A stretch of DNA of 48,630 nucleotides, taken from the NCBI RefSeq assembly GCF_000153105.1, contig NZ_CH672376.1, forward strand, positions 4,068,585-4,117,214, written 5' to 3'. Every line of letters starts with the position of its first letter. Positions within the stretch are counted from its first letter, which is position 1. The translations under genes were made by a program, and so were the position numbers. A model generated the notes under the pieces. The model saw nothing but the letters and a program-made list of their open reading frames with translations. It made no database searches and was not told the DNA's origin. The DNA is from Blastopirellula marina DSM 3645 (GTDB lineage: Bacteria; Planctomycetota; Planctomycetia; Pirellulales; Pirellulaceae). Shown one piece after another: positions 1-48,630 of this stretch.

Positions 1-1
1 G

Positions 2-700
2 CTGGAGAAGTTGGGGTCGATGTCAGCGGCGGAATGGCGCGTCGGAGGCATCTTTCTCGTTACGGCGCTGCTCTGGATCTTGCGCGAGCCGACCTCAGGC
101 TGGGGCTGGGGACCCTTACTGCAGAGCAAGTATGCCGACGACGGCACCGCCGCGATCCTGATGGCGCTGCTTTGTTTCTATTTGCCCAGCGGAAAAGAAG
201 ATGGCAGTCGCTTGCTGCATTGGCAGTCAACAGTCCGAATTCCCTGGGGCGTTCTGCTGCTATTTGGCGGCGGTGTGGCGCTTGCTGGCGGATTGCATGA
301 AACCGGGCTCGATCGATTTTTGGGGGAACGACTGGCCAGCATGATGACCGGCTTGTCGCCGATCGTCATGGCGGCGCTGACCGCCAGCGGGATGATCTGC
401 TTGACCGAACTGACTTCGAATCTGGCGAGCGTGCAGATGCTGAATCCGATCTTGGCCAGTACGGCCGACGAGTTGCAGGTGAGCCCGCTGTTGTTGTTGA
501 TCCCCTCGACGCTGGCGGCGAGCTGCGCCTTCATGATGCCGGTGGCGACTCCCCCCAATGCAATCGTTTACAGTTCGGGTCGCGTGACCATGCGGCAGAT
601 GATCAAGGCCGGGTTCGTGTTAAACCTGGTTTCGCTGGCGCTGATTGTACTGGTGATTTCGACGATCGGGCCGCTGGTGTTCCATTCGTTGAAAATGTAG
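2..700 (+). CDS. DASS/SLC13 family anion symporter, C-terminal part (partial)
   Basis: The reading frame is open from the window edge, so this is the last 232 residues of a longer inner-membrane transporter (the family is usually about 450-600 residues). Visible are several hydrophobic spans, a T-E-L-T-S-N segment near residue 135 matching the conserved SN-containing hairpin that binds sodium and substrate in DASS carriers, and P-V-A-T-P-P-N-A near residue 180, the classic family signature. These carriers move di/tricarboxylates or sulfate with sodium; the substrate cannot be told from this part. A TTG at position 11 could be mistaken for a start, but the preceding residues L-E-K fit the family, so the start lies upstream of the window. 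Confidence 0.88.
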   Translation: MEKLGSMSAAEWRVGGIFLVTALLWILREPTSGWGWGPLLQSKYADDGTAAILMALLCFYLPSGKEDGSRLLHWQSTVRIPWGVLLLFGGGVALAGGLHETGLDRFLGERLASMMTGLSPIVMAALTASGMICLTELTSNLASVQMLNPILASTADELQVSPLLLLIPSTLAASCAFMMPVATPPNAIVYSSGRVTMRQMIKAGFVLNLVSLALIVLVISTIGPLVFHSLKM

Positions 701-800
701 CCGCCAATCCGGGGGGCAATTTGTCGCGGGGTCGGCGCGTTGCTATCCTAGAGAGGGCCCATTTTATTGGACATACCTACCCTTGCTGAGAGAGTTCATC

Positions 801-1205
801 ATGAATCGCGTCTTCTGTTATTCGATTTTCGCCTTGCTGGCGGTTACGGTGGTCGCCATGAATACGCGTTCGTTCGCCGATGACGCGGCTAAGCCGGAGA
901 AGTTGTTGCGGCATGTCGTGATTTTCAAGTTCAAAGAGGGGGTAAAGCCTTCGGATCAGAAGATGGTCGAGGAAGCGTTCGCTGCGTTGCCCAGCAAGAT
1001 CTCGCAGATCGCTGATTTTGAATGGGGCACGAACAACAGCCCCGAGATGCTCGACAAAGGTTTTACGCACTGCTTTTTGGTGACCTTCAAAAGCGAAGCG
1101 GATCGCGAAGCCTATTTGCCGCACGCCGCGCACAAAGAATTTGTCGAACTGTTGCTTCCCCATTTGGAAGAAGCGTTCGTCATCGATTACTGGGCTTCCA
1201 AGTAA
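801..1205 (+). CDS. Secreted Dabb (stress-responsive alpha/beta barrel) protein
   Basis: 134 residues. The first 25 or so form a signal peptide (basic start, hydrophobic stretch, cut near S-F-A-D), so the protein is exported. The rest matches the Dabb fold: R-H-V-V-I-F-K-F-K at the start of the domain, a central G-T-N-N-S segment and a final helix rich in H and F. Dabb proteins are small dimeric ferredoxin-like barrels; most have no known reaction, although some plant and fungal relatives are cyclases. The ATG at 801 is preferred over the upstream TTG at 783 because it directly precedes the signal peptide. It is followed 15 bp later by a dehydrogenase gene on the same strand. Confidence 0.85.
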   Translation: MNRVFCYSIFALLAVTVVAMNTRSFADDAAKPEKLLRHVVIFKFKEGVKPSDQKMVEEAFAALPSKISQIADFEWGTNNSPEMLDKGFTHCFLVTFKSEADREAYLPHAAHKEFVELLLPHLEEAFVIDYWASK

Positions 1206-1220
1206 CTGACAATAAAGCAA

Positions 1221-2039
1221 ATGACTATGCGACCGCGCGGAAACGTTCAATTTGATAACTCGGGTCGCGTCGTGTTGGTGACCGGAGGCGCTGGAGGAAT
1301 TGGCTTGGCGATCTGCCAGGCGTTCGCCGCTTCGGGCGCGACGACCTACGCCGTCGACGTGTCTCAGCCCGAACCGGGGGTGGAACTGCCGGCCAAGCTG
1401 ATCCTGGGCGACGTTTCGCAGCGCGAAGATTGCCAGCGCGTTGTCGCCCAAGTTGTCGAAGAAGCGGGCGCACTAGACGTGTTGGTTAACAACGCCGCGA
1501 TCCAACCGCCTGACTCGTACCGAGCGATTGACCAGTTGTCGCCTGCGGTATGGGACAAGATGGTCGCGATCAATCTCTCTGGCTACACTTACATGGCGAT
1601 GGCAGTTGCGGCGGTGATGCGCAAGCAACAAAGCGGCGTGATCGTTAATATGGCGAGCGCCCAAGGGCACCGGACAGCTCGCGAGGTGCCGGCCTATGGA
1701 CCGATCAAAGCGGCCAATCTAATGCAGGCGAAGCAATGGGGCGTCGAGCTGGCGCGTGAAGGAGTGCGGGTCGTATCGGTTTCGCCGGGGGCGGTGGGAA
1801 CTCCACTTTTGCGGGCGTCTCTCGCACAGCAAGGAGGAGAAGCTCCTTTAGCGAATCGACATCCTCTGGGGCGGATTGCTGAACCGCCCGAAATTGCGGC
1901 GGCCGTGATGTGGTTAGCTAGTGACGGCGCATCGTTCGTGACCGCTACAGATCTCGAAGTCGATGGTGGATTAGGCGCATTTGCCGCTTTTGCGGACCCT
2001 TTTTCTGTTACGACCATCCCTGGCCAAAACGATCACTGA
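1221..2039 (+). CDS. Short-chain dehydrogenase/reductase (SDR)
   Basis: 272 residues, the usual length of a classical SDR. The N-terminal nucleotide site T-G-G-A-G-G-I-G is at about residues 21-28, N-N-A-A follows near residue 90, the catalytic serine lies in N-M-A-S-A-Q, and the catalytic Y-x-x-x-K is Y-G-P-I-K near residue 157. A D after the second beta strand (A-V-D-V) suggests NAD(H) rather than NADP(H). The C-terminal S-D-x-A-S-F-V-T-x-x-x-L-x-V-D-G-G is typical. The substrate is not predictable. It starts 15 bp after the Dabb gene, so the two are probably one transcript. Confidence 0.93.
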   Translation: MTMRPRGNVQFDNSGRVVLVTGGAGGIGLAICQAFAASGATTYAVDVSQPEPGVELPAKLILGDVSQREDCQRVVAQVVEEAGALDVLVNNAAIQPPDSYRAIDQLSPAVWDKMVAINLSGYTYMAMAVAAVMRKQQSGVIVNMASAQGHRTAREVPAYGPIKAANLMQAKQWGVELAREGVRVVSVSPGAVGTPLLRASLAQQGGEAPLANRHPLGRIAEPPEIAAAVMWLASDGASFVTATDLEVDGGLGAFAAFADPFSVTTIPGQNDH

Positions 2040-2161
2040 AATCGTCACAGGCCGCGCGACTATCATTCGTGCAATCTTAATATTCGGTTATGCGGGCTCT
2101 TCCCGATGATCGCGACATAACGAAATTGTTTGTTCTACTTCGTATGTCACGGATGGCTGAA

Positions 2162-3742
2162 ATGACGATGTTACCAAAAAGGATTGCTAGCACGGTTGCA
2201 GCGGGGCTTTTGCTGTACGGTGTGACGCATTTCGCTGTGCCAGCTTTGGCTCAGGAGACGTACTTTAGCAGCTATGCCGCTGAGCAGTATGTGTCGCCAC
2301 CAGATGAATTCAGCCGGCGTCTTATGGAGTTGGAGCGGCGAATTGATCAGTTAGACGCACCGCCGCAACCCGCGATGACGGCTCCGCAGGTTCCGGCCGG
2401 CGCGATGCCGAACATGCAAAACATCCAAAACGTGCCGACGACGAACGTTGGGCACTTGATGGAACGCATCGAACGCCTGGAAGCGGCCCAGACCGTTCAA
2501 AGTGCTCAGATCGCGAAAGTCGCGGAAGACTACGTCCCGCCGACGAAACCGACGTTCAAGATCGGCGGTCGCGTCCACTTTGACACATGGGACTTTCCTA
2601 GCAATACGCCGGGGATTGGCTTTTTCGAAAATCCCGCGACCGGCAATGATCCCGAGAATCGCTGGGCGTTTCGACGCGTCCGCCTAGAAACGAGCGGGGA
2701 TGCCTTTGAGACGATGTTGTGGCGCATCCAGGTCGACTTCGCCGATCCCAACGATCCCGCGATCAAGGATGTTTATATCGGCTGGGACGAACTGCCAGGC
2801 AATACGACGGTGCTGCTGGGTAATCAAAAACGTCCGCTTGGTTTGGACGCGTTGAATAGTTCGCGGTTCAACATCTTTATGGAGCGACCGCTAGTAGTGG
2901 AAGCGTTCAACGAAGATGCACGTCGTCTTGGGCTGTGCGGCTACAGCTACTCAGACGACCTGGTCTACAATTGGCGCTACGGCATTTTCAATATGGAGAA
3001 CGTGTCCGGCACCGGGGCCTATCTGGGCGATGCGTTTCAAGGAAGCGGCAACGCTCGCTTGGCGAGCAGCCCTTGGTATGACGATTCGTCCGGCGGACGT
3101 GGTTATTACCACTGGGCGATCGCCGGGATGGTGGCCAATCCTGATGGAGATGTGTTGGCGACCACGCCGCATTCCAATCAAGGACGTTTTCGTACGCGGC
3201 CTGAGGCCCGCTCGTCCAGTCGCTGGATTGATACCGGGGCCATTGCGGGCGCCGACTGGTACGAAGTATTTGCTTTGGAGTCGATGCTGAATGTCGGCGC
3301 TTGGAACTTCTGCGGCGAATATCAAACGACTTGGCTGCAGCGTGACAACGGCATGAGCGACGTCAACTTCCATGGCGGCTATTTGCAGGCCGCTTACTTC
3401 TTGACCGGCGAGCACATGGCGTATGACCGCAAGAGCAGCACGCTCTCGCGCACGAAGCCGTTCGAGAATTTCTTCCTGGTTCCTGATTGCAACGGCAACT
3501 TTGGAACCGGTTGGGGCGCCTGGCAAATTGCTGCACGTATCTCTTACTTGGATCTGTCCGACGACAATATCCAAGGAGGCGTCGAGACCAACGCGACGCT
3601 AGGTTTGAACTGGCTATGGACTTCGCACTCGAAGATGCAGTTCAACGCGATCTACGGCGACATCAGCGAGCACAGGCCGGTAGGCGGCTACACCGGAGGC
3701 AACTTCTGGGTCATGGGTTGTCGCTTTATGGTTGATTTCTAA
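2162..3742 (+). CDS. OprP/OprO-type outer-membrane porin
   Basis: About 526 residues. A signal peptide (M-T-M-L-P-K-R then a hydrophobic run ending A-L-A-Q) fixes the start at 2162 or 2168; the ATG at 2090 would add an unlikely 24-residue leader. After a coiled-coil stretch (residues about 45-120, with L-E-R-R-I and M-E-R-I-E-R-L-E heptads) comes a long beta-rich region with G-R-V-H-F-D, F-R-R-V-R-L-E and L-L-G-N-Q-K-R-P-L-G-L-D, hallmarks of phosphate-selective porins, ending in an aromatic residue (V-D-F) as outer-membrane barrels do. Family members form trimeric anion channels. The coiled coil could anchor it to the cell wall. It lies upstream of two small secreted proteins and the carbonic anhydrase/SulP genes. 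Confidence 0.85.
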   Translation: MTMLPKRIASTVAAGLLLYGVTHFAVPALAQETYFSSYAAEQYVSPPDEFSRRLMELERRIDQLDAPPQPAMTAPQVPAGAMPNMQNIQNVPTTNVGHLMERIERLEAAQTVQSAQIAKVAEDYVPPTKPTFKIGGRVHFDTWDFPSNTPGIGFFENPATGNDPENRWAFRRVRLETSGDAFETMLWRIQVDFADPNDPAIKDVYIGWDELPGNTTVLLGNQKRPLGLDALNSSRFNIFMERPLVVEAFNEDARRLGLCGYSYSDDLVYNWRYGIFNMENVSGTGAYLGDAFQGSGNARLASSPWYDDSSGGRGYYHWAIAGMVANPDGDVLATTPHSNQGRFRTRPEARSSSRWIDTGAIAGADWYEVFALESMLNVGAWNFCGEYQTTWLQRDNGMSDVNFHGGYLQAAYFLTGEHMAYDRKSSTLSRTKPFENFFLVPDCNGNFGTGWGAWQIAARISYLDLSDDNIQGGVETNATLGLNWLWTSHSKMQFNAIYGDISEHRPVGGYTGGNFWVMGCRFMVDF

Positions 3743-3794
3743 ACCGGACGAATCAAAAACAATCGCCTCGGCGAAAGATAGAAGGATGGATACT

Positions 3795-4337
3795 ATGCGA
3801 CGGATTGCAATTTACTTTTTGTTGGCTGGACTGGCGCTGTGTGTGAACACCGCCAATAGCGGCGAAGCGATGGTTGGCGGCTGCGGCAGACCCACGGTGC
3901 ATGGCAATTGCTGCTGTGAGCATCCCTGTTGGGAGTGCGCCCCCTATCTGTTGAAGAAATCATGCGAAGAAGAAAAAGAGCATTGCTGGACAACGCGCTG
4001 CAAGCAAATCGAAATCCCGCCGGTTCGATTTCCATGGGAAAAATCAGATTGCTGCGGATGTGAGCCGCCGCTGGTGAAATGCGGCAAGGTTCGCACCGTC
4101 AATCAACTGTGGCAGAACGAATACAAAGTTTCGGTACCGAAATTTGAATGGATTCGCACGTGCCTTCAATCGTGCGTTCCCTGCAGCAGCGCTCCGGTAG
4201 AAGTCCAGCAGTCTGCCGGCGACCCGCCGCTGCCGCCGACTCCGCCGATGGTTCCGCCGGTCAGCGCCCAAGTAGTTCCGCAGTACGATATTTTGCCGAG
4301 TGGATATGTGGTCCCGGTGCTGCTTCCGGCCCAATAG
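3795..4337 (+). CDS. Secreted cysteine-rich protein
   Basis: 180 residues from the ATG at 3795, chosen because AAGGA lies 9 nt upstream and the signal peptide (M-R-R-I-A-I-Y, then a hydrophobic core) starts there; the ATG at 3786 overlaps that ribosome site. The mature part has 16 cysteines, several adjacent (N-C-C-C-E, D-C-C-G-C), and a block with I-E-I-P-P-V-R-F-P-W-E followed by a C-G-K-V-R motif and a Y-K-V-x-V-P-K-F-E-W ending. I recall similar W/C-rich blocks in other planctomycete envelope proteins but cannot name a family. The tail is proline-rich (P-P-L-P-P-T-P-P). It is probably disulfide-linked in the envelope. It follows the porin by 52 bp and is probably co-transcribed. Confidence 0.7.
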   Translation: MRRIAIYFLLAGLALCVNTANSGEAMVGGCGRPTVHGNCCCEHPCWECAPYLLKKSCEEEKEHCWTTRCKQIEIPPVRFPWEKSDCCGCEPPLVKCGKVRTVNQLWQNEYKVSVPKFEWIRTCLQSCVPCSSAPVEVQQSAGDPPLPPTPPMVPPVSAQVVPQYDILPSGYVVPVLLPAQ

Positions 4338-4364
4338 CTCTCGCGTTGCGTTCCGTTTGAGATC

Positions 4365-4410
4365 GGCTTGCCTGCGGCGCGACGCTTCGCCTGCAGGCGA
4401 GCCTCTTTTA
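4365..4410 (+). terminator. Hairpin terminator after the cysteine-rich gene
   Basis: Arms 4365-4375 and 4393-4403 pair over 11 bp with one G-T wobble, and TCTTTTA follows. The loop holds a second palindrome, CGCCTGCAGGCG. It lies 27 bp after the stop codon at 4337. Confidence 0.55.
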
Positions 4411-4633
4411 TGGCGAGAAAAAAAGAGGTTGCAAGAATTCATACGCGGTGAACTTTCGCCGAAATCTCTTGGTGTGATTCAGGTTGCGTTCTATCTTCGC
4501 CGCTCTCTCGCGAAGAAAACCGGCTTGACTTTGCTAGGCTGCCGAACGTAAAGTTGAAATACATCATCTTGGCGGACTCTCTCGCGGATTCGCCATCTTG
4601 TCCGATTTCAAACATGAACAAGAAGGGAGTGCA

Positions 4634-4945
4634 ATGAGACGAATCAATCGCCGATCGCCTTTGCCAATCGCTCCTTTTCTATTCATGATGTTTGCGATGA
4701 TTGTCGGGACGATCTCGCCTCCGCGATCGCTGGCCGAGCAAGAGACGGAGACTTCGCGAGAAGTTGAAGTCGTACTGCTGGGCCAAATCGTGTCGGTCGA
4801 ATTTCGACCCAAGATCACCGCGGACGATCGATCTGCCGATTTTCTGTCGGCTCCGCTCCCTGGACGTATCTCTCGGGCTGCATTTAGCGGCATCCGAGGC
4901 GAACGAAGCGCTTGGAACGGGATTGGCGCGGCGCTGCGCATTTAA
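4634..4945 (+). CDS. Small secreted protein of unknown function
   Basis: 103 residues from an ATG with a good ribosome site (AAGGGAG, 6 nt upstream). Residues 1-36 look like a signal peptide with a basic start (M-R-R-I-N-R-R) and a hydrophobic core ending near S-L-A. The mature part begins acidic (E-Q-E-T-E-T), followed by V-E-V-V-L-L-G-Q-I-V-S-V-E-F, which looks like a beta-strand pair. The last 30 residues are basic, serine/arginine-rich and low in secondary-structure character, so a frameshift near position 4850 that disrupts the true end is possible. No family recognised. It lies between the cysteine-rich gene and the carbonic anhydrase. Confidence 0.5.
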   Translation: MRRINRRSPLPIAPFLFMMFAMIVGTISPPRSLAEQETETSREVEVVLLGQIVSVEFRPKITADDRSADFLSAPLPGRISRAAFSGIRGERSAWNGIGAALRI

Positions 4946-5147
4946 ACCTGCGTATTTCTTGGCCTCTTCTTGGCCCTGCGTTCATGCGTTGAGTTGAACG
5001 CTCCTACATCGTGACTCCGGCATCTGCTGCGCACTCACCATTTCTCTGACGTTATCGCGGAGATGGTTGCGCGTCGCTGCTGGAATCTTCCAGATCTACG
5101 TAACGCTAGTTGGGCGCGTGTCGATGCGCCGAGTGAATATTCGAACC

Positions 5148-5804
5148 ATGCAGAAACTAATCAGCGGACTCAGTCAATTTCAGAAATCGGACTATCAGCA
5201 CAAGCAGTCTTTGTTTGCGGAGCTTGCCCATGGGCAGTCGCCGCACACGCTGTTTATCACTTGTTCGGACTCGCGTATCGACCCGAACCTGATCACGAGA
5301 AGCGATCCCGGCGATATCTTCGTGTTACGAAACGCGGGAAATCTGATTCCGCGGAAAGGTCAAGCGAGCGGGGAAGCGGCGACGATCGAATATGCGATCA
5401 AGGCCCTCAAGGTTCAGGACATCGTCGTCTGCGGACACTCTGGATGCGGCGCAATGAACGCCGTTCTTCAAGCCGGGTCGTGTGACGAACTTCCCGCTGT
5501 CGCCGCGTGGCTGCAAAACACGGATGGCTTGACGCAGCGAACATTGCAACGCAACGGGGAGCAGTCGCCTGAGCGGATGTTGGAACTGGTCATCCAAGAG
5601 AATGTCCGAATGCAGTTGGAAAACCTGGAAGCGATGCGCTGCGTCGCTGACGCATTGTCGAGCGACCAGGTCCAGTTGCATGGTTGGGCGTATGACATTG
5701 GATCTGGCAATGTGGAAATGCTTGACCGAGAGCAAGACGCGTTTGTGCCGCTAAGCGAAGCGACGTTTGGCGAGATCGACGGTTCGACATCGGGTTACGC
5801 CTAA
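5148..5804 (+). CDS. Beta-class carbonic anhydrase
   Basis: 218 residues from the ATG at 5148 (M-Q-K-L-I-S-G-L), the usual N-terminus; in-frame ATG codons upstream (5124) would add unrelated residues. It interconverts CO2 and bicarbonate. The zinc ligands are C39 (in C-S-D-S-R) and H97/C100 (in H-S-G-C-G-A), with the D41-R43 dyad intact. G-D-I-F-V-L-R-N-A-G-N and A-T-I-E-Y-A are also family motifs. There is no signal peptide, so it is cytoplasmic. It leads a set of four co-directional genes; the SulP gene starts 57 bp after its stop. This pairing occurs widely in bacteria, and some SulP proteins are even fused to carbonic anhydrase. Confidence 0.95.
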   Translation: MQKLISGLSQFQKSDYQHKQSLFAELAHGQSPHTLFITCSDSRIDPNLITRSDPGDIFVLRNAGNLIPRKGQASGEAATIEYAIKALKVQDIVVCGHSGCGAMNAVLQAGSCDELPAVAAWLQNTDGLTQRTLQRNGEQSPERMLELVIQENVRMQLENLEAMRCVADALSSDQVQLHGWAYDIGSGNVEMLDREQDAFVPLSEATFGEIDGSTSGYA

Positions 5805-5861
5805 TGATTGACTCTGACGCTTTCCCTCGTTTCAAAACAACTTCGCGATAAGGCGTTTTCC

Positions 5862-7502
5862 ATGTCCGACAGTTCCAATGGTCCTCCATTTTTTAGCTGG
5901 GCGACGATCAAGAATGACGTCTTTCCATCGATTGTCGTATTTTTAGTCGCGCTGCCCCTTTGTCTGGGCATCGCGATTGCGTCGGGAGCGCCCCCTGCGG
6001 CTGGGCTCATCTCTGGCATCGTGGGCGGATTGGTGGTTGGTTTTTTTGCGGGAGCTCCGCTGCAAGTCAGCGGACCTGCAGCCGGTTTGACGGTGCTGGT
6101 CTATGGCTTGTTTGAGAAGTTTGACATCAAGCTTGTCATGCTAGTGATCGTGGTCGCCGGTGTGATGCAAATTGTCGCCGGCTTCCTGAAGTTTGGGCAG
6201 TGGTTTCGCGCGGTTTCGCCGGCGGTGGTGAAGGGGATGCTGGCCGGAATCGGGGTCCTGATTTTTTGCAGTCAGTTTCACATCATGATCGACGATCAGC
6301 CGCGGAAAGAGTTGGTGATCGGCGGCGTTCATTTGGAAGCCGGCCTGGCGAATCTGCTGACGATTCCCCAGGCGATTGGTCGCGTGTTTGCGTTTGACGA
6401 ATCGAAGTCGCACCATCTTGCGGCGGGACTTGGTTTGTTCACGATTGCGGTGATCGTGTTCTGGAAAATGGCCCCGAAGAAATTTCAGCTGATTCCCGGG
6501 CCGCTGTTAGGCGTCGTGTTGGCGACGTTGTTCTCCGAGCTCTTTGACGTCCCGATCAAGCGGCTGGAGGCGAGCATTCCCGCGAACTTCTTCAGCAGTC
6601 TCGTCTTTCCCGATCTCGGCATCTGGATGTCGGCGCCGGTGATCGAGATCCTGATGGCGGCCGCCGGCGTCGCGTTGATCGCCAGCGCTGAGACGCTCTT
6701 GTGCGCCACCGCGGTCGATCAAATGCACGAAGGGGAGCGAACTAACTACGATCGCGAGTTGATAGCTCAGGGATTGGGCAATTCGGTCTGCGGGTTGATC
6801 GGCGGATTGCCGCTGACCGGAGTGATCGTGCGCAGCGCCGCCAACGTCTCGGCTGGCGGAAAGTCGCGCTGGTCCGCGATCATGCACGGGGGCTGGCTGC
6901 TCCTCTTTGTGGCGTTCCTGCCCTTCCTCTTGAAGCAAATTCCTGTCGCCAGTTTGGCGGCCGTGTTGGTCTATACCGGCTATAAGCTGGTGAACCCCGC
7001 TTCGATACGCGAATTGGCCAAGTATGGACGGAGTGAGGTCTTTATCTATTTCGCCACCATGATCACGATTGTCGCGACCGATTTGTTAATCGGCGTCGTC
7101 ACCGGCATCGTGTTGGCCGCATGCAAGTTGTTGTATGTCTTCTCGCGCTTGGAAATACGCCGCGAGGGAGATCCCGCTGCGGGCAAGTTGACGTTGCGGT
7201 TGATCGGAACCGCGACGTTTATGCGACTGCCGGCGTTGGCTTCGGAACTGGAGCACGTTCCAGGCAACGTCGAACTGCATGTCAATTTCGAGCAGCTGAA
7301 CTACATCGATCATGCTTGTCTCGATTTGCTGATGTCTTGGGAGAAGCAGCATGAAGCGTCAGGCGGAAGCTTAGTGATCGACTGGGATGGACTAGCGGCT
7401 CGTTTTCATGAGCGCTACGCCGAAAAAAATCGAGGAGAGTCCGCCCGCGAAGCAAGTGGTGCAGATGAACGCTCGATCGACGAAACCCTACGGTCGAAGT
7501 AG
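5862..7502 (+). CDS. SulP family anion (bicarbonate or sulfate) transporter with STAS domain
   Basis: 546 residues from the ATG at 5862 (M-S-D-S-S-N-G). The membrane part covers about residues 20-410: A-L-P-L-C-L-G-I-A-I-A-S-G and G-L-I-S-G-I-V-G-G in the first spans, and later G-L-P-L-T-G-V-I-V-R-S. Residues from about 440 form a STAS domain (L-R-L-I-G-T-A-T-F-M through L-N-Y-I-D-H-A-C-L-D-L-L). The family carries sulfate, chloride/bicarbonate or dicarboxylates; sodium-dependent BicA transporters belong here. Position directly after carbonic anhydrase favours bicarbonate, but this is inferred from context, not from substrate residues. The C-terminal 30 residues are charged and probably disordered. 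Confidence 0.93.
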   Translation: MSDSSNGPPFFSWATIKNDVFPSIVVFLVALPLCLGIAIASGAPPAAGLISGIVGGLVVGFFAGAPLQVSGPAAGLTVLVYGLFEKFDIKLVMLVIVVAGVMQIVAGFLKFGQWFRAVSPAVVKGMLAGIGVLIFCSQFHIMIDDQPRKELVIGGVHLEAGLANLLTIPQAIGRVFAFDESKSHHLAAGLGLFTIAVIVFWKMAPKKFQLIPGPLLGVVLATLFSELFDVPIKRLEASIPANFFSSLVFPDLGIWMSAPVIEILMAAAGVALIASAETLLCATAVDQMHEGERTNYDRELIAQGLGNSVCGLIGGLPLTGVIVRSAANVSAGGKSRWSAIMHGGWLLLFVAFLPFLLKQIPVASLAAVLVYTGYKLVNPASIRELAKYGRSEVFIYFATMITIVATDLLIGVVTGIVLAACKLLYVFSRLEIRREGDPAAGKLTLRLIGTATFMRLPALASELEHVPGNVELHVNFEQLNYIDHACLDLLMSWEKQHEASGGSLVIDWDGLAARFHERYAEKNRGESAREASGADERSIDETLRSK

Positions 7503-7571
7503 GCGTGAATTCGAGTTTCGACGGTTTCTCTGCATGTTCATTCTTGATTCAAAATTAAAGGCGTTTCTGTG

Positions 7572-8390
7572 ATGAAGAATCTGTTAGTTCATCTCTGCAA
7601 TTCCAGTCGTACAAAGTCGGTGGTTGAAACGGCCGTAAAATTGGCGAGCGTCGCCCAGGCGAGGATTCGCGGCGTATCGATTTTGGATACGCGTACTTTT
7701 TTCGAAAAGGCAGGGATCGAGTCGGCGGCCTATGCTGGGGTTGAAGCGACACGAATGACTCTGACGCATCGTCGCCAGATGCAATCGCGCGAGGAGTTTC
7801 TCAGCGTATGTCGAAGCAGCCGAGTTCACTGCGATGTAGTGGACGTTCGCGGCGATCCGATCGAGTTGCTCGCTGACGAGGCGAAGTATAACGATTTGAC
7901 GATCGTTTCTTACGGAAGAACCCCGCATCGCCATGATGTGGGACTCTCTGCGCACGAATTGATGGAGTTGGCGCAGCGCGGCGCGCACCCGCTGCTTGTG
8001 CTGCGGCGGAAGCCGGTGGAGCTCGACCGCGTCTTGTTGATTTACGACGGATCCAACGCTTCAAGCCGGTCCATTCGTTCGTTCTTGTCGCAACATGCCG
8101 CCTATCTCGGCAACCAGTATCGCTTGTTATGCGTCGGCGAAGCGGCCAGCCCGCAAAGCGGCGCGTATCGCGCGATGCTGCAATACTGCCGATCGCGGAT
8201 GGAGACGCTAGAAGTAGGGTGTTTGCCTGGCTCGCCGGTGAAAACCGCCGCGAAATACGCCCAGAAATGGGAGGCCGATTTACTGGTGCTGGGAGTCGCC
8301 AGGACGAGCAGTTGGTGGGGTTCGCCATTTGGCCAGCTAGGCAGCGACATATTGCAGCATACGGAATTGGCCATTTACGCCTACGCCTAA
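7572..8390 (+). CDS. Tandem universal stress protein (two Usp domains)
   Basis: 272 residues, about twice one Usp domain. The first domain begins K-N-L-L-V-H-L and the second L-D-R-V-L-L-I-Y-D-G-S near residue 153. The second ends with D-L-L-V-L-G-V-A-R-T-S-S-W-W-G-S-P-F-G-Q-L-G-S-D, an approximate version of the G-x2-G-x9-G-S/T ATP-binding motif; the first domain shows no clear motif. ATG 7572 directly follows a GTG at 7569; either could start. It is cytoplasmic. It is 69 bp after the SulP gene and 58 bp before the bestrophin gene, so it is probably a nucleotide-sensing partner of these transporters; UspA-like domains commonly accompany anion and cation carriers. Confidence 0.85.
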   Translation: MKNLLVHLCNSSRTKSVVETAVKLASVAQARIRGVSILDTRTFFEKAGIESAAYAGVEATRMTLTHRRQMQSREEFLSVCRSSRVHCDVVDVRGDPIELLADEAKYNDLTIVSYGRTPHRHDVGLSAHELMELAQRGAHPLLVLRRKPVELDRVLLIYDGSNASSRSIRSFLSQHAAYLGNQYRLLCVGEAASPQSGAYRAMLQYCRSRMETLEVGCLPGSPVKTAAKYAQKWEADLLVLGVARTSSWWGSPFGQLGSDILQHTELAIYAYA

Positions 8391-8448
8391 GCCGAGATGT
8401 CGATCGCCGCAAATATAAAACGCATTGTTTCAGGAGTAGTATTTCTCT

Positions 8449-9426
8449 ATGCCACGCTTTGAATTTTGGCGCGAAGTTTTTCGATTGCGAGGATCAGCGA
8501 CGCCCCTGATTTTGGGACGCCTATTGGGTTTTACGTTGTTCGCCGCAGTGGTCACGGCGATCATGACCTACTTGGAAGCGACGCACATTTTGGCCAATTC
8601 GCATTACGAATACATCGGGGCCGTTTTGGCGCTGCTGTTAGTTTTGCGAACCAACGCCGGATACGATCGGTGGTACGAAGCGCGCAAAGTATGGGGAGGG
8701 ATTGTCAATCAATCTCGCAATCTCGGACAAATCGGCGTTATTTATGGTCCGCAGGATCGTCAGTGGCGCGAATCGTATTTGCGCTGGGTCGCCGCGTTTT
8801 CCGCCGTTTGTCGACATAGTTTGCGCAAGCAAACCAGCTTTGATGAGATCAAAGATCTCGTGAAAATCGTCGGGAGAGTGGAAACGGAACGCTTGGCCCA
8901 GTGCAATCATATGCCGATGTACGTCGTGCGGCGGATTGCTGAAATGCTGAAGCAAGCGGTGGACGAGAGTCAGCTGGATCGATTCTACTTTCTCAAAGCA
9001 GAAGAGGAGCGTGCTCGCCTGATCGACCATATCGGCATGTGTGAGCGTATTTTAGCGACCCCTTTGGCGCTGGCGTTCTCGATCAAGATCCGGCGGTTCC
9101 TGTTTCTCTATTTGTCGTTTCTGCCGCTGGCCTTGGTCGACTATGTCGGCGTCTTCACCCCGCTGATGACGCTGCTGGTCGCTTACCCGCTGCTGTCACT
9201 CGATCAAATTGGGGTCGAGTTGCAGGATCCATTTTCTCATCGCCGTTTAAATCACCTTCCACTGGGTGATATTTCGACCATGATCCGTAACAACTTATTC
9301 GCTTCGTTGGAGGACCTGCCAGAAATGGTCCCTTTTGAAGAGAAGGATATGGAAATCGAAATCGAAGAAGTTCGCAAGCCGAACACCATTCGAAGCTTCG
9401 CGGTCAATTCAACGGTCAGCAGCTAA
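8449..9426 (+). CDS. Bestrophin-type (YneE/UPF0187) anion channel
   Basis: 325 residues, usual for bacterial bestrophins. It starts F-W-R-E-V-F-R-L-R-G-S-A-T-P-L-I and has hydrophobic spans near residues 25-45 and 50-65, the conserved R-T-N-A-G-Y-D-R-W-Y-E-A-R segment near residue 70 (a family signature) and I-V-N-Q-S-R-N-L; near the end two more spans come with T-P-L-M-T-L-L-V-A-Y-P, D-Q-I-G-V-E-L-Q-D-P-F and N-H-L-P-L. Bestrophins are pentameric chloride/bicarbonate channels in the inner membrane; algal relatives feed bicarbonate to carbonic anhydrase in the thylakoid lumen. It is the last gene of the carbonic anhydrase cluster, followed at once by a strong terminator. Confidence 0.93.
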   Translation: MPRFEFWREVFRLRGSATPLILGRLLGFTLFAAVVTAIMTYLEATHILANSHYEYIGAVLALLLVLRTNAGYDRWYEARKVWGGIVNQSRNLGQIGVIYGPQDRQWRESYLRWVAAFSAVCRHSLRKQTSFDEIKDLVKIVGRVETERLAQCNHMPMYVVRRIAEMLKQAVDESQLDRFYFLKAEEERARLIDHIGMCERILATPLALAFSIKIRRFLFLYLSFLPLALVDYVGVFTPLMTLLVAYPLLSLDQIGVELQDPFSHRRLNHLPLGDISTMIRNNLFASLEDLPEMVPFEEKDMEIEIEEVRKPNTIRSFAVNSTVSS

Positions 9427-9446
9427 ACTGGCGATGTCAAAAAAGA

Positions 9447-9477
9447 GCGGCGCTGGAAATGATTCCAGCGCCGCTTT
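9447..9477. terminator. Bidirectional intrinsic terminator between convergent genes
   Basis: A perfect 12-bp stem (9447-9458 with 9463-9474) with a 4-nt loop, TTT on one side and AAAAAAG on the other. It can end both the bestrophin transcript (plus) and the TlpA-like transcript (minus). Confidence 0.88.
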
Positions 9478-9505
9478 GGCGTTTGATTGCAGAGTGAAGG
9501 TTGGC

Positions 9506-10633
9506 TTAGCTCTCGCCGAGCAACTCTTTCACCTTCGCTTCGATCGCTTTAGCGTTGGCTTCGCCGGAACCAACTTTGACCAACGCAATTTTTCCTTCTT
9601 TGTCGATCAAGACGATGTGCGGAATTCCGCTCACGCCGTAATACTTCGACATTTTGCCTTCGGGATCGATCGCAAAGACATGCTTTAGTTCGTGCGAAGC
9701 GGCGAATTTTTGCAGCATGACCTGCTCATCTTCGTGCGAAACTTCCGCGTCTTGCGACGGCGCCGGAGCCATCCGTTCCTCGTTCCAGCCGTAGTTGTAA
9801 TAGCCGGTCACGCCGATGATCTCGAGACCTTTGTCGCCGTATTCTTTTTCGAGCTCACGCAGGTGCGGGAAGGTCGCAATGCAGGGGCCGCACCAAATCG
9901 CGAAGAAGTCGAGCATCACGACTTTGCCCTTCAGTTCGGCGTCGGTTAGCGGAGCGCCGTTCACCCAGGCTTCGGCCGAAAGCGGCATCGCCGGCTTGCC
10001 GACGAGTTCTTCCAGACGTTTCTGACGTTCGATCGCAGCCGTCAATCGTGACAAGGTGAGTTTGGCGCTGGTGACGGCCGTTTTGACGGCGGGGACTTCG
10101 GTCTTTTCGGCGAGCGAATCGAGATAGGCGGTTTCTTCCGTCAAGCGTTTGTCGGCTGTTTTCCAGTCATCGCCGAGCGTGCCGGCGAGCTCCATCATCA
10201 CTTTCATGCCGTACTTGCCGACAAGCTCCGCGTCTTCCGGCGCGGCGGCGATTTTTTCGCGAAGATCGGCCAGCGACATCGCCTGCAGTTCGATACGATC
10301 GGTGAACGTGTCCAGGATGTTATCAACTTGAGCAAAGAAATTGACCGCTTTTTCGTCGGTTGGTTTCAGTTGCGAAAGCGTTTTCTTCATCTCGCCCAAT
10401 TGCTTGATAGCGCCGTCGGCGTCTTCGCCGGCCTTCCGCATGATGGCGCCGAGATTCTTCTGCAAATAGGCGTTCAGCGCCTCGACGTTATTGGGATCGG
10501 CCTTCAGTTGATCCAGCGGATCGGTTGCTGCTTGGGTTTCATCCGCCGTCGCGTCTTCGGCCGCATAGAGCAGCGAGACGCACGGTAAAGCGGCCAGCAG
10601 CAATGCGGCCAAAGTCAGGTGCGATAATTTCAT
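9506..10633 (-). CDS. Secreted TlpA-like thioredoxin family protein
   Basis: 375 residues. A signal peptide (M-K-L-S-H, hydrophobic core, cut after L-Y-A-A) sends it to the periplasm. Residues 30-220 are helical and charged, unlike known domains, perhaps TPR-like. From about residue 215 it is a redoxin: K-G-K-V-V-M-L-D-F-F-A-I-W-C-G-P-C near residue 248 with the intact C-x-x-C pair, and a cis-proline loop G-V-S-G-I-P-H-I-V-L-I-D near the end. It probably reduces or isomerises disulfides in exported proteins, which fits the abundance of cysteine-rich exported proteins here. ATTTCCTTTAGC-type sequence upstream gives a modest ribosome site (AAAGGAAAT) next to the ATG. Confidence 0.88.
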   Translation of the reverse strand: MKLSHLTLAALLLAALPCVSLLYAAEDATADETQAATDPLDQLKADPNNVEALNAYLQKNLGAIMRKAGEDADGAIKQLGEMKKTLSQLKPTDEKAVNFFAQVDNILDTFTDRIELQAMSLADLREKIAAAPEDAELVGKYGMKVMMELAGTLGDDWKTADKRLTEETAYLDSLAEKTEVPAVKTAVTSAKLTLSRLTAAIERQKRLEELVGKPAMPLSAEAWVNGAPLTDAELKGKVVMLDFFAIWCGPCIATFPHLRELEKEYGDKGLEIIGVTGYYNYGWNEERMAPAPSQDAEVSHEDEQVMLQKFAASHELKHVFAIDPEGKMSKYYGVSGIPHIVLIDKEGKIALVKVGSGEANAKAIEAKVKELLGES

Positions 10634-10922
10634 GCAATTTCCTTTAGCGGTATGTGTTTGAAGCGACCTGGCAGCGTGCCCTGTCGGCGGATCGCTTGGG
10701 GGGGCGGCGCTATTGTAACGCCGCGTTTGGGCTCAAGTTGGTTAAGTCTTGAACATTCGACGCCTGATAGTCATTGATATCCCCTACGTGCCAGATTAAC
10801 AACGCGAAGTTCATCGCTTTGCATAAAAATCGATCAACGTGTGGGATTTGTACAACCGTAATTGGTCGCTGCAGCGTTTTGGGGGAAAGTCGCACGCCGC
10901 AGTTTGTCGGGGAAACCGGCGG

Positions 10923-12194
10923 TTAAGGTAGCCACTTAGTGACCGCAGGAAGCATCCCGGCGCTATCTAGCGGCATTTCCCGCGGCTGAAACAGCACTTC
11001 CAGTTCGCTGCGCGACGTCACTTCGTCCAGATACGCCTCGCTGCAGACGACTTCATCGATCGCAAGCGTGTGGGGGATCCACATGATGCGGGCTTCGTGC
11101 GGGGGGCGTAGACCGATAGTTTGCAGCGCGTTTTCCAAGATTTCGCGGTCGGTGTCGTAGTGGATCGGAATCATCGCCGCCGTCACGTGCCCTGACGTGA
11201 TGCTATTGATGTTGGTGATGTTGCGATCCATTTGGTCGACCATGCGCGTCAGACAGAACTCGCACATGCCGATCCCCGAGGCGTTGCCGTGCGTTTCTTC
11301 GGTCAGACCGCGCAAAACGATCCGTTTGACGCGGGGCGTTTCGTCGCCGGTTGCGGCATGGTCATTAAACTTGCGGCCGACGATGTTGGTGTCCATGCCG
11401 GCGCCGCTGATGTTTTTGCCGATCTCATCGACGATCAGCACGTCGGCTTCTTCAAACGGCAGCTTCGGCAGTAAGCTATTGGCCAGTCGCAGCAGTTCTG
11501 GCTCGCGCTGTTCGATTTCGTCAGCCGGCACGCCGATGATGTGTCCTGTTTCGTCATAGCCATTTTCGATGATGGCCAGACCGCACAGAATATTGCACTG
11601 GCTCAGCACTTCGCGGGCGACGCTTTGCACAATCTGCGTAAAGCTGTTGTCCATGATCGCTTTGTGATAGACCTTGGCGCCGTTGTGCTTGCCTAGTCCG
11701 ATCAGCATCATCTTCATCAATCCGCTTTGGATTTCGCCGGTGAAATCGGTATGCGCTTTGACGCGGCCGCAAACGATGACGTGATCGGCCTGCGAAGCAT
11801 GCTTGTCAAAGTGAACCGGAAAACCTTCCTTCGCTTGGCAGACGACGATCGTCTCCATGCTGGCGCGAATTTCGCATCCGCAGTACTCCGGCGTGATTCC
11901 ATACGAAGCGAGCACGCCGACCTGACCGTCGGCGGTTCCCCCGCCGTGGCTTCCCATCGCCGGCACAATAAACGGCTTGGCGCCGATCTCTTTTAGATGG
12001 TCGACGATCGCTTTGATGATCTCTTTGATGTTGGCGATGCCGCGGCTGCCGGCGGTGATCGCGACCGTTTCGCCTGGCTTTACCTTCGCGCTCAACTCCA
12101 GCTTGGTGAGTTGGCGATCGACTTCGCCGATGACATCGGTCACCAGAGGGCGCGGGAAGGTTTGACGCAGACGGAAGAGTTTGGGGAATTGCAT
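10923..12194 (-). CDS. LarA-superfamily (lactate racemase-like, DUF2088) protein
   Basis: 423 residues from the ATG at 12194; a TTG at 12227 would add 11 residues. It has the two-part layout of the nickel-pincer lactate racemase superfamily: an N-terminal domain with V-A-I-T-A-G-S-R-G-I and P-A-M-G-S-H-G-G-G-T, then V-K-A-H-T-D-F-T-G-E-I-Q-S-G-L-M-K-M-M, where the lysine and histidine could hold the cofactor, and a C-terminal domain with D-E-I-G-K-N-I-S-G-A-G-M-D. Family members racemise or epimerise hydroxy acids and sugars. The G-S-H-G-G-G loop differs from true LarA, so the substrate is probably not lactate. No larB/larC/larE cofactor genes are in this window. A lactate utilisation operon lies 6 kb away, which makes a lactate link tempting but unproven. 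Confidence 0.8.
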   Translation of the reverse strand: MQFPKLFRLRQTFPRPLVTDVIGEVDRQLTKLELSAKVKPGETVAITAGSRGIANIKEIIKAIVDHLKEIGAKPFIVPAMGSHGGGTADGQVGVLASYGITPEYCGCEIRASMETIVVCQAKEGFPVHFDKHASQADHVIVCGRVKAHTDFTGEIQSGLMKMMLIGLGKHNGAKVYHKAIMDNSFTQIVQSVAREVLSQCNILCGLAIIENGYDETGHIIGVPADEIEQREPELLRLANSLLPKLPFEEADVLIVDEIGKNISGAGMDTNIVGRKFNDHAATGDETPRVKRIVLRGLTEETHGNASGIGMCEFCLTRMVDQMDRNITNINSITSGHVTAAMIPIHYDTDREILENALQTIGLRPPHEARIMWIPHTLAIDEVVCSEAYLDEVTSRSELEVLFQPREMPLDSAGMLPAVTKWLP

Positions 12195-12413
12195 AGATCT
12201 GTGCGCAGGATCAACGTGGGTGGGCAAAACAGTATTCTACCGGCCAATGTGCGAATCGTCGATTGACGTCGGGCTGCAGCGTCTAAGGTCGTGCTCGGAG
12301 CGGAAACGGACTTGAGAAATGTCTCATGTCGAAGGACGAATGAAAGATCCGAGCAGCATCGATCTCCGGTTCTTCTTTAGACATTCGTACTTAGAAATTA
12401 GTCATTCATGGTC

Positions 12414-12670
12414 GGTTGGACCGGACCGCCGCGTTTTCCCGTTCGAAAGGTTGGACTGGACCGGACCGCCGTGTTTTCTCGTGCGAAAGGTTGGACTGGA
12501 CTGGACCGCCGCGTTTTCTCGTTCGAAAGGTTGGACTGGACTGGACCGCCGCGTTTTCTCGTTCGAAAGGTTGGACTGGACCGGACCGCCGTGTTTTCTC
12601 GTTCGAAAGGTTGGACTGGACCGAACCGCCGTATTTTCTCGTTCGAAAGGTTGGACTGGACCGGACCGCT
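12414..12670 (+). repeat. 40-bp tandem direct-repeat array, six full units plus a partial
   Basis: The period is exactly 40 bp, with copies starting GGTTGGA at 12414, 12454, 12494, 12534, 12574, 12614 and 12654. Each unit reads GGTTGGACYGGACCGCCG, then a variable base pair, TTTTCTCG and a TTCGAA-centred segment. Units differ from one another at a few positions only (C/T at the second GGAC, GCG/GTG/GTA, one TGCGAA for TTCGAA), so they are old enough to have drifted. There are no spacers, so this is not a CRISPR. Forty is not a multiple of three, so no in-frame protein repeat is maintained. Confidence 0.95.
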
Positions 12671-12876
12671 TTGGTTTTTCTGGGTGGGCCTGCGGACGGG
12701 AAGTCGAATCGGCGACGAATGTCTGCTCCCCCAATCCCTCTCTCCGAGGTCTCGTGTGGGCCGCCCAATCATGATCTTTGGATTCGGAATGAAAGCAGCG
12801 CATAAAACCCCCTGGCTCGTTAACCGATTTGGCCTACGCGCAAACGGGAATTGATGGCTAATTCTCCGCTTGTAAT

Positions 12877-12917
12877 CGACCCCAAGTCCGTACGCTATGT
12901 CAAGCGACAAAAATTGG
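12877..12917 (+). repeat. Conserved intergenic block, copy 1
   Basis: A block reading CGACCCCAAGT, then a divergent CCGTACGCT, TGTC-A-AG-GACAA and ending TTGG, about 207 bp after the tandem array. It aligns to 34959-34998 with most positions shared, with a few gaps. On the minus strand it can be read as an L-S-L-D/M-S-L-D peptide, which may be chance. Confidence 0.6.
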
Positions 12918-12948
12918 TGATCCTAGGAGAGCCGTCGATCGGGTCAAT

Positions 12949-13191
12949 CTACTTTTGCGGCTGCAAAAACAGATGCGGCTCGAGTTCGCTATAGAACATC
13001 GCGCTGGGATCGATTCCGGCGGCTTGCATCGTTTCAATGTGTCGTTTGACCGGCGGCGTTTCGGCGACCTGTGGCAAGAGGACCAGCCAAATGACGGCGA
13101 CCGCGCCGACTGCGATCAGCAGTCGGGTCCAGCGGCGGCGCCGATCTGCTGGTCCGCCGGGTGCTTCGTCCTGGGGATTAGCTGGGGCCAC
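12949..13191 (-). CDS. Small single-pass membrane protein coupled to the YeiH-type transporter
   Basis: 80 residues starting from GTG at 13191, chosen because it overlaps the end of the transporter gene by 14 bp and gives a sensible protein; the longer frame to 13239 would only read the transporter out of frame. The N-terminus is basic and proline/glycine-rich (D-R-R-R-R), followed by one hydrophobic span (residues about 23-40, [15 protein letters not shown]), then a short soluble tail with [10 protein letters not shown] and a final F-L-Q-P-Q-K. No family recognised. Overlap implies coupled translation and equal dosage; it may be a subunit or regulator of the carrier. Confidence 0.6.
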
Positions 13192-14593
13192 TGAGCATCT
13201 TCTCGATGTAGTCGCGGAATAGCCAGCCGAACATGACATAGGCCATGATAAAGGTCAGCAGCAGATTGAGCGTTTGGCCGCAGAGATACAAGATCAACGG
13301 CTTACCCCCTTTTAAGTAGGCGGAAAGCTCGCGGAAGTTGGTCTCTAGACCGATGCTGACAAACGCCAGGCAAAAGAGCCAGCCGCGCAGCGCTTTGGTC
13401 AGGTCGGTCGTCGCTTTGACTTGCTGATCGCCGGCGGTGACGAAGTAGGCGATCGATGAAAAGACGATCGACGCCAGCACGAAGCCGAGCACAAATTTGG
13501 GGAAGCGGTACCAGATTTCCATCGCACTGGGACGCGCTCCATCTTTGGTCTTTTCGACAAACGCGACCCAGTAGAGAGCGACGCCGAAAGCGACGACGCC
13601 GATCAACACGTTTTGAATCATCTTGACGGTGACGGCCACTTTTTCGGCGCGTTCGCCCAACGCGTTGCCGGCGGCGACCACCGCGCCGGTCGCGTCAATC
13701 GTGCCGCCGATCCAAGCTCCGCCGACCAGATCGTCAATCGCAAACAATTTGATCAAGATCGGTTGGACGACCATCATGATCACCGTAAACGTGAGGGACA
13801 TTCCAATCGCGAGCGAGAGTTCTTCTTTCTTGGCGCGGCAAGCTGCCCCGGTGGCGATCGCCGCCGAAACCCCGCAGACCGACATATCGGCCGAGATCAC
13901 CATGTTGAGCGAGGGAGAAGCGATTCGCAAAATCTTTTGCCCAAAGATAAAAGTGGTGATCAACACGATCGGCGTCACGATCCACGCGACCGCGATGCCG
14001 GGTACCGACAACGCGAATAGTTTGGCCAGCAAGACTTCAGCGCCCAGTAGCACCAGACCCGTCTTGATGTAGAACTCGGTTTTGACCGCCGGCTTCCAGG
14101 ACTCTGGCGTGCCGATCGTATTGCTGATGATTAAACCGACCAGCAGCGCCCAGAGCGCGTACTCCAAGTTGTAATGCTTGATGACCGTTTGCGTGGAAAG
14201 CAGATAGGCGAGCAGAGCCAACAGAAAGATTACCGGAAACGCCGCGGCGAACCCGGCGACGGATTTTCCCATGATCCCTTGTGCTGCAGCGAAAATCGCC
14301 AGCAAGACGCCGCCTATCGCGATCATCCCCGGCAGCAGCGATTGGTCCCCTTTGCGAAACGCCGTGAGCGGATTATTGGTCCATGACCCCGGTTTGACGA
14401 TCCACGACTTTAGCGAACTAGCGGCCGTGACAGTCGCTTCGCCGCCGGCTTCGCCGGGAGTTGAAGTTATCTGCACCGAGAAAAAGATGACCGCCAAAAT
14501 CAACGCGCCTAGCCAGATCGCCCACCAATCTTCGGCGGTGCGCATCTCGTACAGCAGTGGACGACGTTCGGCGGGCGCAGGAGTGTCGCTCAT
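13178..14593 (-). CDS. YeiH/UPF0324 family putative sulfate exporter
   Basis: 471 residues with about 11 hydrophobic spans. Features of the UPF0324 family are seen: [12 protein letters not shown], the [14 protein letters not shown] segment near residue 230, and [14 protein letters not shown] near residue 300. It lacks a signal peptide; the first 35 residues are cytoplasmic and a periplasmic segment rich in A/S/T follows the first span (residues 45-75). The family is annotated as sulfate exporter from sparse evidence, so the substrate is unsettled. It is longer than the E. coli relative (about 350 residues), mostly at the N-terminus. The 14-bp overlap with a small membrane gene suggests co-expression. 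Confidence 0.88.
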
Positions 14594-14901
14594 CAGGTGT
14601 GGTCAAATTGGGGTGGGATCGAAGGGGGAAGCGTTCGATTATCACGGCAGAAAATGATGCGGGTCAACCCTTCTTATTGACTTTGACCCGCCGAAATGTC
14701 CTGAAATGGCGCCAGATTCCAGCGTAGCGGTACGGGAAGAATATGCCGATTGGCGCGATTTGACGATCTGCACGCTGGGCCGACAGTCGGAAATTGCCGA
14801 GCTAGGCCGAGAGAACGCGACTTGCCGCAACGGCGCGGCGTAGTTTTCTGATAGAGCGGTTTGCGCCGCAAATACGATGGAACTCACCGAAAGGGAATGC
14901 T
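14594..14901. other. Divergent intergenic region, no gene seen
   Basis: 308 bp between the minus-strand YeiH-type gene and the plus-strand TerB-like gene. It must hold promoters for both, but I could not assign convincing -35/-10 pairs. A minus-strand open frame here has no family features. Confidence 0.5.
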
Positions 14902-15870
14902 GTGTCCTCAGCCGATTCAACTCTTGCCTCTCAGCCGACGAAAAATGACGTCGAGTCGCGCGTACGTTCGCTTATCGAACTGCTGGAAAACTCGCTGACG
15001 CAAAATCCGGAGACGTTTTCGATATCGACGGCGCTTCCAGTTCAGTCGTATGAGCCGCAACTGCTGGACCAAGCGAAGCAGGCAGTTTATCGAAAGGTGA
15101 TCGAACGCGCGTGGGAAGATGGACAGTTTACCCGCGACGAGCAGCAGACCGCGCGTTGGATCGCCGAGCGGTTAGAGCTGCCGGAAGGGGAGTTCGCCGC
15201 CATTGAATTGGATCTTGCCAAAAAGCAATTCGCCGCCGCGCTGGGACGCGCGATGTCGGACGGCTCGCTCGACGCCGACGATGAACGGCGCTTGCAGAAG
15301 ATCAGCGATACGATCGGCATGCCGATGGCGACGTTCGCCGGCGTCTTTTTTCACGCGGAAGGAGAGAAGTTTCTCCGCAGCATGTTTCTGGAAGCGGTCG
15401 CCGACAATCATTTGCTGACCGAAGAATGGGGTGCGCTATTGAGCACCGCCAACAAGTTGGGGATCTCGCATCACGAGTTTTTGCAGGCGATTCGGCATCA
15501 GACGCGTGAATTTGTCGAGCATGTGATTGTCGACGCGAAAGCGGATGGAGAGATTTCGGCACATGAAGAAGAGACGATGGTTTGGCTGCTTCAGCAATTA
15601 GAAATGCCGTCCGACTTTTGTCAGTACGCTGTCAGCGAGATGGCTCGCGTGCAGTCGCGAGTGCAGTCGACGCAGGCGTTAGAAGTGGTGACGATCCCTC
15701 CTCAGTTGCGGACTCGAATCTGGCGTAAATACAACGGCCGCTGCGCCGCGTGCAGCGCCGGCGATTATTTGGAGATGGTGCGAATCATCCCGAAGTCGAT
15801 GGGGGGCGGAGACGATGAAAGCAACATTCAACTGCTTTGCCGCCGCTGCTTGGGACAAACGCACGCTTAA
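14902..15870 (+). CDS. TerB-like domain protein with C-terminal HNH-like zinc domain
   Basis: 322 residues from GTG with AAAGGGA about 8 nt upstream. Residues 55-260 contain two or three helical TerB-like repeats (acidic helices such as A-W-E-D-G-Q-F-T-R-D-E, A-M-S-D-G-S-L-D-A-D-D-E and A-K-A-D-G-E-I-S-A-H-E-E, each with a D-G turn). The C-terminus (273-322) has R-I-W-R-K-Y-N-G-R-C-A-A-C, I-I-P-K-S-M-G-G-G-D-D-E-S-N and L-L-C-R-R-C, that is the four zinc cysteines and the GG-D-N spine of HNH nucleases. However, the usual D-H before I-I-P is V-R, so the general-base histidine is missing and it is probably not an active nuclease. TerB-like domains often act in metal or phage stress systems. It may bind DNA or act as a sensor. 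Confidence 0.72.
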   Translation: MSSADSTLASQPTKNDVESRVRSLIELLENSLTQNPETFSISTALPVQSYEPQLLDQAKQAVYRKVIERAWEDGQFTRDEQQTARWIAERLELPEGEFAAIELDLAKKQFAAALGRAMSDGSLDADDERRLQKISDTIGMPMATFAGVFFHAEGEKFLRSMFLEAVADNHLLTEEWGALLSTANKLGISHHEFLQAIRHQTREFVEHVIVDAKADGEISAHEEETMVWLLQQLEMPSDFCQYAVSEMARVQSRVQSTQALEVVTIPPQLRTRIWRKYNGRCAACSAGDYLEMVRIIPKSMGGGDDESNIQLLCRRCLGQTHA

Positions 15871-15887
15871 ACGGACGCTCAAGAATC

Positions 15888-15923
15888 GCACAAACCGACG
15901 GCCCGAAGACCGTCGGTTTGTGC
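15888..15923. terminator. Long hairpin between convergent genes
   Basis: A perfect 14-bp stem (15888-15901 with 15910-15923) and an 8-nt loop. It has no T-run, but its place between the stops at 15870 (plus) and 15952 (minus) suits a two-way terminator. Confidence 0.6.
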
Positions 15924-15951
15924 CGTTCAATTCTGGCCAGCACCGCAGCGA

Positions 15952-17355
15952 CTAGCAGCCGCAAGTCGGCACGGTGATCGTCTTGGGAACCATCTTGCAG
16001 ACGGGAACCTTGACTTCTTTGGTCACTTCGACCGGAACCATGCAGGTGTACGAAACGACCTTTTCTTCCGGGACGTTCTTGTAGGTGGTCACGTCGTAGG
16101 TCTTTTCACGCGTTTCGGCGCGGCAAACCGTGTACGGGACTTCTTTCGTCAGCACTTGGTTTTCGTACGTGCAGGTCGGAACCGTGTAGGTTTTTTCAAC
16201 CGGATTCATCACGCAAACCTTGTAGCTGTAAGGAACTTGCTCGGTGACCGGCTTCATCACGGTGCAGGTAACGTCCTTCGAGACAACTTCGGTTTCGTAG
16301 GTGCAGGTCGCAACTTGATACGTTTTTTCGACCGGTTTCATGACGCAAACCTTGTAGCTGTACGGAACTTCTTCCGTCACTTTTCGCATCACGGTGCAGG
16401 TCACGTCCTTCGAGACTTCTTGGGTCTCGTAGGTGCAGGTCGCAACTTCGTAGGTTTTTTCGACCGGCTTCATCACGCAAACTTGGTAGCTGTACGGGAC
16501 TTCTTCTGTCACGGGACGCATCACGGTGCAGGGAACTTCCGTTTGCACGATGTTCGGCGCCCAAGTCTTACAGACTTTCGAGCAGCCGCAGCAATCGGTC
16601 ACGACTTTCTCTTCCCAGCTTCCTTCGTCCTTGCAAACGGTCTTGGTGATCGTTTCCGGCATCATCCGGCAGACGGTGCGAGTTCCCTCACGCGGTTCGT
16701 ACGACGGGACCATCACGGTTTTGGTGACGGTTTTGGTGCCGTGAACCGGCTTGCAAACGTTGTACGTGACCGTTTTGGTGGAAGTTTCGGGCACCATTTT
16801 GCAGACGGTGTTGGTCCCTTCGCGGGTTTCGTACGACGGAACCATCACGGTTTTGGTGACGGTTTTTGTGCCGTGAACCGGCTTGCAAACGTTGTAGGTG
16901 ACCGTTTTGGTGGAAGTTTCGGGCACCATTTTGCAGACGTCGCGAACTCCTTCGCGAGTCTCGTAGGAGGGAACCATCACGGTCTTGGTGACGGTCTGGG
17001 TGCCGTAAACGGGTTTGCGAACGATGTACTCGACGGTCTTCGTCAAGGTTTCCGGGACCATCACCGTATACGTCCGCGTCACGGAATTCGTTTCCGGGAT
17101 GCAGCGATAAACGGTGACAGTCTTTTGGCGCACTTCCGGCCGCATTTCGGTGCAGGTGATCGTACGAGTTTCGTACGTGTGTTCGGGGACCATGATGGTC
17201 TTTTCAACATACTGCACAGCAGGCGCGCAAGGAGCGTCACAAGCGGTTGAGCAGACTGGCGCACAGCCCGGTCGGCAGCGACGGCACGCTTCGGCCACGT
17301 CGACCGTGCTGAACACGGTGACCGCCGAAGCAAGTAATAGCAAGCTGCGAATCAT
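15952..17355 (-). CDS. YTV-type repetitive cysteine-rich cell-wall protein
   Basis: 467 residues with a signal peptide (M-I-R-S-L-L-L-L, cut before A-C-R-R-C). The body consists of beta-rich repeats: three near-identical units of about 44 residues containing V-C-K-P-V-H-G-T-K-T-V-T-K-T-V-M-V-P-S-Y-E, and then four units of about 43 residues with T-V-M-R-P-V-T-E-E-V-P-Y-S-Y and V-C-V-M-K-P-V-E-K-T-Y. Alternating T, V, Y and K with regularly spaced C match the YTV domain reported for cell-wall proteins of Rhodopirellula baltica; the match is from memory. Planctomycete protein walls are thought to be disulfide-linked. The repeat makes the DNA internally repetitive and prone to recombination. Confidence 0.82.
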   Translation of the reverse strand: MIRSLLLLASAVTVFSTVDVAEACRRCRPGCAPVCSTACDAPCAPAVQYVEKTIMVPEHTYETRTITCTEMRPEVRQKTVTVYRCIPETNSVTRTYTVMVPETLTKTVEYIVRKPVYGTQTVTKTVMVPSYETREGVRDVCKMVPETSTKTVTYNVCKPVHGTKTVTKTVMVPSYETREGTNTVCKMVPETSTKTVTYNVCKPVHGTKTVTKTVMVPSYEPREGTRTVCRMMPETITKTVCKDEGSWEEKVVTDCCGCSKVCKTWAPNIVQTEVPCTVMRPVTEEVPYSYQVCVMKPVEKTYEVATCTYETQEVSKDVTCTVMRKVTEEVPYSYKVCVMKPVEKTYQVATCTYETEVVSKDVTCTVMKPVTEQVPYSYKVCVMNPVEKTYTVPTCTYENQVLTKEVPYTVCRAETREKTYDVTTYKNVPEEKVVSYTCMVPVEVTKEVKVPVCKMVPKTITVPTCGC

Positions 17356-17707
17356 TTAGGTTTCTCCCCAAATTTTATTAAAGTTGCCCCTGACCCTGCT
17401 GATTGTAGCGATGCCGTTTGAGGTTTTGAATCAAGCTTGGGTTAAATTGGATAAAATATAACGATATGTTCTCTAGGGATTAGGCAATTAGAGGGATCCC
17501 ATTTTGCTTCGTTTTCGGCTTCTCTAGAGTGGGACGAGAGGAGTTCGCTTGCACAAACGGGGCGTTTGTTTTTTGCCGCGAATTTTTTTCCTCAGGTTCG
17601 CCGCCTCGTGGTGTGAAAGAGACGAGTATCTTTCGTCGGGTCCCTTTTCGTGCATGGCCGCGAAACATTAGATAGTCGAATATACGTACAGCGAGTTTCG
17701 CTGACCC
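17356..17707. other. Divergent intergenic region, AT-rich
   Basis: 352 bp between the YTV gene and the histidine kinase gene. The half nearest the YTV gene is visibly AT-rich and holds a candidate promoter for it (17402-17430). No gene or RNA was recognised in the rest. Confidence 0.5.
17402..17430 (-). promoter_or_regulatory. Candidate promoter of the YTV-type gene
   Basis: On the minus strand TTCAAA (17425-17430) and TACAAT (17402-17407) are 17 bp apart, giving an expected transcript start about 40 nt before the gene start at 17355. A GGGGAGA ribosome site is seen next to the start. The match to sigma-70 consensus is fair. Confidence 0.4.
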
Positions 17708-18502
17708 GTGGAGTTGGAGCAAGCGATGGAAGAACGTACGCGCGAATTGCAAAACTTGAACGCCAAGTTAGAAGCGGAAATTCGCGAGCGCTCGCTCGTT
17801 GAGCAGCAGTTGTTGCAAGACAAAGTGTATTTGCAGTACTTGCTTTCGGGGCACGAGCGGGATCGGCAACTGATCGCCTACGAAATTCACGACGGCGTCG
17901 TGCAAGGACTCACCGCGGCGATGATGCATTTGGAGACGGCGCCGGGCCAAATCGATCAAGTTCGAATCGATACGGCGCTGCGGATATTGCGCGGCAGCGT
18001 CGCCGAAGCGCGCCGCGTCATGAAAGGGCTCAGCCCGCCGCTGCTCGAGGATATCGGCGTGATTGCGGCGATCGAAGGGATGCTGGAAGAGCAGATGCCG
18101 GAAAGTTGCGAAATCGAATTTGAACATGACGTCCAGTTCGATCGCTTGCTGCCGCTGTTGGAGTGTACGATTTATCGGGTGGTGCAAGAATCAGTCGCCA
18201 ACATCATGCGTCATAGTCAGGCCAGACACGCCAAAATTAGTTTACAAGAAGCTGGCGAGCGGTTGGTTTTGTCGGTCGTTGACGACGGAATCGGGTTTGA
18301 CGCGGTGGGGGCCGCCGCATCGGGGTTCGGGCTGAAGGGAATCGCCGAACGCGCCAAGTTGTTTGACGTCGAGGCGAAAATCGACTCTCGCCCCGGCGCC
18401 GGAACTCGCGTGACGATCGATTTTCCGCTGATTCGCGCCAATCAGGATTTCGACAAATGGGCTTCGATATCGGGTAACCTGGGGGCCGCCAAACGAGTAT
18501 AA
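17708..18502 (+). CDS. NarX/LiaS-class sensor histidine kinase
   Basis: 264 residues from GTG at 17708 (in-frame stop just upstream); ATG 17726 is an alternative. Residues 1-50 form a coiled coil. The dimerisation/phosphoacceptor helix contains H61 in Y-E-I-H-D-G-V-V-Q-G-L, the HisKA_3 type, and the ATPase domain has V-Q-E-S-V-A-N-I-M-R-H-S (N box), V-D-D-G-I-G-F-D (G1) and S-G-F-G-L-K-G-I-A-E-R-A (G2). No membrane segment or sensor domain remains upstream of the coiled coil, so it is soluble and takes its input from a partner. Its usual partner is a NarL/LuxR-type regulator, absent here. It lies 69 bp before lutA and may share its transcript. Confidence 0.9.
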   Translation: MELEQAMEERTRELQNLNAKLEAEIRERSLVEQQLLQDKVYLQYLLSGHERDRQLIAYEIHDGVVQGLTAAMMHLETAPGQIDQVRIDTALRILRGSVAEARRVMKGLSPPLLEDIGVIAAIEGMLEEQMPESCEIEFEHDVQFDRLLPLLECTIYRVVQESVANIMRHSQARHAKISLQEAGERLVLSVVDDGIGFDAVGAAASGFGLKGIAERAKLFDVEAKIDSRPGAGTRVTIDFPLIRANQDFDKWASISGNLGAAKRV

Positions 18503-18571
18503 TGCAGGGCTATCTCCCGACTGGCAGGATGCGAGTCGGCGTCCTTGCCTTTCGCCCCCCGTTCGACATTG

Positions 18572-19321
18572 ATGCAAGTCGCGCTTTTCATTCCCTGCTA
18601 TATCGACCAGCTCTATCCCCGCGTCGGCATGGCGACGTTAGAAATCCTGGAGCGTCGCGGGTGCGACGTCGTCTTCCCAGCGGCGCAAACGTGCTGCGGT
18701 CAGCCGATGTCCAATACCGGGTGTAACTCAGACGCACGCCCATTGGCCGAACGGTTTCTTGAGATATTCGCGCCGTATCAGTACGTGGTCGCTCCGAGCG
18801 GCAGTTGCGTAGCGATGGTGCGCCATCATTACGACGAGTTCCTGGCGGGGCGGCCTGGTTTCGAGGAGCTGAAAGCCAAGACGTTCGAACTGTGCGAGTT
18901 TCTGGTCGACGTTTTGAAGGTCGAATCCTGGGACGGCGTCTATCCGCATAAGGTCGGTCTCCATTCCAGCTGCCATGGACTGCGTGAGTTGGGAATGGGC
19001 AAACCGAGCGAGCTGGTCGGGGTGGATTTCAGTAAACCGGGACAGCTGCTAGCGATGTTGGACCAAATCGAACTGGTCAAGCCGCAGCGACCGGACGAGT
19101 GTTGCGGATTTGGCGGGACGTTCGCCGTCAACGAAGAAGCGGTTTCCTGCATGATGGGAACAGATCGCCTGCAAGATCATCTGTCGGCCGGGGCCGAAGT
19201 TCTGACCGCCGCCGATATGTCTTGCCTGATGCATCTGCAAGGATTGTCAGGGCGGAAAAAGATGCCGCTGCAAATCAAACACATCGCCGAGATTTTGAAC
19301 GAGAGCGAAGCGAAATCATGA
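18572..19321 (+). CDS. lutA: L-lactate utilisation protein LutA (Fe-S oxidoreductase subunit)
   Basis: 249 residues from ATG 18572 (M-Q-V-A-L-F-I-P-C-Y). It has two cysteine-rich CCG domains: C-C-G-Q-P near residue 42 and C-C-G-F-G-G-T-F near residue 178, plus S-S-C-H-G near 130, which together hold an iron-sulfur cluster in the family. With LutB and LutC it forms the non-flavin L-lactate dehydrogenase that passes electrons to the quinone pool. Its stop overlaps the lutB start by 4 bp (ATGA), implying coupled translation. An upstream start at 18545 would place extra basic residues before the family N-terminus. Confidence 0.94.
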   Translation: MQVALFIPCYIDQLYPRVGMATLEILERRGCDVVFPAAQTCCGQPMSNTGCNSDARPLAERFLEIFAPYQYVVAPSGSCVAMVRHHYDEFLAGRPGFEELKAKTFELCEFLVDVLKVESWDGVYPHKVGLHSSCHGLRELGMGKPSELVGVDFSKPGQLLAMLDQIELVKPQRPDECCGFGGTFAVNEEAVSCMMGTDRLQDHLSAGAEVLTAADMSCLMHLQGLSGRKKMPLQIKHIAEILNESEAKS

Positions 19322-20706
19322 AAACCGCCGAGCATCCCGAGCAAGCGGCCAAGTTTGTCGCCAACGACGAGCGCGCCCATTGGCACGATCAAGCGCTGTG
19401 GTTTGTGCGCGAGAAACGAGACCGCATGGCGGTCAGCTTGCCCGAATGGGAACAACTGCGCAGCGCCGCATCGCAAATCAAACTGCATACCGTCAGTCGC
19501 TTGGCCGACTATCTTGAGCAGTTTGAACAAAACGCTACCAAGCTGGGCGCGGTGGTCCATTGGGCGCGCGACAGCGAAGAACATAACCAGATCGTGTTGT
19601 CGCTGCTGCAAAAAACAGGCGCCAAACGCGTGGTCAAAAGCAAGTCGATGCTGACCGAAGAGTGTCACTTGAACCCGTTCTTAGAAGAGCAGGGGATCGA
19701 GGTCGTCGACACCGATCTGGGCGAGCGGATCGTGCAAATGCGCAAAGAAACGCCGTCGCATATTGTTCTGCCGGCGATTCATATCAAAAAAGAAGAGGTG
19801 AGCGAAACCTTTCACGAGCATCTGCAGACCGAGGCCGGCAACAACGATCCGAACTATCTGACCGAAGCGGCTCGCAATCATCTGCGCGAGAAGTTCCTGG
19901 CCGCCGATGTCGGCATCACCGGGGTAAACTTCGCGATCGCCGAAACCGGCGGACTGGTCGTTTGCACCAACGAAGGCAACGCCGACTTGGGAGTCTCGCT
20001 ACCCAAGATGCACATCGCTTGCATGGGGATCGAAAAACTGATTCCCCACGCGTCGGACCTCAGCGTCTTTTTGCGTCTGTTGGCGCGCAGCGCAACGGGA
20101 CAGCCGATCACGACCTATTCGTCTCACTTTCATGGACCGCTCCCCGGCGGCGAACTGCATATCATTTTGGTCGACAACGGTCGCAGCAACCTGATGGGAA
20201 GCGAGCAGTTTCGAAACTCGTTGAAATGCATCCGCTGCGGCGCTTGCATGAATACGTGTCCCGTCTATCGACGCAGCGGCGGACATAGCTACGGAACGAC
20301 CGTGCCGGGTCCGATCGGTTCGATCCTGGCGCCGTCACGCGATTCGAAGGCGCATAAGAGCCTGCCGTTCGCTTGTACGTTGTGCGGTTCCTGCACCGAC
20401 GTTTGCCCGGTGAAAATTGATCTGCATCACGAGTTACTCGAGTGGCGCGGCGAAATTCGGCAACGCGGTCAACTGCCGATGTCGAAAACCGTACCGATGA
20501 AACTGACCAGCTGGATGATGCGATCTCCTTGGCTGTTTCGCTGGGTCGGAGCGATCGGGAAATTCTGCTTGCGGCATTTGCCGCGGTGGGCGATTTACCA
20601 TGGGCTGAACCCCTGGGGGAAACAACGCGAGATGCCGGAGTCCCCGAAAGAAAGCTTCCGAGAGCTGTACCAAATTCATGAGTCGAAAAAAGCCAGCGAT
20701 GAGTAG
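19318..20706 (+). CDS. lutB: L-lactate utilisation iron-sulfur protein LutB
   Basis: 462 residues, close to the B. subtilis protein (about 475). The N-terminal half is the LUD domain with an A-E-T-G-G-L-V-V-C-T-N-E-G-N-A-D segment. Two 4Fe-4S motifs follow, C-I-R-C-G-A-C-M-N-T-C-P near residue 305 and C-T-L-C-G-S-C-T-D-V-C-P near residue 365. The C-terminus has a helical tail with W-M-M-R-S-P-W-L. It starts by ATGA overlap with lutA and overlaps lutC by 8 bp, so the three are one translational unit. It is cytoplasmic and membrane-associated in other bacteria. Confidence 0.95.
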   Translation: MKTAEHPEQAAKFVANDERAHWHDQALWFVREKRDRMAVSLPEWEQLRSAASQIKLHTVSRLADYLEQFEQNATKLGAVVHWARDSEEHNQIVLSLLQKTGAKRVVKSKSMLTEECHLNPFLEEQGIEVVDTDLGERIVQMRKETPSHIVLPAIHIKKEEVSETFHEHLQTEAGNNDPNYLTEAARNHLREKFLAADVGITGVNFAIAETGGLVVCTNEGNADLGVSLPKMHIACMGIEKLIPHASDLSVFLRLLARSATGQPITTYSSHFHGPLPGGELHIILVDNGRSNLMGSEQFRNSLKCIRCGACMNTCPVYRRSGGHSYGTTVPGPIGSILAPSRDSKAHKSLPFACTLCGSCTDVCPVKIDLHHELLEWRGEIRQRGQLPMSKTVPMKLTSWMMRSPWLFRWVGAIGKFCLRHLPRWAIYHGLNPWGKQREMPESPKESFRELYQIHESKKASDE

Positions 20707-21304
20707 CCGCGACCAGATCTTAAAAAGCATCCGTAATCAGGTTGTCGCCAGCGTTGATCACCCGGGACTTGCCGGCGATTGGATCCGCTACGACGATCGT
20801 GTCGCTCATTTTGCGACCGTTTTAGCCGCTGTCGGCGGCGCGGCGCATGTGGTCGACACGGCGGAAGAAATCGTGGCCGTATTGAGCAAGGTTCCGGCTT
20901 TTGCGCAAGCTTCCAAAATTGTTAGCCTTTGCGAGCAGATTTCGGGCAATGTCGATTTCGTCGCAATTGACGATCCGCATGCGTTGGAAGATGTCGACTT
21001 CGCCGTGTTGCCGGCCCAGTTTGCCGTCGCCGAAAATGGCGCTGTTTGGGTCGACGACGCCGTCGTCAAACACCGCGTGATTTACTTCATTCCCCAGCAT
21101 TTATCGTTTATTGTCAGGTCGCCAGCCGATGCGGCCGACGCGATTGTCGACAACATGCACCTAGCTTACGAGCGAATTTCGCTGGGCGAACCGCAATTTG
21201 GAGCGTTCGTTTCGGGACCCTCCAAAACGGCCGATATCGAACAATCGCTGGTCATTGGCGCGCATGGAGCCCGGTCGCTGAACGTCTTTTTTTTGCGACA
21301 ATAA
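20699..21304 (+). CDS. lutC: L-lactate utilisation protein LutC (LUD domain)
   Basis: 201 residues from ATG 20699, which overlaps the end of lutB by 8 bp; an ATG at 20678 would also be in frame. The LUD domain shows V-A-E-N-G-A-V-W-V-D near residue 108 (E-T-G usual, here E-N-G), Q-H-L-S-F-I-V and a closing I-E-Q-S-L-V-I-G-A-H-G-A-R-S-L-N-V-F. LutC completes the lactate oxidation complex with LutA and LutB. No lactate permease or LutR-type regulator is in the operon. Confidence 0.92.
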   Translation: MSSRDQILKSIRNQVVASVDHPGLAGDWIRYDDRVAHFATVLAAVGGAAHVVDTAEEIVAVLSKVPAFAQASKIVSLCEQISGNVDFVAIDDPHALEDVDFAVLPAQFAVAENGAVWVDDAVVKHRVIYFIPQHLSFIVRSPADAADAIVDNMHLAYERISLGEPQFGAFVSGPSKTADIEQSLVIGAHGARSLNVFFLRQ

Positions 21305-21435
21305 ATCGGGCGTAGATCGGCGCCGATGGATGCATATCGCGGCGACGAACTCTAGAATAACGAATAGGCCGGCACGAGCGGTAGCGAACCGTTGTGAAAT
21401 ATTGGGACGCGCGTCGTCCCCTTAGGATTGGATGG

Positions 21436-22386
21436 ATGAGCGAAGAAGAACAGCAGCAAACCAAGACGCCGCGACTCAATTTGTTGCGATTGTCGTTGGA
21501 TGAAGCGTCGGCGAAATTTGAGGTCGAATCATTTCAGGATGACGAGCTCTCGATCGCTGCGCGCCAGTGGCGACTCATCGCGACTCCCTTGGATCCCGAT
21601 GGAGCGAAAAACCTGACGCGCGTCATGCAGCAAATGGTCCAAAACCGAACCGCCGTCGATCCCGGCATTTTGGCCGGCGTCCATCCCAACGTGCAGGTCC
21701 ATCGCTATTTGCGCGGCCTCGGATCACATGGCCGCGCCGCCCACGGCGATTACTTGGTGCAATGCGGCGACGAGTGGGTCTTTGTCATGGTCGTGGCGCG
21801 AGCGCCGCACGATGAGTTTGATTCGGCCGAGATTGATCGCGTGCTGGGCTCGGCCAATCTGGCCGCCGAGCCGGCGCTGCAGCATCAAGTTCTGCCGGCT
21901 TGGCAAGAGTTTCTCCAGCAACGCAAGCCGACCGATCCAGACGGCAAGTTTCTGATTTCGCTGGAGCCGGCGCCGGTGATGATCGGCAACTTTGATTTGT
22001 TTGAAGAACTGGAAGATCAAGCCGATATGTCGCCGGATGACGACGACGTCGATCGCGGGGGCCGCGCGCTCGATCGACAATTGATCGAGTTCTATGTGCT
22101 CGACGAACCGCTCTCGATCCGGTGCGATCTTTGGATCAATCGCGAGCCCGACGTTTCGCAGCCGCGCGAGCTCGTCTTTCGCTCGAAGCTGGAAGTAGCG
22201 ATCGGTCGCATCGAGATTTGGTCGGCGGATGAGATTTACGCGTTCGAGATCGCCAACGGCAAATACGACGCCAGCATCTTTGTGATCGAGCGGGGGAAAA
22301 TCTGCGACGACGATCTGACCGATCGTGAATTCTTCGAGCGCCACGATTTAGAACGTTACGAAATCATCCTCAAACCGAGCGGCTAA
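21436..22386 (+). CDS. Unknown acidic protein downstream of lutABC
   Basis: 316 residues from ATG 21436 (M-S-E-E-E-Q-Q-Q); a GTG at 21394 would add 14 residues. It has no signal peptide or membrane span, so it is cytoplasmic. It is acidic, with D-D-D-D-V-D-R-G-G-R near residue 210, and mixed alpha/beta in character. Blocks that look ordered include V-H-R-Y-L-R-G-L-G-S-H-G-R, W-V-F-V-M-V-V-A-R and F-E-I-A-N-G-K-Y-D-A-S-I-F. I do not recognise a family. It begins 131 bp after lutC and so may be separate from the operon. A hairpin overlaps its stop. Confidence 0.75.
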   Translation: MSEEEQQQTKTPRLNLLRLSLDEASAKFEVESFQDDELSIAARQWRLIATPLDPDGAKNLTRVMQQMVQNRTAVDPGILAGVHPNVQVHRYLRGLGSHGRAAHGDYLVQCGDEWVFVMVVARAPHDEFDSAEIDRVLGSANLAAEPALQHQVLPAWQEFLQQRKPTDPDGKFLISLEPAPVMIGNFDLFEELEDQADMSPDDDDVDRGGRALDRQLIEFYVLDEPLSIRCDLWINREPDVSQPRELVFRSKLEVAIGRIEIWSADEIYAFEIANGKYDASIFVIERGKICDDDLTDREFFERHDLERYEIILKPSG

Positions 22387-22395
22387 GCCGCTCGG
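22375..22395. terminator. Hairpin spanning the stop codon between convergent genes
   Basis: A perfect 9-bp stem (22375-22383 with 22387-22395) and a 3-nt loop made of the TAA stop. It has no T-run. It may terminate or separate the two convergent transcripts (stops at 22386 and 22422). Confidence 0.4.
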
Positions 22396-22421
22396 CCTGG
22401 CTGGACGATATTGGAGAAGAG

Positions 22422-22853
22422 CTACGACGTCAGCGTTGCGTCGAGCGTGATCTCGCAGCTTAGCACTTTCGACACAGGGCAGCCGGCTTTCGCGGCGGCG
22501 GTTAGTTCGTCGAACTTCGCTTGATCGATGCTGGGGATCGTTGCCGACAGCGTCAGGTGGACTGCGGTGATCGCGAATCCTTCGTCCTGTTTTTCGAGGG
22601 TGACGTCTGCTCGGGATTGCATCTTTTCGGCGGTGAAGCCGGCTTCGCCTAGCATCAGCGACAGGGCCATCGTGAAGCAGCCGGCATGCGCGGCGCCGAT
22701 CAATTCTTCGGGATTGGTCCCCTGCTTACCTTCAAACCGAGCGGAAAAACCATAGGGATACGATTCGAGTGCGCCGCTTTTGGTCGAGATGGCGCCTTTG
22801 CCTTCTTTCAGACCACCTTCCCAGACAGCGGATCCGTATGTTTTTAGTTTCAT
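22422..22853 (-). CDS. OsmC-type peroxiredoxin
   Basis: 143 residues from ATG 22853, picked because AAGGA is placed 9 nt before it and M-K-L-K-T-Y-G-S-A-V-W-E-G is the normal OsmC N-terminus; ATG 22862 lies directly on the ribosome site. The reactive and resolving cysteines C59 (H-A-G-C-F-T) and C125 (A-G-C-P-V-S) are present. OsmC reduces organic hydroperoxides with dihydrolipoamide-linked donors. It is cytoplasmic. It stands alone, converging with the unknown gene at 22386. Confidence 0.95.
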   Translation of the reverse strand: MKLKTYGSAVWEGGLKEGKGAISTKSGALESYPYGFSARFEGKQGTNPEELIGAAHAGCFTMALSLMLGEAGFTAEKMQSRADVTLEKQDEGFAITAVHLTLSATIPSIDQAKFDELTAAAKAGCPVSKVLSCEITLDATLTS

Positions 22854-23023
22854 TGTCGACATTCCTTGTTTGCGTGAGTTTGGTAGAGACTTCGCGAAGT
22901 CATTCAGGATGCGACCTGCACGCATCATGGTTGCCTTTTCAAAGGCGCATCGCCATACCTGTGACGATAGCGCCTTCGCGAGCGTCCTGCAAGCGTCACA
23001 AAAAAACGAACGCTTGCGGCTGA

Positions 23024-24397
23024 CTATTTACCCACGGTCACGATGCGTCCCGGCGCTGCGTCGACCGAGATCTTTTCCAGCACTTCCAGCTTGGTCAGCG
23101 ACAGCACCCAGATCGTGCCGTCCCCAGGGTTGGTGACACAGGCATATCTCCCGCCAGGCAACACGCAAATATCGTGATGCCCGCTATGTCCGACGACCTT
23201 GCTGCGGCCGACCGGCATGCTCTTCACCAACTTGGCGTCAGAGAAGTCGCCGTCGCGATCGGGATCTAGATTGACGACACTTAGCTGTTCCTCGGCGTCG
23301 CCGTCGTGACGATCTTGAAAAAGAAACGCCATTTTCAGCCCGCTGGGAGTTTCCAAAATCCGCGGCGTCGTCAGGCGGAGTCCCTCGGCCGTTTCGAGCG
23401 GTAATTTTTGGATAGTCGGTTCGGTCGCCGTAGCGTCGATCAAACCGAGGAATGATTCGTCGGAAGAGCGTGACGTGAACGTTACCCAATGTCCCGCATT
23501 GGCGAAGGCGCCGGTCCGTAGCGGTCGCTCAGTCTCAGGATCCTCGCCGAGCGAGAGGTGGTGAACTTCGGCGGTTTTTTCGTTCTGCGACAAGTTGCGA
23601 TCGGCGTCGACCCAGCAAATCCCATCCGCCGGCGCGAAGAAGACGCGCCCCGAATTGGCGGTCGCACCATGCAAACCGCCGGTAGGCGTCTGGATCGTGT
23701 AGTTTCCCTTTCCTGCTTGATCATCGCGCAGATTGACGACATCAATGCGACCCTGGTTGTCGCCGTCCCGGTCAATCCAAGTTGAGTAAGCGACCTGATC
23801 GTCGACCGCGGCCAACGTGATGTGATCACCGCCGCCAGAGAAAAAGGTCGCCGCTTGTTCGGCGTTGTCGCCTGCTAGTTGCTTGGGCCGAATCCGCGTA
23901 AAGCCATCGTTTTGATCATTCGCCAGGTAAAAAGCGCCGTCGTATTGGTAAAGATGGGCCGGGTTTCCTTGCTGATCATCCAAGCGTTGGGCGAGCACCT
24001 TGGGCGCATGGGGGAAGCGCCAATGGGTATGGTCGCCATGTTCTTCTTCGACGGCGCCGGCGTCGATCGCGATCCAGCCGCTTTCGAGCTCCCCATCTTC
24101 GGCGTCACGCACGCCGACCAGCAGCACATTGCCGATCGCTTCCATCTGCACCAACGATTGAGAGTCGATATCGATCGTCGGAAAGTCGGTGACCGGTTGC
24201 GGCGCTAGCGTCCACTTGTCGCCCTGAATGAGGTCGGCGCATTGAACGGTCGCAGCAGCTTCGTTTTGCCAGAAAAGACGTGCGATCACGCGTGGTTCGC
24301 GATGCTTGGCGCTTGACGCTTCTTCGGCGCAGAGCCAGCCAGCGGACAAAGGCAGTAGCAGCGCTAATGCCGAGAAAGTCGATAGGTTCTTCAACAT
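23024..24397 (-). CDS. Secreted AztD-like beta-propeller protein
   Basis: 457 residues from ATG 24397 (M-L-K-N-L-S, then hydrophobic core, cut after L-C-A): exported. It is repeat-rich and beta-strand rich. The segment H120-G-D-H-T-H125-W and H130, the G-L-H-G-A-T motif near residue 230 followed by F-F-A-P-A-D-G-I-C-W-V, and G-H-H-D-I-C-V-L-P-G-G-R-Y-A-C-V-T-N near the end resemble AztD, a periplasmic zinc metallochaperone with an H-rich loop and a propeller fold. The match is from memory and partial. No Azt or Znu transporter is in the window. A longer frame to 24841 is ruled out by the signal peptide. It is the last gene of a four-gene minus-strand operon. Confidence 0.6.
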   Translation of the reverse strand: MLKNLSTFSALALLLPLSAGWLCAEEASSAKHREPRVIARLFWQNEAAATVQCADLIQGDKWTLAPQPVTDFPTIDIDSQSLVQMEAIGNVLLVGVRDAEDGELESGWIAIDAGAVEEEHGDHTHWRFPHAPKVLAQRLDDQQGNPAHLYQYDGAFYLANDQNDGFTRIRPKQLAGDNAEQAATFFSGGGDHITLAAVDDQVAYSTWIDRDGDNQGRIDVVNLRDDQAGKGNYTIQTPTGGLHGATANSGRVFFAPADGICWVDADRNLSQNEKTAEVHHLSLGEDPETERPLRTGAFANAGHWVTFTSRSSDESFLGLIDATATEPTIQKLPLETAEGLRLTTPRILETPSGLKMAFLFQDRHDGDAEEQLSVVNLDPDRDGDFSDAKLVKSMPVGRSKVVGHSGHHDICVLPGGRYACVTNPGDGTIWVLSLTKLEVLEKISVDAAPGRIVTVGK

Positions 24398-24452
24398 GTT
24401 AGGGTTGCTCGTTCGTGTTTGAGGTGGGGGGGGAATAATGGATTCCAGAGTT

Positions 24453-24854
24453 CTAATTGGTCGTAGAAGCAACAGCGCCGGAGCCGCTGCTTGTGTAAAA
24501 GCGTTTCTTTTTCCAGTGAATGCAGGTCCAAATCGCGCCGCCTTGGGCGGCGCGGATCCAATAGAAGCGGCGCTGATCGCCGGCCGCATACACGACCGGC
24601 GTCCCTTCCACTTCGGTGCTGTCGCTCCAGTCAGGTTGGCTTTGAAAGAAGTGGTTGAGGATCGCGTGATCCTCTTTCGCCGGCGCTCCTTGTTTGCTCC
24701 ATAGGACTCCTTGATCGGTAAAGTGATCGACGGCGACCGAATCGACGTTGACGACCGGCTCGGTCGCAGGAGAGCGACATCCCAAGCATGCGAGGGAGAG
24801 AAGCACGGTAAGAGAGCGGATTCGATAGTAGTCGTGAGCAACGCGATACGTCAT
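24453..24854 (-). CDS. Small lipoprotein of unknown function
   Basis: 133 residues from ATG 24854, which overlaps the upstream gene's stop by 4 bp (ATGA), implying coupled translation. A lipobox (L-S-L-A-C-L-G-C) near residue 26 predicts a lipid-anchored protein. The mature part has V-D-S-V-A-V-D-H-F-T-D-Q-G and a closing aromatic block (F-Y-W-I-R-A-A-Q-G-G-A-I-W-T-C-I-H-W). No family recognised. It is 55 bp before the AztD-like gene. Confidence 0.7.
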   Translation of the reverse strand: MTYRVAHDYYRIRSLTVLLSLACLGCRSPATEPVVNVDSVAVDHFTDQGVLWSKQGAPAKEDHAILNHFFQSQPDWSDSTEVEGTPVVYAAGDQRRFYWIRAAQGGAIWTCIHWKKKRFYTSSGSGAVASTTN

Positions 24855-26365
24855 TTTCGGACAGGCTCCTCTACGAGCGCGGGGGACGATTGCGGCGAGA
24901 TGCAATAGAGTCGCGTTCCGGTGCGAATCACGATTCGCCCGGGGATTGCAGCGGCGCCATAGACGATGGGATCTCGCGCGTTATTTTGCGAATCCGAGCG
25001 ACGTGCGGCCATCAACTTGGCGGCGGCTTGAAGTTCGCCGGCGTCCAGGCGACCGTCTTGGTTCGAGTCGCTGCTGGGGAACATTGAGCGGAAACGACCA
25101 GAGACTTCGTCGATCGTCAAAAAGCCGTCGCCATCGGCGTCGCCGGTTTCTAAGAGACTCTCGAACCCGCGCGATGACTTGGCGGACGAGACGTTTTCGA
25201 CATAGGTCTCTGGCGGTGGGGGCGACTGGAGATCCCAAAGCAAGTTGGCTGCAAGCTGCTCAAATTGCGGGCCAGCTTTCAGGACGATGGTCTGTCCGTT
25301 CTTCCCCAAAAAATAGATTCGATCTTGCGATACGATCGGCGTGGCCCAACAGTCGGTCCCAATTCGTTTGGCGTAATGCTGCCGCCCGGTCATTTTGTCC
25401 AGGCAATAGACGACGCCCACATTGTTGAGATAGTAAACGCACTCGCCGCAGACGACCGGTGATGCATAGTCGCTGACAGCTTTCTCGGCTCGCCAGACGA
25501 TCTGCGGAGAATCGTTGTTGCATTGGATGCAAAGATTGGAACGCTGCGCGTCGCCGCCGCCAGAAAACTCGGAGACGCGAGCGCCCACATAGAGCCGATC
25601 GCCGTCAGGCGTAGGTGACGCTACGGTATTGCCGTCCAGTTCGCCGACGGTCCACAACGAATCGCCGGAGTCTGCGTCATAGGCGGAGACCGCGCCATTG
25701 GAACTGAGGATGATCTGGCCGTGGATTGCAATCGGCGACGACCAAGAGTTCGACGAAGGGCGATCCCTCTTCCAACGCGTCTCCCCGGTTTGCTTGTCGA
25801 TCGCGATCAAGTACGAGGGTCCGCGATGCTCGATATTTAAGATGACGCACTGCTCGGTCTGGGCGGGAGACGCTCCCACGCCGTGATTGTTTTCGAAGGG
25901 ACCAAAGTCGGTGACAAGATCACGACGCCAACGGAGAGCGCCCGTAGGATCGATTGCGGCGACATCGCCGCTTTCAAAAAAGAGATAGACTCCCAGATCG
26001 TCGACGACCGGCGTCGGAGCGGCGCGGGCCATCATGTAACTGGAAGGCGCCGTCGCAGCGGCGGGAAAGCGATACCGCCAAAGCTGATCGCCGGTATTAA
26101 TGTCGATGCAGGAAACGACGCAGGTTTCTTTGTTCGGCCCTGCGGTGGAGGTCACGTAGATCCGCTGGCCGTGAATGATGGGCGTCGACTGCCCATAGCC
26201 TTCCAACTCACGTTGCCAGGCAATTCCTGCCTGCGGAGACCAGTTGAGCGGCAAGGGGCCGCCGGCATGGGAACTTCCGCCGGCGCGAAACTGGGGCCAA
26301 CTATCTTGCGCGGCTGCGAACGAGACGAGCGTCAGCAGTGCAATGAGGGGCGAAATGGATTTCAT
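24851..26365 (-). CDS. Secreted PQQ-type beta-propeller with embedded EF-hands
   Basis: 504 residues with a signal peptide (M-K-S-I-S-P, cut after F-A-A-A). The N-terminal region, W-P-Q-F-R-A-G-G, and repeated blades such as D-I-N-T-G-D-Q-L-W-R-Y, D-K-Q-T-G-E-T-R-W-K and D-A-D-S-G-D-S-L-W-T are the outer-membrane-protein-assembly/PQQ repeat type common in planctomycetes. Before the last blade, two EF-hand loops appear: D-A-D-G-D-G-F-L-T-I-D-E near residue 415 and D-S-N-Q-D-G-R-L-D-A-G-E near residue 440, each with the calcium-binding positions filled. The propeller probably scaffolds a complex, the EF-hands adding calcium dependence. It is second in its operon, 44 bp after a DUF1559 gene. Confidence 0.85.
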   Translation of the reverse strand: MKSISPLIALLTLVSFAAAQDSWPQFRAGGSSHAGGPLPLNWSPQAGIAWQRELEGYGQSTPIIHGQRIYVTSTAGPNKETCVVSCIDINTGDQLWRYRFPAAATAPSSYMMARAAPTPVVDDLGVYLFFESGDVAAIDPTGALRWRRDLVTDFGPFENNHGVGASPAQTEQCVILNIEHRGPSYLIAIDKQTGETRWKRDRPSSNSWSSPIAIHGQIILSSNGAVSAYDADSGDSLWTVGELDGNTVASPTPDGDRLYVGARVSEFSGGGDAQRSNLCIQCNNDSPQIVWRAEKAVSDYASPVVCGECVYYLNNVGVVYCLDKMTGRQHYAKRIGTDCWATPIVSQDRIYFLGKNGQTIVLKAGPQFEQLAANLLWDLQSPPPPETYVENVSSAKSSRGFESLLETGDADGDGFLTIDEVSGRFRSMFPSSDSNQDGRLDAGELQAAAKLMAARRSDSQNNARDPIVYGAAAIPGRIVIRTGTRLYCISPQSSPALVEEPVRK

Positions 26366-26409
26366 TGCGAGGTCCTGAAAGTGTCAATACGAAGGGGAAA
26401 GTCGTTACT

Positions 26410-27399
26410 TTAAAACTCACCGAGCACCGCGCCGTCATTGCGAGCGTGCAGATTTCGCCAGGTCGAGAGATCGACGGTTTCGCTCACCACGCGAACGCTG
26501 CCGTCCGCAAAGCTGACCATCACGCCGCCGGGGTGAGCGCTGCGAGCGCCCATCACGGCATCGCCGTGATACAAGATGTCTGGCGAGGGTGAATTGGGGG
26601 GGAAATACCCGTTGATGAACGATTGATAGGTCAGATTGCGGAGCCATTGACCGGCGCGACGTCCGTCGTAGCTGGTGACCGATCTGGCGTCGAGATCGTC
26701 CGCCGCTGTCGAGCAAGGACTGCCGCCGCCGCTGGTCGAGCGCATTTGCGTTTGTGCGTCCAAAAGCTCAGTCGAGTTGAGCCGTGCGCCGAACAAAGTC
26801 TCAGCCAGCAAGATCGTATGCGTGGCGCCATCGGTAATATCTTGAAATCGCGTCGCCGATCCGCGCCAAAAGATTCCGCCGGTATCGCTGGTGCTGCAAT
26901 ATTGGACGCCGACTCCCGGCCCGGCGTTGACCATATAGTTGCCGCCGGCCCAGGTAATATCGTCATCTACATACAACGGATCGCCGGGGTCGCTGGGACA
27001 GATCAGGACGTTGATCTTCATGCCGACCAGGTTGTCATAGATCGGGTTGAGCGTCTTCAGGTAGCTAACGCCGATCATCAACGGCTGCGAAAAATCGAGC
27101 TGATCCTGGAGATTCCCTTGTTCGAGAAACGGCAACATCTTCGACTGGGCCGAATAGCCGTAGCTCGAGTCTTCGGCCGGATACGGAAAGGTCTTGTAGG
27201 TCGACTCGTAGTTGTGCGCCGCCAGCGCTAGCTGCTTCAGGTTGTTGCTGCACTGCATCCGCCGAGAAGCTTCACGCGCTTGTTGAACCGCCGGCAGCAG
27301 CAGCCCGATCAGGATGCCGATGATCGCGATCACCACCAAGAGTTCGACCAAAGTAAACGCGGCGCGGCGTGATACGGGAGCAAAAATATCGGTCTTCAT
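26410..27399 (-). CDS. DUF1559 pseudopilin-like secreted protein
   Basis: 329 residues from ATG 27399 with a GGAGAAG site about 7 nt before. The N-terminus is a type IV-pilin-like leader, [18 protein letters not shown], followed by [19 protein letters not shown], the DUF1559 hallmark; the residue before F is A rather than G. The end has H-P-G-G-V-M-V-S-F-A-D-G-S-V. Planctomycetes encode dozens of these, roles unknown; they may be exported through a type II-like system or form surface fibres. It is the first gene of the four-gene minus operon and may recruit its partners outside the membrane. Confidence 0.93.
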   Translation of the reverse strand: MKTDIFAPVSRRAAFTLVELLVVIAIIGILIGLLLPAVQQAREASRRMQCSNNLKQLALAAHNYESTYKTFPYPAEDSSYGYSAQSKMLPFLEQGNLQDQLDFSQPLMIGVSYLKTLNPIYDNLVGMKINVLICPSDPGDPLYVDDDITWAGGNYMVNAGPGVGVQYCSTSDTGGIFWRGSATRFQDITDGATHTILLAETLFGARLNSTELLDAQTQMRSTSGGGSPCSTAADDLDARSVTSYDGRRAGQWLRNLTYQSFINGYFPPNSPSPDILYHGDAVMGARSAHPGGVMVSFADGSVRVVSETVDLSTWRNLHARNDGAVLGEF

Positions 27400-27725
27400 C
27401 GACGCTTCTCCAGAGGTTTTTTTGAGCAAGTCTCTCTCAGTCTATAATGAATGCACCTGCAGTCAATATGCAAGTGCAAGAAAGGGTTGAAACGGTGGTG
27501 GGGAGACTCGGAGGACGTTTCAGGCTCACTTTCGTAGAGCGCGACTTCCAAACAAACTCGCGCGGTGGACTGCGAGGAGCGAGAGCGGATCAAGAAGGTT
27601 TCGTCAGCAAAGAGAAAACTCGCCGCTGCATGGCTTTGCAGCGCCGGTAAAATGCCTAACATGGCGTTTAGTGTAGAAATCCGACAAAGCCGGCGATTTG
27701 CCCAAAGCAGCGAGCAACCTTGGCG
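27400..27725. other. Divergent intergenic region, no gene seen
   Basis: 326 bp between the DUF1559 gene (minus) and treZ (plus). TATAAT occurs at 27443-27448 on the plus strand, and on the minus strand TTGCAT and CATTAT are about 18 bp apart, a weak candidate for the four-gene operon. Neither is convincing. Confidence 0.35.
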
Positions 27726-29606
27726 ATGAATGCGAATCCAGCAGAGGCGACTTATTCGTTTGGAGCGATCGTGCGCTCCTCAGGCGTTGATTTCACCGTT
27801 TGGGCGCCGCAGCGGACGCGGGTCGAATTGGCGCTGGTCGATGAGCAAGGAAACGCGAAACGCCTGCTTGCGATGCAGCGACAGGAGAGCGGGTTCTTTT
27901 TTGTGCACGCGGCGGATGCGGGGGCCGGCGATCTGTATATGTATCGCATGGATGGTCAGGGGCAATTGTTTCCTGACCCGGCTTCTCGTTTTCAACCGTC
28001 AGGCGTGCACGGTCCTTCGCAAGTGATTGACTCGTCGGTCTATGCCTGGCAAGACGACGAGTGGGCCGGTCTGCCGCTGGAAGGGCAGGTCTTGTATGAG
28101 TTGCATCTGGGGACGTTCACCAACGAGGGAAATTGGGCCGGCGCCAAGTCGAAACTTCCGTATCTGAAGGAGATCGGCGTCACCGCGGTCGAGATCATGC
28201 CGCTGGCCGATTTCCAGGGGGACTTTGGTTGGGGTTACGACGGCGTCTATTGGTATGCTCCGTCGCGCATCTACGGAACGCCGGATGACTTTCGCGACTT
28301 TGTCGACGCCGCGCACCAGATCGGGATCGGCGTGATGTTGGACGTGGTCTACAACCACTTTGGCCCGACCGGCAATTATTGGAACGCCTACACTCCTTAC
28401 TTTCCTTCCTCGAAACATGGGACCGACTGGGGCGACGCGATCAACTATGACGGTAAGGGCTCGAAACCGATCCGTCGTTTTGTGATTGAAAACGCCGCCT
28501 ACTGGATTCGTGAGTTCCATCTCGACGGCCTGCGTCTGGACGCGACGCAAACGATCTTTGATGACTCGACGCCGCATGTGCTGACCGAGACGACCAGCGC
28601 CGCGCGTGCGGCGGCCGGCGATCGTCCAATAATCGTCGTCGCCGAGAATGACGCACAAGAGATTTGTCACGTCCAGTCGCCGGAGTCGGGCGGATACGGT
28701 ATGGACGGAGTCTGGAACGATGACTTCCATCATGCGTGTCGCGTCGCCGCGACGGGACACAGCGAGTTCTACTATGCGGATTTCGCCGGCACGCCGCAGG
28801 AGATGGTCTCGGCGATGCGTTGGGGTTACCTCTACCAAGGACAGTGGAACCAACGGCAAGGCCGCAAGCGGGGATCGGCTTCGCTCAAAACTCCGCAGAA
28901 GCACTTTATTCACTTCTTGCAGAACCACGATCAGGTTTCGAATTCGGCCAGCGCGCTGCGGACGCATGCACTGACTTCGCCGGGGCGGTTTCGCGCGTTG
29001 ACTGCGCTGATGCTGTTGGGCCCGCAGACGCCGATGCTGTTTATGGGGCAAGAGTTCGCCGCTTCGAGCCCGTTTTACTTCTTCGCCGATCACGAAGTTG
29101 GGATCGACCAATTAGCGCAGGACGGCCGCTTGGAGTTCATGCGCTGTTTTCCCCGAGCCGCCGGTTACTTTCAGACGTTCATGCCGAACGACCCGATCGG
29201 CCGCGAAGCGTTCGAGCGCTCGAAATTGAACTGGGACGAAGTCGAGACCAATGCGCCGGTTGTGGCGCTGCATCGCGATTTGCTGCATCTACGGAAGACC
29301 GACGTGACGATCTCGCAGCAAGATGACGTCATGCTGGAAGGAGCGGTGATCGGCGACGAGGCCTTCTTGTTGCGCTGGATAACGCCGAGCGGCGACGATC
29401 GTTTGATGTTCGTCAATCTCGGCCGTGACCTGAGTTGGCGCCCGGTCGCCGAGCCGCTGGTCGCTCCGCCGCAAAATACCAATTGGTCGCTGCTCTGGTC
29501 GAGCGAAGAGCCGCGTTACGGCGGATCTGGCACGGCGCTGCTCGATACCCAGCAGTGGCTCATCCCAGGTCATACGGCGGTGTTGATGCGGCCGAATCCC
29601 CGTTAA
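27726..29606 (+). CDS. treZ: Malto-oligosyltrehalose trehalohydrolase (TreZ)
   Basis: 626 residues from ATG 27726. It hydrolyses trehalose from the end of maltooligosyl-trehalose made by TreY. An N-terminal beta-sandwich (F-T-V-W-A-P-Q-R-T-R-V near residue 22) precedes the GH13 barrel: L-Y-E-L-H-L-G-T-F-T near 125, the D-V-V-Y-N-H-F-G-P motif, G-L-R-L-D-A-T with the nucleophile aspartate, V-V-A-E-N-D with the acid/base glutamate and L-Q-N-H-D-Q-V with the third acid. It is cytoplasmic. The stop shares TTAA with the convergent hydrolase gene (4-bp overlap). TreY and a glycogen-debranching gene are not in this window. Confidence 0.94.
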   Translation: MNANPAEATYSFGAIVRSSGVDFTVWAPQRTRVELALVDEQGNAKRLLAMQRQESGFFFVHAADAGAGDLYMYRMDGQGQLFPDPASRFQPSGVHGPSQVIDSSVYAWQDDEWAGLPLEGQVLYELHLGTFTNEGNWAGAKSKLPYLKEIGVTAVEIMPLADFQGDFGWGYDGVYWYAPSRIYGTPDDFRDFVDAAHQIGIGVMLDVVYNHFGPTGNYWNAYTPYFPSSKHGTDWGDAINYDGKGSKPIRRFVIENAAYWIREFHLDGLRLDATQTIFDDSTPHVLTETTSAARAAAGDRPIIVVAENDAQEICHVQSPESGGYGMDGVWNDDFHHACRVAATGHSEFYYADFAGTPQEMVSAMRWGYLYQGQWNQRQGRKRGSASLKTPQKHFIHFLQNHDQVSNSASALRTHALTSPGRFRALTALMLLGPQTPMLFMGQEFAASSPFYFFADHEVGIDQLAQDGRLEFMRCFPRAAGYFQTFMPNDPIGREAFERSKLNWDEVETNAPVVALHRDLLHLRKTDVTISQQDDVMLEGAVIGDEAFLLRWITPSGDDRLMFVNLGRDLSWRPVAEPLVAPPQNTNWSLLWSSEEPRYGGSGTALLDTQQWLIPGHTAVLMRPNPR

Positions 29607-30721
29607 TTTTGGTGGTGATCGGCGACATATGCTGACAACCACTGGATCACGCGCTCGCCGCTCTCCCACGATAGCTGGTGACCCTCGTGATGGTTCCAAA
29701 GGCCGATGCGGACCGGTGCGTCATACAACTTGGTGACGCGTTGCCCGACCAGCAGCGGCGGCCAACTGCGCTCGCCATCCGAGCAACCGCGACCAGTCTC
29801 GCCGCCGAGCACCAAAAACGGACGCGGCGCGATCAGCGCGATCAGGTCAGCGTGATCGCGCGTGAAGTCGGGCGACTTGACCACTTTGCCCAGATACCAG
29901 GGCGCTTCCCAGTTGGTCGAATGCATGCCGATTCCGCCTTCGCTGGCGACGGCGGCACAAATCCGATCGTCGAATGCCGTGAGATAAAGCGATTCTTTGG
30001 CGCCCAGCGAATGACCATACGCGCCGATCCGTTGTGGATCGACATTCGCTTGCGCCAGCAGTACGTCGACGGCCCGCAGTCCATCAGCCAGCATGACGGC
30101 CATCGCTTTGCTGTGGGGATGCGGCGCGAGCACGGCGGCCGTCGACGCGAGATACGACTTTTGCTCCCAGAGAAAATTCTCAGGGCAAAGGACAACGAAC
30201 CCTTGTTCAGCCAGGCGAAGCCCCATATGTCGCTCAGGCTCGCCGTCGAGTCCGACCAGTTTTTGAAACGTCTTGGCGTTGGTGCCGTGAAACGCGACGA
30301 TCGCCGGCAGCTTCTTCTCGCTCGGTTGGTGCGGCGTCAAGAGATAGGCGCGAACCGAGCGATCGGGTTCGGCTTGATAGCGAATCAACGTGCGCGTGCA
30401 ATGTTCTAAGCGGTCTGACCGCAGCGTCTCGACCTGCAGCGGCAACTGCGGCGCCGCCGAATAGACGCCGAGGAAATCGCGCCAGTCAGCGTCGACAATC
30501 GCACGCTTATCCTGCCACTGACGCAACGTGACGATCGGCATGCCGTCGGCAGTCTGCAACGTCTCGCTGCTTGACGTTTTCACCATGGGGGGCGGCGTCA
30601 CAACCTGAGCGAGCCAAGATGGATCGGCGGCGACCGCAAGCTGGGCCGCGGCGAAAATCAGCGCCACCGCCCCGCGGTGAGAGTTACGACGCGTCAGTGA
30701 TTGCAGCGTTAAGTGATTCAT
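29603..30721 (-). CDS. Secreted alpha/beta hydrolase (esterase or carbohydrate-esterase-like)
   Basis: 372 residues from ATG 30721; the longer frame to 30889 lacks a signal peptide. A signal peptide (M-N-H-L-T through A-V-A-A-D) gives export. The nucleophile elbow is G-H-S-L-G-A-K-E-S, the histidine is in N-H-H-E-G-H-Q-L-S-W, and the acid probably lies in the A-P-R-P-F-L-V-L-G-G-E-T-G segment. The fold resembles acetylxylan-esterase/dienelactone-hydrolase-like proteins often seen in planctomycete sugar-degradation loci. Substrate unknown. The gene is divergent from the Gfo/Idh/MocA gene at 30907 and ends on the treZ stop. Confidence 0.88.
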   Translation of the reverse strand: MNHLTLQSLTRRNSHRGAVALIFAAAQLAVAADPSWLAQVVTPPPMVKTSSSETLQTADGMPIVTLRQWQDKRAIVDADWRDFLGVYSAAPQLPLQVETLRSDRLEHCTRTLIRYQAEPDRSVRAYLLTPHQPSEKKLPAIVAFHGTNAKTFQKLVGLDGEPERHMGLRLAEQGFVVLCPENFLWEQKSYLASTAAVLAPHPHSKAMAVMLADGLRAVDVLLAQANVDPQRIGAYGHSLGAKESLYLTAFDDRICAAVASEGGIGMHSTNWEAPWYLGKVVKSPDFTRDHADLIALIAPRPFLVLGGETGRGCSDGERSWPPLLVGQRVTKLYDAPVRIGLWNHHEGHQLSWESGERVIQWLSAYVADHHQN

Positions 30722-30906
30722 GACCACCAGTTTACGTGAGAAGAGCAGGGGGGCGCCAGGGTCGAAATCAGCGCCAGAAAGAAAACTCTTTACGCTCAAG
30801 ATATCTCGTGGTATCTTGAATGCAACCGATTTCCTGAAATTGCCGTCGCAACCTCCGTTTCCTAGAGACGTCCCCTCCCAGCTTCCCACCGAATGGAACG
30901 TTACGC

Positions 30907-31890
30907 ATGAAGACCTTATTGAACGCCGTCGTTTGCTTCGTCCTGGTCATAATGATCGCGACCGGAGCCAACGCCGCCGAGCCGCTGAAGATTGGTTTGA
31001 TCGGGCTCGACAGCTCGCATGCCGTCGCGTTCTCGAAGCTGATCAACGCGGCGAGCCCGCGTCCCGAGTTTGCCGACGCGACGATCGTCGCCGCCTATCC
31101 CGGCGGAAGTCCTGATCTGCCGACCAGCGCCGATCGGATCGAAGGCTTTACCAAACAGGTTTCCGGGATGGGCATCGAGATCGTTCCCTCGATCGACGTG
31201 CTGTTGAAGAAGGTGGATGCTGTGATTATGAATAGCGTCGATGGACGCATTCACTTGTCGCAAGCCAAGCCGGTTTTGGAAGCTGGGTTGCCGCTGTTTG
31301 TCGACAAGCCGGTAGCCGCTTCGCTGGCCGACGCGAAAGAATTGTTCGCGATTTCGAAAAAGACAGGGACGCCGGTCTTCTCTTGCTCGACGCTCCGTTA
31401 CTGTGCCGAAGTACAAGAGCTGAGCAAGCAAAACGCCGCCGGCAATATCGTCGGTTGCGTCGCTTACAGTCCTTGTAAACTTGATCCGACGCATCCTGAT
31501 CTTTTCTGGTATGGAGTTCACGGGGTCGAAACGTTGTTTACCGTCATGGGACCTGGCTGCGTCAGCGTTGAGCGGACGCAAGCAGACGGCGTTGAGATCG
31601 CGACCGGCGTTTGGAAGGATGGCCGCGTCGGTACGTTCCGCGGCATTCGCGATGGTTCGGCCGGTTACGGCGTGTTGGTGTTTGGTAAAAAGAAGATTGA
31701 GTTGGTCACGATTCGCGCCGGGTACGACCAGTTGGTGGCTGAAATCGTCCAGTTTTTCCGCACCAAGAAGCCGCCGGTCGCTCCGGAAGAAACGCTGGAA
31801 ATCATCGCTTTCATGACGGCTGCCGACGTCAGCCGCGACGCGGATGGGAAGAGCGTTACGCTCGAAAGCGTGATGCAGAGCAGCAAGTAA
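30907..31890 (+). CDS. Secreted Gfo/Idh/MocA-family oxidoreductase-like protein
   Basis: 327 residues. A signal peptide (M-K-T-L-L-N, cut after G-A-N-A-A) precedes the NAD(P)-binding Rossmann start K-I-G-L-I-G-L-D-S-S-H, which has a serine-rich loop unlike the G-x-G-x-x-G of soluble relatives. The D-K-P motif (F-V-D-K-P-V-A) replaces the usual E-K-P catalytic lysine segment, with the lysine kept. Families like this in planctomycetes are exported although they bind NAD cofactors, and their roles are unknown. The next gene, 54 bp on, belongs to the same superfamily; they are probably one transcript. Confidence 0.85.
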   Translation: MKTLLNAVVCFVLVIMIATGANAAEPLKIGLIGLDSSHAVAFSKLINAASPRPEFADATIVAAYPGGSPDLPTSADRIEGFTKQVSGMGIEIVPSIDVLLKKVDAVIMNSVDGRIHLSQAKPVLEAGLPLFVDKPVAASLADAKELFAISKKTGTPVFSCSTLRYCAEVQELSKQNAAGNIVGCVAYSPCKLDPTHPDLFWYGVHGVETLFTVMGPGCVSVERTQADGVEIATGVWKDGRVGTFRGIRDGSAGYGVLVFGKKKIELVTIRAGYDQLVAEIVQFFRTKKPPVAPEETLEIIAFMTAADVSRDADGKSVTLESVMQSSK

Positions 31891-31944
31891 CGTCGAGTTC
31901 AGTCCTACGAATAAATCACTGTCTTCCGCCGCAAGGAATATCGC

Positions 31945-33393
31945 ATGGTATCTGTCAATCGTCGCCAGTTTTTGGCCGCCGCTTCTGCGGCCGCCGTCAC
32001 TTCGATGACGTCGAACGCTCGTTCCGCCGAGGCCAATGACGAATTGCGAGTTGTCGTGATCGGCGTCAATAGCATCGGCAATACGCATTTGAACGGCTTT
32101 CCAAAAATCCCCGGCGTTAAAGTTGTCGGCGCGTGCGATGTCGACAGTGCGGTACTGGGAAAGCGAACGGAAGAGTTTGATAAAAAGTTTGGCTATGGAC
32201 TGAAAAAGTACGACGACTTGCGCCGCGTCTATGACGACCCCGACGTCGACGCCGTCGTGCTCGGCGTGCCGAATCATTGGCACGGCCTGGGAACGGTCTG
32301 GGGCTGTCAGGCCGGCAAAGACGTCTATACCGAGAAGCCCTGTTCGCACAACATTTGGGAAGCGGGCCAAATGGAGAAAGCGGCGGCCAAATATGACCGG
32401 ATCGTGCAGATCGGGATCCAACGTCGCAGCTTCAAGCACTTGCAAGACTTTTTCCAAGAGGTGCATCAAGGGGCGCTGGGCAAATTGAAAAGCGTGAAGG
32501 GGATCTACCTGACCCGCCGCGAGTCGATTGGGCGACCGACCACTGCTCCCCAGCCGCCGTCGACCGTCAATCATGATTTGTGGTGCGGGCCTGGTTCGAC
32601 CAAGCTCCAGCGGGCCAAGTATCACTACGATTGGCACTGGTTCTGGGATTACGGCAACGCCGAGCTGGGAAACAATGGTCCTCATATCCTGGATCTCTGC
32701 CGCTGGGCCGTGGGCGCCGAAGAATTTCCGACCAGCGTTTCCAGCGTCGGCGGACGGTATGCATGGGATGACAACGGACAAACGCCGAACACGCACTTGC
32801 TCCGTTACGAATACGCAAAAGCTCCCATTACCTTCGAGATTCGCGATCTGCCGACCGCGACCGGCAAGCGAGACACCTGCAAGTACAAGGGGCTCAGCTA
32901 CGGGATTGTTATCGAAGGAGAAGAAGCGACCTATCTTGGGTTTGACACCGGCAAAGTGGTCGATCCGGATGGCAAAACGATTCGTGAAATCAAAGGCGAC
33001 ACCGGCTCTGACGGTGGACGTCAGCTGCATCGTGAAAACTTCGTGAAGGCGGTGCGCTCCCGGAAAACAAGCGATTTGAACTGCCCAGTTCGAGCAGGGC
33101 ACCTGTCGACGGCCCTTTGCCATTTGGGAAATATCTCGCATTTGACCGGCGAGTCGCTCCCGCTCGCTTCGCTGGAAGAACGCGTTCAGGATCAGCCGCT
33201 GATGACCGACGCCGCGACGCGGATGACCGAGCATTTGGCCGCCAACGGCGTTGATCTCGATTCGGCGGCGGTGCAAATGGGGCGGACCTTGGCGATTGAT
33301 CCGAAAACGGAGAAATTTCCGAACGATGAGGCCGCCAACCGATTGTTGCGCCGCGAGTATCGAGCGCCTTACGTCGTTCCAGAGCAAGTTTAA
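31945..33393 (+). CDS. Tat-exported Gfo/Idh/MocA-family oxidoreductase
   Basis: 482 residues. The leader V-N-R-R-Q-F-L-A-A-A-S-A-A-A-V carries the twin-arginine motif R-R-Q-F, so the folded protein, probably with NAD(P) already bound, goes out through Tat. The Rossmann part has V-V-I-G-V-N-S-I-G-N and Y-T-E-K-P-C-S-H-N with the catalytic lysine; the C-terminal domain has H-W-F-W-D-Y-G-N-A-E-L-G-N-N-G-P-H. It is 54 bp after a sister gene. A LacI-type regulator follows. Family reactions include sugar oxidation, and the substrate is not predictable. Confidence 0.9.
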   Translation: MVSVNRRQFLAAASAAAVTSMTSNARSAEANDELRVVVIGVNSIGNTHLNGFPKIPGVKVVGACDVDSAVLGKRTEEFDKKFGYGLKKYDDLRRVYDDPDVDAVVLGVPNHWHGLGTVWGCQAGKDVYTEKPCSHNIWEAGQMEKAAAKYDRIVQIGIQRRSFKHLQDFFQEVHQGALGKLKSVKGIYLTRRESIGRPTTAPQPPSTVNHDLWCGPGSTKLQRAKYHYDWHWFWDYGNAELGNNGPHILDLCRWAVGAEEFPTSVSSVGGRYAWDDNGQTPNTHLLRYEYAKAPITFEIRDLPTATGKRDTCKYKGLSYGIVIEGEEATYLGFDTGKVVDPDGKTIREIKGDTGSDGGRQLHRENFVKAVRSRKTSDLNCPVRAGHLSTALCHLGNISHLTGESLPLASLEERVQDQPLMTDAATRMTEHLAANGVDLDSAAVQMGRTLAIDPKTEKFPNDEAANRLLRREYRAPYVVPEQV

Positions 33394-33554
33394 GCCTAGT
33401 GATTCTGGGGAACAGCTCGGCAAACTTCCTCGCCGGGCTTGCTGGAAGTGCTGCTTGTTACGTATTCTGGAGGGCTTGCGAAATCACTCGCGGCCCGTAA
33501 ACGCTCGGCGATGTCGTCGGAGTTGGCTGGCCAGCCTTGGCAAGTTTGAAGTGC

Positions 33555-34592
33555 ATGGCCGAAGAAGATCGAAAAGTTCGACTCGTAGATATCGCGAACC
33601 AGGCAGGCGTTTCCCGCGCAGCGGTCGGTCATATTCTGAACAACTCCGGCGTCGATAGCGTCCGCGTTTCGGAGGCGACGCGACAAAAAGTGTTGAAGAT
33701 CGCCGAAGAGCTCGATTATCGGCCGAATCGCGCCGCTCAGCGCTTGCGCGGAATGCCGACCAAGATCATCGGCGTCGTCCTGGACACCGTGAACTTGGCG
33801 GTCTTCTCGGCGCGTCTGTCGGCGATTGAGGCCGAGGCTCATACCCGCGGGTATCGTTTGATGATCGGCCAGGCGCATCATGATCCGGCCGAAATCAAAA
33901 CCTATCTCGACGATTTCGCCGATCACGGCATGGACGCGATCTTGTGCATGTTTGACGTGATGCAAGATATTCGGCCAAAGCTGAAAAAAGTCTTCCGTGA
34001 TCGCAATCACATCATCTTGCACTCGTCGCCGATTTTGAAAGCACAGCCTTGCGTGCGGGTCGAAACGTCGTCGGCGATTGAGCAATTGGTCGACCACCTG
34101 GCCGATCGCGGCCGCAAACGGGTCGCGATTCAGTTGTGGTCGCCGTCGGATCAATTGATGTCGATTCGCTGTGAAGCTTGGAAAGCGAACGTGAAACGGC
34201 GCAAGCTGGGGACCAGCGAATCGCTGATTTGGACCAATCCCGAAGCGACGCAAAAGCCGTCTCGCGATGCGATCGATGATTGCATTCAGAAGTTGGTCGT
34301 CAAAAACAAAGCCGATGCGATCATTGCGTCGAACGACGAATGGGCGGTGCGGATCATGCAAGGGTTACACCGCCATGGGTATTCGGTTCCAGAAGACTTG
34401 GCCATTACCGGCTATGACAATCTGGATATCGCCGACGTGATCGAACCCGGTCTGACCACGATCGATCAATGCCACGCGGCCTACGCCAAAGCGGCGCTCG
34501 ACCTGGTCGAAGAGTCGCTGCAGGGAGAAATCCCCGCGGCCAAGCGAGTCCGCGTGATTCGCCCGGAGCTAATCGTGCGCGAATCGACCTAA
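33555..34592 (+). CDS. LacI-family transcription regulator
   Basis: 345 residues from ATG 33555 (M-A-E-E-D-R-K). The helix-turn-helix spans residues 10-35: [21 protein letters not shown], with R-A-A-Q-R-L-R-G as hinge helix. A periplasmic-binding-protein-like effector domain follows, including [11 protein letters not shown] and [11 protein letters not shown]. The serine at G-V-S-R and the A-V-G-H stretch place it among sugar-responsive repressors. It starts 161 bp after a Gfo/Idh/MocA gene on the same strand and likely controls that gene pair or the hydrolase. No palindromic operator was found by eye near 30900. Confidence 0.93.
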
Positions 34593-34593
34593 C

Positions 34594-34640
34594 GACTGGA
34601 CCGGACAAGGTTGGACCGGACCGCTGCATTTTTCTGTTCG
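34594..34640 (+). repeat. Dispersed copy of the GGTTGGACYGGACCG core
   Basis: It reads GACTGGACCGGACAAGG then GGTTGGACCGGACCGCTG, a short A/T run with five T's, and CTGTTCG. It matches a unit of the array at 12414-12670 but lacks one 5-bp GGACY step. Confidence 0.75.
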
Positions 34641-34659
34641 GCGGATTGAACCAATAAAA

Positions 34660-34690
34660 CACTAGCCCGAGTGCGCAAGCCGAGGGAATA
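34660..34690. repeat. CTAGCCCG-type intergenic repeat
   Basis: ACTAGCCCGAGTGCGCAAGC followed by CGAGGGAAT. It resembles an intergenic repeat I recall as common in Pirellulaceae genomes, and its first eight bases match the palindrome at 43051-43078. Confidence 0.45.
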
Positions 34691-34707
34691 CGCCATCCAT
34701 TCCAAAG

Positions 34708-34747
34708 GACTGGACAAGGTTGGACTGGACCGCTGTTTTTTTTTTGC
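34708..34747 (+). repeat. Dispersed copy of the GGTTGGACYGGACCG core
   Basis: GGACTGGACAAGGTTGGACT followed by GGACCGCTG and a run of ten T's. It is the second of three copies after the LacI gene, with a preceding GGACTGGACAAGG that also occurs in the first copy. Confidence 0.75.
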
Positions 34748-34828
34748 CATCAAATTGCCTAGTCTGCCTGGGCGTTGGTTTGGGGGCTTTTGCGCTGCGG
34801 CTGGCACGGCCTGCCCTACGGGTTCACT

Positions 34829-34857
34829 AGTTGGACCGGACCGTTGGTCATTTTTTA
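34829..34857 (+). repeat. Dispersed copy of the GGTTGGACYGGACCG core (short)
   Basis: AGTTGGACCGGACCGTTGG then TCATTTTTT. It keeps the core and T-run but lacks the leading GGACTGGACAAGG. Confidence 0.65.
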
Positions 34858-34958
34858 GGACAGGTCTCAATGCAGGTCCTGTCTTGGGGGGAAGGATCGC
34901 CAGCCATCCCTGCTCGCGCTGGCCATCCTTGACCGCCGGAGGCTCGTCACCCCGTATT

Positions 34959-34998
34959 CGAGCCCCAAGTTGTGCGCTTTGTCGAGAGACAATTTTGG
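34959..34998 (+). repeat. Conserved intergenic block, copy 2
   Basis: CGAGCCCCAAGT, TGTGCGCTTTGTCGAGAGAC and then AATTTTGG. It aligns to 12877-12917. As there, it lies downstream (plus strand) of the core repeats, about 100 bp after the last copy. Confidence 0.6.
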
Positions 34999-35179
34999 CG
35001 CGTTTCCTGCGATGTCCAAGTCGACCAACCGCCCGCTTTTATGCGCTCGACGAAGCAATTTATGAAAGTGTATCCTAATGACTTGAAAGGTCGGAAATCG
35101 CCGTTAAGTCAAAGGGATTAACAAGAAGTTTTAGAGCACCCAAGGAACTTCAAGAGCTAAGGCCGCCGAGGAAATATTT

Positions 35180-35287
35180 GTGAAGACTCGGTTGCTACGC
35201 CCTGTTTATATCGATGGGCCGGCACAGCAGCTGCTTCAGGCTGAGATTGGTCGGCCTCGTGTGGGAGGAATGACTGTTGGATATTGA
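35180..35287 (+). CDS. Small overlapping ORF before the AT-rich orphan gene
   Basis: A GTG-started frame of 35 residues (V-K-T-R-L-L-R-P-V-Y-I-D) with GAGG about 8 nt upstream. It ends inside the next gene's first codons. It could be a leader peptide that couples translation, or the true N-terminus of the next gene separated by a frameshift near 35280. Evidence is limited to the ribosome site and overlap. Confidence 0.35.
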   Translation: MKTRLLRPVYIDGPAQQLLQAEIGRPRVGGMTVGY

Positions 35288-35813
35288 TCACGACGTCTAC
35301 TATTTTATTTTGGACGCCGAAAACCGCGACTCGGCTCATTGCGTTTTCAACGGCATCGATTTTCACGGTGGACTTGATAACGAGGTGTCGCAGCGCGTTT
35401 CCGCTGCGAAATACTTAGTGAGTTCAAGCGGATCGCGAGCCCTCGCTGACAAACTGTCAGTAGTTCACCGCAATCGTTTCGGCAATACTTTGGTGCTCAC
35501 GGGAAACTATAATGGTGATTTGCCTTGCCTTTTGACAACAGACTTGCAAATGAAATGGGCGTATGCAGGCAAGGTGAGTATTAGGACGAGTGACCCTGAG
35601 TTTGATCTTGAGACATTTCCAACCAAAGGAATCGCCCTGTGCGGGGGAAATTGGGTTGGCGCCTTGCGGCTAGGCGAAGAAGGATTTCGCCTTGATGCAT
35701 GTGCAAGAGATGAAATTGCTTTTGCGGTCGAGGAATCTGCCTTCTGTCCGGACTGGAGCGAGGGATTGGAGAATCCAGATTCGTTGATTATTTTCGTGAA
35801 AAGTCGAGAATAA
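35277..35813 (+). CDS. AT-rich orphan protein of unknown function
   Basis: 178 residues from TTG at 35277, with GGAGG 8 nt before it; an in-frame stop lies at 35271, so no earlier start exists in this frame. It has no signal peptide. The sequence starts L-D-I-D-H-D-V-Y-Y-F-I-L-D-A and has V-L-T-G-N-Y-N-G-D near residue 80 and R-D-E-I-A-F-A-V-E-E near 145. The base composition is visibly more AT-rich than neighbours and codon choice is less G/C-ending, which suggests acquired DNA. Size and isolation resemble immunity proteins of toxin systems, but that is a guess and no toxin is nearby. A 35-residue ORF overlaps its start. Confidence 0.6.
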   Translation: MDIDHDVYYFILDAENRDSAHCVFNGIDFHGGLDNEVSQRVSAAKYLVSSSGSRALADKLSVVHRNRFGNTLVLTGNYNGDLPCLLTTDLQMKWAYAGKVSIRTSDPEFDLETFPTKGIALCGGNWVGALRLGEEGFRLDACARDEIAFAVEESAFCPDWSEGLENPDSLIIFVKSRE

Positions 35814-36070
35814 AAAGTTGAGGCATTACTAGTGCCCGCTGCTCTCAACGGCGACCGCGGTGACAAAGCCGCGCTGCTGCGGTTTGCGACGGTGTGCTGA
35901 TTCGAGCTTCACTTTTTCGCGTCCAGGCCTAAGATGTCAGACGCATGGACGCCGCGGTTGATAGAGGGCCGAAAAGCAGGGTCTTGCCCTGTTGCTCCGC
36001 TCTTAATCGGTGGCCGGGGCGTGTTCCATTTCTTCGTGTGCGGTTTGCGCTATGAAGAAAAACAAGCCGA

Positions 36071-37063
36071 CTACGGAGCGGTCGCTGGGTGGGCGCCGTT
36101 TTTGACGCCGTTGGTTTTAACGGCCAAGCGAGTCGGGGGAGGAACGGCCAGGCCCATCAGACGCCGCGGATTGACGCGAGTCAATCGGTCGATTTCGACC
36201 GAGGTCAAGCCGACGTGTTGACGCAGGTTCTCGGCCATCCGTTGCATGGTCGTCGCCGAGCCGATCAAGTGGCTGTCATCTTCGGCGCGCGGTACCCCAT
36301 CTTCGCCGACCAGCACTTCTTGATCTCCCAGCGGATACAATCCGGGGCCGCAGCCGGCGGCGGAGATCGCGTCAGAGACGATGAACGTGCGATCGATGCC
36401 GGCGATCTGCAGGTAGTTTTTCAGCGCGAAGAACGGAACATGGGCCCCATCGGCGATCAAGCCAAAGTTCAAGCGATCAGCGCGGCTGAGAGCGCGTTGA
36501 ATGATGTTGTCGTGCCGATCCATCAAACGCGGACAGCCGTTCCCCAGATGGGTAAAGAGGGAAAGGCCCGCGTCAAGACAAGCGTCCAATTGATTGATCG
36601 ACGCGTTGGTGTGACCGGCGGCGACGATAACGCCTTGCTTGACTAGGCGACGCGTGACGTCTTGATCGGGGTCTTGTTCGGGAGCCAGCGTGACGATCCG
36701 CGTCAGTCCGTCCGCCGCGTCCAGCAGCAGCGCCATTTCTTCCCACGACGCTTCTTTGGCATGTTCCACTGGATGAGCGCCGACATAGCCGACCTGCGTG
36801 CTGATGAACGGGCCTTCGATATGAAAGCCGGCGATCATCCGTTGGATCAGCGGATCGGTCGCACGTAACTCAACGAAACGCGTCAAGCGGGCCGCCATGC
36901 GAGCAATATCGTCAGTGATGATCGTGACGAGCACTCCACCGACGGCGTCACGCTCCAGCGCCGCGCAGGCGCTGAGGAGATCTGCTGCTGAGATGTCGTC
37001 TTGGTTGAAGTCGACGCCGTAGTAGCCGTTGATTTGCAGGTCGAAGAACTTGGAGTCAGGCAT
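36071..37063 (-). CDS. nagA: N-acetylglucosamine-6-phosphate deacetylase NagA (short form)
   Basis: 330 residues, shorter than the usual 380-400. It deacetylates GlcNAc-6-P to GlcN-6-P, feeding NagB. Metal-site and catalytic residues are seen in [21 protein letters not shown] and V-S-D-A-I-S-A-A-G. It begins directly at [14 protein letters not shown], the first barrel strand, and ends soon after V-N-P-R-R-L-M-G-L, so the beta-sandwich formed by the usual N- and C-terminal extensions is missing. No ATG upstream extends the match. It is 17 bp after nagB and is surely in the same transcript. Confidence 0.87.
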
Positions 37064-37080
37064 GCGGTGTTCCAGGCGTT

Positions 37081-37830
37081 CTAGAGGGTCGAAGAGGCGG
37101 TCAATTCAGACGCGGAAGCTTTGTCAAGAAACAAGGCGATCTCCGCATGCGTTTGCAAAATCGAGGCGGGAACTTCAGGAGTCACGGGGCCTTCGACCGT
37201 ATTGCGAACCGCGATCGCTTTGCGCTCGTCGGGCACGCTGCAAATGATCGTTTTGGTTCGCAGGATCTGCTGACAAGACATGCTGATCGCGCGTGTGGGA
37301 ACATCGTCGAGCGTCGCGAACCAACCTTCGCCGGCCTGTTGGTTTCGGCAGGCTTCGTCCAACTCGACCACCAGGTACGGCGTATCGGTTTCAAAGTCGG
37401 CCGGCGGGTCATTGAAAGCGAGATGGCCATTTTCGCCGATCCCGACAAAAGCGACATCGATCGGATGTTGGTTGATGAGCCGCCCTAGGCGAGCGCAGAC
37501 TTCGTGCGGATCGGGGTTCGAGCCGTCCACATAGTGAAACTCTTTGAGCGCGACTTGATCGACAAATCGTTCGCGTAGATAGCGGCGAAAGGACGCTGGG
37601 TGCTGATCGCTCAGGCCGAGATATTCGTCAAGATGAAAGCCGGTGACGCAGCTCCAGTCGATATCAGGCTCGGCGACGAGCGCCGCTAGGGTCTCGAATT
37701 GAGAGGCGCCTGTGGCGACGATGATATTGGCGCAACCTTTTTCCGAAATAGCGCTGCGGATCGCGCTAGCTCCCTGGCGAGCCGCGGCGACGCCGAGGTG
37801 CGAAGCGTCGTCAAAGATGTGGATATTCAT
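37081..37830 (-). CDS. nagB: Glucosamine-6-phosphate deaminase NagB
   Basis: 249 residues. It converts glucosamine-6-P to fructose-6-P and ammonia. Family motifs: F-H-L-D-E-Y-L-G-L near residue 66, S-F-R-R-Y-L, and [14 protein letters not shown] near residue 133, which carries the catalytic acid and histidine. First gene of a nagBA operon; together they bring amino sugars from cell walls, chitin or sulfated glycans into glycolysis. The region 37885-37929 just upstream is dense with inverted repeats (see operators). No permease or GlcNAc kinase is present here. Confidence 0.94.
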
Positions 37831-37884
37831 TCAGTCGGTAGGCTTTTTGAGTGGGAACAGACGGTGATTTTGGGTTGGAATTTC

Positions 37885-37908
37885 GCGTGACGGTGATGTC
37901 ACGCGATA
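37885..37908. promoter_or_regulatory. 9-bp inverted repeat in the nagBA upstream region
   Basis: TCGCGTGAC, six bases GGTGAT, then GTCACGCGA. It lies 55-78 bp before the nagB start and overlaps the TGATATCA-type site, so it may be a second operator or part of one composite operator. Confidence 0.6.
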
Positions 37909-37913
37909 TCATT
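37896..37913. promoter_or_regulatory. TGATATCA-NN-TGATATCA-type operator, nagB copy
   Basis: TGATGTCA-CG-CGATATCA, two mismatches from the consensus seen at 38114 and 38544. It sits 66 bp before the nagB start. A GntR- or LacI-type repressor with a direct-repeat palindromic site would fit. Confidence 0.55.
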
Positions 37914-38113
37914 TTGTCATAAATGACGCCGAAGTCAACCGATTTCTTTGGGGGACGTCGCCGCACGAGTATTCGCGTCGCAGTCACTTGTTTTGGAGAG
38001 CCATGCGGAGCTGGGTGGCCTGCGGGGTTTGGGGGGGGCATCGTCTGGCTTAATGCGCCGCGACGCGATTTTGGAAAAATTCAGAGCAAAACCCCAGAAA
38101 ATGCTTGCGACCA

Positions 38114-38131
38114 TGATATCACCTGATATCA
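38114..38131. promoter_or_regulatory. TGATATCA-NN-TGATATCA operator, middle copy
   Basis: TGATATCA-CC-TGATATCA: two perfect 8-bp palindromes with a 2-bp spacer, so the site reads alike on both strands. It lies 284 bp from the nagB start and 537 bp from the DUF1559 start. Confidence 0.6.
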
Positions 38132-38543
38132 TACGAGAGTCAAAATCGACAGCATGGACGCCAAATGTTCTGTCGAGCTTTGGCGCCTTGTCCGAGTGCG
38201 GAAGTCTCCTCCCATCTGCCGCCATCATGCACTGCCCATTTTTCGAGCGAAATCCACTCCCTGAAGAGGAAGACGTAAGCAGTCCTCCTTCCGAGGAAGA
38301 GATCGCCGAGCGATGTTTCCAAAGTTGTAACCGGGGAAACCCGAAACTTGGCCACGATCACCGATACGATTTCAGCGGAGCCGACGGATACGGCGCATCG
38401 TTTGCGTTTATTCAATCGTATCACGATGGCGTTGAGTTTCGTTTCGGAAGCGATGCCGGCCAACGAATCGCCGCGTGCCGAAAAAACGCTTCCAACAGGT
38501 GGCGTAGGGATCGCCGAAAAGTGCGATTTTTTTTGAGCCGTTA

Positions 38544-38561
38544 AGATATCAGCTGATATCA
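38544..38561. promoter_or_regulatory. TGATATCA-NN-TGATATCA operator, DUF1559 copy
   Basis: AGATATCA-GC-TGATATCA, 90 bp before the DUF1559 start at 38651, where a repressor or activator would act on that locus. Confidence 0.6.
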
Positions 38562-38650
38562 AGGTTGCTGCATTTGGCTGAAATACGAACGCTGTCGGCA
38601 TGCGAGTAGTAATTGATTCTCAACATTCAGGTTTTCCGAGGAGTCGATTC

Positions 38651-39592
38651 ATGAAACGATCTCGTGGTTTTACGCTAGTCGAGCTGTTAGTCGTGATTGC
38701 GATCATCGGCGTTTTGATCGCGCTATTGTTACCGGCAGTGCAGCAAGCGCGTGAAGCGGCGCGGCGGATGCAGTGCAGCAACAACATGAAGCAGTTGGGG
38801 CTGGCGCTGCACAACTATCACGACACCTACGGCCGATTCATGTCAGGCGGTTGGGATATCGATGGAATCGCCGGCTATTCGATGGGTTGGGTACCGCGTC
38901 TGTTTCCGTTTATGGAGCAAGGCGCGCGCTGGGACGCAATGGAATCGCTGAACAATAACTACGTGATCACCCGCAGTCCGTTCCGATATCATGACCAAGA
39001 TAATCCGATCTTTGGCGCGGCACCGGGCTTGTGGTGTCCTTCGTCCGCAATCGGCGACGTTGCGTCGGACCAAACGCCGACCTCATCGCTGCCGTACCAG
39101 GACATCCAAGGTTCGCTGCACTATCGCGGCTGCTCGGGTTCGATCGATGTCGACTACCAAGCTGGCTCCTCCTCAGGAAGAGAGTACAGCGCCTCCGGTG
39201 TGATGTATCCCAAAAGCCAAACGCGAATCGGCGATATCATTGACGGGACCAGCAATACGATCTTGTTGGGTGAAACGTCGAGCGCCGAAGGTTGGTCTGT
39301 CTCGAGTCCCACGATTGTTTCCGGCTTGACCGGTTTAAAACCGTGGGTGCTTGGGTTCTATCGATACAGTTCCACGTCGTGGCTGACAATCGACCATAAG
39401 ACGATTCAGTTTCCGATCAACTACCAAGGGCAGTTTGGTTACAACTTGACGCCGTACGCCAGCTATCACCCCGGCGGCGCGATGTTCGCCAAATGCGACG
39501 GCAGCGTTTCGTTTTTCGCCGAAACGATGAGCTTGGATACGTTGAAATATTATGCGACCCGCAAGAATGGCGAGGTCATCAGCGGTCAATAA
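38651..39592 (+). CDS. DUF1559 pseudopilin-like secreted protein
   Basis: 313 residues from ATG 38651 with GAGGAG 7 nt before. The leader [16 protein letters not shown] has the classical G before F for prepilin peptidase cleavage; [15 protein letters not shown] follows. The end has [15 protein letters not shown]. It is paired with the small lipoprotein at 39661, 68 bp on. The pair occurs twice in a row here, with the second DUF1559 gene closely similar (same W-V-P-R-L-F-P-F stretch and H-Y-R region). One of the 18-bp operator sites lies 90 bp upstream. Confidence 0.94.
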
Positions 39593-39660
39593 ACGTCGAG
39601 CGATTTCAACATTGAATACGGGAAGTCTTCCTTACTTCTTTTCTATATTTGGAAGCGATC

Positions 39661-40071
39661 ATGAGTCATTCAAAGATGATAGCGAGTCTTTTCGCCGCGG
39701 CGGTTTTCGCTTGCATCGGCTGCGGACCAAGTGGTCCGGAAATGGGGCATGTCTTTGGAACGGTTACTTATGAAGGGAAACCGTTGCCGACCGGCACGGT
39801 TTCTTTCGTGCCGGAAAAAGAGGGCCTGCCGATGGCTTACGCCCAGATTCAAGCCGACGGAACCTACGAAGCGTCGACCAAAAGCTTGGGCAGGGGAGTT
39901 CCGGTCGGCAGTCATCGCGTGATGATTACGGCGATGACGGATGGCGGATCCGGCGAAGGGGGAAACCTGATTCAGTTGATTCCAACTCGATACGGCGGAG
40001 ACCGCATGTCGGGACTGACGGCCGAAGTTCAAGAGGGCGAAAACAAGATCGATTTCCTGCTTGAAAAATAG
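39661..40071 (+). CDS. Secreted lipoprotein, transthyretin-like (carboxypeptidase regulatory-like) fold
   Basis: 136 residues from ATG 39661. A lipobox (A-C-I-G-C near residue 20) predicts lipid attachment. The mature part is one beta-sandwich domain: G-T-V-T-Y-E-G-K-P-L-P-T-G-T-V-S-F-V-P, I-Q-A-D-G-T-Y-E and V-P-V-G-S-H-R-V-M-I-T. These are common planctomycete lipoproteins, usually next to DUF1559 genes. Role unknown. A near-identical paralogue is at 41148 with the same P-E-M-G start after the lipobox. Confidence 0.87.
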   Translation: MSHSKMIASLFAAAVFACIGCGPSGPEMGHVFGTVTYEGKPLPTGTVSFVPEKEGLPMAYAQIQADGTYEASTKSLGRGVPVGSHRVMITAMTDGGSGEGGNLIQLIPTRYGGDRMSGLTAEVQEGENKIDFLLEK

Positions 40072-40125
40072 AACGGACTTATCGAGCGACTTTTCTTTAA
40101 TTTCTTTTTCATACTGGGGTCTCTA

Positions 40126-41055
40126 ATGAAGCGACAACTTGGATTTACACTCGTTGAACTGTTGGTCGTCATCGCGATCATCGGCGTTTTGATCGCTCTG
40201 CTATTGCCAGCCGTGCAGCAAGCGCGGGAAGCGGCTCGCCGGATGCAGTGCAGTAATAATTTGAAGCAACTTAGCTTGTCGTTTCACAACTATCATGACA
40301 CCTACGGCAAATTCATGCCGGGCGGTTTACATGCCAACGTCACGTATCCCTTGGGTTGGGTTCCCCGGTTGTTTCCCTTCTTTGAGCAAGGAGCTCGCTA
40401 CGATGCGATGGATGCGCTTTACTCCAGCTATATGATGAATCGCAGCCCGTACCGGAGCCATGATCAGACGAATCCGATCTTTGGACCGGTGCCTTCACTC
40501 TCGTGTCCTTCGTCACCGCTGGGCGATACGGCTTCCGATCATCCGATTACCGCCTATTTCCCCGATACACAAATTCAAGGCGCTTTGCACTATCGCGCTA
40601 ACGCTGGTTCGTTCGACGTTGATTTCCATGCGCCTGGCGATTCGTCACGCGATGGCTATGTCTCTTCCGGCGTCGTTTATCCAGAGAGCAAGGTTCGGTT
40701 TGGCGACATTATCGATGGGACAACCAATACGATCTTGTTGGGCGAGTCGTCGAGCACGAAGGGATGGACGACATCACGCGCGCAAAGCTTTGGCGGCATC
40801 AAGCCCTGGGTCTGGGGATTTTATCGCTATAACGCGACCGATTGGTTGATGATCGACCACAAGATGGTGCAATTTCCGATCAACTACTCTGGTTCGTTCA
40901 CGAATAACAACACTCCGTTCACGAGCTATCATCCCGGTGGAGCGATGTTCGCCAATTGCGATGGCAGCGTGGTTTTTCTGCCGGAGACGATCAGCCTTGA
41001 TACGTTTAAATCGCTGGCGACTCGCAAGAATGGGGAAGTGAACTCTGGGCTTTAG
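40126..41055 (+). CDS. DUF1559 pseudopilin-like secreted protein, second copy
   Basis: 309 residues. The leader [16 protein letters not shown] and [16 protein letters not shown] are the DUF1559 type. It aligns with the copy at 38651 along its whole length (F-M-x-[38 protein letters not shown]), so the two arose by tandem duplication of a DUF1559-lipoprotein pair. It starts 54 bp after the first lipoprotein. Confidence 0.94.
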
Positions 41056-41147
41056 TCAACTTCAGATAGTGGACTCGATACGGCGTCGCCCAGGCGACGC
41101 CGTCACTCGGTACTTTTCCTCTCGTCCTGCGTCTATCTTTTCTGAGA

Positions 41148-41558
41148 ATGTTGATGATAAAGAATTCAAAATTAATCCTTGGCTTGATCGTGGCGAGCCT
41201 GGTGACTCACCTAGGTTGCGGCGCGCATGGTCCCGAAATGGGAGACGTCACCGGAACGGTCACCTTCCAGGGCAAACCGCTCCATACCGGGACGATTACG
41301 TTTATTCCGGAGGAAGAAGGACTGCCGTTGGCCTATGCCGAGATTCAAGCGGATGGCGCCTATGAAGGTTTCACCGAAGCATTTGGCAAAGGCGTTCCGG
41401 TCGGCAAGCATCGCGTGATGATCATGGCGGTTCAGGAAAATGGTCCCGAAGCGGCTTCGGTCGCGCTTTTGCCCCCCAAATACAGCAGCGATCGGCAGTC
41501 AGGTTTGACGGCCGAAGTCGCCAGCGGAGAAAATAAGATCGACTTTACGCTGAAGTAA
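41148..41558 (+). CDS. Secreted lipoprotein, transthyretin-like, second copy
   Basis: 136 residues from ATG 41148 (ATG 41154 also possible). The lipobox is T-H-L-G-C. The mature domain, G-A-H-G-P-E-M-G-D-V-T-G-T-V-T-F-Q-G-K-P-L, matches the 39661 copy almost position by position, except the central loop (A-S-V-A-L-L-P-P-K). It ends 106 bp before the Nramp-like gene. Confidence 0.87.
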   Translation: MLMIKNSKLILGLIVASLVTHLGCGAHGPEMGDVTGTVTFQGKPLHTGTITFIPEEEGLPLAYAEIQADGAYEGFTEAFGKGVPVGKHRVMIMAVQENGPEAASVALLPPKYSSDRQSGLTAEVASGENKIDFTLK

Positions 41559-41664
41559 CGCGACGATAAAACAGAAACGCGACTCCCCCACTTACCATCA
41601 CTCCTCCTTGTCGATCGAGGCCCAACCGGCCTCGGTCGATCACTTCGTTTAAAGCGAGCACGGA

Positions 41665-42960
41665 ATGTCGGAAGCGACGATTGAGAAGCAAAGCGGATTT
41701 TCTTTTCTCCGGATCGTGAAAGCGATTGGACCGGCGATCATTGTCGCTTCGGTCGTCTTGGGGCCCGGCAGTATTTTGTCGAACTCGAAAGTCGGCTCGG
41801 CATACGGGTACGACATGATCTGGGTCTTGGGGATCGCCTCCGTTTTTATGGCGCTGACCGTCTTTTTGGCGGCGGTCTTGGGCATCAGTTTCCAGCACAC
41901 GCCGTTCACCGAGATCGCCAACCGGTTGGGGCGACCCGTTTCGATCGTGATTGGGCTCGTTTTTTTCCTGATCACCAGTTGTTTTCAATTCACCAATAAC
42001 CTGGCGATCATTGACGTGGTGAATATTGCTACCGAGTCGATGGCGGTCGAAGCGTCGGGGCCAACGTTCTTGTCACGGTTTGGTTCGCTGATCGCGATCG
42101 TATTGGTCAACTTGGGATTGATCTGGGCGTTGTACGGCAGCAGCACGCCGTACCGGTTTATTGAAAAGATGATGATGCTGATGGTCGGCATCATGCTGTT
42201 GGGCTTCGTCGTCAACTTGGTTGTCGTGCAGCCGTCGATCACCGGCATCTTGGGCGGCATGGTTCCGAAATTGCCGGCGGGAGGAACTTCGCCCGAAAAC
42301 ATCGTGATGCTGCTAGGAATGTTCGGCACGACCTTTTCTATTGCAGGCGCCTTCTATCAGATCTATGCGGTCCGCGAAAAGAATTGGCAGCATGATGATC
42401 TGGCGAACGGCATCGTCGATTCGATCGCCGGTATCGCCGTGCTGGGCGGCATTAGCTTTATCATCATGGTCACGTCGGCGGCGGTGCTCCAAGGAGTTCA
42501 GCTCAACAACATCACCGACGTCGCGAAGCAATTGGAGCCGCTGATTGGACCGCAAGCAAAGGTGATGTTTTGCATTGGTCTGTCAGCCGGCGCGTTTAGT
42601 TCGCTGCTGGTCAACGCATTGATCGGCGGTACGGCGCTGAGCGACAGTTTGGGAATGTCGGCCAGCGTCAAAGACGCGCCGGTCAAGGCGCTGACCGTCG
42701 CCGGACTGATGATCGGCATGCTGGTCGCGATTGCGATCAACTGGTTGGAAATGTCGAATGTCCAGCTGATTGTCACCGCCCAAGCGTTGACGGTGATCGG
42801 CGTGCCGCTGTTGGCGTTCGCGATGCTCTTTTTGTCGATTCAACTCCAACCATCGCGTCTGAAAGTTGCGGCCTGCTGTATCGCCACGGCGTCGCTGATC
42901 TTGGCGATTCTCTTGTCCGGACGCATGCTGATGTCGCTGATCCAACGGATGATGGCGTAA
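41665..42960 (+). CDS. Nramp-like multipass transporter with altered metal site
   Basis: 431 residues, about 11 hydrophobic spans. Overall order matches Nramp/MntH: a first span with G-P-A-I-I-V-A-S-V-V-L-G-P-G-S, the G-S-A-Y-G-Y-D segment, and later spans with G-M-F-G-T-T-F-S-I-A-G-A-F-Y-Q. However, the D-P-G-N of span 1 is L-G-P-G-S, and the M-P-H of span 6 is not seen, both of which bind the metal in true Nramps. It therefore may carry another solute or another ion. Divergent Nramp-type proteins are known from planctomycetes. It follows two DUF1559-lipoprotein pairs and may be the transporter they serve. Confidence 0.75.
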   Translation: MSEATIEKQSGFSFLRIVKAIGPAIIVASVVLGPGSILSNSKVGSAYGYDMIWVLGIASVFMALTVFLAAVLGISFQHTPFTEIANRLGRPVSIVIGLVFFLITSCFQFTNNLAIIDVVNIATESMAVEASGPTFLSRFGSLIAIVLVNLGLIWALYGSSTPYRFIEKMMMLMVGIMLLGFVVNLVVVQPSITGILGGMVPKLPAGGTSPENIVMLLGMFGTTFSIAGAFYQIYAVREKNWQHDDLANGIVDSIAGIAVLGGISFIIMVTSAAVLQGVQLNNITDVAKQLEPLIGPQAKVMFCIGLSAGAFSSLLVNALIGGTALSDSLGMSASVKDAPVKALTVAGLMIGMLVAIAINWLEMSNVQLIVTAQALTVIGVPLLAFAMLFLSIQLQPSRLKVAACCIATASLILAILLSGRMLMSLIQRMMA

Positions 42961-43050
42961 GACGGGATCGCGGGAAGAGAAGATTGGAACGGGGCGAAGC
43001 CACGGATAAAGCACGGAAAGACGCGGCCGGAAGTGAGTGGAAATCATCAA

Positions 43051-43078
43051 ACTAGCCCGCTGGCGCTGGCGGGCTAGT
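43051..43078. terminator. CTAGCCCG-type palindrome between convergent genes
   Basis: A perfect 10-bp stem, ACTAGCCCGC with GCGGGCTAGT, and an 8-nt loop, placed between convergent stops (42960 and 43156). There is no T-run. It could act as a two-way terminator and shares its first bases with the repeat at 34660. Confidence 0.5.
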
Positions 43079-43155
43079 ATTCCATCGGTTCGACCTAAGA
43101 TCTCCTCAAGGCTCGTGCAATGGGCTATGAAGAGGGTCTCACCATCGGCCGGCGC

Positions 43156-44058
43156 TTACGTTTTTGACGCTTCAAAGATTGATTGAATTGACGCACCCAA
43201 CATCGCGTCGAACTCGGCGTCGGTTTGCTGGGCCGAGAGGCCTTCGAGCAGCGCGCGAGAGAAACTGGCGATGACGCCGTGGTTGCGCTGCAAGATGGCG
43301 TTGGCTTCGTCGCGGGCGTAGCCGCCCGAAAGCGCGACGACTTTCAGCACGCGCGGATGCTGGACGAAGTCGGCGTAAAAATCATCTTGATTGGGAAGCG
43401 TCAGTTTCAACATCACAAATTGCCCCTCCGGCAACTGGTCAAGCTGGGCGGCGAGACCCTTTTTAAGCAGCGCTTCGGCCTCGGCTTTGTCGGGGCAATG
43501 GATGTCGACTTCCGGTTCGACGATCGGGACCAGCCCGGCGGCGATGATCTGGCTGGCGATTTCAAATTGTTGGTCGACGATCGCTTGGATTCCGGCGGCG
43601 TCGGCGTGAGCAATGACCGATCGCATCTTGGCGCCAAAGATGTTTTTGGCGACGGCGCGTTGCAGCAATGAATCAAGCTGGGGCATCGGCTTCATCATGC
43701 GCACGCCGCTCTGTTCTTCGGCGAGTCCTTTGTCGACCTTCAAAAACGGGACGACGTTTTTCACGCTCCAAAGATAGTCGGCGGTCGGCTGTCCTTCAAT
43801 TTCGCGATCCATCGTGTTTTCAAACAGAATAGCGCCCAAAATTCGCTCGCCGGTAAAGCTGGGGCTGGTGATGACTCGCGATCGCATCTGGTGGACCAGC
43901 GCAAACATTTCTTCGTCGCTCGACCACGCGTCCTTTTCCACGCCGTAGCCATGCAGTGCGGTCGGCGTACTGCCGCCGCTTTGATCGAGCGCTGCGATAA
44001 ATCCTGGCTGCGTTTTGATTTTTTGGAACTGTTGCTCGTTACCGACAAACTTGTTCAT
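43156..44058 (-). CDS. Fructose-bisphosphate aldolase, class I
   Basis: 300 residues. It cleaves fructose-1,6-bisphosphate to triose phosphates. Family motifs: [10 protein letters not shown] near residue 24, F-L-K-V-D-K-G-L near 103, the Schiff-base lysine segment V-M-L-K-L-T-L-P near 220 and V-A-L-S-G-G-Y near 247; the N-terminus ([10 protein letters not shown]) is that of bacterial class I aldolases. AAGGTGG 5 nt before ATG gives a strong ribosome site. Cytoplasmic. The neighbour at 44217 is on the same strand. Confidence 0.93.
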
Positions 44059-44216
44059 CGCGCCACCTTGGGAATGGAAATGGTTAAGGGAACATTCATG
44101 GTCTAGCCAGATTCCCTTTTAGTGTAGGCGTAGATCGTGGCCTTGTCTTGTTCTCGCTGACGACGCTGGCGAAGTCCGTACTTCGTGACTGAGACGCGCG
44201 AAGTAATCCCAGCAAC

Positions 44217-44810
44217 TCAAACCGCCGCCCATTTGCGGTACGGCTGATAGCCGTAGTACTTCGGCTGATCATCAAGCCGCACATGCAGCCAAGAGACGCC
44301 GGCGCCGGCGGTGCTGAGCCAGACAGGGCGATCTCCTAGACGGCGGGTCATCGCTTCGCCTACTTCTTGCCAGAGGGCCAAGCGTTGCTGCTGCGGCGCT
44401 TTCCGAACGAAGGCGGCCAAGTGCCCGTACGCCGATTCGTGGGCCTGCGGCGTAGGTGCGACTAGCAGCGCGTTGCGCCCTAGATTGGCGAAAGTGGTGA
44501 TGGGGTCGGCGGCTTTTTCGAAATGCTCGGCAAAAAGATGCGGTTCGGAGGGGCGCGCCAGATTGGGACTGTTGAGCAGGACGAATTCCCAAGGGCGATC
44601 GGTCGTCGCATGATCGATCGGAGGAGTTTCCCAACGAAACGCCGCGAAGGGGGCTTCCGCGAGTTCGTCGCTGAGCCAGTCCGAAAACTCGGCGTCGCTG
44701 CGCCAAGCTTCGATCGCAGCGGCGTAACTGAGCGGCTGAGAGTCGCGGTGAACGAAATATCGTCGACCACGCAGACCCGGCAGGTCTTCCGTTTCGGCAT
44801 TCAAACGCAT
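44217..44810 (-). CDS. Conserved protein of unknown function (possibly DUF6940)
   Basis: 197 residues from ATG 44810, AAGGAAA about 8 nt upstream (a TTG at 44831 would add seven residues). Cytoplasmic, no membrane span. Conserved-looking blocks are S-Y-A-A-A-I-E-A-W near residue 30, F-A-A-F-R-W-E-T-P-P, F-A-N-L-G-R-N-A-L-L-V-A-P-T-P and V-S-W-L-H-V-R-L-D-D-Q-P-K-Y-Y-G-Y. I recall an uncharacterised DUF6940 family with this kind of ending (Y-Y-x-Y-x-P-Y-R), but this is not certain. Enzyme role not assigned. Confidence 0.6.
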   Translation of the reverse strand: MRLNAETEDLPGLRGRRYFVHRDSQPLSYAAAIEAWRSDAEFSDWLSDELAEAPFAAFRWETPPIDHATTDRPWEFVLLNSPNLARPSEPHLFAEHFEKAADPITTFANLGRNALLVAPTPQAHESAYGHLAAFVRKAPQQQRLALWQEVGEAMTRRLGDRPVWLSTAGAGVSWLHVRLDDQPKYYGYQPYRKWAAV

Positions 44811-45283
44811 GGGAAAGTTTCCTTCCGTCAAAGGAGAAACCGACTTCCAACGGCGATCGAGGACGCTCCTTCATGATATCGTTTGACAGAGCCGGCCCGC
44901 AGCAGTTTCTCGAAAATTCAGAGAATGCCGAATCCTACCTCAAGCTCGAAACTTCGTCTCGAGAGGTCGTCCCGGGCAATTCCCGCTTCCAGGAGAAATT
45001 GCTGACCTGCAGGGAAAAGAAACGCAAGAAGGGCGAGTTTTTCACCTAGATGCGAGTCTGAGACTCTGACCGATCGAATTCTCGCCACAAAGACAGAGGT
45101 CTCGCCTCCGCTTGCCGGCTTTTATCCGTCCAGACGCGTGCAAGTTGCGAGCGAATTCGGTAAAACTTCTGAAATCGATTACGATAGATACCGTGATCTG
45201 GTAGCCCCGGGCTCACTGCTTTCTCGTGACCGCTTCCATCGTCGATCACGTCCCTTCGTTTCATGCCAAAGGAACCTCACTCC
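44811..45283. other. Divergent intergenic region, no gene seen
   Basis: 473 bp between the unknown gene (minus) and the Gfo/Idh/MocA gene (plus). It has a TGATATC half-site at 44874 and a small palindrome, GAGTCT-G-AGACTC, at 45053. No RNA was recognised. Confidence 0.45.
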
Positions 45284-46654
45284 ATGTCTAGATCCGGTCA
45301 AACATCACGTCGACAGTTTCTCGAAGGTATGGCCGCCGCTGGCGCCGCCGGCGTTTTGCTGTCGCCTGGCGCGCAAGTGTTCGGCGCCGAGTCCCCCAAC
45401 GAACGTCCTGTGTTTGCGACCATTGGGCTGCGCAACCAAGGTTGGGGAATCACCAGCAAGTCGTTAGGTCTGGCTGATTTTGTGGCGCTGGCCGACGTTG
45501 ATGCCAACGTGTTGGGAACGAACGTCGAGCGCGTGAAAGAGCGACAAGGGAAAGCGCCGGACGCATACAAGGACTATCGCAAGATTCTCGATCGCGATGA
45601 CATTGACGCCGTCATGATCGCGACCCCGGATCACTGGCACACAAAGATCGCGGTCGAAGCGATGCTCGCCGGCAAAGACGTCTACTGCGAAAAGCCGCTG
45701 ACCCTGACGATCGACGAAGGCAAACTGATCGAGAAGATGGTCAAAAAGACCGGGCGCGTCTTCCAAGTTGGCACGATGCAGCGCACCGAAAGCAGTCAGA
45801 GATTCTTGCAAGCGATCGCGCTGATTCGCGCTGGTCGCATTGGGAAGGTCAAGAAGATCACTTGCGGCATCAACGGAACTTCTGGCTCACCCGAGATTCC
45901 GGTCGCATCGGTTCCGGCCGAGTTGGATTGGGATTTTTGGCTGGGCCCGGCCCCCAAGGTCGACTATCGCGCCTTGCCCGAGATGCGCAAGGGTTACGGC
46001 GGCGGCGTGCCGTTGTATAGCAACTGCCATTATTCGTTCCGTGAATGGCACGAATATGCCGGCGGGAAACTGACCGACTGGGGCGCTCATCACGTCGACA
46101 TCGCTTGTTGGGCGTTGGGCGAAGAAAACAACGGGCCCAGCAAAGTCTCGCCGGTCTCGTACAGCTTGCCGGTCGAGTACAAAGATGGCTATCCGTTGGT
46201 CCACGATCGCTACAACGTCGCGACCAAGTTCCGCATTCAGGTCGACATGCCGAACAACGTCGAATTGATCATCACCAGCGAAGGGGACAATGGAATTCTC
46301 TTTGAAGGAACCGATGGCCGCTTCTTCGTCAACCGCGGCAAAATCACCGGAGCGCCGGTCGAAGCGCTGAAAGATAATCCGTTGCCGGAAGATGCGATCG
46401 AAGAAGTGTACGGCGGTAAAGTGAGCTCGAATCACACCGCCAACATGATCGAAGCGATGGAGTCGCGTAAGCAGCCGATCTCGGACGTCTGGTCGCACAA
46501 TCGCATGCTCGAGATTTGCCATCTCTCGAACATCGCGATGCGTCTGGGACGCGAACTGAACTGGGACCCGGCCAAACGAGAAATCGTCGGCGACGACCAG
46601 GCCAACACGTTCCTCGCGCGAGAAAATCGCAAGGGATTCGAGATCAACATGTAG
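45284..46654 (+). CDS. Tat-exported Gfo/Idh/MocA-family oxidoreductase
   Basis: 456 residues from ATG 45284, with AAAGGA about 10 nt before. The leader S-R-R-Q-F-L-E-G-M-A-A-A-G is twin-arginine type. The cofactor site is unusual (F-A-T-I-G-L-R-N-Q-G-W); the catalytic E-K-P appears as Y-C-E-K-P-L-T-L-T, followed by R-T-E-S-S-Q-R-F and W-G-A-H-H-V-D-I-A in the C-terminal domain, a relative of exported planctomycete family members. It may oxidise or isomerise a sugar derivative outside the cytoplasm. A strong terminator follows. Confidence 0.92.
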   Translation: MSRSGQTSRRQFLEGMAAAGAAGVLLSPGAQVFGAESPNERPVFATIGLRNQGWGITSKSLGLADFVALADVDANVLGTNVERVKERQGKAPDAYKDYRKILDRDDIDAVMIATPDHWHTKIAVEAMLAGKDVYCEKPLTLTIDEGKLIEKMVKKTGRVFQVGTMQRTESSQRFLQAIALIRAGRIGKVKKITCGINGTSGSPEIPVASVPAELDWDFWLGPAPKVDYRALPEMRKGYGGGVPLYSNCHYSFREWHEYAGGKLTDWGAHHVDIACWALGEENNGPSKVSPVSYSLPVEYKDGYPLVHDRYNVATKFRIQVDMPNNVELIITSEGDNGILFEGTDGRFFVNRGKITGAPVEALKDNPLPEDAIEEVYGGKVSSNHTANMIEAMESRKQPISDVWSHNRMLEICHLSNIAMRLGRELNWDPAKREIVGDDQANTFLARENRKGFEINM

Positions 46655-47008
46655 TCCGCAATTGGCTCGGACGACGTTGTCGCATCCAAAGGCCGCTGGT
46701 GATTTCACCAGCGGCTTTTTTCGTGGACCGAGCGCCGCCAAGACTGCCGCTATGGGATCCGGTCTGCACCATTTGCGTCGTATCGTCATTATCGGCATGA
46801 CCGGCAGATCTCGCCCAGCGCGTGCAAGATGCATTGCGTTATCTCACGGCGTCGCCTCCTTCTCTCGCGTTAGTCGGTTCGTGACCTAAGCTTTTGGGCA
46901 ATTATTGTCGGTCGTCGTTTTCCCACATTGGGCAGACGACCAGTTCGCAGCGCGGCTTGCTGCACGTTTCCTTCTAACACGGCGCACAGGCGTCAGGTAC
47001 AGGCAGAC
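46655..47008. other. 354-bp gene-free stretch with terminator
   Basis: It starts with the terminator at 46692-46720 and then holds no gene or repeat that I recognise up to the next start at 47009. Confidence 0.5.
46692..46720 (+). terminator. Intrinsic terminator after the Gfo/Idh/MocA gene
   Basis: An 11-bp perfect stem (46692-46702 with 46705-46715; likely closing earlier because the loop is short), then TTTTTTC. It is the clearest rho-independent terminator on the plus strand here. Confidence 0.9.
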
Positions 47009-48115
47009 ATGAAGACTTCCCATGGTTCAATGACGCGCGTCGGTTTGGTTGCGGCGCTCTTGACGGCGCTTATCGCACAGCCAACGCTAGCTTGCACCGG
47101 ATTGAGACTGATCTCGGCCGATGGAGGCGCCGTGGTAGGACGAACGATGGAGTTTGGGTTTAATCTCCAATCCCAAGCGCTCGTCGTTCCGGCCGGTCAC
47201 CATTTGTCCAACACGCTTGTCGATCCGACGCAGGGCCTTTCGTACACGGCGAAGTACGGCTTTGTCGGCGCCAACGTGCTGGGGATGCAAGTGATCGTCG
47301 ACGGAGTCAATGAGAAGGGACTTTATGTCGGCTCGTTCTACTTCCCCGGCTACGCCGGTTACGCCCAACCGGGCCCCGATAATCAGGCTCGCGCCTTGGC
47401 GCCGGAGGATTACGGCATGTGGCTGTTGGCCAACTGTGCGTCGGTCGCAGAAGTCAAGCAACTCTACAACCACGTCGTGCTTGTCCCGCGGCCGATTGAA
47501 CAACTGGGTGGAGACAGCTTTGCGGGGCATTTTGTCGTGCATGACAGCACCGGCGCCAGCGTTGTCATCGAGCCGATCGACGGCGGGCTTCGCATTTATG
47601 ACAATCCGCTGGGCGTGATCACCAACTCGCCCACCTTTGACTGGCACCTGACCAACCTACGCAACTACATCAACTTGACCGTGTCGAATGTGCCGACCGT
47701 CAAGTTGGACGAGATCGATCTTGCCGGCTTCGGCCAAGGCTCCGGCATGCGAGGTCTTCCCGGCGATTCGACTCCGCCGTCACGATTCGTTCGCGCGGTC
47801 GCCTATTCGCAAGCGGCCAACCAGCTAAAGACTACCACTGAAACGGTCAAGCAGGTTTTTCACCTGATGAACGTGTTCGATATCCCGGTCGGTTCGGTCC
47901 GCGATCATGACGGGCAAAAAGTGACTGAAGACTATACGCTATGGACGACCGTTTCGGATCTGAAGGACATCCGCTGGATGTTCCGCACCTACGAGGACCA
48001 ATCGATCCGCAGCATCGACGTGCGTGCAGCGCTCGACGCCGCGAAGGGGAAGTTGCAAGTCATCGAAATGACTGGACCGCAGCCGATCACCGACGTCTCA
48101 ACCGACTTCCACTAA
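47009..48115 (+). CDS. Secreted choloylglycine-hydrolase-family (Ntn) amidase
   Basis: 368 residues from ATG 47009. The signal peptide (M-K-T-S-H-G through L-A) ends exactly at C29, which becomes the N-terminal nucleophile of the mature enzyme, and R45 lies 16 residues later, as in bile salt hydrolases and penicillin V acylases (Cys2-Arg18 spacing). Other features: M-E-F-G-F near 48, G-V-N-E-K-G-L near 100 and T-N-S-P-T-F-D-W near 210 for the substrate pocket. The family cuts linear amide bonds such as conjugated bile acids, acyl-homoserine lactones or N-acyl amines. The natural substrate in a free-living planctomycete is unknown. A lipoprotein remnant follows. Confidence 0.9.
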   Translation: MKTSHGSMTRVGLVAALLTALIAQPTLACTGLRLISADGGAVVGRTMEFGFNLQSQALVVPAGHHLSNTLVDPTQGLSYTAKYGFVGANVLGMQVIVDGVNEKGLYVGSFYFPGYAGYAQPGPDNQARALAPEDYGMWLLANCASVAEVKQLYNHVVLVPRPIEQLGGDSFAGHFVVHDSTGASVVIEPIDGGLRIYDNPLGVITNSPTFDWHLTNLRNYINLTVSNVPTVKLDEIDLAGFGQGSGMRGLPGDSTPPSRFVRAVAYSQAANQLKTTTETVKQVFHLMNVFDIPVGSVRDHDGQKVTEDYTLWTTVSDLKDIRWMFRTYEDQSIRSIDVRAALDAAKGKLQVIEMTGPQPITDVSTDFH

Positions 48116-48117
48116 GC

Positions 48118-48573
48118 AGAACGATTCTTAACACAGCTCGCAGCTATGCAAGGGGGCGTTACTTTTGGCCGATTGACGGAACGGTCGGTCAAGGCGCCGG
48201 CGGTTGCACCGATGGAGAAGGGAAGTTCAACTTGCATACCGTCGTCCCTGGCGCTTTGAGGGACTATCGTGGTTGCCAGCCTGGGCGCTATTGCGTGATC
48301 GTCGGTGAGCCGCTGTTACCAATCGGCGATACTTCCTCGGAAGCCAACATCCAAGGAGAAGTCGTCGACGGCGAAGGGCCCGCCGCCGCAGTCGCGATTG
48401 CCGAACCTACCCGCCGAAGCAAAGGCAAACCCAGCATCCCCGCGATTTACCAGTCGCAAAATACAACCCCGTTGATTGTCGAAGTCAGTGAAGAAGTTGA
48501 GTTCTACGAATTGACGATGGATTCAAAACCGAGAGCGTCGCTCACGGCGGTGCAGTACCATAAGCGAAACTAG
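48118..48573 (+). pseudogene. Truncated transthyretin-like lipoprotein remnant
   Basis: An open frame from the amidase end to 48573 encodes F-W-P-I-D-G-T-V, C-T-D-G-E-G-K-F-N-L-H-T-V-V-P-G and P-G-R-Y-C-V-I-V-G-E-P, the middle and end of a planctomycete G-x-V-x-x-x-G-x-P-type lipoprotein (compare 39661 and 41148). The N-terminal part with signal and lipobox is missing, and no ATG, GTG or TTG lies before the domain in this frame downstream of 48115. It is probably a gene that lost its front half, or is joined after a frameshift upstream. The C-terminus extends beyond the usual domain. Confidence 0.55.
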
Positions 48574-48630
48574 GTCGCTGCGGCGAAACACCGCCACGAG
48601 TTCTATACTCCTGCGACTTCTGATAATTCA

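Follow-up and report, generated by a model that had tools for sequence, protein, structure and literature searches.

Several described systems come close to the DNA element analysed here. They comprise the AAA_25 and RepA- or DnaB-like helicase ATPases (PF13481, PF00772); MITEs and other non-autonomous elements, whose longer relative encodes a transposase; the GTAG-tagged REP palindromes (PMC3733652); and duplicated prokaryotic genes that evolve in concert (PMC6053082). The last of these sources reports 26 concertedly evolving genes, 22 of them in stable protein complexes, and its main text is free of the words ATPase, helicase, mobile and Planctomycet. A literature search, mostly of papers outside subscription journals, returned no description of the element itself.

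The gene copies carried by the element behave as a concertedly evolving family, grouping by species despite shared chromosomal positions. The element was studied from a window of 48,630 nucleotides, the whole stretch of DNA that was analysed, in the genome of Blastopirellula marina DSM 3645 (G000; 6.66 Mb, 3 contigs), with a sister genome (G078) and two more distant genomes of the same genus (G015 and G093) for comparison. The window holds two copies, locus 1 and locus 2. Both lack the gene, and each belongs to a different one of two dispersed short subfamilies.

Core and block repeats in the window and beyond

The repeats at the two loci were initially noticed from the letters of the window. 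That sequence-only reading placed three cores at locus 2, each followed by a T-run, ahead of a block, and an array at locus 1 ahead of a matching block. Both arrangements are borne out (Table 1), and the gaps from the last core to the block, 206 and 113 bp, agree with those first estimated.

Table 1. Coordinates of the element's features in the window
Feature	Positions	Strand	Remarks
Seven cores, locus 1	12414..12668	+	Spacing mostly 40 bp
Spacer, locus 1	12690..12874	+	Resembles spacers elsewhere
Block, locus 1	12875..12918	+	Counterpart of locus 2 block
Whole locus 1 stretch	12270..12948		Present in G000 and, shorter, in G078; 25 bp in G015, 23 bp in G093
Core 1, locus 2	34609..34623	+	Followed by T-run
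Core 2, locus 2	34718..34732	+	Followed by T-run
Core 3, locus 2	34829..34843	+	One mismatch; followed by T-run
Block, locus 2	34957..35000	+	Minus strand is probable promoter end of the element
Locus 2 stretch between two conserved genes, wider than the element	34592..36071		Different content in G015, G093 and G078

The core is far more frequent than chance would have it. With up to three mismatches it occurs 17 times in the window, where 100 shuffles gave 2.7 on average and 7 at most; as the exact string TTGGACYGGACYG it occurs 158 times in G000, against 2 for a reversed-pattern control. TTTTT occurs in the 22 nt that follow 174 of 300 cores and in the 22 nt preceding 70 of 300. Places resembling a 181-base query around the block number 51 in G000 (E<=10; the query is included, and the weakest are probably chance).

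The search for further copies, which the sequence-only reading had proposed as a check, thus found them, with the order kept. In the collected stretches, which were picked for cores, blocks or (some) the gene regardless of order, G000 has 47 blocks, 27 of them with a core within 600 bp, and G078 has 33, 17 of them with such a core. In all 44 cases the core comes first and on the same strand. The other 36 blocks have no core within 600 bp; several of them precede an ATPase gene or sit in tandem with palindromes. Because the order is the same in 44/44 blocks, and because the units are homogenised from near the block to near the core (see below), the proposal of a composite element, as opposed to chance repeats, is strongly supported.

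Among 246 genomes of the order, the strict block pattern was found only in G000 (17) and G078 (10), and the strict core pattern 93 times in G000, 42 times in G078 and once each in 6 others. Neither exact string was found in G015 or G093; G015 has one block-like match. Among the genomes sampled, the exact motifs are restricted to this genus. The period of the core arrays differs from place to place (13, 15, 18, about 40 and about 110 bp). The three shortest periods are those of loci L198, L112, L131 and L135, and at L198 the short-period repeat continues through the 3' end of an ATPase frame.

The two subfamilies are recognised by their spacers. The spacer of locus 1 matches, in whole or in part, those of eight other loci (seven sites), besides its G078 counterpart; that of locus 2 matches eight other loci examined (seven sites). 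The short forms have therefore dispersed as such. A degraded gene as their visible source was rejected: neither the window nor 33 gene-less loci gave an ATPase remnant at E<=0.05, and two weak matches in locus 1 that appear at E<=5 (E 0.68 and 1.4) were taken as chance. The possibility that the block is an ordinary degraded protein gene, raised with the original observation, survives in an unexpected way, in that the block lies ahead of the genes of a real family; in these gene-less loci no gene remnant accompanies it at that threshold.

Some further open reading frames were noted. At L116, a 317-aa ORF (4848-5801; G000:C2 about 3180847-3181800) lies between two blocks of a block-palindrome tandem and is presumably an IS110-type transposase, judging from its N-terminus; L117 and L118 share about 200 bp, 99% identical, with its neighbourhood. 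At L113, a 390-aa ORF (1371-2543), which we take to be an ISAs1-type transposase, flanks a short element on its block side, within about 3 kb of sequence missing from G078. The window itself holds three pilin-like ORFs (26410-27429, 38600-39592 and 40126-41055), presumably of the 1559 type, two of them each followed by a similar small ORF, and a minus-strand ORF of 467 aa (15952-17355) built of 132-base repeats that are rich in YETxxVxK-type motifs.

The full form and its ATPase gene

Comparison of loci revealed a repeat, about 1.4 kb long and extending up to the block, which proved to be a gene of some 515 codons. Read on the opposite strand, the full form consists of the block, a DnaB/RepA-like ATPase gene and, where the gene ends, an A-run plus CGGTCCRGTCC core; a further core follows a few hundred bases beyond. 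The gene points away from the block and toward the cores. Near the C-terminus of the ATPase, several copies have the peptide EKxEAVRSxP, or a variant of it, encoded by the A-run and core.

Three full copies were scanned with Pfam. All three matched AAA_25 (65.3, 65.9 and 62.3 bits; cut-off 27), a match of the gene of the full form and not of the window loci; one also matched the DnaB N-terminal domain, and none contained a transposase domain. Matches of the ATPase to phage primase and helicase families were weak, and the one copy searched had no sequence relative in the PDB. Gene matches number 13 in G000, 19 in G015 (several of them split hits), 11 in G078 and 16 in G093. Of 80 genomes sampled from the family, 11 match at 1e-15, the best outside the genus reaching 2e-46; judging from sequence, the homologs in other genera are presumably primase-ATPase fusions or adjoin recombinase-like genes. 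Values of dN/dS were 0.10-0.21 in nine within-species pairs and 0.27-0.38 in cross-species pairs at shared slots.

The position of the block bears on its function. In the seven gene-bearing copies checked, it ends about 80-140 bp 5' of the start codon. Its counterpart in G015 is TTGCAA-N17-TATACT in 6 of the 8 copies displayed (one other has a different -10, and one is cut off), and in G093 it is TTGCAA-N17-TACACT in 6/6; the A-run plus core lies downstream in all 14 of these copies. Since a canonical promoter stands in its place in the two more distant species, the block is probably the promoter of the gene. In G000 and G078 the block reads TTGACR-N18-TCGACT, with a poor -10, and promoter function is therefore something that we infer for these two genomes.

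Two other readings of the block were rejected. The minus-strand L-S-L-D-x-A peptide had been suggested at the outset, and its frame does exist in both window blocks; conservation shows no codon pattern, third positions keeping the commonest base in a mean of 66 of 77 blocks and other positions in 69 of 77, and the block lies outside the gene in the seven copies checked. The other was a structured RNA. At the 5 pairs formed by the short TTGTC/GACAA arms, no compensatory double change was seen in 77 distinct blocks, mismatches disrupt the two outer pairs in 18 and 22 of them, and the window has no Rfam match at gathering score. In the same 77 blocks, GTC and ACAA scarcely vary. CRISPR arrays and integron attC sites were tentatively set aside on their anatomy, and the window contains no tRNA.

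Shared slots and species-wise grouping of gene copies

In G078, locus 1 sits at the corresponding position and its array has fewer units. Alone among the window sites, it can be compared with clearly empty sites, the 25 and 23 bp of G015 and G093 (Table 1). Set against these empty sites, no target-site duplication is evident, the ends of the element being known approximately. Locus 2 lies within a stretch of 1.48 kb, in place of which G015 has about 125 bp and G093 172 bp; in G078 the site is filled by 4 kb of other sequence, with neither core nor block. Two related ORFs of 518 and 527 aa occupy that G078 site (L150:1954-5108), where the first 9 bases after the stop of a LacI-type gene are the same as in G000. 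Just past the locus 2 block, in the stretch missing from the three relatives, is a 178-aa ORF (35277-35813) with no Pfam or NCBIfam match.

Beyond the window, too, the sister genomes share slots. In 15 of 15 G000/G078 site pairs, picked because the sequence of both sides was available, cores are present on both sides and array lengths or contents differ. Seven G000 sites picked regardless of G078 content (locus 1, locus 2, L120, L107, L196, L198 and L096) hold an element in G078 at 5 and none at 2; at L096, G000 has the gene and G078 about 100 bp at the same site. Full and gene-less forms occupy the same slot in different species at L115/L135, L188/L087 and L246/L106. Between the common flanks of L115/L135, for example, G000 has two blocks, the gene and a core, and G078 has a block, palindromes and 15 cores at 18-bp spacing, with no gene. 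At L198/L121, G000 has 13 kb with other genes between the common flanks. Stretch L200:1269-14429 (G000:C2 about 133.3-146.4 kb) comprises these 13 kb, with an ATPase copy and several other ORFs, where G078 has a gene-bearing element of 2.1 kb.

The more distant species share slots as well. A comparison of the flanks around 16 gene copies of G093 and 8 of G015 with the collected G000 stretches, which cover a small part of the G000 genome, placed four copies from G093 and one from G015 at G000 slots: three of these slots carry the gene in G000 (L221, L233 and L237) and two a short form (L246 and L188), the calls for L237 and L246 being based on one flank. Three further G093 gene copies are near a G000 element and not at it, and one slot is common to G093 (L235) and G015 (L199). 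Orientation agrees in 6 of 6 cross-species slot pairs involving G015 or G093, and slot and orientation both agree in seven G000/G078 gene slots.

The contents of the slots follow the species. Gene copies are 97-98% identical among L115-L118 in G000 and among L121, L126 and L137 in G078, where L212 and L215 are 100% identical and L217 98%. This within-genome identity of 97-100% compares with 63-78% (DNA) and 55-73% (protein) at the seven G000/G078 shared gene slots, whose flanks are mostly 83-94% identical. Part of the L116/L133 flank stands at 76%. At L117/L137 the gene (76%) is about as similar as its flanks (75-84%), and the contrast at that slot is therefore weak. Three G078 copies, mutually 98-100% identical, lie in slots that hold three different subfamilies in G000. 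The homogenised stretches of high identity begin near a block and stop near a core.

A tree of 37 gene copies gives the same picture, needing 6 species-label changes (the minimum being 3 and the mean after shuffling 20.5), and slot-wise groupings were rejected in 8 of 8 AU tests (p-AU <=2.2e-5). The slot groups had been named after a first tree had been seen, and one two-row group with identical rows was widened for testing. Of the copies in the first tree, 7 deeper ones from the genus and 9 from outside it are not among the 37 rows; nor are 4 other G000 copies and some other G015 copies. One pair, L255/L258, has 90% protein identity and a dS of 0.32 and looks like ordinary orthologs; not every copy is therefore homogenised.

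Origin of the slots and their contents

We favour, at a probability of roughly 0.6, the reading that the slots are old and that their contents have been homogenised by gene conversion or by homing into existing slots, the window loci being gene-less copies. The core/block unit would be the shell of a dispersed chromosomal element, with slots that are old and mostly inherited. Copying within the genome, whether by gene conversion or by homing into existing shells, would overwrite the contents of these slots; purifying selection would keep the ATPase intact, and the core arrays would lengthen and shorten by slippage or unequal exchange. The short forms may have arisen by clean gene loss and later spread as short forms. 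The window loci would have no essential role, the block at most firing a transcript into the core array. We infer gene conversion, and the mechanism with it, from the identity pattern, no transposase having been found inside the unit. A doubtful variant goes further: the ATPase, with no transposase, would itself drive the copying of its gene into existing block/core shells, and gene-less shells would be both relics and landing sites.

Several observations count against old, overwritten slots: the weak contrast at L117/L137, the 13 kb in G000 at L198/L121, the ordinary orthologs L255/L258, the three G093 gene copies close to a G000 element without coinciding with it, the poor -10 of the G000/G078 block, the lack of gene remnants in the short forms searched, and the sites that are not shared (L096, absent from G078, and both window sites, which lack the element in G015 and G093). 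Some of these would suit an ordinary transposable element, in which full copies and MITE-like short copies are moved in trans by a putative transposase acting on the block and core ends, and shared slots are old insertions or favoured targets. The two dispersed short subfamilies with their own spacers, the lineage-specific bursts of near-identical copies, the presence of locus 1 in two species and its lack in two, and the missing L096 copy all fit such an element. The unit carries no transposase, however, and neither inverted ends nor target duplications were seen. Transposition alone also leaves unexplained why three nearly identical G078 copies lie in slots with three different G000 subfamilies, and why slot-wise groupings are rejected despite shared slots and orientation. 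On balance we regard transposition as unlikely, if worth keeping in mind.

It is a good deal less probable that the repeats are chromosomal binding sites, with the core and its T-run, or the palindromic TTGTC-N4-GACAA of the block, bound by a protein (perhaps the ATPase) for replication, segregation or autoregulation, and the arrays kept for that purpose. The core does persist while the array period changes, it is retained with its A-run at gene 3' ends in the divergent G015 and G093, and part of the block hardly varies; yet the copies differ greatly from one species to another, and two species lack the element at the window sites. A structured non-coding RNA or small peptide made from block and cores is highly improbable: the short inverted repeat and the L-S-L-D-x-A frame would invite it, and the 77 blocks, the Rfam search and the position of the block outside the gene all speak against it.

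If old slots are indeed overwritten, the element would be a dispersed bacterial gene family with inherited positions, repeatedly overwritten contents, no recognisable transposase and many gene-less shells. It would then offer a direct test case for the homogenisation of divergent dispersed copies in bacteria. It would also show that conserved pairs of intergenic repeats can be the promoter and tail of a missing gene, and not RNA.

The gene of the element matches the domains of the AAA_25 and DnaB-like ATPases; unlike these, it is repeated here 11 to 19 times per species (by match count) in four species, in a unit with neither integrase nor primase. As in MITEs, a longer gene-bearing form and short dispersed copies have conserved ends in common, but that longer form encodes an AAA_25 ATPase in place of a transposase, target duplications and terminal inverted repeats were not seen, and block and core are not inverted copies of each other on inspection, the ends being known approximately. 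The GTAG-tagged REP palindromes (PMC3733652) find a parallel in the GTAGGGTGGGTGGAGC palindromes that stand in tandem with blocks at many gene-bearing loci; block and core are not such palindromes, and the tandem is missing at the window loci. Another parallel is the concerted evolution of duplicated prokaryotic genes (PMC6053082), where within-species paralogs are likewise closer than same-site copies of other species; the present family differs from those cases in its dozen or so dispersed copies and its gene-less shells.
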